Under the pieces are notes generated by a model, which saw nothing but the letters and a program-made list of their open reading frames with translations, was not told the origin of the DNA and made no database searches. Position numbers and translations under genes: made by a program. Of a stretch of DNA of 48,677 nucleotides, positions 1-48,677 are shown piece by piece (the stretch's first letter is position 1; each line of letters begins with the position of its first letter). This stretch comes from Planctomycetaceae bacterium. Its GTDB lineage: Bacteria > Planctomycetota > Planctomycetia > Pirellulales > Pirellulaceae. Location: the NCBI GenBank assembly GCA_021298315.1, contig JAJTFC010000027.1, positions 1-48,677 of the forward strand, given 5' to 3'.

Positions 1-155
1 AGTAGTTGGACAAGCGCCAGCCAGCCGACACCTTCGCTGATGAGTTGCTGACCGACGAGTCCGACACTGATCAGGCCCGTAAGGCCCATGGTCGTGACCA
101 AGAAGAGTTTCAGGACATCCCAGAGGATGAGTCGGTTGATTTTTGTCGGAAGCAT
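1..155 (-). CDS. LptF/LptG-type permease, N-terminal fragment
   Basis: This is the first 51 codons of a gene that continues past the left edge. Read on the minus strand it starts MLPTKINRLILWDVLKLF, followed by a hydrophobic stretch with a GLTGLISVG core. That is the usual start of the YjgP/YjgQ (LptF/LptG) family: a short basic cytoplasmic tip followed by transmembrane helix 1. The family forms the membrane part of the ABC exporter that moves lipopolysaccharide to the outer membrane. LptF and LptG cannot be told apart from this fragment. The ATG at 155 was chosen because the upstream codons do not extend the family pattern. It is divergent from the HD-domain gene. Confidence 0.7.
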   Translation of the reverse strand, partial: MLPTKINRLILWDVLKLFLVTTMGLTGLISVGLVGQQLISEGVGWLALVQL

Positions 156-490
156 AGCGATGGTAGTGTACCGAACCGGGGCCTATGATTTCGACATCAA
201 AACCAGGCGGGATGATGCAAAAGCAGAAAACCAACACGCGAATAGCTAGCAAAAACCCCTAGTGGATTTCCCAACCCTTTATTAAACGTCCCGTTCAACC
301 AGAAGTCACTGGTGCGACTTTGATACGATCAACGGATTAAAACGAGACTTACTTTCTAGTCGATCTTGAGAATTCGGATCTTCAGGTATTTTAGAGGGTG
401 AAAGCCGAAGGGTTATAATGCGTTGACTGTCCCTATAACAAAGCAATCCGCTTCAAAGAAGTCTGCTGCTCCCCCCCAAAACGATTGGCC
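156..490. other. Divergent intergenic region (about 335 bp)
   Basis: This stretch separates the permease fragment (minus) from the HD-domain gene (plus). I see no convincing gene in it. It contains one good promoter candidate for the rightward gene (see the feature at 391-419) and a C-rich run just before the start codon. The leftward gene must also have its promoter here, but I could not pick out boxes for it. Confidence 0.6.
391..419 (+). promoter_or_regulatory. Candidate sigma-70 promoter of the HD-domain gene
   Basis: A perfect TATAAT lies at 414-419. A weak -35 (TTAGAG, 391-396) sits 17 bp upstream. The start codon is about 72 bp further on. The -10 matches the consensus exactly but the -35 is poor, so this is a prediction from sequence only. 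Confidence 0.45.
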
Positions 491-1030
491 ATGATGAACG
501 ACGAAGAAAAAAACGCTCAGGAAATCGAAAACGCATTAGGCTTGGCGCTGACCAAGCATCGTGGCCAACGCGACTCAGACGGTGCCCCCTACGTTCTCCA
601 CTTGATACGAGTGATGATGCACTGCAAAGATCCGAAAGCCAAACAAGCAGGTGTCTTGCACGACATCCTCGAAGACACAGCAACCAGCGCACAAGAGCTC
701 GAATCAGCAGGCATTGGCCCCCCGGTCGTCGAGGCAGTCAAACGATTGACGCATGCTCCAGGAACTCCGTATGTTCAATACATCGAAGCTCTCGCTAGCG
801 ATCCGATAGCGGTGGAAGTCAAACTTGCGGATCTCGAAGACAACTACTCGATCGGCAGGGTCAAGTATCGATCGGAACATCGCAAGCACGACGCAAATCG
901 ACTGCAAAAATACATCCTTTCCCATCGTTTTCTAATGGGGCTTCTGCGAGTCGAAGAGTACAGAAGCCTGATGGGTCAGATTAGCGATGGATTACAGCCA
1001 AGCGGCGATAAGGGTAAAACGGCGACTTAG
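491..1030 (+). CDS. HD-domain phosphohydrolase, (p)ppGpp hydrolase-like
   Basis: A protein of about 179 residues matching the HD hydrolase domain of RelA/SpoT and the small alarmone hydrolases. Visible motifs are an H-x-GQ-x-D segment near the N-terminus, the metal-binding VLHDILEDT (HD plus ED), and KLADLEDN, equivalent to the conserved K-AD-x-x-DN. Members hydrolyse (p)ppGpp or related nucleotides with a metal ion. No synthetase, TGS or ACT domain follows, so it is a stand-alone hydrolase-like protein. ATG at 491 and 494 and TTG at 485 are all possible starts; no strong ribosome binding site decides. The actual substrate cannot be read from sequence. It converges on the helicase gene with an 11 bp gap. 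Confidence 0.75.
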   Translation: MMNDEEKNAQEIENALGLALTKHRGQRDSDGAPYVLHLIRVMMHCKDPKAKQAGVLHDILEDTATSAQELESAGIGPPVVEAVKRLTHAPGTPYVQYIEALASDPIAVEVKLADLEDNYSIGRVKYRSEHRKHDANRLQKYILSHRFLMGLLRVEEYRSLMGQISDGLQPSGDKGKTAT

Positions 1031-1041
1031 GCTCCGAAAGC

Positions 1042-3096
1042 TTATCGTCGAGATCGCCCTTGTTTCTTGGCCTCTTCAGCAGCCGCTTGGATGGCTTTAA
1101 CCCGATTAGGATTATCCCCTTGCCCAGTCAACTCGTAAAGAAATCGGCTCGGATAAGTAGGACGTGGCTTGCCCCATTTGAATCGGCTCTGAGGTAACGT
1201 CAGTGTCAATTCGTCTTGGGCCCGCGTAACTCCGACGTAACACAAACGCCGCTCTTCATCCACCGTATCGATCTCCCCTGAGATCGATCGGCGGTGAGGC
1301 AAGACTCCTTCTTCCATGCCGATCATGTAGACGATCGGAAACTCGAGTCCCTTGGCGCTATGGTAGGTCATCAGCGAGACTGCGTTTAAACCTTGCTGCT
1401 TGTCCTTGCCCGATCCGAATTCTCGGCCTGAAAGTGCAATCGACGCGAGGAAATCATCGAGCGCCGGCTCGGCTGCGCTTTCCTCATACTGGGCGATTGC
1501 ATTGAGTACCGATTCAAGGGACCCGATCCGCATGGCCGACTCTTCTGGGTCGGCATACAGGCGCTGGATCTCTTCGCGGTACTTAAGCTCGTCGATCATC
1601 TTGATAAGCACCTCGACCATGGTCATGGGCTCCGTTGGATCCTCGGGATGCGTATTCGATGGATCGAACCGTGCTTGGTATTTCTTTTGAAGACTCTTGA
1701 GGCTAGCGATTCCAGCTTGAGCGGCCGTTGGCAACGTCCCAACAAAGGCCTCATCGTGCATGACCTTCCAAACGCTCGATGATCGAGAGACTGCCTCCTT
1801 GAGAAGCTTATCGACACTGCCTGCTCCCATCCCCCGTGGCGGAACATTGATCACTCGCAAGAGGGCAAGTTCGTCGTCGGGAGAATCGATCCAACGCAGA
1901 TAAGCCAACACGTCGCGGACCTCCTTGCGATCAAAGAAGGACTGAGTGCCGGTGATCATGTAAGGAACCTTACGCTTCCGCAATTCCATTTCAAACGGGC
2001 GAGGTTGCTCGTTGGTTCGAAACAGGATTGCAAAATCACCTGCACTCACAGATTTATCGCTATTGAGCCTATCTGCGATTTCGTCAACAACCCCCTTGGC
2101 CTCCGCATTCTCATCGGGGAACTGCACCACTCGCGGCGGTTTGCCATTGGGTCTAGCTGGACGCAAGACTTTGTCGTGCCGCTCACGATTGAATGCGATC
2201 AGCCGATTGGCCATCGACAAAATCGCATCCGTCGAGCGATAGTTCTCCTCGAGCCGAACGACCTTGGCCTCCGGCCAATCTTTGCGGAAGTTCAAGATAT
2301 GGCGGACTTCGGCCCCTCGCCAACCGTAGATCGATTGATCGTCGTCCCCCACAACGCAAAGATTGCGATGCCCCTGGGCTAGCGCCTTGATGATTCGGTA
2401 CTGACTCCCATTGGTGTCTTGGTATTCATCGACCAAGACATGATCGTATCGGCCCGCTTCGTCCGATTGGATCTTGTCATTCTCAGTCAGCAGTTGCTCG
2501 GCATACACAAGCAGATCGTCGAAATCGAAGGCGGCCTGAAGTTTCAGTGCACGCTGGTACCTACGGAACCCACTGGCGGCAATGTGCTCTTGGTCGCTCG
2601 TCGCAGCACTATCGGCGTTCTCAGGCCGAACGCCGGCATTTTTCCAACGACTGACGATGTTTAAAAAATCCGATGGCGACAACGTGGTTTCAGCAACTCG
2701 AATCTCTCGCAGAACGGTTCTGGCGACGCTCTCGGCATCGCTGCGATCATAAATCGTGAACTTGTCTGGGTACCCCAATTGACCCGTCCATCGTTTGAGG
2801 ATCTGAACGCAATGGGAGTGAAAAGTACCGATTTGCGGACGAGCCGGTGCAGGTTGACCTCGCCGAACCCGCTTGGGTAATTTCAATTGGTGGGAGATCC
2901 GTTCTTGCATTTCCAGGGCGGCTTTGTTGGTAAACGTGACCGCTAGGATCCGATCGGGTCGCGTACCGTGCTTTATAAGATTTGCTACTCTAAAGGTCAC
3001 GACACGGGTTTTTCCGGTCCCTGCGCCGGCTAGAACCAGCAGCGGGCCGGAAAGAGTTGCGACCGCTTCGCTTTGTCCTGGATTGAGCTCTCCCAT
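1042..3096 (-). CDS. UvrD/PcrA/Rep-family superfamily 1 DNA helicase
   Basis: A 684-residue ATP-dependent 3'-5' DNA helicase of superfamily 1A. The Walker A motif GAGTGKT is at residues 24-30, motif Ia is AVTFTNKAA, motif II is VDEYQDTN, motif III is VVGDDDQSIYGWRGA and motif IV is LEENYRS. The late motifs include LMTYHSAKGLEF and VGVTRAQDEL. Family members unwind DNA in nucleotide excision repair, mismatch repair and replication restart. The length is a little short of E. coli UvrD (about 720), mainly in the C-terminal tail, which here ends in a basic KKQGRSRR. The start MGELNPGQSEAV matches the usual N-terminus. Whether it is the PcrA/UvrD or the Rep equivalent is not resolved. It is divergent from rplU. 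Confidence 0.93.
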   Translation of the reverse strand: MGELNPGQSEAVATLSGPLLVLAGAGTGKTRVVTFRVANLIKHGTRPDRILAVTFTNKAALEMQERISHQLKLPKRVRRGQPAPARPQIGTFHSHCVQILKRWTGQLGYPDKFTIYDRSDAESVARTVLREIRVAETTLSPSDFLNIVSRWKNAGVRPENADSAATSDQEHIAASGFRRYQRALKLQAAFDFDDLLVYAEQLLTENDKIQSDEAGRYDHVLVDEYQDTNGSQYRIIKALAQGHRNLCVVGDDDQSIYGWRGAEVRHILNFRKDWPEAKVVRLEENYRSTDAILSMANRLIAFNRERHDKVLRPARPNGKPPRVVQFPDENAEAKGVVDEIADRLNSDKSVSAGDFAILFRTNEQPRPFEMELRKRKVPYMITGTQSFFDRKEVRDVLAYLRWIDSPDDELALLRVINVPPRGMGAGSVDKLLKEAVSRSSSVWKVMHDEAFVGTLPTAAQAGIASLKSLQKKYQARFDPSNTHPEDPTEPMTMVEVLIKMIDELKYREEIQRLYADPEESAMRIGSLESVLNAIAQYEESAAEPALDDFLASIALSGREFGSGKDKQQGLNAVSLMTYHSAKGLEFPIVYMIGMEEGVLPHRRSISGEIDTVDEERRLCYVGVTRAQDELTLTLPQSRFKWGKPRPTYPSRFLYELTGQGDNPNRVKAIQAAAEEAKKQGRSRR

Positions 3097-3280
3097 GGCG
3101 GAAATGTAGCCAAGAGGCCACGGTTGGATAGTCCCATTTTACCGATGGCCGTATGGGTTCGATAAATCGAAATTTGGACTCGACGATTTTCGCTTGGTCG
3201 ACTAGACTTCTGACCCCTGAAAAATTACCCTCTGAGTATACAGGCTCGGAATTTCATTCATTGGATCGGCGCAGATGGCC

Positions 3281-3595
3281 ATGTACGCAATTATTTGTGA
3301 CGGCGGAAGACAGTACAAAGTAACCGAAGGTTTGCTCGTTGATATCGACTTTCGTGAGACGGCAGAGACAGGCGACAACATCGAGTTCGAGCGAGTGCTT
3401 GCCGTGGGTGGAGACGCCGGACTGAAACTTGGACAACCTACCGTTGCCGGTGCCAAAGTGACGGCAGAAGTCGTAGGACTCGAACAGGGCAAGAAAGTCT
3501 TCATCCAAAAGTTCAGTCGTCGAAAGAACTTCGATGCCCGAACCGGTCACCGTCAAAAGTACACCCGAGTGATGATCAAGTCGATCAACGCTTAG
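3281..3595 (+). CDS. rplU: 50S ribosomal protein L21
   Basis: A 104-residue protein that begins MYAIICDGGRQYKV, the classic L21 start, and ends with the KYTRVMIKSI segment of the family. It binds 23S rRNA in the large subunit. The central residues (V-E-V-x-G-L-x-x-G-K-K-x-F-I-Q-K-F-x-R-R) fit the RNA-binding tail. An in-frame ATG at 3275 would add Met-Ala and is possible. Unusually, rpmA (L27), the normal downstream partner, is not here; shikimate kinase follows after 24 bp. The gene is divergent from the helicase gene across about 180 bp. Confidence 0.95.
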   Translation: MYAIICDGGRQYKVTEGLLVDIDFRETAETGDNIEFERVLAVGGDAGLKLGQPTVAGAKVTAEVVGLEQGKKVFIQKFSRRKNFDARTGHRQKYTRVMIKSINA

Positions 3596-3619
3596 TGTCA
3601 ACTGATGCTGGCTCTGTAG

Positions 3620-4183
3620 ATGAATGCATCGAGTGGGCAGTCGCGAGGTCAGAGTAATCTTTATCTGATCGGCTATCGTGCTAGCGGTAAGTCGACCGTT
3701 GCACCCTTGTTGGCGGCAAGGTTGGGCTTTGAGTGCATCGATACCGACCGGATGATCGAAGCCGAAATACGCGAGCCAATTGCTGATTTCTTTTCGCGTG
3801 ATGGCGAAGCCGCTTTTCGGGAAATCGAAAGCAGGATTGTCCTTCAGGTGAGCCACAAATCCGATCAGGTGATTTCGCTAGGTGGCGGATCCGTTTTGGC
3901 AATCGCAAACCAAGCAGCGATTCGAAGTTCAGGAAAAGTCGTTTGGCTTGAGTGTTCACCTGCGATCTTGGCACAGCGGCTAACGAAAGACCAAGCGGAG
4001 GGATCGCCTCGTCCGAGCCTTACTGGCAAGGGAGTCACCCAAGAGATCGAATTGGTTCTCCAGCAGCGGGTGGATGTCTACCGAGAGCTTTCCGATCTGG
4101 TGGTGGATGCCGGATCAATGACGCCTGATCAGATCGCGACGAAGATCACTTCCTGGTGGCAAAGCTTGCCTGAAAAATCTTAG
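3620..4183 (+). CDS. aroK: Shikimate kinase
   Basis: A 187-residue P-loop kinase that phosphorylates shikimate at the 3-hydroxyl, the fifth step of the chorismate pathway. Visible are the P-loop GYRASGKST (residues 18-26), the substrate-binding aspartate in IDTDRMIE, the FFSRDGEAAFREIE segment, the glycine-rich SLGGGSVL and the lid arginine region RPSLTG. Length is typical (about 170-190). It lies 24 bp behind rplU and probably shares its transcript. The second P-loop glycine of many AroK proteins is Ala here, which still fits GxxxxGK[ST]. Confidence 0.92.
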   Translation: MNASSGQSRGQSNLYLIGYRASGKSTVAPLLAARLGFECIDTDRMIEAEIREPIADFFSRDGEAAFREIESRIVLQVSHKSDQVISLGGGSVLAIANQAAIRSSGKVVWLECSPAILAQRLTKDQAEGSPRPSLTGKGVTQEIELVLQQRVDVYRELSDLVVDAGSMTPDQIATKITSWWQSLPEKS

Positions 4184-4216
4184 GCAACTAGGCACGAAAC
4201 CTTAGGGCTTCTCCCC

Positions 4217-4222
4217 TATAAT
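4217..4222 (+). promoter_or_regulatory. Possible -10 box upstream of the prepilin peptidase
   Basis: A perfect TATAAT hexamer lies 70 bp before the prepilin peptidase start, in the gap after aroK. No recognisable -35 is found 16-18 bp upstream, so support is weak. Confidence 0.3.
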
Positions 4223-4292
4223 AGCCAAGGTGATCTTGGTGGCGTGCTGAGATCTATTTCGGTTGGTGCAGCTCGCTAGAAAGTATCCATCG

Positions 4293-5546
4293 ATGTTCGA
4301 CTCTCCGAGCACTGCTTTCCTGTTGCTTGGGATCGGAAGTTTAGCGAGTCTGTTGATCAATCACTGCATCTACTCGCTGGCCTACGAATCACCTCGAATC
4401 TCCTCTTGGCAGACTCGCCCCGAAGGGACGACGGCTTTGAATCTTTGGGAGAAGCTTCCGGCGATAGGTTGGCTACTTCGATCTTTTCGCAAGGACGACC
4501 AAGAGGCTTTTGGGCGGTGGTTTTGGGTTCGACCTTTTCTCATCGAGATCCTGTTTCCATGGTTGTTTCTCGCCCTGTACTCCTATGTTCTAGGTTGCAA
4601 CACTCAACCGAGATTACTAAGTGGCAGCAATTATCTGCTCAATCACTTCGTTTCCTACGCCCTGCTGATCATGCTGCTTACCATTGCAACATTCATCGAT
4701 TTTGATGAGTGGACGATACCCGATTGGATTACGATCCCCGGGACGATCGTCGGTCTTCTTGGGTCAACCTTTTTGGTCGGTTGGAATTGGATTGAAATAG
4801 TACGCATACCGAGTCCACCGTTTGAAGAGGCTCGTTTTTTGCACGCCAACTCACCTGAAGTTTTTCCCGAATCATGGAAGCAAGGAAGCGGTCTTGGCCT
4901 GATCATTTGCCTTGCGACCTGGTTTGTCTGGTGTACCTCTCTGGTCGATTTTCGTTGGATCACTCGTCGTGGTTGGATGAAGGCTTTCGAGTATGCTTGG
5001 GTCAGTTACACACGTAGCATCAATCGTTGGCCGATGACGATTCTTACCATTGTTGGCTGGGTGCTGATCTGCCTAGGGTATTTTTTACTGGAATCTCAGC
5101 CCTGGATGCGATTGGTCAGCGGACTTCTAGGAATGTGGCTTGGTGGATTGCTGGTATGGGCATTCCGGATGGTAGCAGGAGAGGTTTTAGGTCAAGAGGC
5201 GTTGGGATTTGGTGATGTTACTTTGATGAGCATGGTTGGTGCTTTTTTGGGCTGGCAGATCGTTTGGTTCGCATTCTTTTTGGCACCGCTATTTGGCGTT
5301 TTCATCGTCCTGGTCAAGGCAATGGTCACAGGGGACAGCCGTACTCCTTTTGGACCCTACCTCAGTTCTGCGACAGTCTTCTTGATGCTCACATGGCAAG
5401 AGACCTGGGAACTGTGTAGCCTTTGGATGTTTTCAGCTCGCAATGCACTCTTGGTATTATTTGTTTTGCTGGTTGTCTTGGGTGGGTTGCTTTGGATCAT
5501 CCATCGGCTCAAAATGGCCTTGGGTATTGGATTGCGAAGGTCATAG
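4293..5546 (+). CDS. Prepilin peptidase, A24 family (PilD/GspO-like)
   Basis: A polytopic membrane protein of 417 residues. The two catalytic aspartates of A24 aspartyl peptidases are visible: FIDFDEWTIPDWITIPG in the middle and GFGDVTLMSMVGAFLGW in the C-terminal half (the GxGDxxL motif). Such enzymes cut the leader of type IV prepilins and pseudopilins. The N-terminal part resembles the methylase-side domain (GSLASLLINHCIY, then LPAIGWLL) but has no CxxC zinc motifs. The sequence between the two aspartates is longer than in PilD, with extra hydrophobic segments. I prefer the ATG at 4293; TTG at 4263 or GTG at 4266 would add about 10 residues. The transglutaminase gene starts 5 bp after its stop. 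A DUF1559 protein with a prepilin-like N-terminus (near 42950) is a plausible kind of substrate. Confidence 0.85.
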   Translation: MFDSPSTAFLLLGIGSLASLLINHCIYSLAYESPRISSWQTRPEGTTALNLWEKLPAIGWLLRSFRKDDQEAFGRWFWVRPFLIEILFPWLFLALYSYVLGCNTQPRLLSGSNYLLNHFVSYALLIMLLTIATFIDFDEWTIPDWITIPGTIVGLLGSTFLVGWNWIEIVRIPSPPFEEARFLHANSPEVFPESWKQGSGLGLIICLATWFVWCTSLVDFRWITRRGWMKAFEYAWVSYTRSINRWPMTILTIVGWVLICLGYFLLESQPWMRLVSGLLGMWLGGLLVWAFRMVAGEVLGQEALGFGDVTLMSMVGAFLGWQIVWFAFFLAPLFGVFIVLVKAMVTGDSRTPFGPYLSSATVFLMLTWQETWELCSLWMFSARNALLVLFVLLVVLGGLLWIIHRLKMALGIGLRRS

Positions 5547-5551
5547 AGAAG

Positions 5552-8020
5552 ATGATTCAACAAAAAAACTTCCGACGACTGTCCTTTTGCTTTGTACTTT
5601 TCTCAGCGATAGCATCGCTTTTGGTGGGCTTGGGTCAGGAGTCTTGGTATCTTCCTATTTTGGTGTGTACTTGTGCAGTTACTGCCTACTACTGCACCGA
5701 CAAACTGGGACTGATCCATCTGCCGCGTTACATCGTTTACGCGGGGATGATCTTTGGAGCCGCTCTTGCCGGCTATGAGTATGCGACACAGATGCGTTCG
5801 AACCAACTGCTTTGGGTCGGTAATTTGCTGGTCTATGTCCAGATACCTTTGTATTTTCAGAAGAAAGAGAAACGCGTTTTCGAGCAGTGGGGTGTATTCT
5901 TGCTACTTGAACTCGTCGTCGCAGCTTTGGTCAATGACAACGTTCTTTATGGATTGATGATGCTACCGGTACTGGCTGTCGGAAGCGCGGCTCTTATAGC
6001 ACTTTCCGAATACGCTTCCTATGAACGACACAATGAAAGCCATTCTGAATCGACATCGTTGCTTACGCGATTTTTGCATTGGATCGGAGTCGAGAAGATT
6101 GTAAGTCGTGGAGAATCGGGATTGATTCTCACTGCAGCAGGCTCCGTTTCGAATTCAAGCGGAGGCCAAGAGTTTCGCCCGAGCCGTTGGCGATCAAGCA
6201 TCATTCCGTTTGCCTTGACGATGCTTGTCTTCTCGGTGGGTTACTTTTACATGCTACCAAGGTTGTATTCGGAATCCTTTGATGGCGAGGGATTTGGATG
6301 GGGGGGAAACCGAGTCGGTTTCAGCGAGCAGATATCACTTCAATTTGTCGGCAACCTGCTTCGAAACGAATCCCCTGCTTTTCGCATGAGCATGGTCAAT
6401 GAAGCGACGACCAAAACCTATAGGCCCAACCAACCACCCTATATCCGAGGCACCGTCGTGCACCGCTACGTCGACGGCCCGGGGCGAGGTTTTTGGCAAC
6501 CCAACGAAGGGGACACCTACGGGTTCAAACTCGGTAACATCCGAGATTTGATGACGCAACAAGAATGCGATGATGAATTGCTCACCAAACGCGATACGGT
6601 GCGTGTCAACGTCGCAGAGCGGTCACCCTTTGGCACCGTTGTCTGCTCGATACCACCTTATGCTCAGCTCGAAAACTCACCTTTTCGAACCTCTCGGAGG
6701 GATTGGCGACTGTTGGATCTTCGCAGCAATTATGCTGGCACCAACCCACCCAAACGACGCTATTCGTTTCTGACCTACGCGTTCTATGCAGGGCAGGAAT
6801 CCCCCATTCTTGAAGAGCAATCCGATGTTTTCCAAGACAAGCCACCTGACACCTTTTCCAGCTACGGTAAGTCCATCACGGAGTTCCCCGCATCCCTCGA
6901 AGTTGTAATACCTCAAATCGAACGGGTACTATCGGCTAGCGATAAACCTCTTGAGGGTAAGCTCGCCAAAGCGCTGTATCTTGAAAACCATTTGGCAAAC
7001 AGCAATCAATACGAATACACTCTTTCGCTAACGGGGCCTCGGGATCCGGGAATCGACCCCATCGCCGACTTTCTTCTGAACAAAAAAAGAGGGCACTGTC
7101 AGTATTTTGCAAGTTCTCTTGCCCTCATTTTGCGATCGCAAGGGATCCCGACACGATTGGTGGTTGGTTTTCGCCCCAGTGAGTACAACGACGTTGGAGG
7201 CTATTTTCAAGTCTCACAGAGCCATGCCCACGTGTGGGTAGAGGCTTATTTCACGCTCGATGAGATTCGCCAAACGGATCCGTCAATCCGGGGATCCATT
7301 CCGATCCCGAATTGGTCCCGGCAAGGAGTATGGCTTCGACTAGACCCGACCCCACCTGTGGATGGATCCAACGCAGGAGGAACCTTTCGCAACTCCAACA
7401 CCCAAGCCTTCGATGCCATGCAAGATTTTTGGGATGAAATGGTCATCAACATGGACAAATCCAGGCAAGGGGGACTCTTTTCACTCTTTGGTGATTCCTC
7501 CGAGGGGACTTATGCTCGCTTTTGGGTTCAGATCCAAACCCTTCTTTCACGGATGCAGTCGAGCCGTTTCGTCGGTGGATTCCTTTCTCCTGATCGATGG
7601 TTCTCTTGGCGTGTTGCCGTTGGATTTATCGCACTGGCCACAAGTCTATTGATCCTATACAAAACGATCCAAAAATTGTTTCCCAACATGATCCCCAAAC
7701 GGTGGCAAAGGAGATCTGCTGGGCATCTTCGAAACTATTCAAAAATCGATTTCTATGAAAAACTCATCAAACTATTGAGATCGCTCGGACTAAGGCGACA
7801 ATCGCATCAGACGCCCCAAGAATTCCTCAAGGCTGCCGGAGAAACTCTTAGCCAAGCTGACTTCAAGATCGATACACGGCAACTATCGAACGCATTTTAC
7901 GCGAGGCGTTTTGGCCAATTCGAAAAACTCGACTCAGAGCAATCCGCTTGGGTTCAAGAGACCTTAAATCGTCTCGAAGAGGCCATCCGCAATGGACTAG
8001 GAAAGAAATTAAAACCTTAG
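5552..8020 (+). CDS. Membrane transglutaminase-like protein (DUF3488 / Transglut_core / DUF4129)
   Basis: A protein of 822 residues. Several transmembrane helices occupy roughly residues 1-245 (DUF3488-like). They are followed by a large extracytoplasmic part containing the transglutaminase-like core, one more helix near residue 690, and a C-terminal DUF4129-like segment (TPQEFLKAAGETL, then LSNAFYARRFG). The catalytic triad can be read: Cys516 in RGHCQYFAS, His560 in SHAHVWVEAYF and Asp598 in WLRLDPTP. Families of this layout are widespread beside MoxR/DUF58 genes, but none are present here. The substrate is unknown; proteolysis or crosslinking at the membrane is possible. The ATG at 5552 is the natural start. 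Longer in-frame codons run back into the peptidase gene and are not needed. The 5 bp gap suggests translational coupling to the prepilin peptidase. Confidence 0.88.
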   Translation: MIQQKNFRRLSFCFVLFSAIASLLVGLGQESWYLPILVCTCAVTAYYCTDKLGLIHLPRYIVYAGMIFGAALAGYEYATQMRSNQLLWVGNLLVYVQIPLYFQKKEKRVFEQWGVFLLLELVVAALVNDNVLYGLMMLPVLAVGSAALIALSEYASYERHNESHSESTSLLTRFLHWIGVEKIVSRGESGLILTAAGSVSNSSGGQEFRPSRWRSSIIPFALTMLVFSVGYFYMLPRLYSESFDGEGFGWGGNRVGFSEQISLQFVGNLLRNESPAFRMSMVNEATTKTYRPNQPPYIRGTVVHRYVDGPGRGFWQPNEGDTYGFKLGNIRDLMTQQECDDELLTKRDTVRVNVAERSPFGTVVCSIPPYAQLENSPFRTSRRDWRLLDLRSNYAGTNPPKRRYSFLTYAFYAGQESPILEEQSDVFQDKPPDTFSSYGKSITEFPASLEVVIPQIERVLSASDKPLEGKLAKALYLENHLANSNQYEYTLSLTGPRDPGIDPIADFLLNKKRGHCQYFASSLALILRSQGIPTRLVVGFRPSEYNDVGGYFQVSQSHAHVWVEAYFTLDEIRQTDPSIRGSIPIPNWSRQGVWLRLDPTPPVDGSNAGGTFRNSNTQAFDAMQDFWDEMVINMDKSRQGGLFSLFGDSSEGTYARFWVQIQTLLSRMQSSRFVGGFLSPDRWFSWRVAVGFIALATSLLILYKTIQKLFPNMIPKRWQRRSAGHLRNYSKIDFYEKLIKLLRSLGLRRQSHQTPQEFLKAAGETLSQADFKIDTRQLSNAFYARRFGQFEKLDSEQSAWVQETLNRLEEAIRNGLGKKLKP

Positions 8021-8053
8021 TCGCACTCTCAACAACCCTACTATCGAACAAAA

Positions 8054-9550
8054 ATGGACCAACCTGATATTGCATTAGCTATCGACCTTGGAGCCTCGGG
8101 CGGACGCGTCATCGCGGCCGAATTGCGAGGTGATATGATCCAACTCAAGGACGTGCACCGTTTTGAAAACGCTCCACTGCCGGTGGGAAAGCGACTCCTT
8201 TGGAATCTGCTTTCGCTCTGGAAAGAGGTCGAGATCGGGATCGGAAAGGCTGTCGAGGAGCATCGCGACCGCATCGTCAGCCTGGGCGTCGATACCTGGG
8301 GGGTCGATTACGTATTGCTCGATCGCAATGACGACCTTGTTGGACCGTCGTATTGTTATCGAGACCCGAGAACCCGTGGAGTGATGCATAAGGCTTTCGA
8401 AAAGATCACCCGTGAGGAAATTTTTCAAGAGACGGGTATCCAGTTCATGGAGATCAACACTCTCTACCAACTCTATAGCATGCGAGTAGAGAACTCACCG
8501 ATACTCGATATCGCTGACCGATTCCTGATGATTCCAGATTTCTTTCACTGGATGCTCACCGGCGAGAAAGTCAACGAGTTTACGAATGCATCGACCACCC
8601 AAATGCTACAGCCTGGAGGTGGTGGTTGGTCGACAAAGATTCTCGAAAGACTTGATATCCCGGAGAAACTTTTTCGCACTCCTGTGCAGCCAGGTTGCTC
8701 TCTAGGTTCGGTCCGCACCCAACTTCGGAACCTTACGGGGATTTCACAAAGAGCAAAAACGATTGTTCCAGCAACGCACGATACGGGTGCGGCCGTGCTT
8801 GCGGTACCTGCCAAAGGTTTCTCGGAATCTCGGCCAAACTGGTGCTACATCAGTAGTGGCACCTGGTCCTTGATGGGGGTCGAAATCAGCCAACCACGCC
8901 TCAATGCCAAATGCTCCGAACTGAACTTCACCAACGAAGGTGGAGCCAATGGAACGGTAAGACTCTTGAAGAATATCTCCGGCCTTTGGCCGCTTCAGCA
9001 ATGCCGAGCCAGTTGGCAACGGCGTGGCAAACCTTACGACTGGACGACTCTTTCAACCCTGGCCGCAGAGGCAAAGCCTCATGCACACTGGATCGACATC
9101 CAAAATCCAGCCTTCGTCGCCCCTGAAGACATGCTCGATGCGGTACTGGGCTACATGAAACAAACACGACAACCTACACCCGATACCGATGGAGCCATCG
9201 CGCGAGCCATTCTCGAATCCTTAGCCATGCGATACCGCATCTGCTTGGGGATGCTCGAAGATCTCTTGGGTTACCAAATAGAAACCATCCATATCGTCGG
9301 GGGTGGAGTTCGAAACCAACTCCTTTGCCAAATGACCGCAGACGCTTGCAATAGGACTGTCGTTGCAGGCCCGGTCGAAGCCACAGCGTTGGGGAACGTT
9401 ATCTCGCAAATGCTTGCTTTAGGACGCTTCAAGAACGTCGGAGAAGCCCGAGCTTGGATGCTTCAAACAAGTTCAATCGACGTCTATGAGCCCAAGTCAC
9501 CGGCTGCGTGGGATGAGGCACTGAGTTCGATTGCAAGCCATTTGAGCTAG
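8054..9550 (+). CDS. rhaB: Rhamnulokinase (FGGY carbohydrate kinase)
   Basis: A 498-residue FGGY-family kinase that phosphorylates L-rhamnulose to L-rhamnulose 1-phosphate. The N-terminal ALAIDLGASGGRVIAAEL is the phosphate 1 motif with the A-S-G-G-R typical of rhamnulokinases. VDTWGVDYVLLD, the PATHDTGAAV segment, YISSGTWSLMGVE and the C-terminal IHIVGGGVRNQLLCQ adenosine-binding motif also fit. rhaA and rhaD are not in the window, though other sugar-related genes follow on the opposite strand. Its stop codon shares the sequence CTAG with the stop of the convergent esterase gene. Confidence 0.92.
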   Translation: MDQPDIALAIDLGASGGRVIAAELRGDMIQLKDVHRFENAPLPVGKRLLWNLLSLWKEVEIGIGKAVEEHRDRIVSLGVDTWGVDYVLLDRNDDLVGPSYCYRDPRTRGVMHKAFEKITREEIFQETGIQFMEINTLYQLYSMRVENSPILDIADRFLMIPDFFHWMLTGEKVNEFTNASTTQMLQPGGGGWSTKILERLDIPEKLFRTPVQPGCSLGSVRTQLRNLTGISQRAKTIVPATHDTGAAVLAVPAKGFSESRPNWCYISSGTWSLMGVEISQPRLNAKCSELNFTNEGGANGTVRLLKNISGLWPLQQCRASWQRRGKPYDWTTLSTLAAEAKPHAHWIDIQNPAFVAPEDMLDAVLGYMKQTRQPTPDTDGAIARAILESLAMRYRICLGMLEDLLGYQIETIHIVGGGVRNQLLCQMTADACNRTVVAGPVEATALGNVISQMLALGRFKNVGEARAWMLQTSSIDVYEPKSPAAWDEALSSIASHLS

Positions 9551-11037
9551 AGGCCTTGTCGTTTGGCAAAAGCCATGAACTGCTGCCAATCGTACAGGAG
9601 CATATCGTGTTCGCCCTGTCGGAGATGATATCCGATGGATCCTTGGCCAATCGGGGTTTGGACTGCTGGTAATTCCTTAGCTTCAAGCCCCTTGAGTCCG
9701 AGCATTGCGAATGCCTCGGATGCATGATACCCCGAGAGGAGTTCACCTAAGGGATCAGCCCACTTGTCGTTGCTGGCACTGGCGATGTAAACGGATCTCG
9801 GGGCGATCGCGGCAATGAGTTGATGCTGGTCGAAAGCCATCGTTTCCTCTCGATCGTTGTACTTGCGGAAATTCCGATTGAACCAGTGCGGGAAAGATGT
9901 ATTGATCCGAGCAACCGACTCCCCGTAGACACGTTTGCTCAGCGCCGCACCGCCGCAACCGGAGTTATTCGAAACCACCAGTTGGAAACGCGGGTCATTA
10001 GCCCCTGCCCACAGGGCCGTTTTACCGAGTCGTGAGTGACCGACGACCATAAGCCCTTGAGGATCGATTCCATCGAGTTTCTCTAAAACGTCTGCGAGTC
10101 TTGAAAGTCCCCAAGCCCATGCAGCGATCGAACCCCATCGACTGGGGTTCGTCTCATCGATTCGATGTTCAGGGAAAAGTCCATGGACTCCATTTTCAAA
10201 ACCATCGTCGTAATCTGGATCGATATCCGAATAATGAGCCGTCGCAACCGCAAAGCCTTCGGCGACGATCTGGGCGATCGGCCAACGCTCGCTTTGGTTG
10301 GCTCGACTCGACTCGGTTGCTTTATTGTTCTGTACTCCCGGGTTTCGGTTATCGCACCAACTGGACGTGAGCTTGATTTTTGGGTCATCGCAAGTCGACT
10401 GATTGCCTCTGAAGTTCAGGCCTAGAAAGCAGGGTGCATTAGAACGATCTTTTGGCGACCAGAGCGCCAAGTCGACTCGGACACTTCTGCCCTCTCTTTC
10501 CAAGTAAACCGCTATTTGCCTTCGGCGAATATTCGCTTGAAGCTCACCTCCGAGCACTGCAGGTGCATCGTCAAAGACTTCCGTGCGGATCGAAACGGGA
10601 TCTTTGGGAGCAAAACCATACTCTTCGGTAGCAAACAATTCGACTAGGTATCGACGCTGGGCAGGCCATTGATCTTTCGACTCGATCCTTTTTCCATCTG
10701 GCCCCGAAAGAACGGATACCAACGTGTAGTTCGAAGCCTTCGACTCGTCGTAATTCGGTGGGCGAATCTCTTGTGACAAACCCAAACTCCAGATCGATGT
10801 GTTCAAAAAAACGATCGCAACAATCCCCTGCTTGGTCTTGTCGCCAAGTTGTACAAGTGGCTTGATCGCAATCCCGAGATCGGACTGGTTTTTGCTCGAT
10901 CCTGGACAACCATGGCAACTGGTCTTTGAACCTTCTGCGGAGTCTATCCGACCGAGTTCTTTTGCAAACCTATAGAGCTTGATAGCCACAAGTGCCAAGG
11001 CTGTCAGGACGACTGCGATCGTAATGAGCCACTGCAT
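9547..11037 (-). CDS. CE15-like glucuronoyl/acetylxylan esterase with Cys-rich membrane N-terminus
   Basis: A 496-residue alpha/beta hydrolase resembling bacterial carbohydrate esterase family 15 and related enzymes annotated as acetylxylan esterases. The nucleophile elbow is GHSRLGKTA (Ser335), followed by NNSGCGGAALSKR. The likely catalytic His477 is in RQGEHDMLLYDW. CE15 enzymes cleave ester links between glucuronoxylan and lignin; the substrate here is unknown. Odd point: the first 60 or so residues look like a separate small membrane protein, with one helix (WLITIAVVLTALALVAIKLY), a CHGC motif and a PLVQLGDK tail. The signal-peptide-like segment IVAIVFLNTSIWSLGLSQ follows directly. The ATG at 11037 has a good ribosome binding site (AGGGG, about 7 nt away) overlapping the end of the upstream glucose dehydrogenase gene, which argues for translational coupling. 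Confidence 0.75.
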   Translation of the reverse strand: MQWLITIAVVLTALALVAIKLYRFAKELGRIDSAEGSKTSCHGCPGSSKNQSDLGIAIKPLVQLGDKTKQGIVAIVFLNTSIWSLGLSQEIRPPNYDESKASNYTLVSVLSGPDGKRIESKDQWPAQRRYLVELFATEEYGFAPKDPVSIRTEVFDDAPAVLGGELQANIRRRQIAVYLEREGRSVRVDLALWSPKDRSNAPCFLGLNFRGNQSTCDDPKIKLTSSWCDNRNPGVQNNKATESSRANQSERWPIAQIVAEGFAVATAHYSDIDPDYDDGFENGVHGLFPEHRIDETNPSRWGSIAAWAWGLSRLADVLEKLDGIDPQGLMVVGHSRLGKTALWAGANDPRFQLVVSNNSGCGGAALSKRVYGESVARINTSFPHWFNRNFRKYNDREETMAFDQHQLIAAIAPRSVYIASASNDKWADPLGELLSGYHASEAFAMLGLKGLEAKELPAVQTPIGQGSIGYHLRQGEHDMLLYDWQQFMAFAKRQGL

Positions 11038-11041
11038 GGAA

Positions 11042-12145
11042 TCACCCCTGTGCGACGTTGACGAACACCTTCAATGCGCTGCTGTCTTCAACGAGCAGTC
11101 GCATCATTTCCTTGTATTGATCCAAGCCTTCTACGGGATTGGTAAGTATCTTTTCGAGAACGCCTGGAAACATGACCTCTCCGAGTGCGAGATCTCGGAT
11201 CCCGGATTCGAAGTGATCTCGGTTTGCGTTTACACTTCCCAGCAGCAACTTGTTCCCAAGAACCCATTCGATGTTGATTTTGTCGGATCGAACCTCGGTC
11301 GTATTTTTGCCACCCGTGATGCTCGTCCAAACAAGCGCACCGTTGTGGGCCAGGCACTCCATCGCACCGAAGGCGATTTTCGAGGAACCGGTCGCATCGA
11401 CGATGATATCAGCTTTGCCAACTTTTTTCGTCAGATCCTCTAAGCTCGTCTCAGAGGTAGCGACATAAGTGGCTTCCATCCCTTCGACAATCGAACTCTT
11501 TAGATGCGGTCCTTTAGCCCTAGCCAGTGTGAATACTTCCAACCCCTTGAGCCTTAGCACCAGCGTCGAGAGAAGTCCGATTTGTCCAGCGCCCATGACG
11601 AATGCTCGTTTGGGACTCCAGACCTTCATGCGGCGCTGCGCTTCGTAGGCTTGCTGTATCGCCTTGGCCGCACAGCTCATTGGCTCCATCAACACGTGGA
11701 GGTTTTTGAGACCCTTAGGAACCCGAACGATGTAGTCCTCGTGATCGACGAAGGACTCCGTAAGGTATCCGTGCAAAAGGTTGATACCACGCTCGTAGTA
11801 AGTCTCTTCGCTGGTCATGTCGTAGGTTCCAATCTTGTCATAGATCGAACCACCAGGACGCCTGACCGTTGCGGTCACATAATCACCCACCCGAATGTTT
11901 TTGACGTTAGCTCCGACCTTCTCGACGATGCCAAAGGATTCGTGGCCCAATACCAGATAGTCATCCCCCGGCGGTGGATTGCCGTAGAGTGCATCGTTGA
12001 TTTCGCGATCCGTTGCATCCACGCCAACCTTGAGCACCTTGATCAAAACACCCTTGCCATCAGGGATCGAATCCAATTTGGGTTCAGGTATATCTCTTAA
12101 GTGAACGCTATGGGGAGTTCCCGGACGGACGGCGATTGCTTTCAT
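11042..12145 (-). CDS. Glucose 1-dehydrogenase-like zinc-dependent alcohol dehydrogenase (archaeal type)
   Basis: A 367-residue medium-chain dehydrogenase closest to archaeal-type glucose 1-dehydrogenase. The pattern MKAIAV, then GVDATDREI, then [15 protein letters not shown] is characteristic, and the Rossmann turn [15 protein letters not shown] binds NAD(P). The family oxidises glucose or related aldoses to the lactone. The usual catalytic-zinc Cys is Asp here (Asp43), as reported for the Haloferax enzyme; His68 and Glu69 are the next ligands. The lobe that normally carries four structural-zinc cysteines (around residues 95-110) has none. The esterase gene starts 4 bp after its stop. Together with the upstream lactonase-like amidohydrolase it could form a sugar oxidation and lactone hydrolysis route; this is inference. 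Confidence 0.8.
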
Positions 12146-12310
12146 AACTGCTCGATCTCGACAGATTCAATAGGAAATAGAGTTTCACACGTTGGCACCG
12201 GCCCCCATGGCCAGCGTCCTGTCGGCTCGGGGAGGGAGTCGCCGAAAACGTGGAACTAGAGATTCAAAGTATAGCCGATGGCGTTAAATTCTCCCATCGC
12301 CAAACGCCGC

Positions 12311-13291
12311 TTAGCCCCTGGAAATCCAGCGGTAAGCCCGAGAGGCATTCGATGCACAAAACTTCTTTAAGGCTTCGGGCCCTTTTTGGCGGACATACTC
12401 CATCGATAGACGCTGGACGGTCTGGTAGTCGGCGGCCAGTTCGCACACAGGCCAATTGCTCCCGTAAATGACTTTATCCTCTCCAAATGCATCCCAAACC
12501 ACATCGAGTGTAGGTCGATAGAATTCCAAATCGACTGGAGCTTTTTTGCCATCCCGTGCTGCACCCTCAACCAATGCCGAGATCTTGCAAAAAACATTCG
12601 GTGCTCTGGCCGCTGCTCGCATGGCTACCTTCCAAGCTTCCGGTGGGCCTTGGGCATTAATTGCAACGTTGCCGATATGGTTAAGAACGATTGTCAGATC
12701 CGGAATGCGTTTGGCGAGAGCTTCGACCAACGATATGGTTTGTGGCCCGCCATTCAGATCAGCGGCAATACCCATTTGGGCCATAAGCGAAAAGGAGTGC
12801 AATTCGTTTCGCTCCAGAAGCGATTTGGCTCGATCTTCCCAAATGCGAATCCCCCGGTACAAGGGGTTCTGTGCAAATCGTCTGAGTTGCTCAGCAAACA
12901 CCCCCGATGCTGGATCCAATCTCCCAACGATTCCGACGATGAACGGATCGGTCATTGCCAAGTCCAGGAGCCATTGATTGTCTTCGATCCATTCGCTCGC
13001 CTCGACGATCACTGTCCCGGTGACTTTCTGATGCATCGCCTGAGCTTGAAGATCCTTTGGCAATACGGTCCTAAAAAGACTTGAGTCCTTTGGAGGCCAA
13101 GGAACACCTTGGGCTCTGCTTGGATCGTAAAAATGGGTGTGGCAATCGATGATTTCAAAGGTCTTATGTGCTCGATTTGCATCGGGCATGCCCTGGCAAT
13201 TCGAAGCTCTCAGCGCTGAGCCGACAGCAAGCGTTCCGGTTGCCAAAAAAACGCGACGATCTAAAGATCTTTCGATCGGGTCGGTCTTCAT
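12311..13291 (-). CDS. Amidohydrolase-2 family protein, sugar lactonase-like, with export signal
   Basis: A 326-residue TIM-barrel metal-dependent hydrolase of the amidohydrolase_2 family. Signatures are IIDCHTHFYDP (His51, His53), VTGTVIVEASEWIEDNQWLLDLA, FIVGIVGRLDP, a GIRIWED segment, VLNHIGN and YGSNWPVCE near the C-terminus. This pattern is shared with L-fucono- and L-rhamnono-lactonases. The N-terminus DRRVFLATGTLAVGSAL has the form of a Tat or Sec signal, so the protein is probably exported. An in-frame start at 13336 would add 15 residues; I prefer the ATG at 13291 because it places the twin-arginine segment near the N-terminus. It lies upstream of the glucose dehydrogenase gene on the same strand. 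Confidence 0.78.
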   Translation of the reverse strand: MKTDPIERSLDRRVFLATGTLAVGSALRASNCQGMPDANRAHKTFEIIDCHTHFYDPSRAQGVPWPPKDSSLFRTVLPKDLQAQAMHQKVTGTVIVEASEWIEDNQWLLDLAMTDPFIVGIVGRLDPASGVFAEQLRRFAQNPLYRGIRIWEDRAKSLLERNELHSFSLMAQMGIAADLNGGPQTISLVEALAKRIPDLTIVLNHIGNVAINAQGPPEAWKVAMRAAARAPNVFCKISALVEGAARDGKKAPVDLEFYRPTLDVVWDAFGEDKVIYGSNWPVCELAADYQTVQRLSMEYVRQKGPEALKKFCASNASRAYRWISRG

Positions 13292-13411
13292 CAATGATCT
13301 CCCTGCATCATTTCTCTGAATCATTTCAAAGGTCATGTCACTTCAGGCAATCTATAGGATATCATGGACACTCTGGCGTTTCGTAATTTCGTTCTGACGG
13401 CGGTGAAAATA

Positions 13412-14470
13412 ATGAGAAAACAGACTGCTTGGAATTTCCTTTGGGGATTGGCGACCGTTAGCCTCGGTCTGATCTGCGGCGAAATTGCGGATGGACAGGA
13501 CCTTGCATCCAAGAAGGCTTATGGGCCTGGCAACGGGGACTTCGTCGTAGGCCCAGACTACCGATTGGACCCTGATTTGAGTGATCGTGGTAATCCCAAG
13601 GGCAAGCAGTTTGAGTTTCGCATGCGATTAGCCGACAGCAAGATTTTTCCAGGAACCGATACGACACTCGACGCGAATAAAGAGGTTCGCAAAGAGCGTA
13701 AAATTTTCGTTTACGTTCCCGCAGCTTACCAGGATGGCACCGAAGCTCCGGTTCTGGTCATGCATGATGGCCCGAGCAACCTGAATCTCGTTCGAAATGC
13801 CCTCGACAACTTGACGATATCCAAGGATCCGAGCCGAAAACTACCGGCCTTCATTGCTATCAGCATCGAGAACGGAGGAAACGACGGCAAGGGGAGCCAA
13901 CGAGGCCTCGAGTACGATACGATGTCGGATCGTTTGGCGAGGTTTGTTCAAGAGGAAGTCTTTGCGGCGGTTTTGAGTCATCCTGAAATCAAGGCTGCCT
14001 ATCCAAATCTAAGTCTGACCGATAACCCATGGGGAAGGGCTGTGATGGGCTGTAGCTCTGGCGGAGCTGCTGCTCTCTCGATGGGATGGTTTCGTCCAGA
14101 TTTGTTCCGTCGACTCATCACCTACTCAGGAACCTTTGTTGACCAGCAAGATGACGATGCACCCGAAGAGCCCAAATACCCGCTTGGGGCTTGGGAATAC
14201 CACTCGAGCATGAAATTGCTTGAGACAAGCGATAAAAAACCTCTAAGGATCTTCACTCATGTGGCCGACAAAGACCTGCGATTCAATGATGCAGAGGAGA
14301 CCTACCATAATTGGGTCATGGCCAACGAAAGAACGGCCAAAGCACTCGCGTCCAAGGGATACGATTATCGCTATGTCTTTAGCAAAGACTCTCGGCACTG
14401 CGACCGAAAGGTTTTCGAACACACCCTGGCCGACACGCTTGTTTGGATGTGGCAAGACTACGCTCCTTAG
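13412..14470 (+). CDS. Secreted esterase, Esterase_D/enterochelin esterase-like
   Basis: A 352-residue alpha/beta hydrolase of the putative esterase family (enterochelin esterase, S-formylglutathione hydrolase, mycolyltransferase-like fold). A signal peptide covers about residues 1-28, ending near EIADGQ. The core reads KIFVYVPAAYQDG, VLVMHDGP, then the nucleophile elbow GCSSGGAAA (Ser215) and a late SKDSRHCDRKVF with the probable catalytic His. An Asp in HVADKDLRF may complete the triad. Plausible roles are removal of acyl groups from polysaccharide or siderophore hydrolysis; the carbohydrate genes next door favour the first. The start at 13412 was chosen so that the signal peptide is N-terminal. 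A small membrane protein gene follows 9 bp downstream. Confidence 0.75.
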   Translation: MRKQTAWNFLWGLATVSLGLICGEIADGQDLASKKAYGPGNGDFVVGPDYRLDPDLSDRGNPKGKQFEFRMRLADSKIFPGTDTTLDANKEVRKERKIFVYVPAAYQDGTEAPVLVMHDGPSNLNLVRNALDNLTISKDPSRKLPAFIAISIENGGNDGKGSQRGLEYDTMSDRLARFVQEEVFAAVLSHPEIKAAYPNLSLTDNPWGRAVMGCSSGGAAALSMGWFRPDLFRRLITYSGTFVDQQDDDAPEEPKYPLGAWEYHSSMKLLETSDKKPLRIFTHVADKDLRFNDAEETYHNWVMANERTAKALASKGYDYRYVFSKDSRHCDRKVFEHTLADTLVWMWQDYAP

Positions 14471-14479
14471 ACTGCAAGC

Positions 14480-15106
14480 ATGTTGGATTATTTGAGACTC
14501 GCCCTAGGCCTGATCCCTCTTGGGCTCTATCTGATCGTCATGGGACTATTGGCATTGCGTCGTCGCCCCACAATTTTGACAACTGGTCAGGAGGGATTGT
14601 TGCTCGGCTTTGCCTTGTCCGGTTTTGCCGTTATCGGGCCAGTCGAGTTGTTTTTTCCCACCGGAGCTTACGCCACCTTGGGACCCTGGGTATGGCTGCT
14701 GTTGATTGCGTTGTACTTTTTAGTCATCCTGCTTTTTGCTTTGCAAAGGGCTCCTGGCTGGACGATCCTGGGGATGGATGCTGGAGAATTCAGAGCGTTT
14801 TTGGAGAACGTTTTTAAGGAGAGCTCTATCGAGTGTAAGTGGATGGGTAATCAGTTGCTCATTGCCGGGTGGGATTTGCAAGCGGTCGTTGAGCCGAGTC
14901 GAGGATTTCCCAATACAACCCATTTAAGTCCTAGCGGCAAAGTACGCAACGTATTGGGCTGGTACCAACTTGAAAAGATCGCGGCATCCTCTAGTGCCAT
15001 TTGCTTGCTAGTTGTCGGAGCAACGTGCATTATCTTCGGGGGCTTACTGATCGCTTGGGATATGGAGCGATTGCAGAACTGGTTAAGTCTCGCTCTAGGT
15101 GCCTGA
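14480..15106 (+). CDS. Four-helix membrane protein of unknown function
   Basis: A 208-residue protein with predicted membrane segments at about residues 6-26, 38-58, 67-88 and 170-192. Between helices 3 and 4 is a soluble domain of about 80 residues (GWTILGMDAGEFRAFLENVF, then SIECKWMGNQLLIAGWDLQAV). I do not recognise the family and see no catalytic motif. It follows the secreted esterase gene by 9 bp and is probably co-transcribed with it. It converges on the zinc-ribbon gene with a 6 bp gap. Confidence 0.7.
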   Translation: MLDYLRLALGLIPLGLYLIVMGLLALRRRPTILTTGQEGLLLGFALSGFAVIGPVELFFPTGAYATLGPWVWLLLIALYFLVILLFALQRAPGWTILGMDAGEFRAFLENVFKESSIECKWMGNQLLIAGWDLQAVVEPSRGFPNTTHLSPSGKVRNVLGWYQLEKIAASSSAICLLVVGATCIIFGGLLIAWDMERLQNWLSLALGA

Positions 15107-15112
15107 TCAGTA

Positions 15113-16741
15113 CTATTGTTTTTTCGACTCTGATCGCCACTGGATCCATTGCTGAGTCCACTTTGATTTCAAATCTCTATTCAACACCGCGTTGGGCTTT
15201 CCCTGCATCAAATCTTTGAATTGGACTAGGTAATTGATGAGCCGCTCCTTGTCTCGCGCATTGCTCGACTCTTGGATACGTCTTTGGAGCATGAATAGCG
15301 ATTTGTAGTTGGAGGTTTCAGCATCATTTAAGCATTTTTCTGCGTCGTGAAGCTTCCCGTGAGCAAAGTAGACTCTGGACTTTACCTCAAGAAGCAGAGG
15401 GTCGTTGGTTCTCATGTAGAGTCGGTGGGCGGACTCAACAAAAGATCTTCCAAAATCCTCGAAGGAGGCTGTCATCTTTTTGTCTTGGTGATGCGTGAAC
15501 CACAATGAAATCAGCAAGGAATCCGCACCAAAGTCGTCAGGGAACTCTTTACGAAATCTCGACATGCACGCAGAGATCGAACGTGGATCTCTCTGGGAAC
15601 ATTCCGCGATTTCCGCCAATCGTCGCGCACGATCTTTATTGATAGACGCAACAAACCTACGGGTATCGATAGTCGAAGCCTCTGGGTCTTGATCCTGACC
15701 AAAAAACAACAAGCGAGCCATCGAACCCTCTGAGACAGATTGATACTCGCCGAACACATCTCGAATCTTCGGGGGGCCATCGACACCAAGCGTGCTAATT
15801 CGAACCTCCCCTGGAAGCGAGACAATATCTGAGCAAGACAGACCCTTTGAATCTGAATCGATGAGCAACACCATGTATCCAAAACGGGGCGTGAAAAGAG
15901 AGATTGGAAAGTCGATCGAAGTTTGGCTTTCGTTCCGACTCAAATCCGCATTTGCATCACTGGCCTGCTCGGAAAAAATCCCGTTTGTTACCTGATTAAA
16001 CTCATCAAACCCTAAAACATTTTGAGAAAGACCGACCCAATCATCTACTCCCGATAGCTCTGATTTTTTGGATAGTGGTTCAAAAAAATACCTCAATAGT
16101 ATCCCGCTACCACTGGCGCCCCGATGCATCCCAACGATCGACCAATCGCTTCCGACACTATTTTCGAAAGTTGAATAGGAATCGATCGGCGAAGCCATGA
16201 GCTGTTGAATGACTTTTTGCATTCCAGCAGGATTTTTTCCTTCTCGGTAGTTGTAGACTTTACCCCAAAAACCTTGGGGTTCAATCGACTCTCCTGCAGT
16301 AGCGATTTCGTCAGCAAGCAACTGAAGATTCTCACTTTGGGTGAACTTCTGCGCGTCTTGTATCCAGACTGCCTGGGCGGACCAAAACGAGGGCTCCTTG
16401 GGGACAGCTACCAGTGGCTCTTGAAACTCTTCTACGGCGGTTTCTTCGGATTGTTTAACGATGGTAAAATCGCTGCGAGTGTTCTGAAATCCAAGATTAA
16501 GCGCTAATATGCCACTTACAAAACCGATCGCCAAAAATCCTCCAAGCAACCAGTACCACATCCTTTTGAGACTCGATGGAGCATAAGGTCCGGTATGCTC
16601 CTTTTTTTCTCCAGAGCCAGAAGAATCTGAACCCTCCCCGCCCATCGTCAGCAACACACCGCACTGCGGACAGTTTATTTTCGTCCCAGAAGTAACATAA
16701 GCTCGCACGTACGTTCCGCACCGACAAACCGCATCAGCCAT
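15113..16741 (-). CDS. Zinc-ribbon membrane protein, paralog B (unknown function)
   Basis: A 542-residue protein in three parts. The N-terminus is a short cytoplasmic zinc ribbon (CRCG at 6-9 and CPQC at 24-27), followed by one membrane helix at about residues 62-82 and a long extracytoplasmic domain. It is a clear paralog of the upstream 592-residue protein. Shared blocks include the ribbon spacing, a YFFEPLSKKSELS segment, WVGLSQNVLGFDEFNQV, a GYMVLLIDS segment, DVFGEY, and a C-terminal DSLLISLWFTHH and DAEKCLNDAE helical region that looks TPR-like. No catalytic motif is obvious. A terminator-like hairpin lies between the two copies, so they may be transcribed separately. Confidence 0.8.
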   Translation of the reverse strand: MADAVCRCGTYVRAYVTSGTKINCPQCGVLLTMGGEGSDSSGSGEKKEHTGPYAPSSLKRMWYWLLGGFLAIGFVSGILALNLGFQNTRSDFTIVKQSEETAVEEFQEPLVAVPKEPSFWSAQAVWIQDAQKFTQSENLQLLADEIATAGESIEPQGFWGKVYNYREGKNPAGMQKVIQQLMASPIDSYSTFENSVGSDWSIVGMHRGASGSGILLRYFFEPLSKKSELSGVDDWVGLSQNVLGFDEFNQVTNGIFSEQASDANADLSRNESQTSIDFPISLFTPRFGYMVLLIDSDSKGLSCSDIVSLPGEVRISTLGVDGPPKIRDVFGEYQSVSEGSMARLLFFGQDQDPEASTIDTRRFVASINKDRARRLAEIAECSQRDPRSISACMSRFRKEFPDDFGADSLLISLWFTHHQDKKMTASFEDFGRSFVESAHRLYMRTNDPLLLEVKSRVYFAHGKLHDAEKCLNDAETSNYKSLFMLQRRIQESSNARDKERLINYLVQFKDLMQGKPNAVLNRDLKSKWTQQWIQWRSESKKQ

Positions 16742-16790
16742 ATCCCCGCCAACACAACAAACAAAACGGGAAAAGATAAAAAAGAAAAAC

Positions 16791-16807
16791 GCCGATCCGG
16801 GATCGGC
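16791..16807 (-). terminator. Rho-independent terminator after zinc-ribbon paralog A
   Basis: GCCGATCC, one base, then GGATCGGC form a near-perfect inverted repeat; a realistic stem is 7 bp with a 3 nt loop. On the minus strand it is followed directly by a T-rich run (GTTTTTCTTTTTTA). It lies 44 bp beyond the stop of the 592-residue gene and before the start of the 542-residue gene. Confidence 0.75.
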
Positions 16808-16850
16808 AGTTTAGCTCTTTTTTGAATCCCAGTCAACGAATAGAAATGGC

Positions 16851-18629
16851 CTAATTTTTCCAGTTGCGTTGCAGATTTTTCCAAGTCGAGTTGGGATCCA
16901 ATTCAATTGCAACTCCGGGTTGACCGAGCCAAAAAGTGTTGAACTTTGTAAGATAACTCAAAGTTGCCGCCTTATCGTTTCGCTCTATCGCACCCTCGAT
17001 TTGACGTTGAAAAAAGAAAGCCGATGTGTTGCCCAATCGCTCGGATATGACCAACTGATCATCGGAGTCCTGGACTAGACCATGCGACCAGAAAATCCTG
17101 GCCTTGATATCAACAAGCACCGGGTCTTTGTACCTCTGGTAGAGCCGATCGGCGGCATCGACGAATACCGATCCAAAATCATCAAAGGTCATTCCTGTGC
17201 GACCGGAACTGTGATGCCTAAGCCACAGCGAAATCAGTAGCGAATCCAAGCCAGTGTCTTTCGGATAATTCTTACGATAATCCGCGACTCTTGCTTTCAA
17301 CAGGCCGTAATTCGACGTTGCCGAAAGCGCGACGGACACCAGATCCCTAGATCTGCTTGGCGATATACCTGGAATCGATCGATCGATTCGAGCAACTGCC
17401 TCTCCATCGGGTCTTGTTTCCCCGAACAACAAATCACTTCCCAACGATTGCTCGTCTCGCGATTCGTACTCACCGAAGACATCGATGACACCTTCGATGC
17501 CCCAACCCGAGGGGGTTTGCTCAGGCTCGATGGTGGTTTTTTTTCGGAAGGCATACCAGTCCTTCTGAAGGATTATTCCACAAGCCCGACTGAGTCGAAC
17601 TTCGCTTGGAATAGCAACAGCATCGATCCATTGAAACCTATCGCGTGACGAATCAAAAATCAACACCATGTAGCCAAAGTAGGGGGTGAATATACTTTCA
17701 ACCGTTGGATCTTGGAGACCTTGCTTTTTCTCAAAGAAGTTCTGATTGATTCCAGAAGTACCCCTTCGTGCACAAAGATCCTTGGCAACGTTAAAATACT
17801 CGTTGACACTGAGCATCTGGCTCAGACCCGAAATCCAACTCTCTGACATGGCTAACTTCGATAAATCCAGGGGTTCATGAAAGTATCGAACAAGAACCCC
17901 AATAGATTCAGGCCCTTGATAGAATCCCATCAAATCCCATTTGGACGAAGCAATTGCATTCGGTTTAGAAAGAGCTTCGACGGGAAAAGTCTTCATACCG
18001 TCGACGATCTGCTTGACAGGAATCTTCTCCTGATAAGCCAAAAAAGACCCACCAGGCGATAGAACCTTTTTTTCAAAGCCGGTCAAATCGAGCTGTTCCC
18101 AGAATCTGACTGGATCCAAGAGCCTGCCAGTTTCTGCGATCTTACTAGCGACCTGCTCGACTTGTTTACCGTTTGGATTAGCCTCCAAATGATCTTGCCA
18201 GTCGATCTGCCCCCAATCCAGCTGCTTGCTATCGGTAGCCTTAAAAGCCACCGAATTATCCACGCTTGCCACCTTCTTATCGCTTCCTCCAAGCCCCCAA
18301 TAGGCCCATAAAACCGCGCCAAGCGTAGCGACCAAGAGAACAAAAGCAAAAAGTACCCAAGAGCTAGTTGCAGACCGGGTTCTACGATTGGCAACTGATT
18401 GGTTAGGTTGATTGGACTCAGGTGCGGTTTGAGTAGCTTCGTCGAAGTGTGTTCGATGCAAAAGGAGATCGGGCTCCTGATCGAGTCTTTTTTGCTCAAG
18501 GACTCGGTTTGGATAAAGCACCTTTTCGACGACTGTCAACCAAGCTTCGCATCGGGGGCACTGAATCTGAGAACCTGATTTCGCACTGGTTCTTAACTGC
18601 TGCCCACATCGACAAATTGCACGACCCAT
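16851..18629 (-). CDS. Zinc-ribbon membrane protein, paralog A (unknown function)
   Basis: A 592-residue protein with an N-terminal zinc ribbon (CRCG at 6-9, CPRC at 24-27), a linker, one membrane helix at about residues 90-112 (WVLFAFVLLVATLGAVLWAY) and a large outer domain. The outer domain matches the downstream 542-residue protein block by block: YFHEPLDLSKLAMS, SWISGLSQMLSVNEYFNV, GYMVLIFDSS, DVFGEYESRDEQS, DSLLISLWLRHHS and a C-terminal helical region. It has an extra loop around RACGIILQKDWYAFRKKT that the other copy lacks. I do not recognise the family. A zinc ribbon facing the cytoplasm and a large outer domain suggest a sensor or anchor, but that is speculation. Confidence 0.8.
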   Translation of the reverse strand: MGRAICRCGQQLRTSAKSGSQIQCPRCEAWLTVVEKVLYPNRVLEQKRLDQEPDLLLHRTHFDEATQTAPESNQPNQSVANRRTRSATSSWVLFAFVLLVATLGAVLWAYWGLGGSDKKVASVDNSVAFKATDSKQLDWGQIDWQDHLEANPNGKQVEQVASKIAETGRLLDPVRFWEQLDLTGFEKKVLSPGGSFLAYQEKIPVKQIVDGMKTFPVEALSKPNAIASSKWDLMGFYQGPESIGVLVRYFHEPLDLSKLAMSESWISGLSQMLSVNEYFNVAKDLCARRGTSGINQNFFEKKQGLQDPTVESIFTPYFGYMVLIFDSSRDRFQWIDAVAIPSEVRLSRACGIILQKDWYAFRKKTTIEPEQTPSGWGIEGVIDVFGEYESRDEQSLGSDLLFGETRPDGEAVARIDRSIPGISPSRSRDLVSVALSATSNYGLLKARVADYRKNYPKDTGLDSLLISLWLRHHSSGRTGMTFDDFGSVFVDAADRLYQRYKDPVLVDIKARIFWSHGLVQDSDDQLVISERLGNTSAFFFQRQIEGAIERNDKAATLSYLTKFNTFWLGQPGVAIELDPNSTWKNLQRNWKN

Positions 18630-18730
18630 AAAGCCGCATCCCTACGAGCACTATTTGGACGACAAATAAAACGGGCACCCAGATGCTGACAGGTAATTCG
18701 AAATTGTCAATCTTTGAGCGCCAGCTGATA

Positions 18731-19672
18731 CTAACTGATACAAATCTTGAGCAATTCCCCCGTGTCGAGCTGAATCCCAAGCTTCGAGTCAAAATAACCA
18801 CGCTTGAGCATCGCCAGCCCCCTCCATGTCGCCCCAGATTTATCGAGCCCTTGCGATTTGCAAGCAGAGGTCAAAAAACCGATCGACTTTCCCTCACAGA
18901 TCAATTCATAGGGCATTCGAAACTCCTGCGAAGAAGGGGACCTGAGCTCGACTAAGCCCATTTGCTTTTGCACCTGTCCTAGGGCATCGAGGCGAGCGAC
19001 TGTCTCTTGACCCAGATAACATCCTTTTTTAAACGAGATAGTTCTAGAGTCGATCCCGATCTCCTGGGGTAAATTCTTTTCGTTGATATCCACACCGTAC
19101 CAGGGCCAAAAGTTACTGATACGTTCGAGCTCCCACTCCCTACGATTCTCGCAATCGCTCGCAAGGACTCCTATCCCAATCCTCTCGATATCGACCGACT
19201 GAGCATGACTCGACATGAGCATCAAGACGCTTTTGGGGCCTAGCCAAGGAACCTCGATCACTACTCGCGGGAGTTGACCATCATCAGGTTCGACACACTG
19301 CAATTGCTCCAAGTCTTTGTAGTTGCCTGCAAAGTAACTCCACGCCGTTGGTCGAAAAAGGAGTGCTTGATAGTCGCTGGATGCATCTCGAAGGGTCGCG
19401 TCTTCTCGGATGATGTAACGATCGATATGAGCAATGAGCCCTGCAGCTTGCCCCGGCGAGGAAACAAAGAAGGTTTTTGAATCCAAGGTCACGACGATTC
19501 CATGACTCAGCGTTCGACCTTTGACATCGAGCAAAAAAGTCTCGCGAACTTGCCCGGGTTGCAGGTTGCGCAGGTCTTGCGTGCAAAGGTTGTTAAGGAT
19601 CTTGTTTCGATCCGCACCCGTGAGTTCGATGACCGTTAGTGTTCCAATTGCAAGTCCTTGCGGCTTATCCAT
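18731..19672 (-). CDS. ygfZ: YgfZ/GcvT-like folate-binding protein
   Basis: A 313-residue protein of the YgfZ family, related to the glycine cleavage T-protein. The diagnostic KGCYLGQETVAR is present (residues about 218-229), and the N-terminal LTGADRNKILNNLCTQDLRNL fits the aminomethyltransferase fold. YgfZ helps maintain Fe-S enzymes with the help of folate; in E. coli it also affects tRNA modification by MiaB. It starts 6 bp after the ychF stop and is probably the last gene of a lysS-ychF-ygfZ operon. Confidence 0.87.
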   Translation of the reverse strand: MDKPQGLAIGTLTVIELTGADRNKILNNLCTQDLRNLQPGQVRETFLLDVKGRTLSHGIVVTLDSKTFFVSSPGQAAGLIAHIDRYIIREDATLRDASSDYQALLFRPTAWSYFAGNYKDLEQLQCVEPDDGQLPRVVIEVPWLGPKSVLMLMSSHAQSVDIERIGIGVLASDCENRREWELERISNFWPWYGVDINEKNLPQEIGIDSRTISFKKGCYLGQETVARLDALGQVQKQMGLVELRSPSSQEFRMPYELICEGKSIGFLTSACKSQGLDKSGATWRGLAMLKRGYFDSKLGIQLDTGELLKICIS

Positions 19673-19678
19673 TGTTTA

Positions 19679-20770
19679 TCACACGTTAAACAGAAAGTGA
19701 CAGATATCACCGTCTTGGACAACGTAGCTTTTTCCCTCGGTGCGCATCTTGCCACTAGCCCGAATCTCTTTCTCGTTGCCGAACTTCTCAAGGTCATCCA
19801 GAGAATAGCACTCGCAGCGAATAAAGCCTCGTTCAAAGTCGGTATGGATCACGCCGGCCGCTTGGGGACCTGTGGCTCCGATGGGGATCGTCCAGGCCCG
19901 TATTTCTTTCTCCCCGGCGGTGAAGTAACTCTGCAGTCCGAGGGTCTTATAGGTCTGCTTAGCGACCGTCTGAAGTGCAGGCTCCTCCAATCCGACAGCT
20001 GCGAGCATTTCCGATCGATCGGGTTCTTCGAGTTCAGCGATCTCCGCTTCGAGTTTGGCACAGACCGGGACGACTAAGGCTCCCTTGCGTGTTGCAAGTT
20101 CGCGAACCGCTTGGACCATGGGGCCTTGGCCATGGAGATCGTTCTCATCGACATTCGCAATGTAAAGGATTGGTTTTGCCGTCATCAATCCAAAACTTCG
20201 GATGGCTTTGGACTCTGCCTCGTCGAGGACCAAGGAACGCAGAGGCTGCTCGGAGTTCAGATGCTCTAGGCACTTTTGGATCACACCGACTCGAAACTTG
20301 GCCTCCTTGTCACCGGTTCTTGCAGCCCGCTCTGCTTTAGGTAATGCAGTTTCGACGCTTTGGATATCCGCAAAGAGCAGTTCCATTTCGATCGTCTCCA
20401 TATCCGAGACCGGATCGACTTTTCCGGCAACGTGCGTAACATCCGGATCGACGAAACAACGGACGACTTGCAAGATCGCATCGACCTCTCGAATGTGACT
20501 TAGGAATTTATTCCCGAGTCCCTCTCCCTCGCTGGCACCTTTAACGATTCCGGCGATGTCTACCAATTTGAACATCGCAGGAATTATTTTCTGAGTCTTG
20601 ATGAAATGGTTGATTCGATCCAGACGTTTGTCGGGAATACTGACGATTCCTTCGTTGGGCTCGATGGTGCAAAACGGATAGTTTGCAGCTTGAGCTCCCT
20701 GTGAACCAGTCAGTGCATTAAAGAGCGTACTCTTTCCGACATTGGGCAACCCTACGATTCCTGCTTCCAT
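19679..20770 (-). CDS. ychF: Redox-regulated ATPase YchF
   Basis: A 363-residue OBG-family P-loop protein. The G1 motif is GLPNVGKS (residues 7-14), G3 is [17 protein letters not shown], and the G4 position reads ANVDEND, an NxxE-type motif that fits the ATP preference of this family. The C-terminal TGS-like domain includes the [21 protein letters not shown] segment and ends [17 protein letters not shown]. YchF binds ribosomes and regulates the oxidative stress response. It lies 34 bp downstream of lysS and 6 bp upstream of ygfZ. Confidence 0.97.
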
Positions 20771-20804
20771 GAATAAATCTCCAACTGACTTCTTGACTAC
20801 AACC

Positions 20805-22391
20805 TTAGGATTCGTGCCTTAAAAGTGGGAACAAAATCACATCTCGGATGCTGCGAGAATTCGTAAGTAGCATCACCAAGCGATCGATACCAATTCCCAA
20901 TCCGCCAGCCGGTGGCATTCCGTGCCTCAAAGCACGGATAAAATCGCTATCCATTCGGGCCATCGAATCCTCTTCGGGCATCCCATCGAGCTGCGTTTTA
21001 AACAACGACTCTTGTAAGATTGGATCGTTCAGTTCGGTATAGGCGTTGGCCAACTCCATTCCGTGAATGAACAGTTCGAACCTTTCGGCAATCTTCGGAT
21101 TCGTGCTGGAGCGTTTGGTCAGCGGGCAAAGACTCGCCGGATAATCGGTCACAAAAACCGGACCGATCAGCGAGTCTTCCACCTTCTCCTCAAACACTTC
21201 GCTTACAACCACATCGGGATGTTTGCCTGTGGGATCCAACCCGATCTTCTTGGCGAGCTTTGCGATCCCCTCAGCATCGTCGATCTTCAAACCTGTGTGA
21301 TGTTCAAATAGCTCTGTGTAAGTCTTGCGAGCAAAAGGCGGAGTAAAATCGATGGGCAAATCCCCCCACATCAATTGATACCCCTGCCCGGTGGCTTCGA
21401 TCGCCTCGACGATGATCTGCTGAGTCAGATCCATCATGACTTTGTAGTCGGCATAAGCCCAGTAGAGTTCGATCATCGTGAACTCAGGATTATGTTTGGG
21501 GCTGATCCCTTCGTTGCGGTAAACCCGTCCGATTTCGTAGACGCGTTCGATTCCGCCAACCATCAGTCGTTTGAGATGCAACTCCAGAGCGATTCTCAGA
21601 ACGAGCTTCATTTCCAATGCGTTGTGGTGGGTCATAAACGGCTTGGCCGCTGCTCCTCCAGCTATCGTATGGAGCGTTGGGCCCTCGACCTCAACAAACT
21701 CGTGCTTCGAGAGTGTCCTTCGAATCGATTGGATGATCTTGGTTCGTTTCAGAAAGGTCTGAAGCGACTCGGGGTTATAAGTTAGATCGACATACCGCAT
21801 CCTTTGACGCAACTCAGGATCCTGTAGCCCCGCGTGCTTTTCCGGTGGTGGCTCGAGCGTCTTGGTCATGAAATGAAGCTTCGATGCAAACACCGTTAGC
21901 TCTCCGGTGTTGGTTCGTCCAAGACGGCCATCGACACCGATCAGATCGCCAAAGTCCAGAAGTTTTGTCAGCTCAAAATCCTCATCGGGTAAATGACCCT
22001 TGGGGATCATGACTTGAATGTCACCGGTAAGGTCTCGAATGTTCAGGAACACCAGTTTACCGGCGGTTCTCATCAAGAGGATCCGACCTGCAATGCGAAC
22101 CTCAGGGCCGACTTCCTCCCCTGCCCCCTGCTGGGCTTTCCAAGCCTTGTAATCGACAGGCTCGGAGCCATCAAAGTCGGGCAGTTCGACAAAACCGCCA
22201 TCCTGCTTTTTGAAACGGACTTCGGATGCCTTGGCTCGAACCGCATCGATGAAATGCCTGTGATCGAAGCGGTGCCCCCAAGGATCGATCCCCATGGCTT
22301 CGATTTTTTTTAGTTTTTCCAGCCTCGCTGCTTGATGAACCCCAAGTTCATGGGAATTTTGCGAACCAGATTCAGACTTCGAGTCAGACAT
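20805..22391 (-). CDS. lysS: Lysyl-tRNA synthetase, class II
   Basis: A 528-residue class II aminoacyl-tRNA synthetase that charges tRNA-Lys. The N-terminal OB fold for anticodon binding covers about residues 80-180 ([20 protein letters not shown]). The class II motifs are clear: motif 2 [13 protein letters not shown] with [14 protein letters not shown], and motif 3 [16 protein letters not shown] near the end. Length is slightly above the usual 490-510 because of a 45-residue insert or linker around the [13 protein letters not shown] segment before the OB fold. It is divergent from rarA across a 165 bp gap and probably heads the lysS-ychF-ygfZ operon. Confidence 0.97.
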
Positions 22392-22556
22392 TGTCTAAAA
22401 TCCAAAGAGGGACGGAAACGGGTCAACCGGTGGTCTTTCCCAGCCAAGGCCCGAGATTGTAGGGATTTGCACGGGAAAACCAAGGCTAACGCACTAAGCC
22501 GGTATTGAACGACCCGGTCTTTATTTCCAACAAAATCGCTAGCCGAGCTTCAAACG

Positions 22557-23906
22557 ATGGATTTATTTTCAAAAGCTGAGGAATCCAACCGCCAAGGTGC
22601 CCAGCCCCTTGCGGCTCGGATGCGCCCAAAGTCGCTCGATCAAATGGTCGGCCAGTCGCATATCCTCGGCCCCGGAAAACTCCTTCGCAGGCTCGTCAGC
22701 GCAGCACGAATTCAGTCGGTTCTCTTCTACGGTCCACCGGGAACGGGCAAGACGACACTTGCCAAACTCATCGCCACGGAGACCAAAGCAGCCTTCCGAC
22801 AAATCAACGCCGTTACCAGCGGTATCAAAGAACTGCGTGAGGCGCTCGAATGGGCCCGAGATGAGCTGAGCGTCAGTGGCTCAAGACCGATTCTATTCAT
22901 CGATGAAATCCATCGATTCAACCGATCCCAGCAAGACGCCCTACTGCCGGATGTCGAAGCCGGTACGATCGCCCTGGTTGGAGCCACGACCAGCAACCCC
23001 TTCTTTGCCGTCAACGGTGCCTTGCTAAGTCGCTCGCAAGTCTTCGAGTTGCAACCTCTGGGCCAAAACGATCTCGTTAGGCTGCTTGATCGGGCCATCC
23101 ATGACCCCGAGTCTGGATATGGTCGCTATTCGATCCAGGTAACGCCACAAGCCCTCGAGTACTGCGCTAGAATCGCCGAGGGAGACGCTCGACGCGCATT
23201 GAACGCCTTGGAAGTCGCCGTACTCTCCTCCGTCAGCATCCCAATCCACCTGACGGTCGAACTCATGCAAGAGAGCATGCAAAAGAAAGTACTCCAGTTC
23301 GATCCCTCCGGCGACCAGCATTACGACATGGCTAGCGCCCTGATCAAAAGCTTGCGTGGCTCGGATGTCGATGCGGCTTTGTACTGGCTGGCTCGAGCCA
23401 TCGAGAGCGGTGAGGAAATCCGTTTTCTGACCCGCAGACTCGTGATCTTTGCAAGTGAAGATATCGGCAATGCCGATCCAGAGGCTCTGAGCCTTGCCGT
23501 CGCAACCATGCAGGCTTGCGAGTTTGTTGGATTGCCCGAGTGCCAGTTGAACCTTTCCCAAGCGGTCATCTATCTAGCGCTTGCACCCAAGAGCAACTCG
23601 GCTACCACGGCCATCATGGCCGCCAGAAAAGAAGTTCAGCAAGGAAACCTGATACCCGTGCCAATCCATCTTCGCGATGGTCATTACCCCGGCTCTGAGG
23701 TACTTGGTCATGGCATCGGATACCAATACTCCCACGACTCCCCCGATGGGATCGCCGCCCAAGATTACCTGGGAGTCGATCGCCAGTTCTATCATCCGAT
23801 CCAGCGAGGCCAGGAGAACCAACTGGCCAGCCGTTACGAAGAAATCCGAAGCAGACTCAAACGCCACACCCAAAAAACCGTCTCATCCAGCGAGCAAGCC
23901 CCATGA
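22557..23906 (+). CDS. rarA: Replication-associated recombination protein RarA (MgsA)
   Basis: A 449-residue AAA+ ATPase related to clamp-loader subunits, acting at stalled replication forks. The Walker A motif is GPPGTGKT (residues 59-66), Walker B is ILFIDEIHRF, and the sensor 1 region GATTSNPFFAVNGALLSRSQVFEL is typical. The C-terminal oligomerisation domain has DMASALIKSLRGSDVDAALYWLARAI and FASEDIGNADPEAL. The last four bases (ATGA) contain the start codon of the next gene, indicating translational coupling. Confidence 0.95.
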   Translation: MDLFSKAEESNRQGAQPLAARMRPKSLDQMVGQSHILGPGKLLRRLVSAARIQSVLFYGPPGTGKTTLAKLIATETKAAFRQINAVTSGIKELREALEWARDELSVSGSRPILFIDEIHRFNRSQQDALLPDVEAGTIALVGATTSNPFFAVNGALLSRSQVFELQPLGQNDLVRLLDRAIHDPESGYGRYSIQVTPQALEYCARIAEGDARRALNALEVAVLSSVSIPIHLTVELMQESMQKKVLQFDPSGDQHYDMASALIKSLRGSDVDAALYWLARAIESGEEIRFLTRRLVIFASEDIGNADPEALSLAVATMQACEFVGLPECQLNLSQAVIYLALAPKSNSATTAIMAARKEVQQGNLIPVPIHLRDGHYPGSEVLGHGIGYQYSHDSPDGIAAQDYLGVDRQFYHPIQRGQENQLASRYEEIRSRLKRHTQKTVSSSEQAP

Positions 23907-25216
23907 GAACATTCGCAGCCGCATTGCTTTTGTGCAGCCTCCTTGCCAGTCTTTGCTCTCATGCCAATGCTTGGCAAGATACTCAGGAACAAGAGTCTTT
24001 GCGGGCCAAGATCCGCCAACTTGCCAAGCAGCTCGATGCGGACAAGGAAGCCGATCGCGATGCCGCTGAAAAGGAGATCCAAGAGATTGGTCCAGAGGTA
24101 TTGGAGTTTTTACCTCCTTTGGACGAGGAAGCTTCTGCGGAACTCCGGATGCGACTCCAGCGTATCCACGAGAAGTTCTTCGAAGAAACCACCTTGGACT
24201 TTCACGAACCCTCGACAGTCAACCTCGTTGGAGAAATGAGTGTTTTGGATGCTCTCGAAAAAATCGGCAAGCAAACCCGAAACAGAATAAGCCTGGAAGC
24301 TTATAGGAAACAAGCTGCCTTGGGAGAAGTGGCTGACTTCGATATCCAAGGTGTGACCTATTGGGAAGCCCTTGATGAAGTGATGCAAAAGATCGATTGG
24401 CAAATCATACCAAAGGACAGTGGTAAAATTTCTTTTGGCCCAACACCCAAAGTCCCTGAGGATCGTAACGGTTTGCTCAAAAGCTTGCCTCGCGAATCGA
24501 TCCCTCCGGTCTATATCGGTGTCCTAAGGCTACAACCTGTTGCTCTAAGCAAAACCACGAACTTTCTGGATCCGCTCCAAAGCACTGCAGACTTGGATTT
24601 TGTCGTGCAATGGGAACCAAGATTCAATCCGGTATTCGTGAGGTTCAAGATGGACAAGCTAGTCGTCAGAACCGACAACGATGAATTGCTTCTGGTGCCA
24701 ACCGATCAATCGAGCGACTATGTGCCTACAGGTTCTCAGCTCATAGTCTCGATGCGAGTCGTCAAACCAACGCAAGTTGCTAGCAAGATCGCATCATGGA
24801 AAGGGGAAATGCAAATAGCGATCCCGGGGCGAACAGCGACGATCGATTTTGAGAACCCGAAAGAGAACACAGGCAAGACACAAACGGCTGGCGATCTGAC
24901 CGTTGTTTTGGAATCCGCCCGCAAGAATCGGGATTTGCAGGAAGTCCAAATCGGCGTATCGCTAACGAATCAACTATCGAGCGAAGTCATGCAGGGCTGG
25001 ATGGCACTGACAGATGGCTATCTTTTGGACAAAGAAGGAAACCGCATCGACCATGCCGGTTGGGCTACCACACGCATTACCAAACACGATATCGGCCTGA
25101 GTTATCTCTTCGACATCGAAGCTCCATTGAGTGACTATCGGTTTGTTTACCGAGCCCCAGAGTCGGTTATCTTGCAGACCGCGGATTACGAGTTCGACAA
25201 TATCCCCTTCCCTTAG
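23903..25216 (+). CDS. Secreted protein with STN/secretin-like repeats, unknown function
   Basis: A 437-residue protein with a Sec signal peptide (about residues 1-24, ending SHANAWQ). A charged helical segment follows, then a pair of repeats resembling the secretin/TonB short N-terminal (STN) fold: TVNLVGEMSVLDALEKIGKQT and DFDIQGVTYWEALDEVMQKIDW. This type of segment occurs in many planctomycete secreted proteins. The C-terminal half is beta-rich and unrecognised. Its start codon overlaps the rarA stop as ATGA, an unusual pairing of a cytoplasmic repair gene with an exported protein. The function is unknown. Confidence 0.75.
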   Translation: MRTFAAALLLCSLLASLCSHANAWQDTQEQESLRAKIRQLAKQLDADKEADRDAAEKEIQEIGPEVLEFLPPLDEEASAELRMRLQRIHEKFFEETTLDFHEPSTVNLVGEMSVLDALEKIGKQTRNRISLEAYRKQAALGEVADFDIQGVTYWEALDEVMQKIDWQIIPKDSGKISFGPTPKVPEDRNGLLKSLPRESIPPVYIGVLRLQPVALSKTTNFLDPLQSTADLDFVVQWEPRFNPVFVRFKMDKLVVRTDNDELLLVPTDQSSDYVPTGSQLIVSMRVVKPTQVASKIASWKGEMQIAIPGRTATIDFENPKENTGKTQTAGDLTVVLESARKNRDLQEVQIGVSLTNQLSSEVMQGWMALTDGYLLDKEGNRIDHAGWATTRITKHDIGLSYLFDIEAPLSDYRFVYRAPESVILQTADYEFDNIPFP

Positions 25217-25249
25217 TTTCTTCAGACTCTCTCAAAGAAATACCCTTTC

Positions 25250-26515
25250 ATGATCGATGCACTTCCGTGGGATCCAGAAATGGAGAGCCCAGCAACCATT
25301 GCTATCCTGGGTGCAGGTCCCATGGGTATTGAAGCGGCACTCTATGCTCGATTCCTCGGTTACCACGTATCGATCTTCGAAACCCGTCGAGTCGCCCACC
25401 GCATGCTCGATTGGAATAATCGCAAGATCGATTCACCAGCCGGGCAGATAACTACCAGTCTAGGTTTGGGAGCATTAGAGGCCCAAGACGAAGGGTATCG
25501 CCCTCCGGACGAAGATCATTTTTTTACAGGCAAGCAGTACGCTGAGGAGTATCTACTGCCGTTGGCGAAAACCGATCTTTTGTTCGACGACATCCACTTC
25601 TTAAGCCCCGTAATCGACATTTCTCGCTGGCGATCAAGCGATCAACCCAAGCCCGATCGACTCGATGAATTCCAGTGGCAAAGTCGGTGTAACGATGAAT
25701 TCCGAATCCTCGTCCAAGGCAGACATCGAGGGACTTGGGTATCGCGAGCCGATTGTATTATCGATTGCCGTGGTACACGGTCCGCTAGAGTCGGACTAGG
25801 CCCCTGCGGCGGTCTTGCTATCGGAGAACTCCAATCCCGTGATGACTTCCTCGAGCATCTACCGATGGATCGAAAATTCGACCCAAAGACCTACGATGGC
25901 AAACAGATCGTACTGGTTGGATCGACTCCTGAGGCTTGTCGGCAAGTACGCGAGTGCCTAGAGTACGACGGCCATGCAAAACTCATTTGGATAGTACCTC
26001 CAAGCTCTGCTCAGTACCACAACCCCCCCGGCTCCGATGAGCTTGCTGTTACTCGAAGCGAACTTTCGGATCAAACCTCCATGCGATTTCTGATGATCGA
26101 AAGCTTGGGTGTCGAATCGATTTCCAAGTCCGAGCAAGGCCTCTGGCAGATACGATTGCTCAAAGATGATGAGAGCACAGTGGAACTCCAAGCCGATTGC
26201 GTCGTCAGCAAAACCGAGCAATTCGAAGAACCGCTCGGTTGGACTTTGCTCACCGGTAATCAGTACGCTTTTGGTTATGTCCAATCAATCCTACAGCAGG
26301 AGTTTCAACAAGCGGATGAGTCAGAACAAGAGCAAGCCAAACGGGCAATCCAAGTCATCACGGCCGAACCAGGCTACTTTCGACTCAGAGCCGATAAGGG
26401 GCTGGCCGAAGGCTTCGAGCGCCTGCGTACGATCTTTGCTATCCTAGGTGGTCGATCGGATTTGGATCTCTACGCAATCATGCAAAAACAACGATCGCAT
26501 CAGAGCCCCGAGTAA
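25250..26515 (+). CDS. FAD/NAD(P)-binding oxidoreductase-like protein
   Basis: A 421-residue protein with an N-terminal dinucleotide-binding fold: TIAILGAGPMGIEAALYARFLGYHVSIFE gives GxGxxG and the acidic strand end (Glu) that fits FAD. A second nucleotide-binding strand may be KQIVLVGSTPEACRQV in the middle. The general pattern is that of pyridine-nucleotide-disulfide oxidoreductase-like flavoproteins. No redox CxxC is present, so it is not a thioredoxin reductase. The substrate is not known. It starts 33 bp after the STN-like gene and may be in the rarA transcript. Confidence 0.7.
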   Translation: MIDALPWDPEMESPATIAILGAGPMGIEAALYARFLGYHVSIFETRRVAHRMLDWNNRKIDSPAGQITTSLGLGALEAQDEGYRPPDEDHFFTGKQYAEEYLLPLAKTDLLFDDIHFLSPVIDISRWRSSDQPKPDRLDEFQWQSRCNDEFRILVQGRHRGTWVSRADCIIDCRGTRSARVGLGPCGGLAIGELQSRDDFLEHLPMDRKFDPKTYDGKQIVLVGSTPEACRQVRECLEYDGHAKLIWIVPPSSAQYHNPPGSDELAVTRSELSDQTSMRFLMIESLGVESISKSEQGLWQIRLLKDDESTVELQADCVVSKTEQFEEPLGWTLLTGNQYAFGYVQSILQQEFQQADESEQEQAKRAIQVITAEPGYFRLRADKGLAEGFERLRTIFAILGGRSDLDLYAIMQKQRSHQSPE

Positions 26516-26527
26516 AACAAACTCCCG

Positions 26528-27514
26528 TTACTCATAGATCGGATAATAACACCCGAAGGCTTGTTCGCAAAAAACGCCCGGATCGTTGAAGCGTTGGTTA
26601 CGATCCAATCGAGAAATCATCTCCATGTGCTCTGAGGTGAGTTCAAAATCAAACAGGCTTAAGTTCTCCTTCAGACGCGCGATCTGCTGCGTCTTTGGGA
26701 TCACCGCTGTTCCCCGCTGGACTCCCCATCGCAAGACAACCTGGGCAGGCGTTCGCCCAACCTCCTGAGCGATTTGCGCAACGACCGGTTGCTCGATCAC
26801 CGACTCCGATGCGGTTGCCATCCCCAAGGGGATGTACGATGGTGCTCCTAATGGGCTAAATGCCGTCACTGCAATTTGCTCCTGCTGGCAATAGCGAAGG
26901 AGTTTGCTCTGTACCAAATACGGATGCGATTCGACTTGAAGCACACTCGGACGAATGCTCGCATAAGACAAAACGTCGCGCAGGAGCGAAGTTCCGAAAT
27001 TGCTCACACCCACGGTGCGTACCAGGCCGGCTTGAACCAACCTTTCCATGGCTTCCCATGTTTCGCAAATAGGTACTGCATCGGGAATCATCCTCGGTGA
27101 TTCCGATTCCGGATCGTAATGCCAACCTGCCGGATACCGATGTTCAAATGGGACGTAAGCCAGCGCGATGGGGAAGTGAATCAAATACAGATCGAGATAA
27201 TCGATTTGAAGATCCTTCAAGCTTCGTTCGCAAGCAAGCCGCACGTGCTCCTTGCGGTGGTAGGTGTTCCATAGTTTGCCCGTGACCCATAAATCCTCGC
27301 GACGACAGATGCCCTCGCTTAAGATTTGATTGATCCCTTCGCCGACTTGCTGCTCGTTACCGTAATCCGAAGCACAATCGAAATGTCGATAACCGATCTT
27401 GGCAGCCTCCAAAGCAAGCTTGGCCGTCGACTCGTTGGGTATTTTCCAGAACCCAAGGCCGACCGATGGTAATGAGCGATGGGCTCTCGTTGGGATGCTG
27501 ATCTGCTTTTCCAT
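26528..27514 (-). CDS. Aldo/keto reductase (xylose/aldose reductase-like)
   Basis: A 328-residue (alpha/beta)8 NADPH-dependent reductase. The catalytic tetrad is visible: Asp46 and Tyr51 in HFDCASDYGNE, Lys80 in LWVTGKLWN and His113 in LYLIHFPIA. The VPFEHRYPAGWHYDPE loop and the later TAFSPLG and VLRWGVQRGTAVIPK segments resemble eukaryotic-type aldose and xylose reductases. The reading frame stays open upstream to 27757, but the ATG at 27514 gives the proper family N-terminus. It converges on the flavoprotein gene with a 12 bp gap and is divergent from the lipoprotein gene. Confidence 0.88.
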   Translation of the reverse strand: MEKQISIPTRAHRSLPSVGLGFWKIPNESTAKLALEAAKIGYRHFDCASDYGNEQQVGEGINQILSEGICRREDLWVTGKLWNTYHRKEHVRLACERSLKDLQIDYLDLYLIHFPIALAYVPFEHRYPAGWHYDPESESPRMIPDAVPICETWEAMERLVQAGLVRTVGVSNFGTSLLRDVLSYASIRPSVLQVESHPYLVQSKLLRYCQQEQIAVTAFSPLGAPSYIPLGMATASESVIEQPVVAQIAQEVGRTPAQVVLRWGVQRGTAVIPKTQQIARLKENLSLFDFELTSEHMEMISRLDRNQRFNDPGVFCEQAFGCYYPIYE

Positions 27515-27548
27515 GGTATCTAATGCAACACGAGGATGAATTCGGATG

Positions 27549-27593
27549 TTTCCTGAGGAAATCGTAAGGGGCAGTGAGCAAGCAGTATTGCTT
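27549..27593. promoter_or_regulatory. Two inverted repeats in the aldo/keto reductase-lipoprotein divergent region
   Basis: TTTCCT-G-AGGAAA (27549-27561) is a perfect 13 bp palindrome. AAGCA-GTAT-TGCTT (27580-27593) is a second short inverted repeat. Both lie between divergent genes, where operators would be expected. They may also be chance. Confidence 0.3.
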
Positions 27594-27655
27594 AGTCGAG
27601 CCGATTCGTTCAAGCTACTAATGGTCAAGTGCACCGAGTTTTTTGGAGAATATCC

Positions 27656-29398
27656 GTGAAAAGAATCGTCGTAGAAAAAGTTCAAAACAAACTCCGATCC
27701 CGATCCTCCATTTCGAGGAGATCTCCTTTGGCTAGGCAATTGCGATCGGCCTTCCAATGGTCTTTCCTCTGCGGGCTAGTTCTTGCACCATTAGGATGTT
27801 CTCCAGAGAGCAAGACCAAAGAGGTTTCGGCAGAGACAAGCGGTTTTCGACCTGCCGATAGCTCCCAGGCAGCTACCAAGCCCAAGCCCAAAGCGGGCGA
27901 CTCGAGTCCAAGTGCCAGCGAGCCTACCTCGGCTCCGCAGTTGCCAAACTTCCAACCCGGTCAGGAAGATCCATCGCTTCAAGCCAAAAGCTACAAGAGT
28001 TTAAAGATGACCGACTCGGAGAAGCCCGAGGACATCGTAAAGTTCTTGGCTATGGTCGATCGTGCGATGATGGATTTGCAAAATGACGCGAATAAAAAGC
28101 AAATCAATAACGATACAATCCTCACCAGCGGCATGGATCTGCTTCGCATGAAATCCACGGCAGCCGATCGCCTCAGAAACTCAGCCAAAACCCCCGATGA
28201 AACGGCTCAAGGTTGGATCAGTAAGCTCGAAGCTCTCCAGCAAATGGCGATGTTTCGCGATGTCCCCGCTCAAGACGACCTTCGCACGCTCAGTAAAGAT
28301 CTCACCAGCAACGACGATCCACGTGTAGCTAAAATCGCTCAGCGACTGCAGCTCCAGTTGCTCACATCCGACTACGCCAACCAAACCGCCTCGGTCGACC
28401 AAGTCCTGGCCGCCGCCAAGGGCTTGCTAGACAAAGCCGAAGGTGCCGATCCGGGTGTCTTCATGGCTGTCGCGCAGGCTGCACAGATTCTATCAAGCGA
28501 CAGTGATTCTGCTCCGCCGGCAGAGTCCAAGGATTCCACACCGACGACTGAGCCAAAAACTCCAAGCCCCGCAGATGTGGCCTGCGATCAACTCATCGAT
28601 GCACTCGAAGCCAAATTCAGGGATGTTCCAGACCCCAATCTGGGCATGCGATCTTGGCAGATGAAGATGCGTCGACTTCCTGATTTTGAAAGCTATTTGC
28701 AAGTCATCGATACGCGTCAAGCGATGGCAGCCGATCCGGCGGTCTTAACCGAAAAAGCGAAAAGTCTTATGGAAAAGATCCCCTCGCCTTGGACCGCCAT
28801 GGCGCTTGCTCAGTGCGCCACACAGTTCGAATACTCCGGGAACATCGAGGTGGCCAAGAGTCTCCTGGATCTAGCAGGAACCCAACTGGAAAAAACGAAA
28901 ACACCCGAACTTAAGTCACAAATCGAAATGTCCGTTACCGGATACCAAAAACGGATCGGCAGCATCGGAAAACCACTGAATCTCGAAGGCCTAGTCGACA
29001 CCTCCGGAAAGGCTTTTGACAAGTCCAAGTACGAAGGCAAAGTCGTGATGGTCGACTTCTGGGCCACTTGGTGCGGCCCCTGCATCGCCGAGATCCCAAA
29101 CATCCGAAAAGTATACGATGAGAAACACGCCGAAGGCTTTGAAGTCATCGCCATCAATCTCGATGACAAGCGATCCGACCTCGATGAGTTCATGGCCGAG
29201 AACAAAATGCCTTGGGATATTCTCGTAAGCAATGATCCGACCAAGGCAGGTATGGACACTGCGATCGCACAAGAACTATCGATTGTCGCGATTCCCTTTA
29301 CGATGCTCATCGGTCGCGATGGAAACGTAACTGCCGTGCATGTGCGAGGAAAGGCACTTGAAGAGAAAGTCCAACAGCTCCTTAGCGCAAGGCCTTAA
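27656..29398 (+). CDS. Thioredoxin-fold (TlpA-like) lipoprotein
   Basis: A protein of about 580 residues. Its N-terminus has a basic stretch and then a lipoprotein signal ending in the lipobox LAPLGC (Cys48 from this start). A Ser/Pro/Lys-rich linker and a long helical region of about 330 residues with no recognised domain follow. The C-terminus is a TlpA/ResA-like thioredoxin domain with FWATWCGPC (Cys473 and Cys476) and the usual FEVIAINLD and VAIPFTMLIGRDG strands. It probably acts as a thiol-disulfide reductase outside the cytoplasm. The GTG at 27656 was chosen because GGAG lies 7 nt upstream; a GTG at 27629 would add 9 residues. The basic N-region is unusually long for a lipoprotein. Confidence 0.85.
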   Translation: MKRIVVEKVQNKLRSRSSISRRSPLARQLRSAFQWSFLCGLVLAPLGCSPESKTKEVSAETSGFRPADSSQAATKPKPKAGDSSPSASEPTSAPQLPNFQPGQEDPSLQAKSYKSLKMTDSEKPEDIVKFLAMVDRAMMDLQNDANKKQINNDTILTSGMDLLRMKSTAADRLRNSAKTPDETAQGWISKLEALQQMAMFRDVPAQDDLRTLSKDLTSNDDPRVAKIAQRLQLQLLTSDYANQTASVDQVLAAAKGLLDKAEGADPGVFMAVAQAAQILSSDSDSAPPAESKDSTPTTEPKTPSPADVACDQLIDALEAKFRDVPDPNLGMRSWQMKMRRLPDFESYLQVIDTRQAMAADPAVLTEKAKSLMEKIPSPWTAMALAQCATQFEYSGNIEVAKSLLDLAGTQLEKTKTPELKSQIEMSVTGYQKRIGSIGKPLNLEGLVDTSGKAFDKSKYEGKVVMVDFWATWCGPCIAEIPNIRKVYDEKHAEGFEVIAINLDDKRSDLDEFMAENKMPWDILVSNDPTKAGMDTAIAQELSIVAIPFTMLIGRDGNVTAVHVRGKALEEKVQQLLSARP

Positions 29399-29446
29399 CC
29401 ATCCGTTAGTGTCTCGCGAGCACTTACCGACTTTGAGGAACTATCC

Positions 29447-30094
29447 ATGCTCTGGCTTATCATCATCGGAGTGGTTGCGATTGTCGGATTAGCAATCTGG
29501 GGAGACGCCCATTATCAAAAAAAACGGAGAGAGGCTTTCGCCAAGACTGCTCAAGCACTTGGTGTAGAGCTATTTTTCGATCTCTCTGAACAAGACTGGG
29601 ATGCTTTCGAGCAATTCGAGCTTTATCGAAAACGCGGAAGATCTCAAAAAGTACCATTCGCCTTGGTCGCCGAAACCGATACGACTCGAATCACCGTCTG
29701 CGAATATACCTATGTGGTCAGTCACGGCAAAAGCTCCTCGAAGCATACAGTCACGGTCCTCTTAGTACGTGACGGACGATTGAACATCCCCCCATTTACA
29801 CTTTCCCAACGAACTTGGTCAGCATCGTTGGCCAAGTTTGTTGGCTATCGGTTCATTGAGTTTCCTGAAGACCCAGAATTCAATTCCCTCTACTTGATCC
29901 GAGGGGATTCTCCAGAGGACATTCGAGAGTTTCTCACTGGGGATCGAAGAAAGCAATTCACAAGCAATTCAGTCATATCCTTTGAAGGCATGGGCGATAG
30001 CTTTATAGTCATCGATCCGGGCCACCGGCTAAACCCCTCGGAGGCTGAATCGAGATTTGCTCAGTCACTTGCGGTTCTCAAAGGGATGCTTTAG
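29447..30094 (+). CDS. Single-helix membrane-anchored protein of unknown function
   Basis: A 215-residue protein. One N-terminal membrane helix (residues 2-18, LWLIIIGVVAIVGLAIW) is followed by a basic stretch (YQKKRRE) and a soluble domain, which by the positive-inside rule is probably cytoplasmic. The domain alternates beta strands and short helices (TRITVCEYTYVV, TVTVLLVRDGRL, FIVIDPGHRL). No family was recognised. A GAGG lies upstream of the ATG. It lies 48 bp after the lipoprotein gene, and its stop abuts the stop of the convergent pdxA. Confidence 0.65.
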   Translation: MLWLIIIGVVAIVGLAIWGDAHYQKKRREAFAKTAQALGVELFFDLSEQDWDAFEQFELYRKRGRSQKVPFALVAETDTTRITVCEYTYVVSHGKSSSKHTVTVLLVRDGRLNIPPFTLSQRTWSASLAKFVGYRFIEFPEDPEFNSLYLIRGDSPEDIREFLTGDRRKQFTSNSVISFEGMGDSFIVIDPGHRLNPSEAESRFAQSLAVLKGML

Positions 30095-31171
30095 TCACTT
30101 GCTAGCGAGCCTAGCGGCCGCCAAGATGGCTTGTACCATTCCCCCTGACTTGGCAATCCCTTTCCCAGCAATATCGTGAGCCGTTCCGTGAGCGACGCTG
30201 GTTCTAGTGATGGGCAAGCCAAGGGTGATATTGACCGCCTCAAACATATCGAGCAGCTTGAGTGCGATGTGGCCTTGGTCATGGTACATAGCCACCACCG
30301 CATCAAATTCACCCTGGGCAGCCCTAGGCATAAGCGTGTCGACAGCCCAAGGCCCACTTGCATCGACTCCGGATTTCCTCGCTTCTAAAACCGCAGGTGC
30401 AATCAGTTCAATCTCCTCGGTTCCGAATCGACCCGATTCACCAGCATGAGGATTCAATGCCGTGACTGCGATCTTGGGAGCCTCCATGCGGCCTTGGGCC
30501 AACGCCAATCGCGAAAAGTAGGCATGCGTAAGCTCGATCGTTTTTAGGATATTCTCGATCGTCAAATTCTCGAAGACTTCGCGCAGAGCCATGTGCAACG
30601 TGACATGCACGACACCTAGGCCACTTGGCCCACCGTGATTGGGTTTTCCGGGTGGCAAATAGAGCATCATGGCGGTGGTATCCACCCCGCATAGATGCCC
30701 CAAGAGTTCGGTATGTCCAGGCCAATGGTGCCCCGCTAGATCGAGCGATTTCTTTTGCAACGGTGCAGTGACCAATCCATCCACGAGTTTGTTTAAACAC
30801 AACTCCGTGGCTACTACGAGCGAATCATACGCGGCCTGCCCGCCCCGAGCATCAATCCTCCCGAGAGGTGCTTGCTGAGAATCTTCACTGGCCGCATCCA
30901 AGCAGCACACTCTCGTTGGAGATTGCACCGATCCACTGGAAATCAAATCCAGGTGCGATCGGACTTGATCCCAATCCTTACAAGCAATCCACGATGCCCC
31001 AGAGCCAATGACCTGGCTTGCACGACGCATGATGCCCGTGCGACCAACAACCACTGGAATACACGTTTGAGTAACCAAAGGGTTTTCCAGAGCACCAGCG
31101 ATGATCTCAGGACCGATACCGGTAGGATCACCCATGGTAATCGCAAGAACCGGTTTGTGATTTGAAGGCAT
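30095..31171 (-). CDS. pdxA: 4-hydroxythreonine-4-phosphate dehydrogenase
   Basis: A 358-residue enzyme of the DXP-dependent pyridoxal phosphate pathway that oxidises 4-phosphohydroxy-L-threonine with NAD. The N-terminus PVLAITMGDPTGIGPEI is diagnostic. Metal-binding histidines are seen in the GHTELLGHLCG and YHDQGHIALK segments, and VTALNPHAGESGRFG and the C-terminal TSVAHGTAHDIAGKG are conserved. The reading frame is open to 31276, but the ATG at 31171 is the family start. It follows the TlpA-like gene by 35 bp on the same strand. PdxA2-type paralogs acting in other pathways exist and are not excluded. Confidence 0.93.
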   Translation of the reverse strand: MPSNHKPVLAITMGDPTGIGPEIIAGALENPLVTQTCIPVVVGRTGIMRRASQVIGSGASWIACKDWDQVRSHLDLISSGSVQSPTRVCCLDAASEDSQQAPLGRIDARGGQAAYDSLVVATELCLNKLVDGLVTAPLQKKSLDLAGHHWPGHTELLGHLCGVDTTAMMLYLPPGKPNHGGPSGLGVVHVTLHMALREVFENLTIENILKTIELTHAYFSRLALAQGRMEAPKIAVTALNPHAGESGRFGTEEIELIAPAVLEARKSGVDASGPWAVDTLMPRAAQGEFDAVVAMYHDQGHIALKLLDMFEAVNITLGLPITRTSVAHGTAHDIAGKGIAKSGGMVQAILAAARLASK

Positions 31172-31206
31172 CTGCTTGAAAGATCCTCTAGAGAAACGTC
31201 TCAAAA

Positions 31207-31821
31207 CTATTTTTTGGCAGCAAGAAAATTGTTGAGAGAGCGATCGAGTTCCCCTGGATTTGTAGCACCAACCCAAGCATCGAGAATTTTCATCTGTCGA
31301 TCAAGCAATAGCGTCGTCGGGTAGGCGAACCCATTGCGACCGATAACGTTTGCGACTTGAATCCGGGAATACATCGCAGGGTCGCAATAGATTGGCAAGT
31401 CTCCACCAAAGCCTTGGACAAAAACTTTGGTGTCGAATTCCAGTTCATCGATCGATTCAGGGTTTTTCGAACCACAAGAGATACTCAGGATCGCAACCCG
31501 AGGATCACTGGAATACTTACGCTGCAACTTGATGATCTCCGGGTACTCTTGAACACATGGACCACACCATGTACCCCAAAAATGGATCAGAACAAACTCT
31601 GATTCAGCCATCCGATCCGACGCCGATTGCGTCGTATTGAGGAGCGGTTTAAGATCCAAATCTGGAATTTGCCTGCCGGCAAAACTCTCCCGCTCTCGTC
31701 CAAGAAAGATCAGAAAACTGATCCCAACGAGCATGAACAACCCCGCCCAAAGCAGATAACGGTAGGCACTCGGAGAATTGGGAACGCCTTGGGTATCCTT
31801 GTTTTGACTCAGGTCGGACAT
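31207..31821 (-). CDS. TlpA-family thioredoxin-like protein
   Basis: A 204-residue protein with one N-terminal membrane anchor (residues about 21-43, YRYLLWAGLFMLVGISFLIFL) and a thioredoxin fold outside. The redox motif is HFWGTWCGPCVQEYPE, and the later YPTTLLLDRQMKILDAWVG strand matches the cis-Pro region. It is probably an anchored thiol reductase or cytochrome-maturation helper. It precedes pdxA on the same strand and likely shares a transcript. This is the second TlpA-like protein in the window and is shorter than the lipoprotein at 27656-29398. Confidence 0.87.
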   Translation of the reverse strand: MSDLSQNKDTQGVPNSPSAYRYLLWAGLFMLVGISFLIFLGRERESFAGRQIPDLDLKPLLNTTQSASDRMAESEFVLIHFWGTWCGPCVQEYPEIIKLQRKYSSDPRVAILSISCGSKNPESIDELEFDTKVFVQGFGGDLPIYCDPAMYSRIQVANVIGRNGFAYPTTLLLDRQMKILDAWVGATNPGELDRSLNNFLAAKK

Positions 31822-32050
31822 CGCAGAACTAGGGGCTGGGAGGATCTGATTGTTAAAAAACCAATGAATACTCGCTTTTTGCGGCGAGCAGTCTCGGTAT
31901 GATAGCTTTTCGTGCCCCAGAGGCTAGCGGCATATTTCTAGACATGGCACTTTCCCTTGACCGTTGATTGATTGGGAAACTCTGCAACAATGATCCCGTC
32001 TTGATAAGTCGCTCTGCATTATCTTTCCATCGATCCCCTCATTGAATCCC

Positions 32051-32521
32051 ATGCGATGTCCCTTCTGCAGTAACGACAACGACGGCGTTCGCGATTCTCG
32101 GATCGTCGAAGAGGGGCGTGCAATTCGCAGACGCAGGTTCTGCAACCATTGCAAACGTCGCTTTACGACCTACGAACGGGTCGAAGGTCTCCTCCAAGTT
32201 CGCAAGCGGGATGGAACTTGCCAAGATTTCAGCCGTGCCAAGATCGAGCGCGGACTGTCGGCGGCATGCTGGAAGCGCAAAATCGAGCAGTCAGAGATCC
32301 AACGACTGGCCATCGAGATCGAAGCCTATATCTTGGACAACTACGAACGAGAGGTAAGCTCTGAGGAAGTTGGCAATCAGTGCATGCGTTACCTGCGTGA
32401 TCTGGACGAAGTCGCCTTCGTACGTTTTGCAAGCGTCTACCGGAGCTTCCGTGACGCCCAGGACTTCGTCAAAGAACTCACTCCGATCCTGGCCCCAAAC
32501 GATCCGCGTAATCCTCGCTAG
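32051..32521 (+). CDS. nrdR: Transcriptional repressor NrdR
   Basis: A 156-residue repressor that senses ATP/dATP and controls ribonucleotide reductase genes. The N-terminal zinc ribbon has Cys3, Cys6, Cys31 and Cys34 (MRCPFCS and RRFCNHC). The ATP-cone domain follows, with VRKRDGTCQDFSRAKIERGL and the conserved C-terminal RYLRDLDEVAFVRFASVYRSF. A TTG nine bases upstream would add three residues; the ATG at 32051 gives the standard MRCPFC start. I saw no ribonucleotide reductase gene nearby and could not identify an NrdR box. Confidence 0.96.
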   Translation: MRCPFCSNDNDGVRDSRIVEEGRAIRRRRFCNHCKRRFTTYERVEGLLQVRKRDGTCQDFSRAKIERGLSAACWKRKIEQSEIQRLAIEIEAYILDNYEREVSSEEVGNQCMRYLRDLDEVAFVRFASVYRSFRDAQDFVKELTPILAPNDPRNPR

Positions 32522-32544
32522 CGACCCGAGTCGCTTCCGGAAGC

Positions 32545-33327
32545 CTACCAAAAGCGTCTCGCCATCGGATCGCGCTGGTATTGCCTTTTGAGCAAGGAAT
32601 CCGGTTCGGACTGAATCGTCATCCGATAGGCAAGAGCAGCAAGCACTCCAGCGACAAAGCCACCGACGTGGGCCATGTAAGCTACCCCGCCTGCAGAGGT
32701 CGAAGTGCTGGCGATCGATCCGTATCCGCTGAAAAGCTGCATAGCGATCCAAAGCCCCAGCACCAAGATCGCGGGGATCGTCACAACGTGATACAAAAAT
32801 ACCGCGTTGACTCGATTATAGGGAAACAGGACTAGATAAGCCCCCATGACACCTGCGATCGCACCGGATGCTCCTAGGTTCGGGATAATGCTCTCTGGTG
32901 CGAGCATGATCTGAGCAAAACTTGCAACCAAACCCGAAATCAAATAGAAGATCAAAAACCATCGATGACCGAAACGGTGCTCGACATTGTTTCCGAAGAT
33001 CCATAGGTAAAGCATATTGCCCGCGATATGCCCAAAGCCACCGTGCATGAACATCGAGGACAAAAGTGTCAGCCAAATAGGTACCGGCCCGGGTGCCTGC
33101 GGGATCTGGACCTTCCCTTGCCCCTCGATTCGCAATTCCTGGGGGTCTACGATATCGATACCGGTAGTGATCTCTTTGGGGATGACACTCCATCCATAAG
33201 TGAATTCGGGATTAGTGACCTGCACCAGGAAAAGAACAACATTAGCAGCCAGCAACCCGTAGGTGATGTATGGAACAATGTTCACATTCTGGTCGTCGTC
33301 ACTTATCGGAAAGAGCATGCTGGGCAT
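32545..33327 (-). CDS. Rhomboid-family intramembrane serine protease
   Basis: A 260-residue polytopic protein with about six membrane helices. The catalytic Ser154 is in NLGASGAIAGVMGAY and the catalytic His220 in AHVGGFVAGVL. The HGGFGHIAGNMLYLWIFGNNVEHRFG segment is the conserved helix 2 region. The large loop of about 45 residues between helices 1 and 2 is typical of this bacterial subgroup (GlpG/YqgP-like). Substrates cannot be predicted. It converges on nrdR with a 23 bp gap. Confidence 0.92.
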   Translation of the reverse strand: MPSMLFPISDDDQNVNIVPYITYGLLAANVVLFLVQVTNPEFTYGWSVIPKEITTGIDIVDPQELRIEGQGKVQIPQAPGPVPIWLTLLSSMFMHGGFGHIAGNMLYLWIFGNNVEHRFGHRWFLIFYLISGLVASFAQIMLAPESIIPNLGASGAIAGVMGAYLVLFPYNRVNAVFLYHVVTIPAILVLGLWIAMQLFSGYGSIASTSTSAGGVAYMAHVGGFVAGVLAALAYRMTIQSEPDSLLKRQYQRDPMARRFW

Positions 33328-33484
33328 CCTAAAAATGGTCGATGGAAAATATCGGCTGCAACAGCAGTTTCAACGGAGGATTCGATTCTTGTTTGCTCGA
33401 CAGCCCACTCTCTAGGCTGAAAAATTCTTAATCTATCCTAATCACTTCAAGGGAATCGTCCAAGCGAAGCTTAAGGGAGTACGA

Positions 33485-33976
33485 TTACTCATCGAATCCA
33501 TCGAGAGCTCGTCCAAGTCGCAGACAAGCAAGGAGCGCCTCGGCGCATTCCTGGCCTTTGTTCCCCTTGTTTCCACCGCTGCGATGGAGCGCTTGCTCAA
33601 GGGTATTGACCGTCAACAACCCAAACGCGATCGGCTTGTTATGATCGAGCGATAATTGCATCAGAGCCGAACTGACGGCCCGATTGATATGCTGATCGTG
33701 AGTCGTCTCACCTTTGATGACGGCTCCCAATGCGATCACCCCCGCGACGCTACGGGCCGATACGAGTCGCTGGGTTGCAAACGGAAGCTCCCAAGCGCCA
33801 GGGACTCGCACGATGATGATATTCTCACGGGCTATTCCCCCGCAGACCAACGATTCGACAGCACCTTGACACAATTTGCCGGTGATCTGCTCGTTGTATT
33901 GGGAAACGACAATCGCGACGCTACTGGAATTGGCACTCTCGATCTGCTCTTGACTAGGCTGGATTTCCTTATGCAT
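33485..33976 (-). CDS. ribH: 6,7-dimethyl-8-ribityllumazine synthase
   Basis: A 163-residue lumazine synthase, the penultimate step of riboflavin synthesis. It condenses the ribityl-aminouracil intermediate with dihydroxybutanone phosphate. Visible are VSQYNEQITGKL near the N-terminus, the substrate site VPGAWELPFATQ, IALGAVIKGETTHDQHI with the catalytic His, and PIAFGLLTVNTLEQAL. Length is typical. No other rib genes and no FMN riboswitch were seen nearby. Confidence 0.95.
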   Translation of the reverse strand: MHKEIQPSQEQIESANSSSVAIVVSQYNEQITGKLCQGAVESLVCGGIARENIIIVRVPGAWELPFATQRLVSARSVAGVIALGAVIKGETTHDQHINRAVSSALMQLSLDHNKPIAFGLLTVNTLEQALHRSGGNKGNKGQECAEALLACLRLGRALDGFDE

Positions 33977-34121
33977 AAAACTTTCTTCAATGATGAGCTG
34001 TGGTATGGGTTACGATTGCATGCGTCGCTTCTTATGGGGTCGAAGCTTTGCCAGAATCCGCGAGCAACCGATGCCCTATTGTGCAACACTCAAAGGTGCG
34101 TGTCGACCACCCAAAACCATC

Positions 34122-35588
34122 TTAGACTAGGATATCACGGATCACTTTTCCATGATCGATATCGAGCCTCTTCCTGCCAGGGATTTCAAGTTTCCGGGAC
34201 TCTATCCCCAAAAGGTGCAGGACGGTGGCATGCAAATCCGTTACGTAGTGGCCGTCTCCTAAAGCATGGTAGCCGAGTTCGTCGGTTTGACCGTGTACAA
34301 ATCCTTGCTTGATACCCGCACCTGCCATCCAAATAGTAAATCCGTTGGGATGGTGGTCTCGTCCGTCGACCCCACCGCTGCGTCGCTCCAAACCGGGCGT
34401 GCGCCCAAATTCCGTACAAAAAACCACGACCGTCGATTCGAGCATCCCTCGTTGCTTGAGATCTGTGATCAGACCTGCAATCGGTAAATCGACGCTCGCA
34501 CAGAGCTTTGTGTGATTCTCTTTGAGCTTTTGATGGGAATCCCAAACTCCGTAGGCCGACGGGAAAACTTGGACAAAGCGAACCCCACGCTCGACCAATC
34601 GTCTTGCAGCCAAAAATCGCTCGCCAGCGACCTTCGTAGCTTCTTGGTCCAAACCGTAGAGTTTGCGAGTTTGCTCTGTCTCACTGGCCATATCGATCGC
34701 TTCAGGAACCGAAGCCTGCATTCGAAAAGCCAGCTCATAGGCTTTGATCCGAGCTCGTAGCTCATCATCCTCAGGGTACTCAGCACCCAAGAGTCCGTTG
34801 AGCTTACCGATCAATTCATACTCTTTGGCTTGCTCCCGAGCCGATTGCTTGTCAAAACGCTGACCGAATGGAAGCGGATTCTTCGGATCGAGTGTCAATG
34901 GCACCCCCGCATGCTGTGGTCCAAGATAGTAGGAATCGATCGACTGCCGCGTGTCAGATCTTGTAGGACCACCTAGCACGACAAACTTCGGTAGGTTTTC
35001 ATTGAAGCTACCTAAGCCGTAGTTTGCCCAAGCCCCGATGCTCGGCTGCGGCTCATCGAGCCGATGTCGACCGGTATGAATTTGGTTCTCTGCCGCGTGG
35101 TCGTTGTCGGTCGTCCACATGTTGCGCACGAAGCACAACTGATCGATCTGTTGGCTCAAATGGGGCCACCAATCGGTCACCTCGATTCCGCTCTGGCCGC
35201 ATTTCTTCCAGCCTACCTGCATAGGATAAATCGTCGGGTAAACATCTCGAACATTGATCTCTTGGGCAGGCACCGAACGAAACCGCTTCTTGTGAAGCGG
35301 AGAATCAACCGGGTTAGCAAACGGCGTTTGATCAAAGGTCTTACCCGCATGCTCGTTGAGTGCCGGCTTGGGATCAAACGTCTCGACATGGCTATAGCCC
35401 CCCGAGAGAAAAACCCATATCACACTCTTGGCTTTCGGCTCGAGCACCCTTTGGCCTTCCCGAAACGAGTCTGCGTGATCGTCTGCTCCCCGAGCTATCC
35501 GGTCATCGGCAAGCATCGACCCCAAAGCCAAACCGGTAAAGCCCATCCCATAGTCGGCTAGGAACATTCTCCGATTGCCAATCGCCAT
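34122..35588 (-). CDS. DUF1501 protein with Tat-like signal
   Basis: A 488-residue protein of the planctomycete-rich DUF1501 family, which has a sulfatase/alkaline-phosphatase-like fold. The N-terminus has NRRMFL and then a hydrophobic stretch, as in Tat substrates. Family blocks are VIWVFLSGGYSHVETFDPKP, MWTTDNDHAAENQIHTGRH, VVVFCTEFGRTPGLE, and DGRDHHPNGFTIWMAGAGIKQGF. The last of these is the metal-site-like histidine cluster. DUF1501 genes usually sit directly downstream of PSCyt/PSD1 genes, and here too it starts 16 bp after the stop of that gene. The ATG at 35588 is chosen because it puts the Tat motif at the N-terminus; longer frames overlap the upstream gene. Confidence 0.9.
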   Translation of the reverse strand: MAIGNRRMFLADYGMGFTGLALGSMLADDRIARGADDHADSFREGQRVLEPKAKSVIWVFLSGGYSHVETFDPKPALNEHAGKTFDQTPFANPVDSPLHKKRFRSVPAQEINVRDVYPTIYPMQVGWKKCGQSGIEVTDWWPHLSQQIDQLCFVRNMWTTDNDHAAENQIHTGRHRLDEPQPSIGAWANYGLGSFNENLPKFVVLGGPTRSDTRQSIDSYYLGPQHAGVPLTLDPKNPLPFGQRFDKQSAREQAKEYELIGKLNGLLGAEYPEDDELRARIKAYELAFRMQASVPEAIDMASETEQTRKLYGLDQEATKVAGERFLAARRLVERGVRFVQVFPSAYGVWDSHQKLKENHTKLCASVDLPIAGLITDLKQRGMLESTVVVFCTEFGRTPGLERRSGGVDGRDHHPNGFTIWMAGAGIKQGFVHGQTDELGYHALGDGHYVTDLHATVLHLLGIESRKLEIPGRKRLDIDHGKVIRDILV

Positions 35589-35604
35589 AACGTGCCTCAA
35601 TCTC

Positions 35605-38600
35605 TCAACGGATCGTGATAAAGTCGCTATGGTTGAGCAAGACTCGAACCAGACTTGCACGCAGCGACTGCGTTTGTGTTGTATCGCTTAGATAATCTCG
35701 ACATAACACACTTTCCTGCGGACTCGGAACTCGACCCAAGATCGTTTGGTAAACTGCATCGACAAAACGATCGGAATTCGTCTGAAAATCCGGGGGCAAT
35801 CGAGATTCGATTTGTTGGGCAATCAAGGGACTGAGCTCATGCACCAAAGAACTATTGGTCAGGGCCAATGACTGCTGCGGAATGACGGTTCGAGTTCGTC
35901 GGTAGCAGTCGCTCGCATCGGGCCCATCAAAAAGCATTCCCAAGGAACTCTTTCCATCCTCCTCCGGTTGGCAGCAGTAGTAGAGACTCCTTCGCCAAGT
36001 CGTAAAGATATCTTTGTTCTCGAGTTCTTGCCCCCCCATCGACGGATCTAACTTGCCGGCAAGTTGCAGGATCGAGTCCCTGAGGACCTCGACCTCCATG
36101 CGACCTGGGTTCATCCGCCAATACCAACGATTCTCAGGATCTGTTGTTTGCGATGGATTACCGCTAACCGAGGATTGCCTCTGATAAGCTTCACTCGTGA
36201 CGATCAAGCGGTGAAGATGCTTAATACTCCATCCGGATTCCATGAACTCAACGGCCAACCAATCGAGCAACTCCGGATGGCTTGGACGGGTTCCGTTTCG
36301 TCCAAAATCGAACACAGTTTTGACAAGCGGTTGTTGAAAGTGCCTCATCCAAAGATGGTTTACCCCAACCCGTGCTGTCAAAGGATTCTTCGCGGAGGTG
36401 ATCCAGCTTGCCAATGCCCTTCGGCGACCGGTACTTGTTTTTGGATACTGGGTCGAAAGCGGTTTGTAATTGGCCTTCGAAGCCTCTGCTTTCTGAGCTT
36501 GATCCTTGAGATGCCCGGCTGCTTCCAACTCCGCTTGAGCCTTCGCCAATCCTAAGCTTGCAGTTTCGATTTGCTTGGCTCGATTCGGATCCTCAGGAGT
36601 AATAGCCTCGGCTTGAGCCAATTGTTCCTGGGCGATGCTCCAATGATAGAACTTTTTCTGCCACTCACTAGCCTTCTCTTGGATACTAGCCTGATGCGAG
36701 AGCCTATCGATACCCTCGGCTGTTGCATGCAACTCAGGAAGGTATTTGGCTCGTTCGGCTTTTATTCGCGAGTTGATCTCATTGCAACTGGATTGCTTCC
36801 AAAGGACTTTCGCCTCGGCGATTTGAAGCTTCATTCCGATCCGATCTGCTGCTCTCTTGGCTACGCTGAACTCTTTGTAAAGTTTGCTAAGTGCCATAGA
36901 AGGCAATTTGCGAACAACTTTCGAACTGGCTGGAGCGATCGAGTAATCTTGGGCTGATACCCAGCCGAGACTTCCTACCAATTCGCTGTTTTCGGCATGC
37001 TTGTCGGCTTCGAAGGAGAACCCAAGAATTGATGCAACCGATCCGTCCTGCTGCGACTGGGCTCTTGCGTAACTCCAGTCGTCAACGACCGCAACACAAC
37101 CGGTTCTCGCATCCAACAAGATCCCTTTGGCAGGATCACCAACGGGATTCCAACCGTTCAAAGCGATCTTTACACCCTCGACAAGCAATCGTTGATCAGG
37201 AAGCGAAATGACTCTCAAGATGCACTGATCTGCATCCGGATGCAGAGTCATTTCCACTTGGATCGTTTGATCACGATCCGGGTCGAATCGCCCCACTTCA
37301 AACTCATCAAACGAGGATGGCTTGTAGGATTTGATCAAGCCTTTTTCGAAACCCACATAGGTGGCAGTCGCTCCCGTCGAACTATTGCGGGTAAGCTGGA
37401 AGTTAAAGTGCGTATCGGCCAAAATTCGAACCAGAAATCGGACTTGATCCCCTTGCTCAACGGATGGGACTTCCGGTACGGCCCGGTAGATCATCCGCCT
37501 TCCTTCTGACGCATCCATCAAAAGGGATTGCTCGCCTGAGAGGGCTAAACTCTTGGATGATCCCTCTTGATTTTCAAGATCCTTGATTTGATTTTGAATC
37601 TGTTCGACCCGTTGCACATTCTTTTGCTGATCCAACTGGGTTTGCTCGATGGCCATCAGAGCATCATAAGCTTGCTGAAGTTGGTCTTTTTCCTTGACTG
37701 CGTCGGCGAGTTCTTGATCCGTCTGCTGAAGGATCGTTTCGATGATTTGCGGATCTAGACCGGGATACCAAGCCTGCGGCGGCAAAGGGACATTCTGGAT
37801 TTCCTGCTCATAAGCTGCTTTTAAGAACCCCGGCACATCGGGCCGAATCGAACCTCGGTCGGTTTGCCGATTTCGCTCGTCCCCACCGGTGTAGAACCAT
37901 GTCGGTGACTCTGGGGACTTGTCATAGATGCTAACCCGGCCGAGCCTCTGCACTTTCCGAAGCGTACTGTATTCGTACTCTTGAAATGGCCCTGGATCTG
38001 CTTGTCCAGCCAATCGATCTTGCCGGACTGCAATCGGCTCGAAAAAAGCTCGAAACTGAAAATAGTTCTCCTGCGAAATCGGATCGTACTTATGATCGTG
38101 GCAATGAGCGCAGTGAAACGTTAACCCCAGGAAAGCTTTGCTCACATGCTCGACATTGCTTCGCATCCAGTCGTTGGGATTTAAGGCGTACCAGTTACGG
38201 ATCAAGTACCCCGTTGCAACGTTTGACTTTGGATCCCCAGGTTTGATCTCATCGGCTGCGAGCATCTCGCGGATCATTTGGTCATACCCAAGATCTTCGT
38301 TAAGCGAATCGACGATCCAATCTCGCCACCGCCATATCTGTGGTGCACTGTTCCAGACATCCGGTACATACCGACGGCCAAACCAATCTGCATACCGCCA
38401 GACATCCATCCAGTGCCTGGCCCAACGCTCGCCATACTGCGGAGAAGCCAAAAGATCATCCACAAACTTTTCATAAGCGACCTTAGAAGGATCCGCTACG
38501 AATCGCTCGATGGCTTCTGGACTCGGGGGTAGTCCCACCAAGTCCAAATGCAATCGACGAAGTCGCGTGGCCGCATCGGCTTGTCCTTGCGGCACCACTG

Positions 38601-40422
38601 CTTGTACTTTCCACTGGGCTTCGATAAAAGCATCGATGGGATGAGCAGAAAGATTTTCTATGCTTGGAACCGTCGATCGCCTCGGTAGCTTGAATGCCCA
38701 GTGCTCATTAGGATCCGGTTCGGGTTGATCTTCGGAGGGAATGGCTGCACCTTGGTCGATCCAAGCGGCTATCGCTTGAACTTGGGAATCCTCAAGTGCG
38801 TGACCTTCCGGAGGCATTCGCAAGAGGGGATCCTTCGAAGTGATTCGCTGCACAAGAAGGCTTTTGGTCGAATCGTTAGGCACGATCACAGCGCCCGAAT
38901 CGCTCCCCTGGCGAATCGAGGCCGCAGTGTCTAATCGCAGACCTGATTCCTGTTTCAAAGCTCCATGGCATGCAAAGCAGCGTTGCTCGAAGATCCCACG
39001 TAGATCCTTGCGAAAATCCACTTGCCTGGTCTCATCAGTCCGAAATTCGATGGCATAGAGATCCGCATCCTTCAATTCGAAGCGAGCTCGAATCGGCTGT
39101 CCCATAAGCTTCCGCATGTCCGGGGTAGACTTCCAGTGGACCTGTGCCTCAATCGCATCGCCGACAAATGCTTGGCTGTCCTCCAATCGAAACCCTTCGA
39201 TCGGTTCACCTTGAGGATCGACCAACTCGACGCGGATAGACCCCGCTGCGCTTGTCGAAGCATTGATGAGCAGCCGATCACCAGCCATCGTAAAGACCTT
39301 GGTCGTCATCCGTCCACCATCGGCATCGGCATGGACAGAAGCAAATCCATCGAGCCGTAGCGTAAACCTGCGAAACGGAGTCGTGTAAAGCGACATTTCT
39401 TCTGCACCGGTCTGCACGATATGCCAAGCTGCATAATTGGCGCGGTTTTCCCACCGCTGTGCATCCAATCCCGGTCTTAGCCATGCTTGGCGAAACGTAC
39501 GGTCGAAAGGCCCATCGCCCCTTGCGGTCATGAAAAGAATATCGGTTCTGTTGCTGGCGTTTGGAAAGAACCGCGTCGGAGTTGCGATGTAAATGTGCGG
39601 TGCTCGAAGATAAGGGTGCGTCAACGATGTATAGAGGTGTTCATCGGGTAGATTCGGACGCATCGCGATCGGCTCAGTCCACTGAATGAAATCTTTCGAA
39701 GTGGTTCGACAAATCGAACGGAGCTTGCCATCGAGGAAGTGCCTGAAGTAACAAACGTACATTTTTTCATAGGCAGACCAGAACGCAACATTCTGCGAGT
39801 CAAATGCGTATTCCTTGGTGTATTGAATCACCGGCTCATTTCGGATCTTCGACCAGCGAATTCCATCGGCCGATTCGAATGCGACTAAACCTGACTTGAT
39901 CGTTCCGGCTAAAGCTTTGAATCGACTCTCTTTGGGTGCGATTGGATTCTCGTCCAGAAAGGGTGCAAAATTATGGCAGAAGGGTGCCTCCTTGAGGATC
40001 ACATTGTTCTGTTTCGATCCGTCGAGTTCGATTAACCCCAGTTCGGGTTTCGTCCAATGGATACCGTCTTTACTTTCGCAGTAGCGAGTAACCTCTGTGT
40101 CATCTCCGTCAAATTTCGCACCTCGACCTTCGCGAGTGTACATGCGATACACAGGACCATCATGGATAATTGTGCCGTACTCCATAGCGTCGGCCGGTTG
40201 GGCCATCGCCTCAGTCGCCTTGGGCTCGTGCAACTTAAGACTCAGGCCTTCGAGGCTCTCAATGAGAAACCTGTCGACAAAGAGTTCTCTTCGATTGGAA
40301 AGCTCGATAGGTGTTTGAGAAAACCCGGTCGTTGCAACGACGATCCAGAGAATGAGACCTTGAATCCGTCGAATCCAAGGCTGAGGCCCCACAATGCAAC
40401 AAGTATTCAAGAGGCAGAGCAT
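35605..40422 (-). CDS. Glycosidase-like beta-propeller fused to PSCyt1-PSCyt2-PSD1 module
   Basis: A 1605-residue exported protein with a signal-like segment (residues about 17-36). Residues about 38-450 resemble the five-bladed propeller of GH32/43-type glycosidases: repeated DGIHW and DGIRW turns and a RELFVDRFLIE start. PSCyt1 follows, with a c-type heme motif CFACH near residue 481. PSCyt2/DUF1549 is next (DLVGLPPSPEAIERFV), ending in a CAHCHDHKYDP motif near 770. A coiled-coil-rich middle part of about 400 residues comes next. PSD1/DUF1553 covers about 1330-1600 (NPLTARVGVNHLWMRHFQQPLV; HRLIVTSEAYQRQS). The PSCyt/PSD1 and DUF1501 pairing is characteristic of planctomycetes and its function is unclear. 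The propeller fusion suggests a substrate-degrading role. A sulfatase gene is divergent across a 100 bp gap. Confidence 0.88.
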   Translation of the reverse strand: MLCLLNTCCIVGPQPWIRRIQGLILWIVVATTGFSQTPIELSNRRELFVDRFLIESLEGLSLKLHEPKATEAMAQPADAMEYGTIIHDGPVYRMYTREGRGAKFDGDDTEVTRYCESKDGIHWTKPELGLIELDGSKQNNVILKEAPFCHNFAPFLDENPIAPKESRFKALAGTIKSGLVAFESADGIRWSKIRNEPVIQYTKEYAFDSQNVAFWSAYEKMYVCYFRHFLDGKLRSICRTTSKDFIQWTEPIAMRPNLPDEHLYTSLTHPYLRAPHIYIATPTRFFPNASNRTDILFMTARGDGPFDRTFRQAWLRPGLDAQRWENRANYAAWHIVQTGAEEMSLYTTPFRRFTLRLDGFASVHADADGGRMTTKVFTMAGDRLLINASTSAAGSIRVELVDPQGEPIEGFRLEDSQAFVGDAIEAQVHWKSTPDMRKLMGQPIRARFELKDADLYAIEFRTDETRQVDFRKDLRGIFEQRCFACHGALKQESGLRLDTAASIRQGSDSGAVIVPNDSTKSLLVQRITSKDPLLRMPPEGHALEDSQVQAIAAWIDQGAAIPSEDQPEPDPNEHWAFKLPRRSTVPSIENLSAHPIDAFIEAQWKVQAVVPQGQADAATRLRRLHLDLVGLPPSPEAIERFVADPSKVAYEKFVDDLLASPQYGERWARHWMDVWRYADWFGRRYVPDVWNSAPQIWRWRDWIVDSLNEDLGYDQMIREMLAADEIKPGDPKSNVATGYLIRNWYALNPNDWMRSNVEHVSKAFLGLTFHCAHCHDHKYDPISQENYFQFRAFFEPIAVRQDRLAGQADPGPFQEYEYSTLRKVQRLGRVSIYDKSPESPTWFYTGGDERNRQTDRGSIRPDVPGFLKAAYEQEIQNVPLPPQAWYPGLDPQIIETILQQTDQELADAVKEKDQLQQAYDALMAIEQTQLDQQKNVQRVEQIQNQIKDLENQEGSSKSLALSGEQSLLMDASEGRRMIYRAVPEVPSVEQGDQVRFLVRILADTHFNFQLTRNSSTGATATYVGFEKGLIKSYKPSSFDEFEVGRFDPDRDQTIQVEMTLHPDADQCILRVISLPDQRLLVEGVKIALNGWNPVGDPAKGILLDARTGCVAVVDDWSYARAQSQQDGSVASILGFSFEADKHAENSELVGSLGWVSAQDYSIAPASSKVVRKLPSMALSKLYKEFSVAKRAADRIGMKLQIAEAKVLWKQSSCNEINSRIKAERAKYLPELHATAEGIDRLSHQASIQEKASEWQKKFYHWSIAQEQLAQAEAITPEDPNRAKQIETASLGLAKAQAELEAAGHLKDQAQKAEASKANYKPLSTQYPKTSTGRRRALASWITSAKNPLTARVGVNHLWMRHFQQPLVKTVFDFGRNGTRPSHPELLDWLAVEFMESGWSIKHLHRLIVTSEAYQRQSSVSGNPSQTTDPENRWYWRMNPGRMEVEVLRDSILQLAGKLDPSMGGQELENKDIFTTWRRSLYYCCQPEEDGKSSLGMLFDGPDASDCYRRTRTVIPQQSLALTNSSLVHELSPLIAQQIESRLPPDFQTNSDRFVDAVYQTILGRVPSPQESVLCRDYLSDTTQTQSLRASLVRVLLNHSDFITIR

Positions 40423-40522
40423 GGCCGGTGGTGGGGGTCGGGAGGGAAGGCTAAAATAGATCCCAAGAATTGTACCACAAAGAAATAGTGTTTTCCAAAA
40501 GGCCCGAATCAGGACTCAAATC

Positions 40523-42079
40523 ATGCAACACGACGCTTTGAAGGGAATCCTTTGGATCGCAGCCATTTGGATCTTATCGAACCTCTCGGTGGGACTTGCA
40601 CAAGACGCACTTAAGTCCTCGGAATCCATTTCGAAACCAAATTTCATCGTCATCCTTGCCGACGATTTAGGGTACGGAGATACAGGTTGCTATGGAGCCA
40701 AAACCATCCCAACCCCCAACATCGATCGACTTGCACAGCAAGGCATTCGATTCACCAGTGGCTACTGCTCGGCATCGACCTGCACGCCAACTCGCTATTC
40801 GTTGCTGACGGGAAAGTATGCCTTTAGGCAAAAGGGAACTGGAGTGGCACCACCCAATAGCCCCTCGATTATCCCCGCAGGAACCACAACCATTGCAAGC
40901 CTGCTGAAAACCGCCGGTTACAAAACCTCCGTCATCGGCAAATGGCATTTAGGCTTGGGAGGCCCCTCGGGACCAGATTGGAACGGCACACTCCGCCCAG
41001 GTCCCCTGGATTTTGGTTTCGACGAGTGCTTTTTACTACCAACGACCAACGACCGCGTTCCACAAGTCTTCGTCAAGAACGACAGAGTCTTGGACCTGGA
41101 TGCTTCAGATCCACTTTGGGTTGGCGATAAGAAACCAAGCGACAATCATCCGACGGGACAGACCCATCGGCGTGAACTAAAAATGAATTGGTCTCATGGC
41201 CATAATGCTACGATCCACAATGGAGTCAGCCGAATTGGGTTCTACACAGGTGGCACCAAGGCTAGGTTTCGAGACGAAGATCTTTCGGATCATTGGGTTC
41301 GAGAAGCAGACAGATGGATACGAGCCCATCGATCTGAGCCGTTCTTTTTGTATTTCTGTTCGCATGCGATCCACGTCCCTCGAATCGTCCACGAAAGATT
41401 CGCCGGAACTACCAAACATGGCCCACGAGGGGATGCGATCGTTGAATTCGATTGGTCGGTCGGTCAGATCATCGAGACCCTCAAGGATTGCAATCTCGAT
41501 AAAAACACATTGATTCTCCTATGCAGCGACAATGGGCCTGTTCTCGATGACGGGTACGAAGACCGAGCTATCGAGGATCTAGGGGATCACGATCCTAATG
41601 GGCCTTTTCGCGGCGGTAAATACAATGTCTTCGAAGGTGGACTACGCACGCCGATGATCGCATGGTGGCCGGGGAAATTAACTCCTCGCGTGAGCGATCA
41701 AATCATTTGCATCGTCGATTACCCAAGAACGCTCGCAGCCCTGGCTGGATTGCAAGTCGATCCTAAGGATTGTCCAGACAGTGTCGATTTGAGCCGATTA
41801 CTACTAGACCCCAACGGGAAGGGAAGAGACAGCTTAGTCGTCCAGGACAACGGCCAATCGGGCAGCTTCGGTTACCGAGAAGGGCGGTGGAAATTGGTCC
41901 GGTGCGATTCCCAACGCGCCAACAATGTCGAGCTACGACTCACGCCGACCAAAGTCCCAAAGTATCAACTGTTTGACTTGGAGGTCGATCCTGGCGAAAG
42001 TATTGATCTGCTTGAGAAAAACCCCGAGCAGGCTCGGGGCATGATAGAGCGATTGCAAAAGACCATTGATCTGCAATGA
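40523..42079 (+). CDS. Formylglycine-dependent sulfatase (arylsulfatase A-like)
   Basis: A 518-residue type I sulfatase with a signal peptide (about residues 1-27, ending LSVGLAQ). The metal-binding aspartates are in LADDLGYGDTGCYG (Asp47, Asp48). The maturation motif CTPTR (Cys87) is the CxPxR recognised by formylglycine-generating enzyme. The later GKWHLGLGG and CSDNGPVL motifs supply further active-site residues. It likely removes sulfate from a polysaccharide or aryl sulfate outside the cytoplasm. The gene sits back to back with the propeller-PSCyt1 gene and ends 11 bp from the convergent DUF1559 gene. Confidence 0.95.
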   Translation: MQHDALKGILWIAAIWILSNLSVGLAQDALKSSESISKPNFIVILADDLGYGDTGCYGAKTIPTPNIDRLAQQGIRFTSGYCSASTCTPTRYSLLTGKYAFRQKGTGVAPPNSPSIIPAGTTTIASLLKTAGYKTSVIGKWHLGLGGPSGPDWNGTLRPGPLDFGFDECFLLPTTNDRVPQVFVKNDRVLDLDASDPLWVGDKKPSDNHPTGQTHRRELKMNWSHGHNATIHNGVSRIGFYTGGTKARFRDEDLSDHWVREADRWIRAHRSEPFFLYFCSHAIHVPRIVHERFAGTTKHGPRGDAIVEFDWSVGQIIETLKDCNLDKNTLILLCSDNGPVLDDGYEDRAIEDLGDHDPNGPFRGGKYNVFEGGLRTPMIAWWPGKLTPRVSDQIICIVDYPRTLAALAGLQVDPKDCPDSVDLSRLLLDPNGKGRDSLVVQDNGQSGSFGYREGRWKLVRCDSQRANNVELRLTPTKVPKYQLFDLEVDPGESIDLLEKNPEQARGMIERLQKTIDLQ

Positions 42080-42089
42080 GGACACTCGA

Positions 42090-42989
42090 TCAATCGAGAT
42101 CCTTGGCTATCTCACCACCCTGGCGGGTGCAGAGTGCTTGGTAGACATTCAAATCAATCGTATCCGAAATCATTCGAGTAGAACCATCTGCGATAACGAT
42201 GTGGATTCCAGGCCCATGTTGGCTCGAGAAGTCCTCAAAGTGTCCGATCTTGCTGTTGGGGGAATGGTCTGCAACACCTAAGAATCTCGCTCCTGGCTCG
42301 GCAGCCTCGGCAATCCAACCATGCCAGAGAGAACCACCCAAGCGGCTGGAACGCTCGCCGACAATCATCGTATTGCTGAGCCCGTCTGGGATATCTTTGA
42401 ATCGAACGGTCGAGTTACCAAAAAAGGTGCCGTTCGAACCGTATGGAACCTCATCGATTTCCATGGTACCAAAGACAGCAGGGTAATTGAATTTAGCCAC
42501 CCGAAATAGCTTATCACCCTCATCGACATTGTGGCCTTCGTGCTCCTCCTCTTCCTCTTCGTGGGGATCCATACCGATCTCGAAAGTGTTACCACCGATG
42601 TCCGATGGGCAAATAAAAGTCGGCACAACTTGCACGAGGCTCTGCTGATTGACTGGAGCATCGATCCTCGAACGATGATCGGTTCCGTTGTAGATGGCTT
42701 GCGCCTCCATGAACGGCAAAATCGCATGGGCCCAGCTCCAGCCAGGAGCTTTCGTTTGACGCCAATCCACCCATCCACTTGGCAATCTGCGATGGGCACT
42801 TTCGTAATTCATCAAAGCCAACCCAATTTGGCGTTGGTTGCTCATGCACTGTGCTCGCCGAGCAGCCTCTCGGGCAGCTTGGACCGCCGGTAACAAAAGC
42901 CCCACAAGAATCCCGATAATCGCCAGAACCACGAGGAGCTCGACAAGGGTAAAGCCAGAACGTTTTTTGAATAGATTGGAGGAGACCAT
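42090..42989 (-). CDS. DUF1559 protein with type IV prepilin-like N-terminus
   Basis: A 299-residue protein. The N-terminus MVSSNLFKKRSGFTLVELLVV is a prepilin leader with the G-FTLVE cleavage site, followed by a 20-residue hydrophobic helix and AAREAARRAQCMSNQRQIGLAL, the hallmark of DUF1559. Many of these occur in planctomycete genomes and probably form pseudopilin-like surface structures, cut by a prepilin peptidase such as the one at 4293-5546. Odd point: an acidic, His-containing loop (DPHEEEEEEHEGHNVDEGDK) near residue 155 may bind metal. The ATG at 42989 is the family start; a TTG upstream would add 15 residues. Confidence 0.9.
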   Translation of the reverse strand: MVSSNLFKKRSGFTLVELLVVLAIIGILVGLLLPAVQAAREAARRAQCMSNQRQIGLALMNYESAHRRLPSGWVDWRQTKAPGWSWAHAILPFMEAQAIYNGTDHRSRIDAPVNQQSLVQVVPTFICPSDIGGNTFEIGMDPHEEEEEEHEGHNVDEGDKLFRVAKFNYPAVFGTMEIDEVPYGSNGTFFGNSTVRFKDIPDGLSNTMIVGERSSRLGGSLWHGWIAEAAEPGARFLGVADHSPNSKIGHFEDFSSQHGPGIHIVIADGSTRMISDTIDLNVYQALCTRQGGEIAKDLD

Positions 42990-43046
42990 GATCAATACCC
43001 GGATCAATTGAAGCGACGGAACCGAAAATCGCAAAGTCGATGTACT

Positions 43047-43074
43047 AGATTAGCAATTTTTGCAAACAGGTCAA
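43047..43074 (-). promoter_or_regulatory. Candidate promoter of the DUF1559 gene
   Basis: On the minus strand TTGACC (a 5/6 -35 match, 43069-43074) is followed 16 bp later by TAATCT (a 3/6 -10 match, 43047-43052). The start codon lies about 58 bp downstream. The surrounding stretch is rich in TTGC/GCAA half-sites. Confidence 0.4.
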
Positions 43075-43109
43075 TTTGCTTTTCGCAAAAAGATTGCAAA
43101 AACGATTTT

Positions 43110-43147
43110 TTACAAAAAGCCCCGCGACCGAAATGGGCACGGGGCTT
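43110..43147 (-). terminator. Rho-independent terminator of the sigma factor gene
   Basis: AAGCCCCG (43117-43124) pairs with CGGGGCTT (43140-43147) around a 15 nt loop. Read on the minus strand, the 3' arm of the hairpin runs directly into a T-tract with a TTTTTTGTAAAAAA neighbourhood. It begins 31 bp beyond the stop of the sigma factor gene, so it ends that transcript before the DUF1559 gene. Confidence 0.85.
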
Positions 43148-43178
43148 GAGTGCTTATTTTTGAGCAGCATCAACGAGC

Positions 43179-44843
43179 TTATTCGGGCTCGTCGATTTTC
43201 TCCCGTTCGGCGGCGTTGCGGAGCTTGGCCAAGGCCCGAAGTTCGAGCTGGCGGATCCGCTCTTTGGTAACCCCGAGTTCTTCACCAACCTCTTTAAGCG
43301 TGCGTGGCTCGGAACCTTGACCTAGACCAAATCGCAAGACGATGATCTGCTGCTCACGTTCATCGAGCGTGTGAAGGATCTTACCGATTTGATCGGCTCG
43401 CGATTGCTGATCGATCTCGACGGCCAAATGATCCGCACGCGCATCTTCGCGGCTTTGGAAAATCTCCTCGGAACTGGTTCGGAACCGTTCCCGATGCTTG
43501 AATTCATCTGGGATCGAGCGAGCAAAGTTCTTGCGGATCGCCCAGTGTGCATAAGTGCTGAATTTGAAGCCTCGGGTGTAATCGAACTTATCGACGGCTC
43601 GCATCAGCGATACGTTTCCGTCACTGATGAGCCCAAAAAGATCCCCAGAGGCTCCGACATGCCGCTTGGCAATCGAAACGACGAGTCTCAAATTGGCTTG
43701 CACGATCTTGTTCTTGACCGCCAATGCGTCTTCGTAAAGCTTTTCGATTTGATCCATCAGGGCGATCGAAGGTGCCTTGGGATCGAGTTTGTCCAACAGT
43801 TTGCTCGCCTTGTACTTCAAGAAATTCATCTTGCGGAACAAGTGCACCTCTTGCTGCGGCTCTAGAAGCGGAACTTCGTAGAGAGAAGCCAGGTAAGCGG
43901 GCAAGCCTGCTGGGGCTCGCATCTTGCGTCCGGGGGAAACGGCATTAGGAGTTTCGGCCAAAATTTCGTGGACATTCGAATCCTTGTCGAATTCTGGGCT
44001 CGGAACAAAATCCAATGCCAACTCCTTGATCCTCAAAGCTCTTTGCTCACTAAGGATCCGGATGATGCTACTGCGAGTCCGCTTATAGCGTTTACCCAAC
44101 ATAATCGTAGAAACGCCGCGCAAGTGCTGTTGATACAGGGCTCGCTTATCCTCTTCGGATAGGGTCTCGCGTTGTTCGGGGAATACCGCCATAGCTGGGT
44201 ACCTCCTGTCGAAATTCTTGATCGTATAACGAATCGTTTCAACACTTCGCTGAACTTCTCGGGACACTTGACGAATGACTTCGGTCAGGTTCTCGCCTTG
44301 AGTGGACAGCCGCCGTGCACGATCGATGATGTCGTCTCTCTCTAGATCCGACATTTGACTGAATCGTTCACCGCGCTCGACACGCACTTTGTTTTGATTG
44401 ACGAAACGCTCGACGCTCGAGTGCAGAAAACCAACCCGTTTGCGACCCTCGGAGATAAATCTTCGAGACACCAAACCTTGGTCTCTCCATCGAGAAATAG
44501 TTTTGGTCGAAACATTGAACCGCTTGCTCAAGTCTTCAACCGTATGTACAGGTTCGGAAGCTTCTTCGAGGCGCAAATTCATCGAGTCGGTGATGTCTTC
44601 GACAAATAGTCTAAGATCATGCAATGCATCCTGGCCCTTGATCAGGCGCATCGAGTGCGCATCAGGGCGGACTTCTGTGACCCGGTAAAACAAGAAATCA
44701 AACGGGTAATCCTTGGCCGGATCCAATTCGGTCAAGAGCTTCTCGGCTCGGTCGGCTTGCTCACTGCGTTTGTTGCGTGGCGCAAAACGTACCTGCTGAT
44801 CTCGCAATTCCCTAATCAATGCAATCTTGTAATCGCTATTCAT
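43179..44843 (-). CDS. Sigma-70 family RNA polymerase sigma factor with long helix-turn-helix N-terminus
   Basis: A 554-residue sigma factor. The C-terminal part has region 1.2-like residues 311-345 (LPAYLASLYEVPLLEPQQEVHLF), region 2 at 376-447 (ANLRLVVSIAKRH, then FKFSTYAHWAIRK) and region 4 at about 490-545 (DEREQQIIVLRFGLG; TLKEVGEELGVTKERIRQLE). Region 3 is almost absent: only about 40 residues with no region 3.0/3.1 signature join regions 2 and 4. The N-terminal half is unusual. A MerR/excisionase-like helix-turn-helix lies at about 100-125 (HTVEDLSKRFNVSTKTISRW), and two more helix-turn-helix-like segments at about 185-210 and 235-265. The ATG at 44843 has GGAGG about 10 nt upstream. 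Position and length fit a specialised or group 3-like sigma factor rather than RpoD. Confidence 0.88.
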   Translation of the reverse strand: MNSDYKIALIRELRDQQVRFAPRNKRSEQADRAEKLLTELDPAKDYPFDFLFYRVTEVRPDAHSMRLIKGQDALHDLRLFVEDITDSMNLRLEEASEPVHTVEDLSKRFNVSTKTISRWRDQGLVSRRFISEGRKRVGFLHSSVERFVNQNKVRVERGERFSQMSDLERDDIIDRARRLSTQGENLTEVIRQVSREVQRSVETIRYTIKNFDRRYPAMAVFPEQRETLSEEDKRALYQQHLRGVSTIMLGKRYKRTRSSIIRILSEQRALRIKELALDFVPSPEFDKDSNVHEILAETPNAVSPGRKMRAPAGLPAYLASLYEVPLLEPQQEVHLFRKMNFLKYKASKLLDKLDPKAPSIALMDQIEKLYEDALAVKNKIVQANLRLVVSIAKRHVGASGDLFGLISDGNVSLMRAVDKFDYTRGFKFSTYAHWAIRKNFARSIPDEFKHRERFRTSSEEIFQSREDARADHLAVEIDQQSRADQIGKILHTLDEREQQIIVLRFGLGQGSEPRTLKEVGEELGVTKERIRQLELRALAKLRNAAEREKIDEPE

Positions 44844-45369
44844 CCTCTTCTCGCCTCCTGCCATGACAACAGCACAGGTATCAGACCACAACCCGATCCT
44901 GCGTTGCTGGCTTAACGGGACAAGCTCCATGCGTTGGAACCAAACGATCTCCCTCTATTCGTTCGACGCCATGGAAACCGATTTGGTTCGCCAATTCGAC
45001 CGTTTAGGAGATGAAAAGGAAAAGATGCAAGTACTGGGCCAAAAGGACAAAGTTTTCCAGGATGGCTGTTTTTTCAGCAGTTTGCTAAATCAAACCCGAA
45101 TCGTTAGGGTTTTTTAATGGATCCGTTGTAAAAAACGCCTTCTCAAAGGAAGAAATTTGCAGACCCTGCAATATCCTATCATCGCACGACGGGATTTTCT
45201 GCCAATTTTTCTCGTCCCTTGTCTCGATTCGAGACAAATTCCAATAATTTGATTTTGAACCTTGCCAAGACAGCTTGTCAGGATCCCAACCTAGTCGCCT
45301 AATGATCGATACACGCGTTGCACTTACCGACATCTACAACCGATCCCCCTTTGCTGGAGATATACTTGG
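44844..45369. other. Divergent sigma factor-hisH intergenic region (526 bp)
   Basis: No convincing gene is present. A frame of 84 codons exists at 44863-45117, but its composition is not protein-like and it covers the leader of the sigma factor gene. The region contains a weak hairpin with a T-run (AAACCC at 45092-45097 pairing with GGGTTT at 45107-45112), a 6+3+6 inverted repeat at 45157-45171 and a 19 bp palindrome at 45219-45237. Promoters for both genes must lie here but I could not assign boxes. Confidence 0.6.
45219..45237. promoter_or_regulatory. 19 bp perfect palindrome, candidate operator
   Basis: TTGTCTCGA, a single T, then TCGAGACAA: a perfect 9 bp inverted repeat with a one-base centre, 133 bp upstream of hisH and between two divergent genes. 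This symmetry is typical of a dimeric repressor site. The binding protein is unknown. Confidence 0.45.
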
Positions 45370-46047
45370 ATGACTCAGCGACCCACCGTCGGGATCATCG
45401 ATTACCAAATGGGAAACCTCAGAAGCGTATCCAAAGGGATCGAACGCGCAGGTGGGATCCCTTTGGTCAGCGAGTCGTTTTCGGATTTGAAATCCGCTAG
45501 CCATTTGATCCTGCCAGGGGTCGGTGCGTTTCGCGATGCGATAGGTCAAATCCGACAAAGGGATTGGGTGGGGTTCATCGAGGATTGGATTGCTGCCGAT
45601 AAACCCTTCCTTGGAATTTGCTTAGGACTGCAAATGCTCCTGGACGTAAGCTTCGAAGGAGGTGAGCATCAAGGACTCGGGATCGTCCCGGGCAAAGTCA
45701 TCAAGTTCCAATTCGAGGATCCATCCCTTAAAGTTCCCCATATGGGTTGGAATCAAGTCCGCTCGATGCAACACTCAAGCGATCCGATGCTCGAAGGACT
45801 CGGCCCGTCTCCTTATTTCTATTTTGTACACAGCTACCATGCGGTGCTCGAGCAGGCAAGCGACAGTTGGCTTACAAGCCACTACGGATACGAATTCTGC
45901 GCCGCACTAAGGCGTGGAAATACCTTTGCGACTCAGTTTCACCCCGAGAAAAGCCAAGCCAATGGGATCAGCCTGCTTCGGAATTTCTTAACGATTTCCA
46001 ACCCTAAACTCGACATGCCCATCGGTGTTTTGTCCCAGCGTAAGTAG
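45370..46047 (+). CDS. hisH: Imidazole glycerol phosphate synthase subunit HisH
   Basis: A 225-residue class I glutamine amidotransferase that supplies ammonia to HisF in histidine synthesis. The nucleophile Cys84 is in FLGICLGLQML, and His191 and Glu193 in QFHPEKSQ complete the triad. The N-terminus IIDYQMGNLRSV and HMGWNQV are diagnostic for HisH. hisF and hisA are not in the window, so the his genes are scattered here. GGAG lies 10 nt before the start. The last codons lie within a 14 bp tandem duplication. Confidence 0.95.
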   Translation: MTQRPTVGIIDYQMGNLRSVSKGIERAGGIPLVSESFSDLKSASHLILPGVGAFRDAIGQIRQRDWVGFIEDWIAADKPFLGICLGLQMLLDVSFEGGEHQGLGIVPGKVIKFQFEDPSLKVPHMGWNQVRSMQHSSDPMLEGLGPSPYFYFVHSYHAVLEQASDSWLTSHYGYEFCAALRRGNTFATQFHPEKSQANGISLLRNFLTISNPKLDMPIGVLSQRK

Positions 46048-46064
46048 CGTAGCGTAAGTAGCGT
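46037..46064 (+). repeat. 14 bp perfect tandem duplication at the end of hisH
   Basis: AGCGTAAGTAGCGT occurs twice, at 46037-46050 and 46051-46064. The first copy contains the hisH stop TAG (46045-46047), so the duplication does not change the protein end. Confidence 0.9.
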
Positions 46065-46168
46065 AAAGGTTTGTTAGGCTTAGCCACCAAAATCCCAGAA
46101 GAACCCAAAATCGGTTAGCATTTACGTCTCCGAGCAGCTAGACCCAATAACGATTATGGAGAGGCATC

Positions 46169-47287
46169 ATGGTACGAATGACAGGCTTGTCCGGTAACGA
46201 GATTTATTGTTTGTCCTTAAAGGGATACACGCCCGGGGAGCTTGTCGTCGGGAACTCCGTTTTCTCGATGGGATTTTTAGGTGGCTTGTCGGCAATAGGT
46301 AGCTCATTTGTAGGAGGGGAGGTAGCTGAAGTTACCTCGATCATTCATGAGGGACGCCAGAACGCATTGGACCGCATGGTTGGCGAGGCGGAAGGTCATG
46401 GAGGTGAGGGGATCACTGGGGTCAGTAGCGAGCTGACGACCTTCCACGGAAGGAGCGAGTTTCTTTCAGTAGCTTCGGTGGTGCATGTAGCGGACCGAAA
46501 GTCAAGCTCGTTAGGCTTCTCAACGAGTGCCAATGGACAGGACTTGTACTGCCAATTGGACGCGGGATTTCGTCCGTTGCGATTTGTGTTTGGTAATGTT
46601 GCGTTTTCAATCGGCGTCGGGTCTGGGATCGTCGGCGCGTTAAAGACCATGGGGCGAGGGGAGATCAAAGAGTACAGCGATATTTTCAACAAGACGCGGC
46701 ACTTGGCTTTGCATCGTATTGCAAGTGATGCCCATCGTGCGGGAGCCAACAGCGTTATCGGGATTGAAACGCGAGCGATGAATTGGCAAGGGTTGCATGA
46801 GATGCTGATGCTCGGGACGGCCTCGGAGCATCCCCGATTGCCGGCGGCCAAAAGTCCGCACGACGTAGTCACAAGCGATCTTACCAACGAGGAAATGTGG
46901 AACCTCATCCATTTAGGATACATGCCGGTCAAGCTCGTGCTTGGGACGGCGGTCTATTCGCTGGGGATTGTCGGTGGTCTGAAGGCTTGGTTTAGATCGA
47001 TAACCCGTGGAGAAATACCTGAGTTGACGAGTTTGATCTATGAGGCTCGGGAGCATGCTATCGGGATGATCCGAGACGAAGCCGCGGCGTTGAATGCCGA
47101 CAGCGTGGTAGGGATAAAGACACACATCCACGAACACAACAACCTGTTAGAGTTTATGGCGATCGGTACGGCCGTCAAGAAAATGCCAGAGCTTACTACG
47201 CTTAGCGAGCAACTGCCCCCACAGGCAATCATCCGAGACAAAGACACTTGGGTTTCCAAGGTCGCATTGCACATACCAGGACACTGA
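46169..47287 (+). CDS. Three tandem YbjQ/UPF0145-like domains
   Basis: A 372-residue soluble protein made of three repeats of about 100-110 residues. Each matches the YbjQ/UPF0145 (heavy-metal-binding) pattern: GxSVFSMGFLGGL-like, then GEVAEVTSIIHEGRQNALDRM, GEIKEYSDIFNKTRHLALHRI and GEIPELTSLIYEAREHAIGMI. Each unit ends in the sheet segment ADSVVGIKTHI or its equivalents. YbjQ proteins usually have one such domain and form pentamers; three in one chain is unusual. The function is unknown despite the family name. GGAGAGG precedes the ATG at 46169. Its stop shares bases with the next start (TGATG), suggesting coupling. Confidence 0.85.
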   Translation: MVRMTGLSGNEIYCLSLKGYTPGELVVGNSVFSMGFLGGLSAIGSSFVGGEVAEVTSIIHEGRQNALDRMVGEAEGHGGEGITGVSSELTTFHGRSEFLSVASVVHVADRKSSSLGFSTSANGQDLYCQLDAGFRPLRFVFGNVAFSIGVGSGIVGALKTMGRGEIKEYSDIFNKTRHLALHRIASDAHRAGANSVIGIETRAMNWQGLHEMLMLGTASEHPRLPAAKSPHDVVTSDLTNEEMWNLIHLGYMPVKLVLGTAVYSLGIVGGLKAWFRSITRGEIPELTSLIYEAREHAIGMIRDEAAALNADSVVGIKTHIHEHNNLLEFMAIGTAVKKMPELTTLSEQLPPQAIIRDKDTWVSKVALHIPGH

Positions 47288-47394
47288 TGAGCATTCCCTG
47301 TTATCACGTCGATACCTTTACCAACCGGCTCTTTGCGGGGAATACGCATCCTTGCAATGGATGTAAGCTCTTGGGCAGGTGTCCAAAGTATTGA
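47287..47394 (+). pseudogene. Remnant of a PhzF-family isomerase/epimerase gene (N-terminus only)
   Basis: From the TGATG overlap an open frame reads MSIPCYHVDTFTNRLFAGN, then 16 unrelated codons and a stop. The first 19 residues match the PhzF family start (Y-x-VD-x-FT-x-x-x-F-x-GN), seen for example in YddE-like proteins. PhzF proteins are about 260-300 residues long, and nothing else of the family is visible before the next gene. This is best explained as a decayed copy truncated by deletion. A short coincidence is possible, but the motif and the coupled start make it less likely. Confidence 0.6.
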
Positions 47395-47444
47395 TCGTAT
47401 GGTTATTGATCCTGTGGCGTGAAGAGGGGGAAGAGGGCGAGTCG

Positions 47445-48092
47445 ATGGCCCGCATTTGGACTGAAGACAATGCGTCGTTGGAAAAGGTCAATGCGTGGCT
47501 CCATGGAATAGGATTTGCCATGAGTATTCCCGCTGGGATCGTCTTGGTCCGGCTCGCTCTGCATCATGATCCAGCGATGGTCGTGTCTTGCGTTGTGTAT
47601 GGACTATCTCTCTCCGCCATGTACTTGTTCTCTACCCTCTCCCATGCGGTTAGAGCCCCTGAGATTCGGCATCGAATGCGCACGCTCGATCAGGGGTTCA
47701 TCTATACGCTGATCGCCGGCACCGTCACTCCGTTCATTTGGGGTGGTATGCAGGGATGGGCGAAAATCGCGATGATGACATTGGTCTGGCTCGCCGCTGC
47801 CGCTGGCTTTTACTCCAAAGTCTTCGCCAAGCATCGGGTCGATAACATGACTGCCGTATCGTACATCATCATGGGCTGGGCACCTGCGGCGGCACTATTC
47901 TGGTCGACCAGTACCATCTGCTTTCTTGTCATGCTGCTGGGTGGATTGATCTACACGCTGGGTGTCTATTTCCTTCAAAATGATCATCGCGCTTGGTACT
48001 TTCACCCGCTGTGGCATGTCCTGGTAATTTTGGCTAGCGCCAGTCACTACCTTGGCGTAGTCCTTTTCGCCATTCTGCGTCTGGATCGGTAA
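47445..48092 (+). CDS. Hemolysin III family membrane protein (PAQR)
   Basis: A 215-residue protein with about seven membrane helices, of the hemolysin III/PAQR family. Typical features are EKVNAWLHGIGFAMSIPAG near the N-terminus, the MYLFSTLSHAV motif with its Ser/His pair, DQGFIYTLIAGTVTPF, and the C-terminal FHPLWHVLVILASASHY histidines that bind the metal in this family. The substrate is unknown; a hydrolase-like activity on lipids is proposed for the family. An ATG at 47445 with purine-rich AG upstream is preferred over earlier in-frame codons. Confidence 0.87.
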   Translation: MARIWTEDNASLEKVNAWLHGIGFAMSIPAGIVLVRLALHHDPAMVVSCVVYGLSLSAMYLFSTLSHAVRAPEIRHRMRTLDQGFIYTLIAGTVTPFIWGGMQGWAKIAMMTLVWLAAAAGFYSKVFAKHRVDNMTAVSYIIMGWAPAAALFWSTSTICFLVMLLGGLIYTLGVYFLQNDHRAWYFHPLWHVLVILASASHYLGVVLFAILRLDR

Positions 48093-48430
48093 AGACTGCC
48101 CCCTCGATCCTGTCTTGGCAGTGCAATCACACCTCCCCGGGCAACCCCAGATAAGGAACCTACTCAAAAACGGCCAACTCGCAAACGCATTGGAATCAAA
48201 ACCTTACGGTTTCCAAGACCGGATCGCTCGGTCGTTCTTGTCGTGCCGCGTTACGGAAAACCTGCTTAACAGTCTGGCTGTTCGAGACCGACCAGGGCCA
48301 GTCGACAAGTCCCGGATCGGGCTATCTAAGCTTCGCTCCTAGTGCCAAGTTCTCGGACACAAAAGTGCTGAATGTGGTGACGCGGAGCAGGGCGACTAAA
48401 TATCGCTTCCACGATCCGTATACAACCTGA
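48093..48430. other. Intergenic region of 338 bp
   Basis: This stretch lies between the PAQR gene and the partial gene at the right end. A frame of 75 codons at 48115-48342 shows no family resemblance and no ribosome binding site, and I do not call it. I see no RNA gene, terminator or repeat here. Confidence 0.5.
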
Positions 48431-48677
48431 TCAAATCAGCCCTTTATGGACCAATTCCTGTCTGATCCCCTCGATTAACTCAGATTGAAAAACTTTGTAC
48501 AAACGATTTGCATCTTTGTGCCTCGAGCTCGCAAGCCAATCCATGAATTGCGGCACCGATACGCTCCAAAAATACGAGTGATCGTCGGCTACGCCACATT
48601 TAATAAGACTTGGAAGGTTATGCACAAACTCAATCTCCTTCTCGGACCAAACCGAATCTTCGATACGACTGGCATCT
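48431..48677 (-). CDS. Partial protein of unknown function (C-terminal end)
   Basis: The last 81 codons of a minus-strand gene that continues beyond the right edge. The frame is open to the edge; the visible part includes SVWSEKEIEFVHNLPSL, HSYFWSVSVPQFMDWLASS and the C-terminal LIEGIRQELVHKGLI. The composition is protein-like, with helix-rich charged patches. I do not recognise the family. Confidence 0.55.
   Translation of the reverse strand, partial: DASRIEDSVWSEKEIEFVHNLPSLIKCGVADDHSYFWSVSVPQFMDWLASSRHKDANRLYKVFQSELIEGIRQELVHKGLI

Follow-up and report, generated by a model that had tools for sequence, protein, structure and literature searches.

We report a planctomycete gene in which a glycosidase-like beta-propeller and a PSCyt1-PSCyt2-PSD1 cytochrome module are joined in one reading frame, and we find that this fusion is true and inherited. 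PSCyt/PSD1 proteins, named for planctomycete-specific cytochromes and domains, number dozens per genome, and the literature passages drawn on here assign them no function; the natural fusion to a propeller, and the separate genes for these partners in an operon of sister species, direct the guess at that function toward carbohydrate work. Tentatively, and at a little under an even chance, we favour the account that the gene encodes a single-chain, exported, carbohydrate-processing redox protein. With the fusion present in a small planctomycete group, a sugar-related role for the PSCyt heme protein gains in likelihood and becomes easier to test, the fused protein being a compact test object with a sugar-facing domain and both heme motifs on one chain.

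The window is the whole stretch of 48,677 nucleotides that was analysed, and by its ORF coordinates the fused gene forms a single frame of 1605 amino acids (aa) at 35605-40422 on the minus strand. Pfam matches and structural models together give the domain order export signal, propeller, beta-sandwich, PSCyt1, PSCyt2, lectin-like insert and PSD1, all coordinates of these features lying on the minus strand. The predicted N-terminal export signal (aa 1-36; 40315..40422), recognised by eye as a basic and then a hydrophobic stretch, is followed by the GH-like, putatively five-bladed beta-propeller (aa 38-372; 39307..40311), identified with AlphaFold2, Foldseek and a profile search, and by a beta-sandwich (aa 373-466; 39025..39306) that appears as long strands in the AlphaFold2 model and that, in the alignment, also belongs to the standalone propeller family. 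Pfam gave no domain above cut-off in the first 470 residues. PSCyt1, a c-type cytochrome domain (aa 477-557; 38752..38994), matches PF07635 at aa 482-540 (E 1.1e-18) and PF00034 at aa 477-557 (E 1.9e-6), PSCyt2, or DUF1549 (aa 595-797; 38032..38640), matches PF07583 (E 3.2e-73), and PSD1, or DUF1553 (aa 1333-1577; 35692..36426), matches PF07587 (E 9.5e-76). An earlier note on this DNA had read a PSCyt1-PSCyt2-PSD1 module here, and with 68, 246.5 and 254.9 bits against curated Pfam cut-offs of 22, 29.8 and 28.5, respectively, the three domains place the protein firmly in the PSCyt/PSD1 family. The note had also named a c-type heme motif, which is present, though as two CxxCH motifs rather than one: CFACH at aa 482-486 (38965..38979) and CAHCH, within PSCyt2, at aa 771-775 (38098..38112), so that the fused protein is potentially diheme. 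Both cysteines and the histidine of CAHCH are invariant in a set of 48 aligned PSCyt/PSD1 proteins. The insert, a lectin- or laminin-G-like beta-sandwich between coiled-coil helices at about aa 966-1170 (36913..37527), was placed from the AlphaFold2 model and weak Foldseek matches.

The neighbours on either side are also those that the note had named. Just downstream and on the same strand lies the DUF1501 partner gene (34122..35588, minus strand; PF07394, E 8.5e-124), whose likely ATG at 35588 leaves a gap of 16 bp to the fused gene and whose product begins MAIGNRRMFL, resembling a twin-arginine export signal. Upstream, 100 bp of intergenic DNA (40423..40522) separate the start of the fused gene from that of a divergent gene on the plus strand for a sulfatase of 518 aa (40523..42079; PF00884, E 5.5e-54, 183.9 bits against a cut-off of 25), the translation of which contains CTPTR, an instance of the S1-type sulfatase motif CxPxR. 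Farther along the window, the genes at about 29-34 kb look by eye like housekeeping genes, with a lumazine synthase assigned by Pfam.

The reality of the fusion was examined by searching 27 genomes of the genus with a junction query, aa 340-570. Some match to it was found in 26 of them, and five (G000, G149, G151, G153 and G154) match the full junction in one frame of about 1630-1650 aa. Four further genomes of the genus thus carry the fusion, which is neither an assembly artefact nor absent from relatives, the outcome that the note had named as refuting. A wider search, of a collection of 84,980 species, gave 98 propeller relatives, the best 80 of which correspond to 79 distinct loci, and three of these loci (L002-L004) are fused. 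In a phylum sample of 392 genomes, with at most seven candidates scored per genome, a full junction match was found in the window's genome alone; the search requires similarity to the window's own junction and could miss a fusion whose propeller differs greatly. A few of the phylum matches extend beyond the sandwich, yet do so through stop codons. In a tree of 118 rows all five fused copies fall into a single clade (SH-aLRT 100), next to which stands the split copy of G010; the tree was quickly made, without duplicates or copies of insufficient or excessive length, and is used for the unity of the fused clade alone. On the tree the 'near' labels take 13 changes against a shuffled mean of 16.1, in a set that includes loci chosen because of PSCyt.

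In that split locus (G010, L110) the propeller (a 497-aa frame), PSCyt1-PSCyt2-PSD1 (a 1219-aa frame) and DUF1501 genes follow one another, the first two open frames overlapping and the likely ATG of the second lying just beyond the stop of the first. A like order of propeller, PSCyt/PSD1 and DUF1501 is found in G074 (L140), the second genome of the genus with the operon unfused, where the contig starts within the propeller gene, and propeller-PSCyt-DUF1501 occurs too in G040 (L132) and at L170, L172 and L177, in three genomes of the family that belong to one genus. Another order, PSCyt-DUF1501-propeller, is seen in the Gemmataceae (L006, L007 and L010). All four other fused loci, and both split loci, likewise have a DUF1501 gene downstream. 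Among the 30 loci with the nearest PSCyt modules, five are fused and five have a propeller gene immediately upstream; the other 20 have no propeller within their short flanks, some of which are ended by a contig edge. Because the same partners form an unfused operon in sister species, the propeller and PSCyt/PSD1 very probably work together, and the fusion described in the earlier note is conserved in one clade whose sister species keep its partners as an operon.

The fused protein shares with other PSCyt1-PSCyt2-PSD1 proteins that go with DUF1501 the domain order, the two CxxCH motifs and a DUF1501 gene directly downstream, and differs from the ordinary kind in having the propeller and sandwich in place of the signal peptide of the split form. 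The split PSCyt1 protein of G010 has, by eye, a hydrophobic signal-like stretch of its own, whereas in the five fused proteins just seven residues lie between the last Phe of the sandwich and the VDFR that opens PSCyt1; as the fused form is without the cytochrome's signal stretch, the N-terminal signal of the propeller alone would serve both halves.

Within the fused clade the fused protein and DUF1501 are strongly conserved, the former unevenly along the chain. Set against its four fused counterparts, the window's protein is 84-86% identical in the propeller, 67-75% in the sandwich, 64-71% in PSCyt1, 78-81% in PSCyt2, 51-59% in the middle part and 72-79% in PSD1, and the DUF1501 neighbour is about 88% identical. 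Judged by their sequences, the propeller, PSCyt2/PSD1 and DUF1501 are the most constrained parts. When the window's propeller is compared with those of three other fused proteins, dN is 0.10-0.12 against a pS of 0.70-0.75, the synonymous sites being near saturation.

The note had assigned the N-terminal 400 residues to a five-bladed glycosidase propeller and had proposed a structural comparison of this part with GH families. The AlphaFold2 model, built on an alignment of 83 sequences, is indeed a propeller (mean pLDDT 94.0, pTM 0.92), and a Foldseek search of the PDB with it returned 166 chains at E<=0.001, the best an endo-levanase (E 3.9e-9), with a top 50 made up mostly of GH32-, GH43- and GH130-type enzymes. 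The fold, of the type of GH32, GH43, GH62, GH68, GH117 and GH130, therefore stands, and by our reading of the strand list and of the matched families it would have five blades; its extent does not, for the propeller ends near residue 372 and the sandwich runs on to 466, so that those 400 residues include more than the propeller. On the query, TM-scores lie near 0.4, with an rmsd of about 18 A for the top match, and they rise to 0.57 on shorter mannan phosphorylase chains; with scores so modest and an rmsd so large, the agreement is one of fold and not of close kinship. A profile search agrees with this over part of the propeller, its matches being two mannan phosphorylases and one sucrose-6-phosphate hydrolase (E 4e-5 to 7e-5). 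The Foldseek top 50 also includes a few non-GH chains, namely a lyase, a deacetylase, a phage portal-tail chain and a dynein chain. The top phmmer match of the N-terminal part, the sensor QseC (2kse, E 1.9e-4), was taken as chance, since it spans the signal peptide and the first blade and is absent from the profile search; a match of this type recurs, very weakly, in the NCBIfam results of just two of the 83 members of the propeller family.

Two groups of enzymes, GH32 and GH130, invite closer comparison. With the levanases, inulinases and invertases of GH32 the domain shares a propeller followed by a beta-sandwich, the GH32 layout, and they supply the best Foldseek matches and a profile match to 7vco (E 4.3e-5); the difference is that the window's domain has no Pfam match at E<=0.1, PF00251 included, and stays below the GH32 cut-off. 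With the beta-1,2-mannan phosphorylases and mannosidases of GH130 the likeness is a blade with an SKDGI-type turn that aligns to the window's domain, which differs in having no match to the mannobiose phosphorylase model at E<=0.1 and only 11.9 bits, against a cut-off of 550, with the beta-1,2-mannosidase model. Two NCBIfam matches of the domain both lie far under cut-off, and no cut-off of a GH43, GH62, GH117 or GH130 family is reached in Pfam or NCBIfam. In the wider family nine of the 83 members match PF00251 (best E 3.8e-5) and 50 match the NCBIfam beta-1,2-mannobiose phosphorylase model at E<=0.1. The family is a common one, and the window's copy falls under every Pfam and NCBIfam cut-off.

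The 83 aligned copies come from 92, the nine most divergent being excluded and the window standing in for its duplicate L001; three further copies were skipped for length. Across the 83 rows the conserved charged residues are E81 (79 rows), D157 (82), D208 (82) and R227 (83), all of them also kept in the four fused proteins compared, and E81, D157 and D208 are candidate catalytic acids of the propeller. Relatives of the propeller occur in 99 of 149 genomes of the family Pirellulaceae and in records named after several other phyla, and the search matches one place only in the window's genome, which is about 90% complete. At one locus (L137) a GH39 domain is fused to a propeller relative.

The remainder of the protein was modelled from 21 sequences with a mean pLDDT of 75.6 for PSCyt1-PSCyt2-PSD1, in which PSCyt2 and PSD1 are helical and a beta-sandwich stands amid coiled coils. 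This model has no PDB match at E<=0.001 by Foldseek and the PSCyt/PSD1 part has no PDB relative at E<=1 by sequence search; the insert sandwich taken by itself gives weak Foldseek matches to neurexin LNS domains, galectins and legume lectins (best E 2.7e-3). The window's genome holds 62 PSD1 matches, some of which are pieces of one gene, and for 44 of the 62 a same-strand DUF1501 gene follows within 1.5 kb, a partner that is usual but not obligatory. Other domains sit on these proteins as well: Laminin_G_3 in five, Big_2 in four, F5_F8_type_C in two and PA14 in one of 48 scanned, these being 48 of the 60 such ORFs found in the genome, and a PSCyt protein scanned separately (L229) bears WD40 repeats. 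For DUF1501, two genes of the genome score slightly under the Pfam Sulfatase cut-off, and the domain appears weakly related to the alkaline phosphatase/sulfatase superfamily. A sequence search of DUF1501 against the PDB gave nothing useful, its best match being a GalNAc-6-sulfatase at E 0.53.

Unfused propeller genes were compared with other genes for the company that they keep. A PSCyt/PSD1 or DUF1501 gene tightly adjoins 9 of 82 of them on the same strand against 10 of 348 control genes (Fisher p 0.004, uncorrected for kinship). Of the 79 loci, 40 have full flanks, and among these three are fused and four have a same-strand PSCyt/PSD1 gene within 4 kb, most propeller genes standing alone. 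When neighbours on any strand are counted, at loci L005-L080, where genes were called by a simple method and sulfatases found with a home-made model, unfused PSCyt genes show no enrichment beside the propeller (3/150 against 16/471, p 0.88) and DUF1501 shows a trend only (10/150 against 17/471, p 0.09), which leaves the tight same-strand comparison, with DUF1501 counted in, as the one positive result for this pairing. In the same counts sulfatases adjoin the propeller genes in 10 of 150 cases against 5 of 471 for other genes of the same loci (p 0.0005, uncorrected for kinship), and in a separate scan of 112 neighbours of propeller genes DUF1501 (10) and Sulfatase (8) were the two commonest families.

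At the fused loci themselves, a survey such as the note had proposed finds the fusion in five genomes of the genus and a divergent sulfatase at only two of the five loci, the window and G151 (L143). No sulfatase was detected upstream at the fused loci L141, L142 and L144, the last with a flank of just 5.8 kb, nor upstream at the split locus L110. Across the genome PSD1 and sulfatase genes do not cluster, with 2 of the 62 PSD1 matches within 3 kb of a sulfatase (3.3 expected), 3 within 5 kb (5.0) and 8 within 8 kb (7.6), where 40 of 42 sulfatase matches were used, the two inside DUF1501 genes being omitted, and the expected density was taken from 37 genes. With so few fused loci next to a sulfatase and PSD1 proximity at the level of chance, sulfate is a hint on the propeller family and not evidence for this locus, and the tie to sulfated polysaccharide that the note had drawn survives in this reduced form.

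On the account that we favour, the fused chain would act in the periplasm, where the propeller would hold, and probably cleave, a glycan or oligosaccharide with the aid of the lectin-like insert, while the two c-type hemes and the helical PSCyt2/PSD1 part would pass electrons to that sugar or the product made from it, or take electrons from them, and a leaving group, such as an ester, would be removed or handled by the DUF1501 protein. Sulfation of the glycan is possible, a hint given at the level of the family. A real possibility, if well short of an even one, is the main rival reading, that the propeller is a mere binding module which steers a PSCyt/PSD1-DUF1501 enzyme whose chemistry lies wholly in PSCyt2/PSD1. 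Other PSCyt proteins bear laminin-G, F5/8, PA14, Ig-like and WD40 domains, a variety which shows that the module accepts many accessory domains and which speaks for this reading, as do the like fusions reported for Verrucomicrobia in passages of He et al. 2017 (PMC5615132). A mere binding role sits less well with the many charged residues that the standalone family keeps, and the number of standalone copies in the Pirellulaceae indicates that the domain has work of its own. The beta-sandwich that trails the propeller, as it does in GH32, likewise argues against that role.

One fusion event suffices to explain the fused copies, which form one clade, and the single full junction match in the phylum sample would suit a chance fusion of adjoining genes whose parts act separately, so that the fusion would show shared export and co-expression only. 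We consider this unlikely, given that the fused form has been retained in five genomes, with synonymous sites near saturation among those compared, that a short linker joins the halves and the second signal peptide has been lost, and that related gene pairs adjoin in several other lineages. Very unlikely, in our judgement, is the specific version that the note had proposed, in which redox and glycosidase functions combine to act on sulfated polysaccharide together with the divergent sulfatase: sulfatases are enriched beside propeller genes and one diverges from the fused gene in the window and in G151, but L141, L142, L144 and L110 lack a detected upstream sulfatase, PSD1-sulfatase proximity in the genome is that of chance, and the genes at about 29-34 kb look like housekeeping genes and not like a polysaccharide locus. 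The favoured account, of a carbohydrate-processing redox protein, could by analogy be widened. Across planctomycetes and Verrucomicrobia, PSCyt/PSD1 with DUF1501 might form a widespread periplasmic system that breaks glycans oxidatively, of which the fusion would be a one-chain version: the diheme module would oxidise a sugar and the propeller then cleave it, or the two steps would run in the opposite order; the 3-keto-glycoside pathways, in which a sugar dehydrogenase is paired with a special hydrolase, serve as the model for this improbable but suggestive extension.

Parts of this picture have precedent. Passages of He et al. 2017 (PMC5615132) describe carbohydrate-related domains on the PSCyt proteins of freshwater Verrucomicrobia and frequent sulfatase neighbours of PSCyt genes, and propose that PSCyt proteins, if they degrade carbohydrate, do so on mono- or oligomers that have entered the cell. 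The fusions listed in those passages differ from the present one, comprising the binding modules LamG, Bac_rhamnosid_N, NPCBM, CBM_6 and PA14, together with Big_2, WD40 and F5/8, and no GH-type propeller (PMC5615132). In the literature on PSCyt, DUF1549, DUF1553 and DUF1501, in passages that cover few subscription journals, we found neither a GH-type propeller fusion nor a tested function of the module. A link of PSCyt proteins to carbohydrate and to sulfatase neighbourhoods is already published, and the propeller fusion was not found in print in the passages covered. DUF1080 is treated in passages of PMC9007349 and PMC5673643, and a passage of PMC2754498 counts each PSCyt/PSD1 domain 41 times in R. 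baltica.

At locus L137 (2354-5626), a single protein joins a GH39 domain (PF01229, E 4e-29) to a relative of the glycosidase-like five-bladed propeller, and this fusion lends independent support to the predicted work of the propeller on carbohydrate. Members of the family are also found in records that bear the names Larkinella, Membranihabitans, Treponema, Acidobacteria, Verrucomicrobia and Kiritimatiellae, the loci concerned including L036, L044, L047, L074 and L075 among others. Outside the genus of the window genome, the closest propellers among the matches listed are those of the Gemmataceae loci L006, L007 and L010. These proteins carry an additional N-terminal stretch of approximately 340 residues, and their matches to the sialidase-like BNR repeat lie partly within it.

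Further variants of the PSCyt1-PSCyt2-PSD1 module are encoded in the window's own genome. One such protein, on contig C177 (L191/L238), has a C-terminal stretch resembling the 3-keto-disaccharide hydrolase domain PF06439, which scores 22.9 bits against a cut-off of 26.8 in an open reading frame truncated at the end of the locus; this match, if real, would link the module to 3-keto-sugar pathways. Among the 112 genes that directly adjoin propeller genes, 3 also match PF06439. On contig C87 (L229), WD40 repeats lie between PSCyt1 and PSCyt2 of a PSCyt/PSD1 protein of very great length. Two genes for DUF1501, the usual downstream partner of the module, lie on contigs C63 and C152 and weakly match the C-terminal third of the Sulfatase model, with E-values of 7.7e-5 and 3.7e-4 and scores below the cut-off, and these matches hint that DUF1501 is a member of the alkaline phosphatase superfamily.
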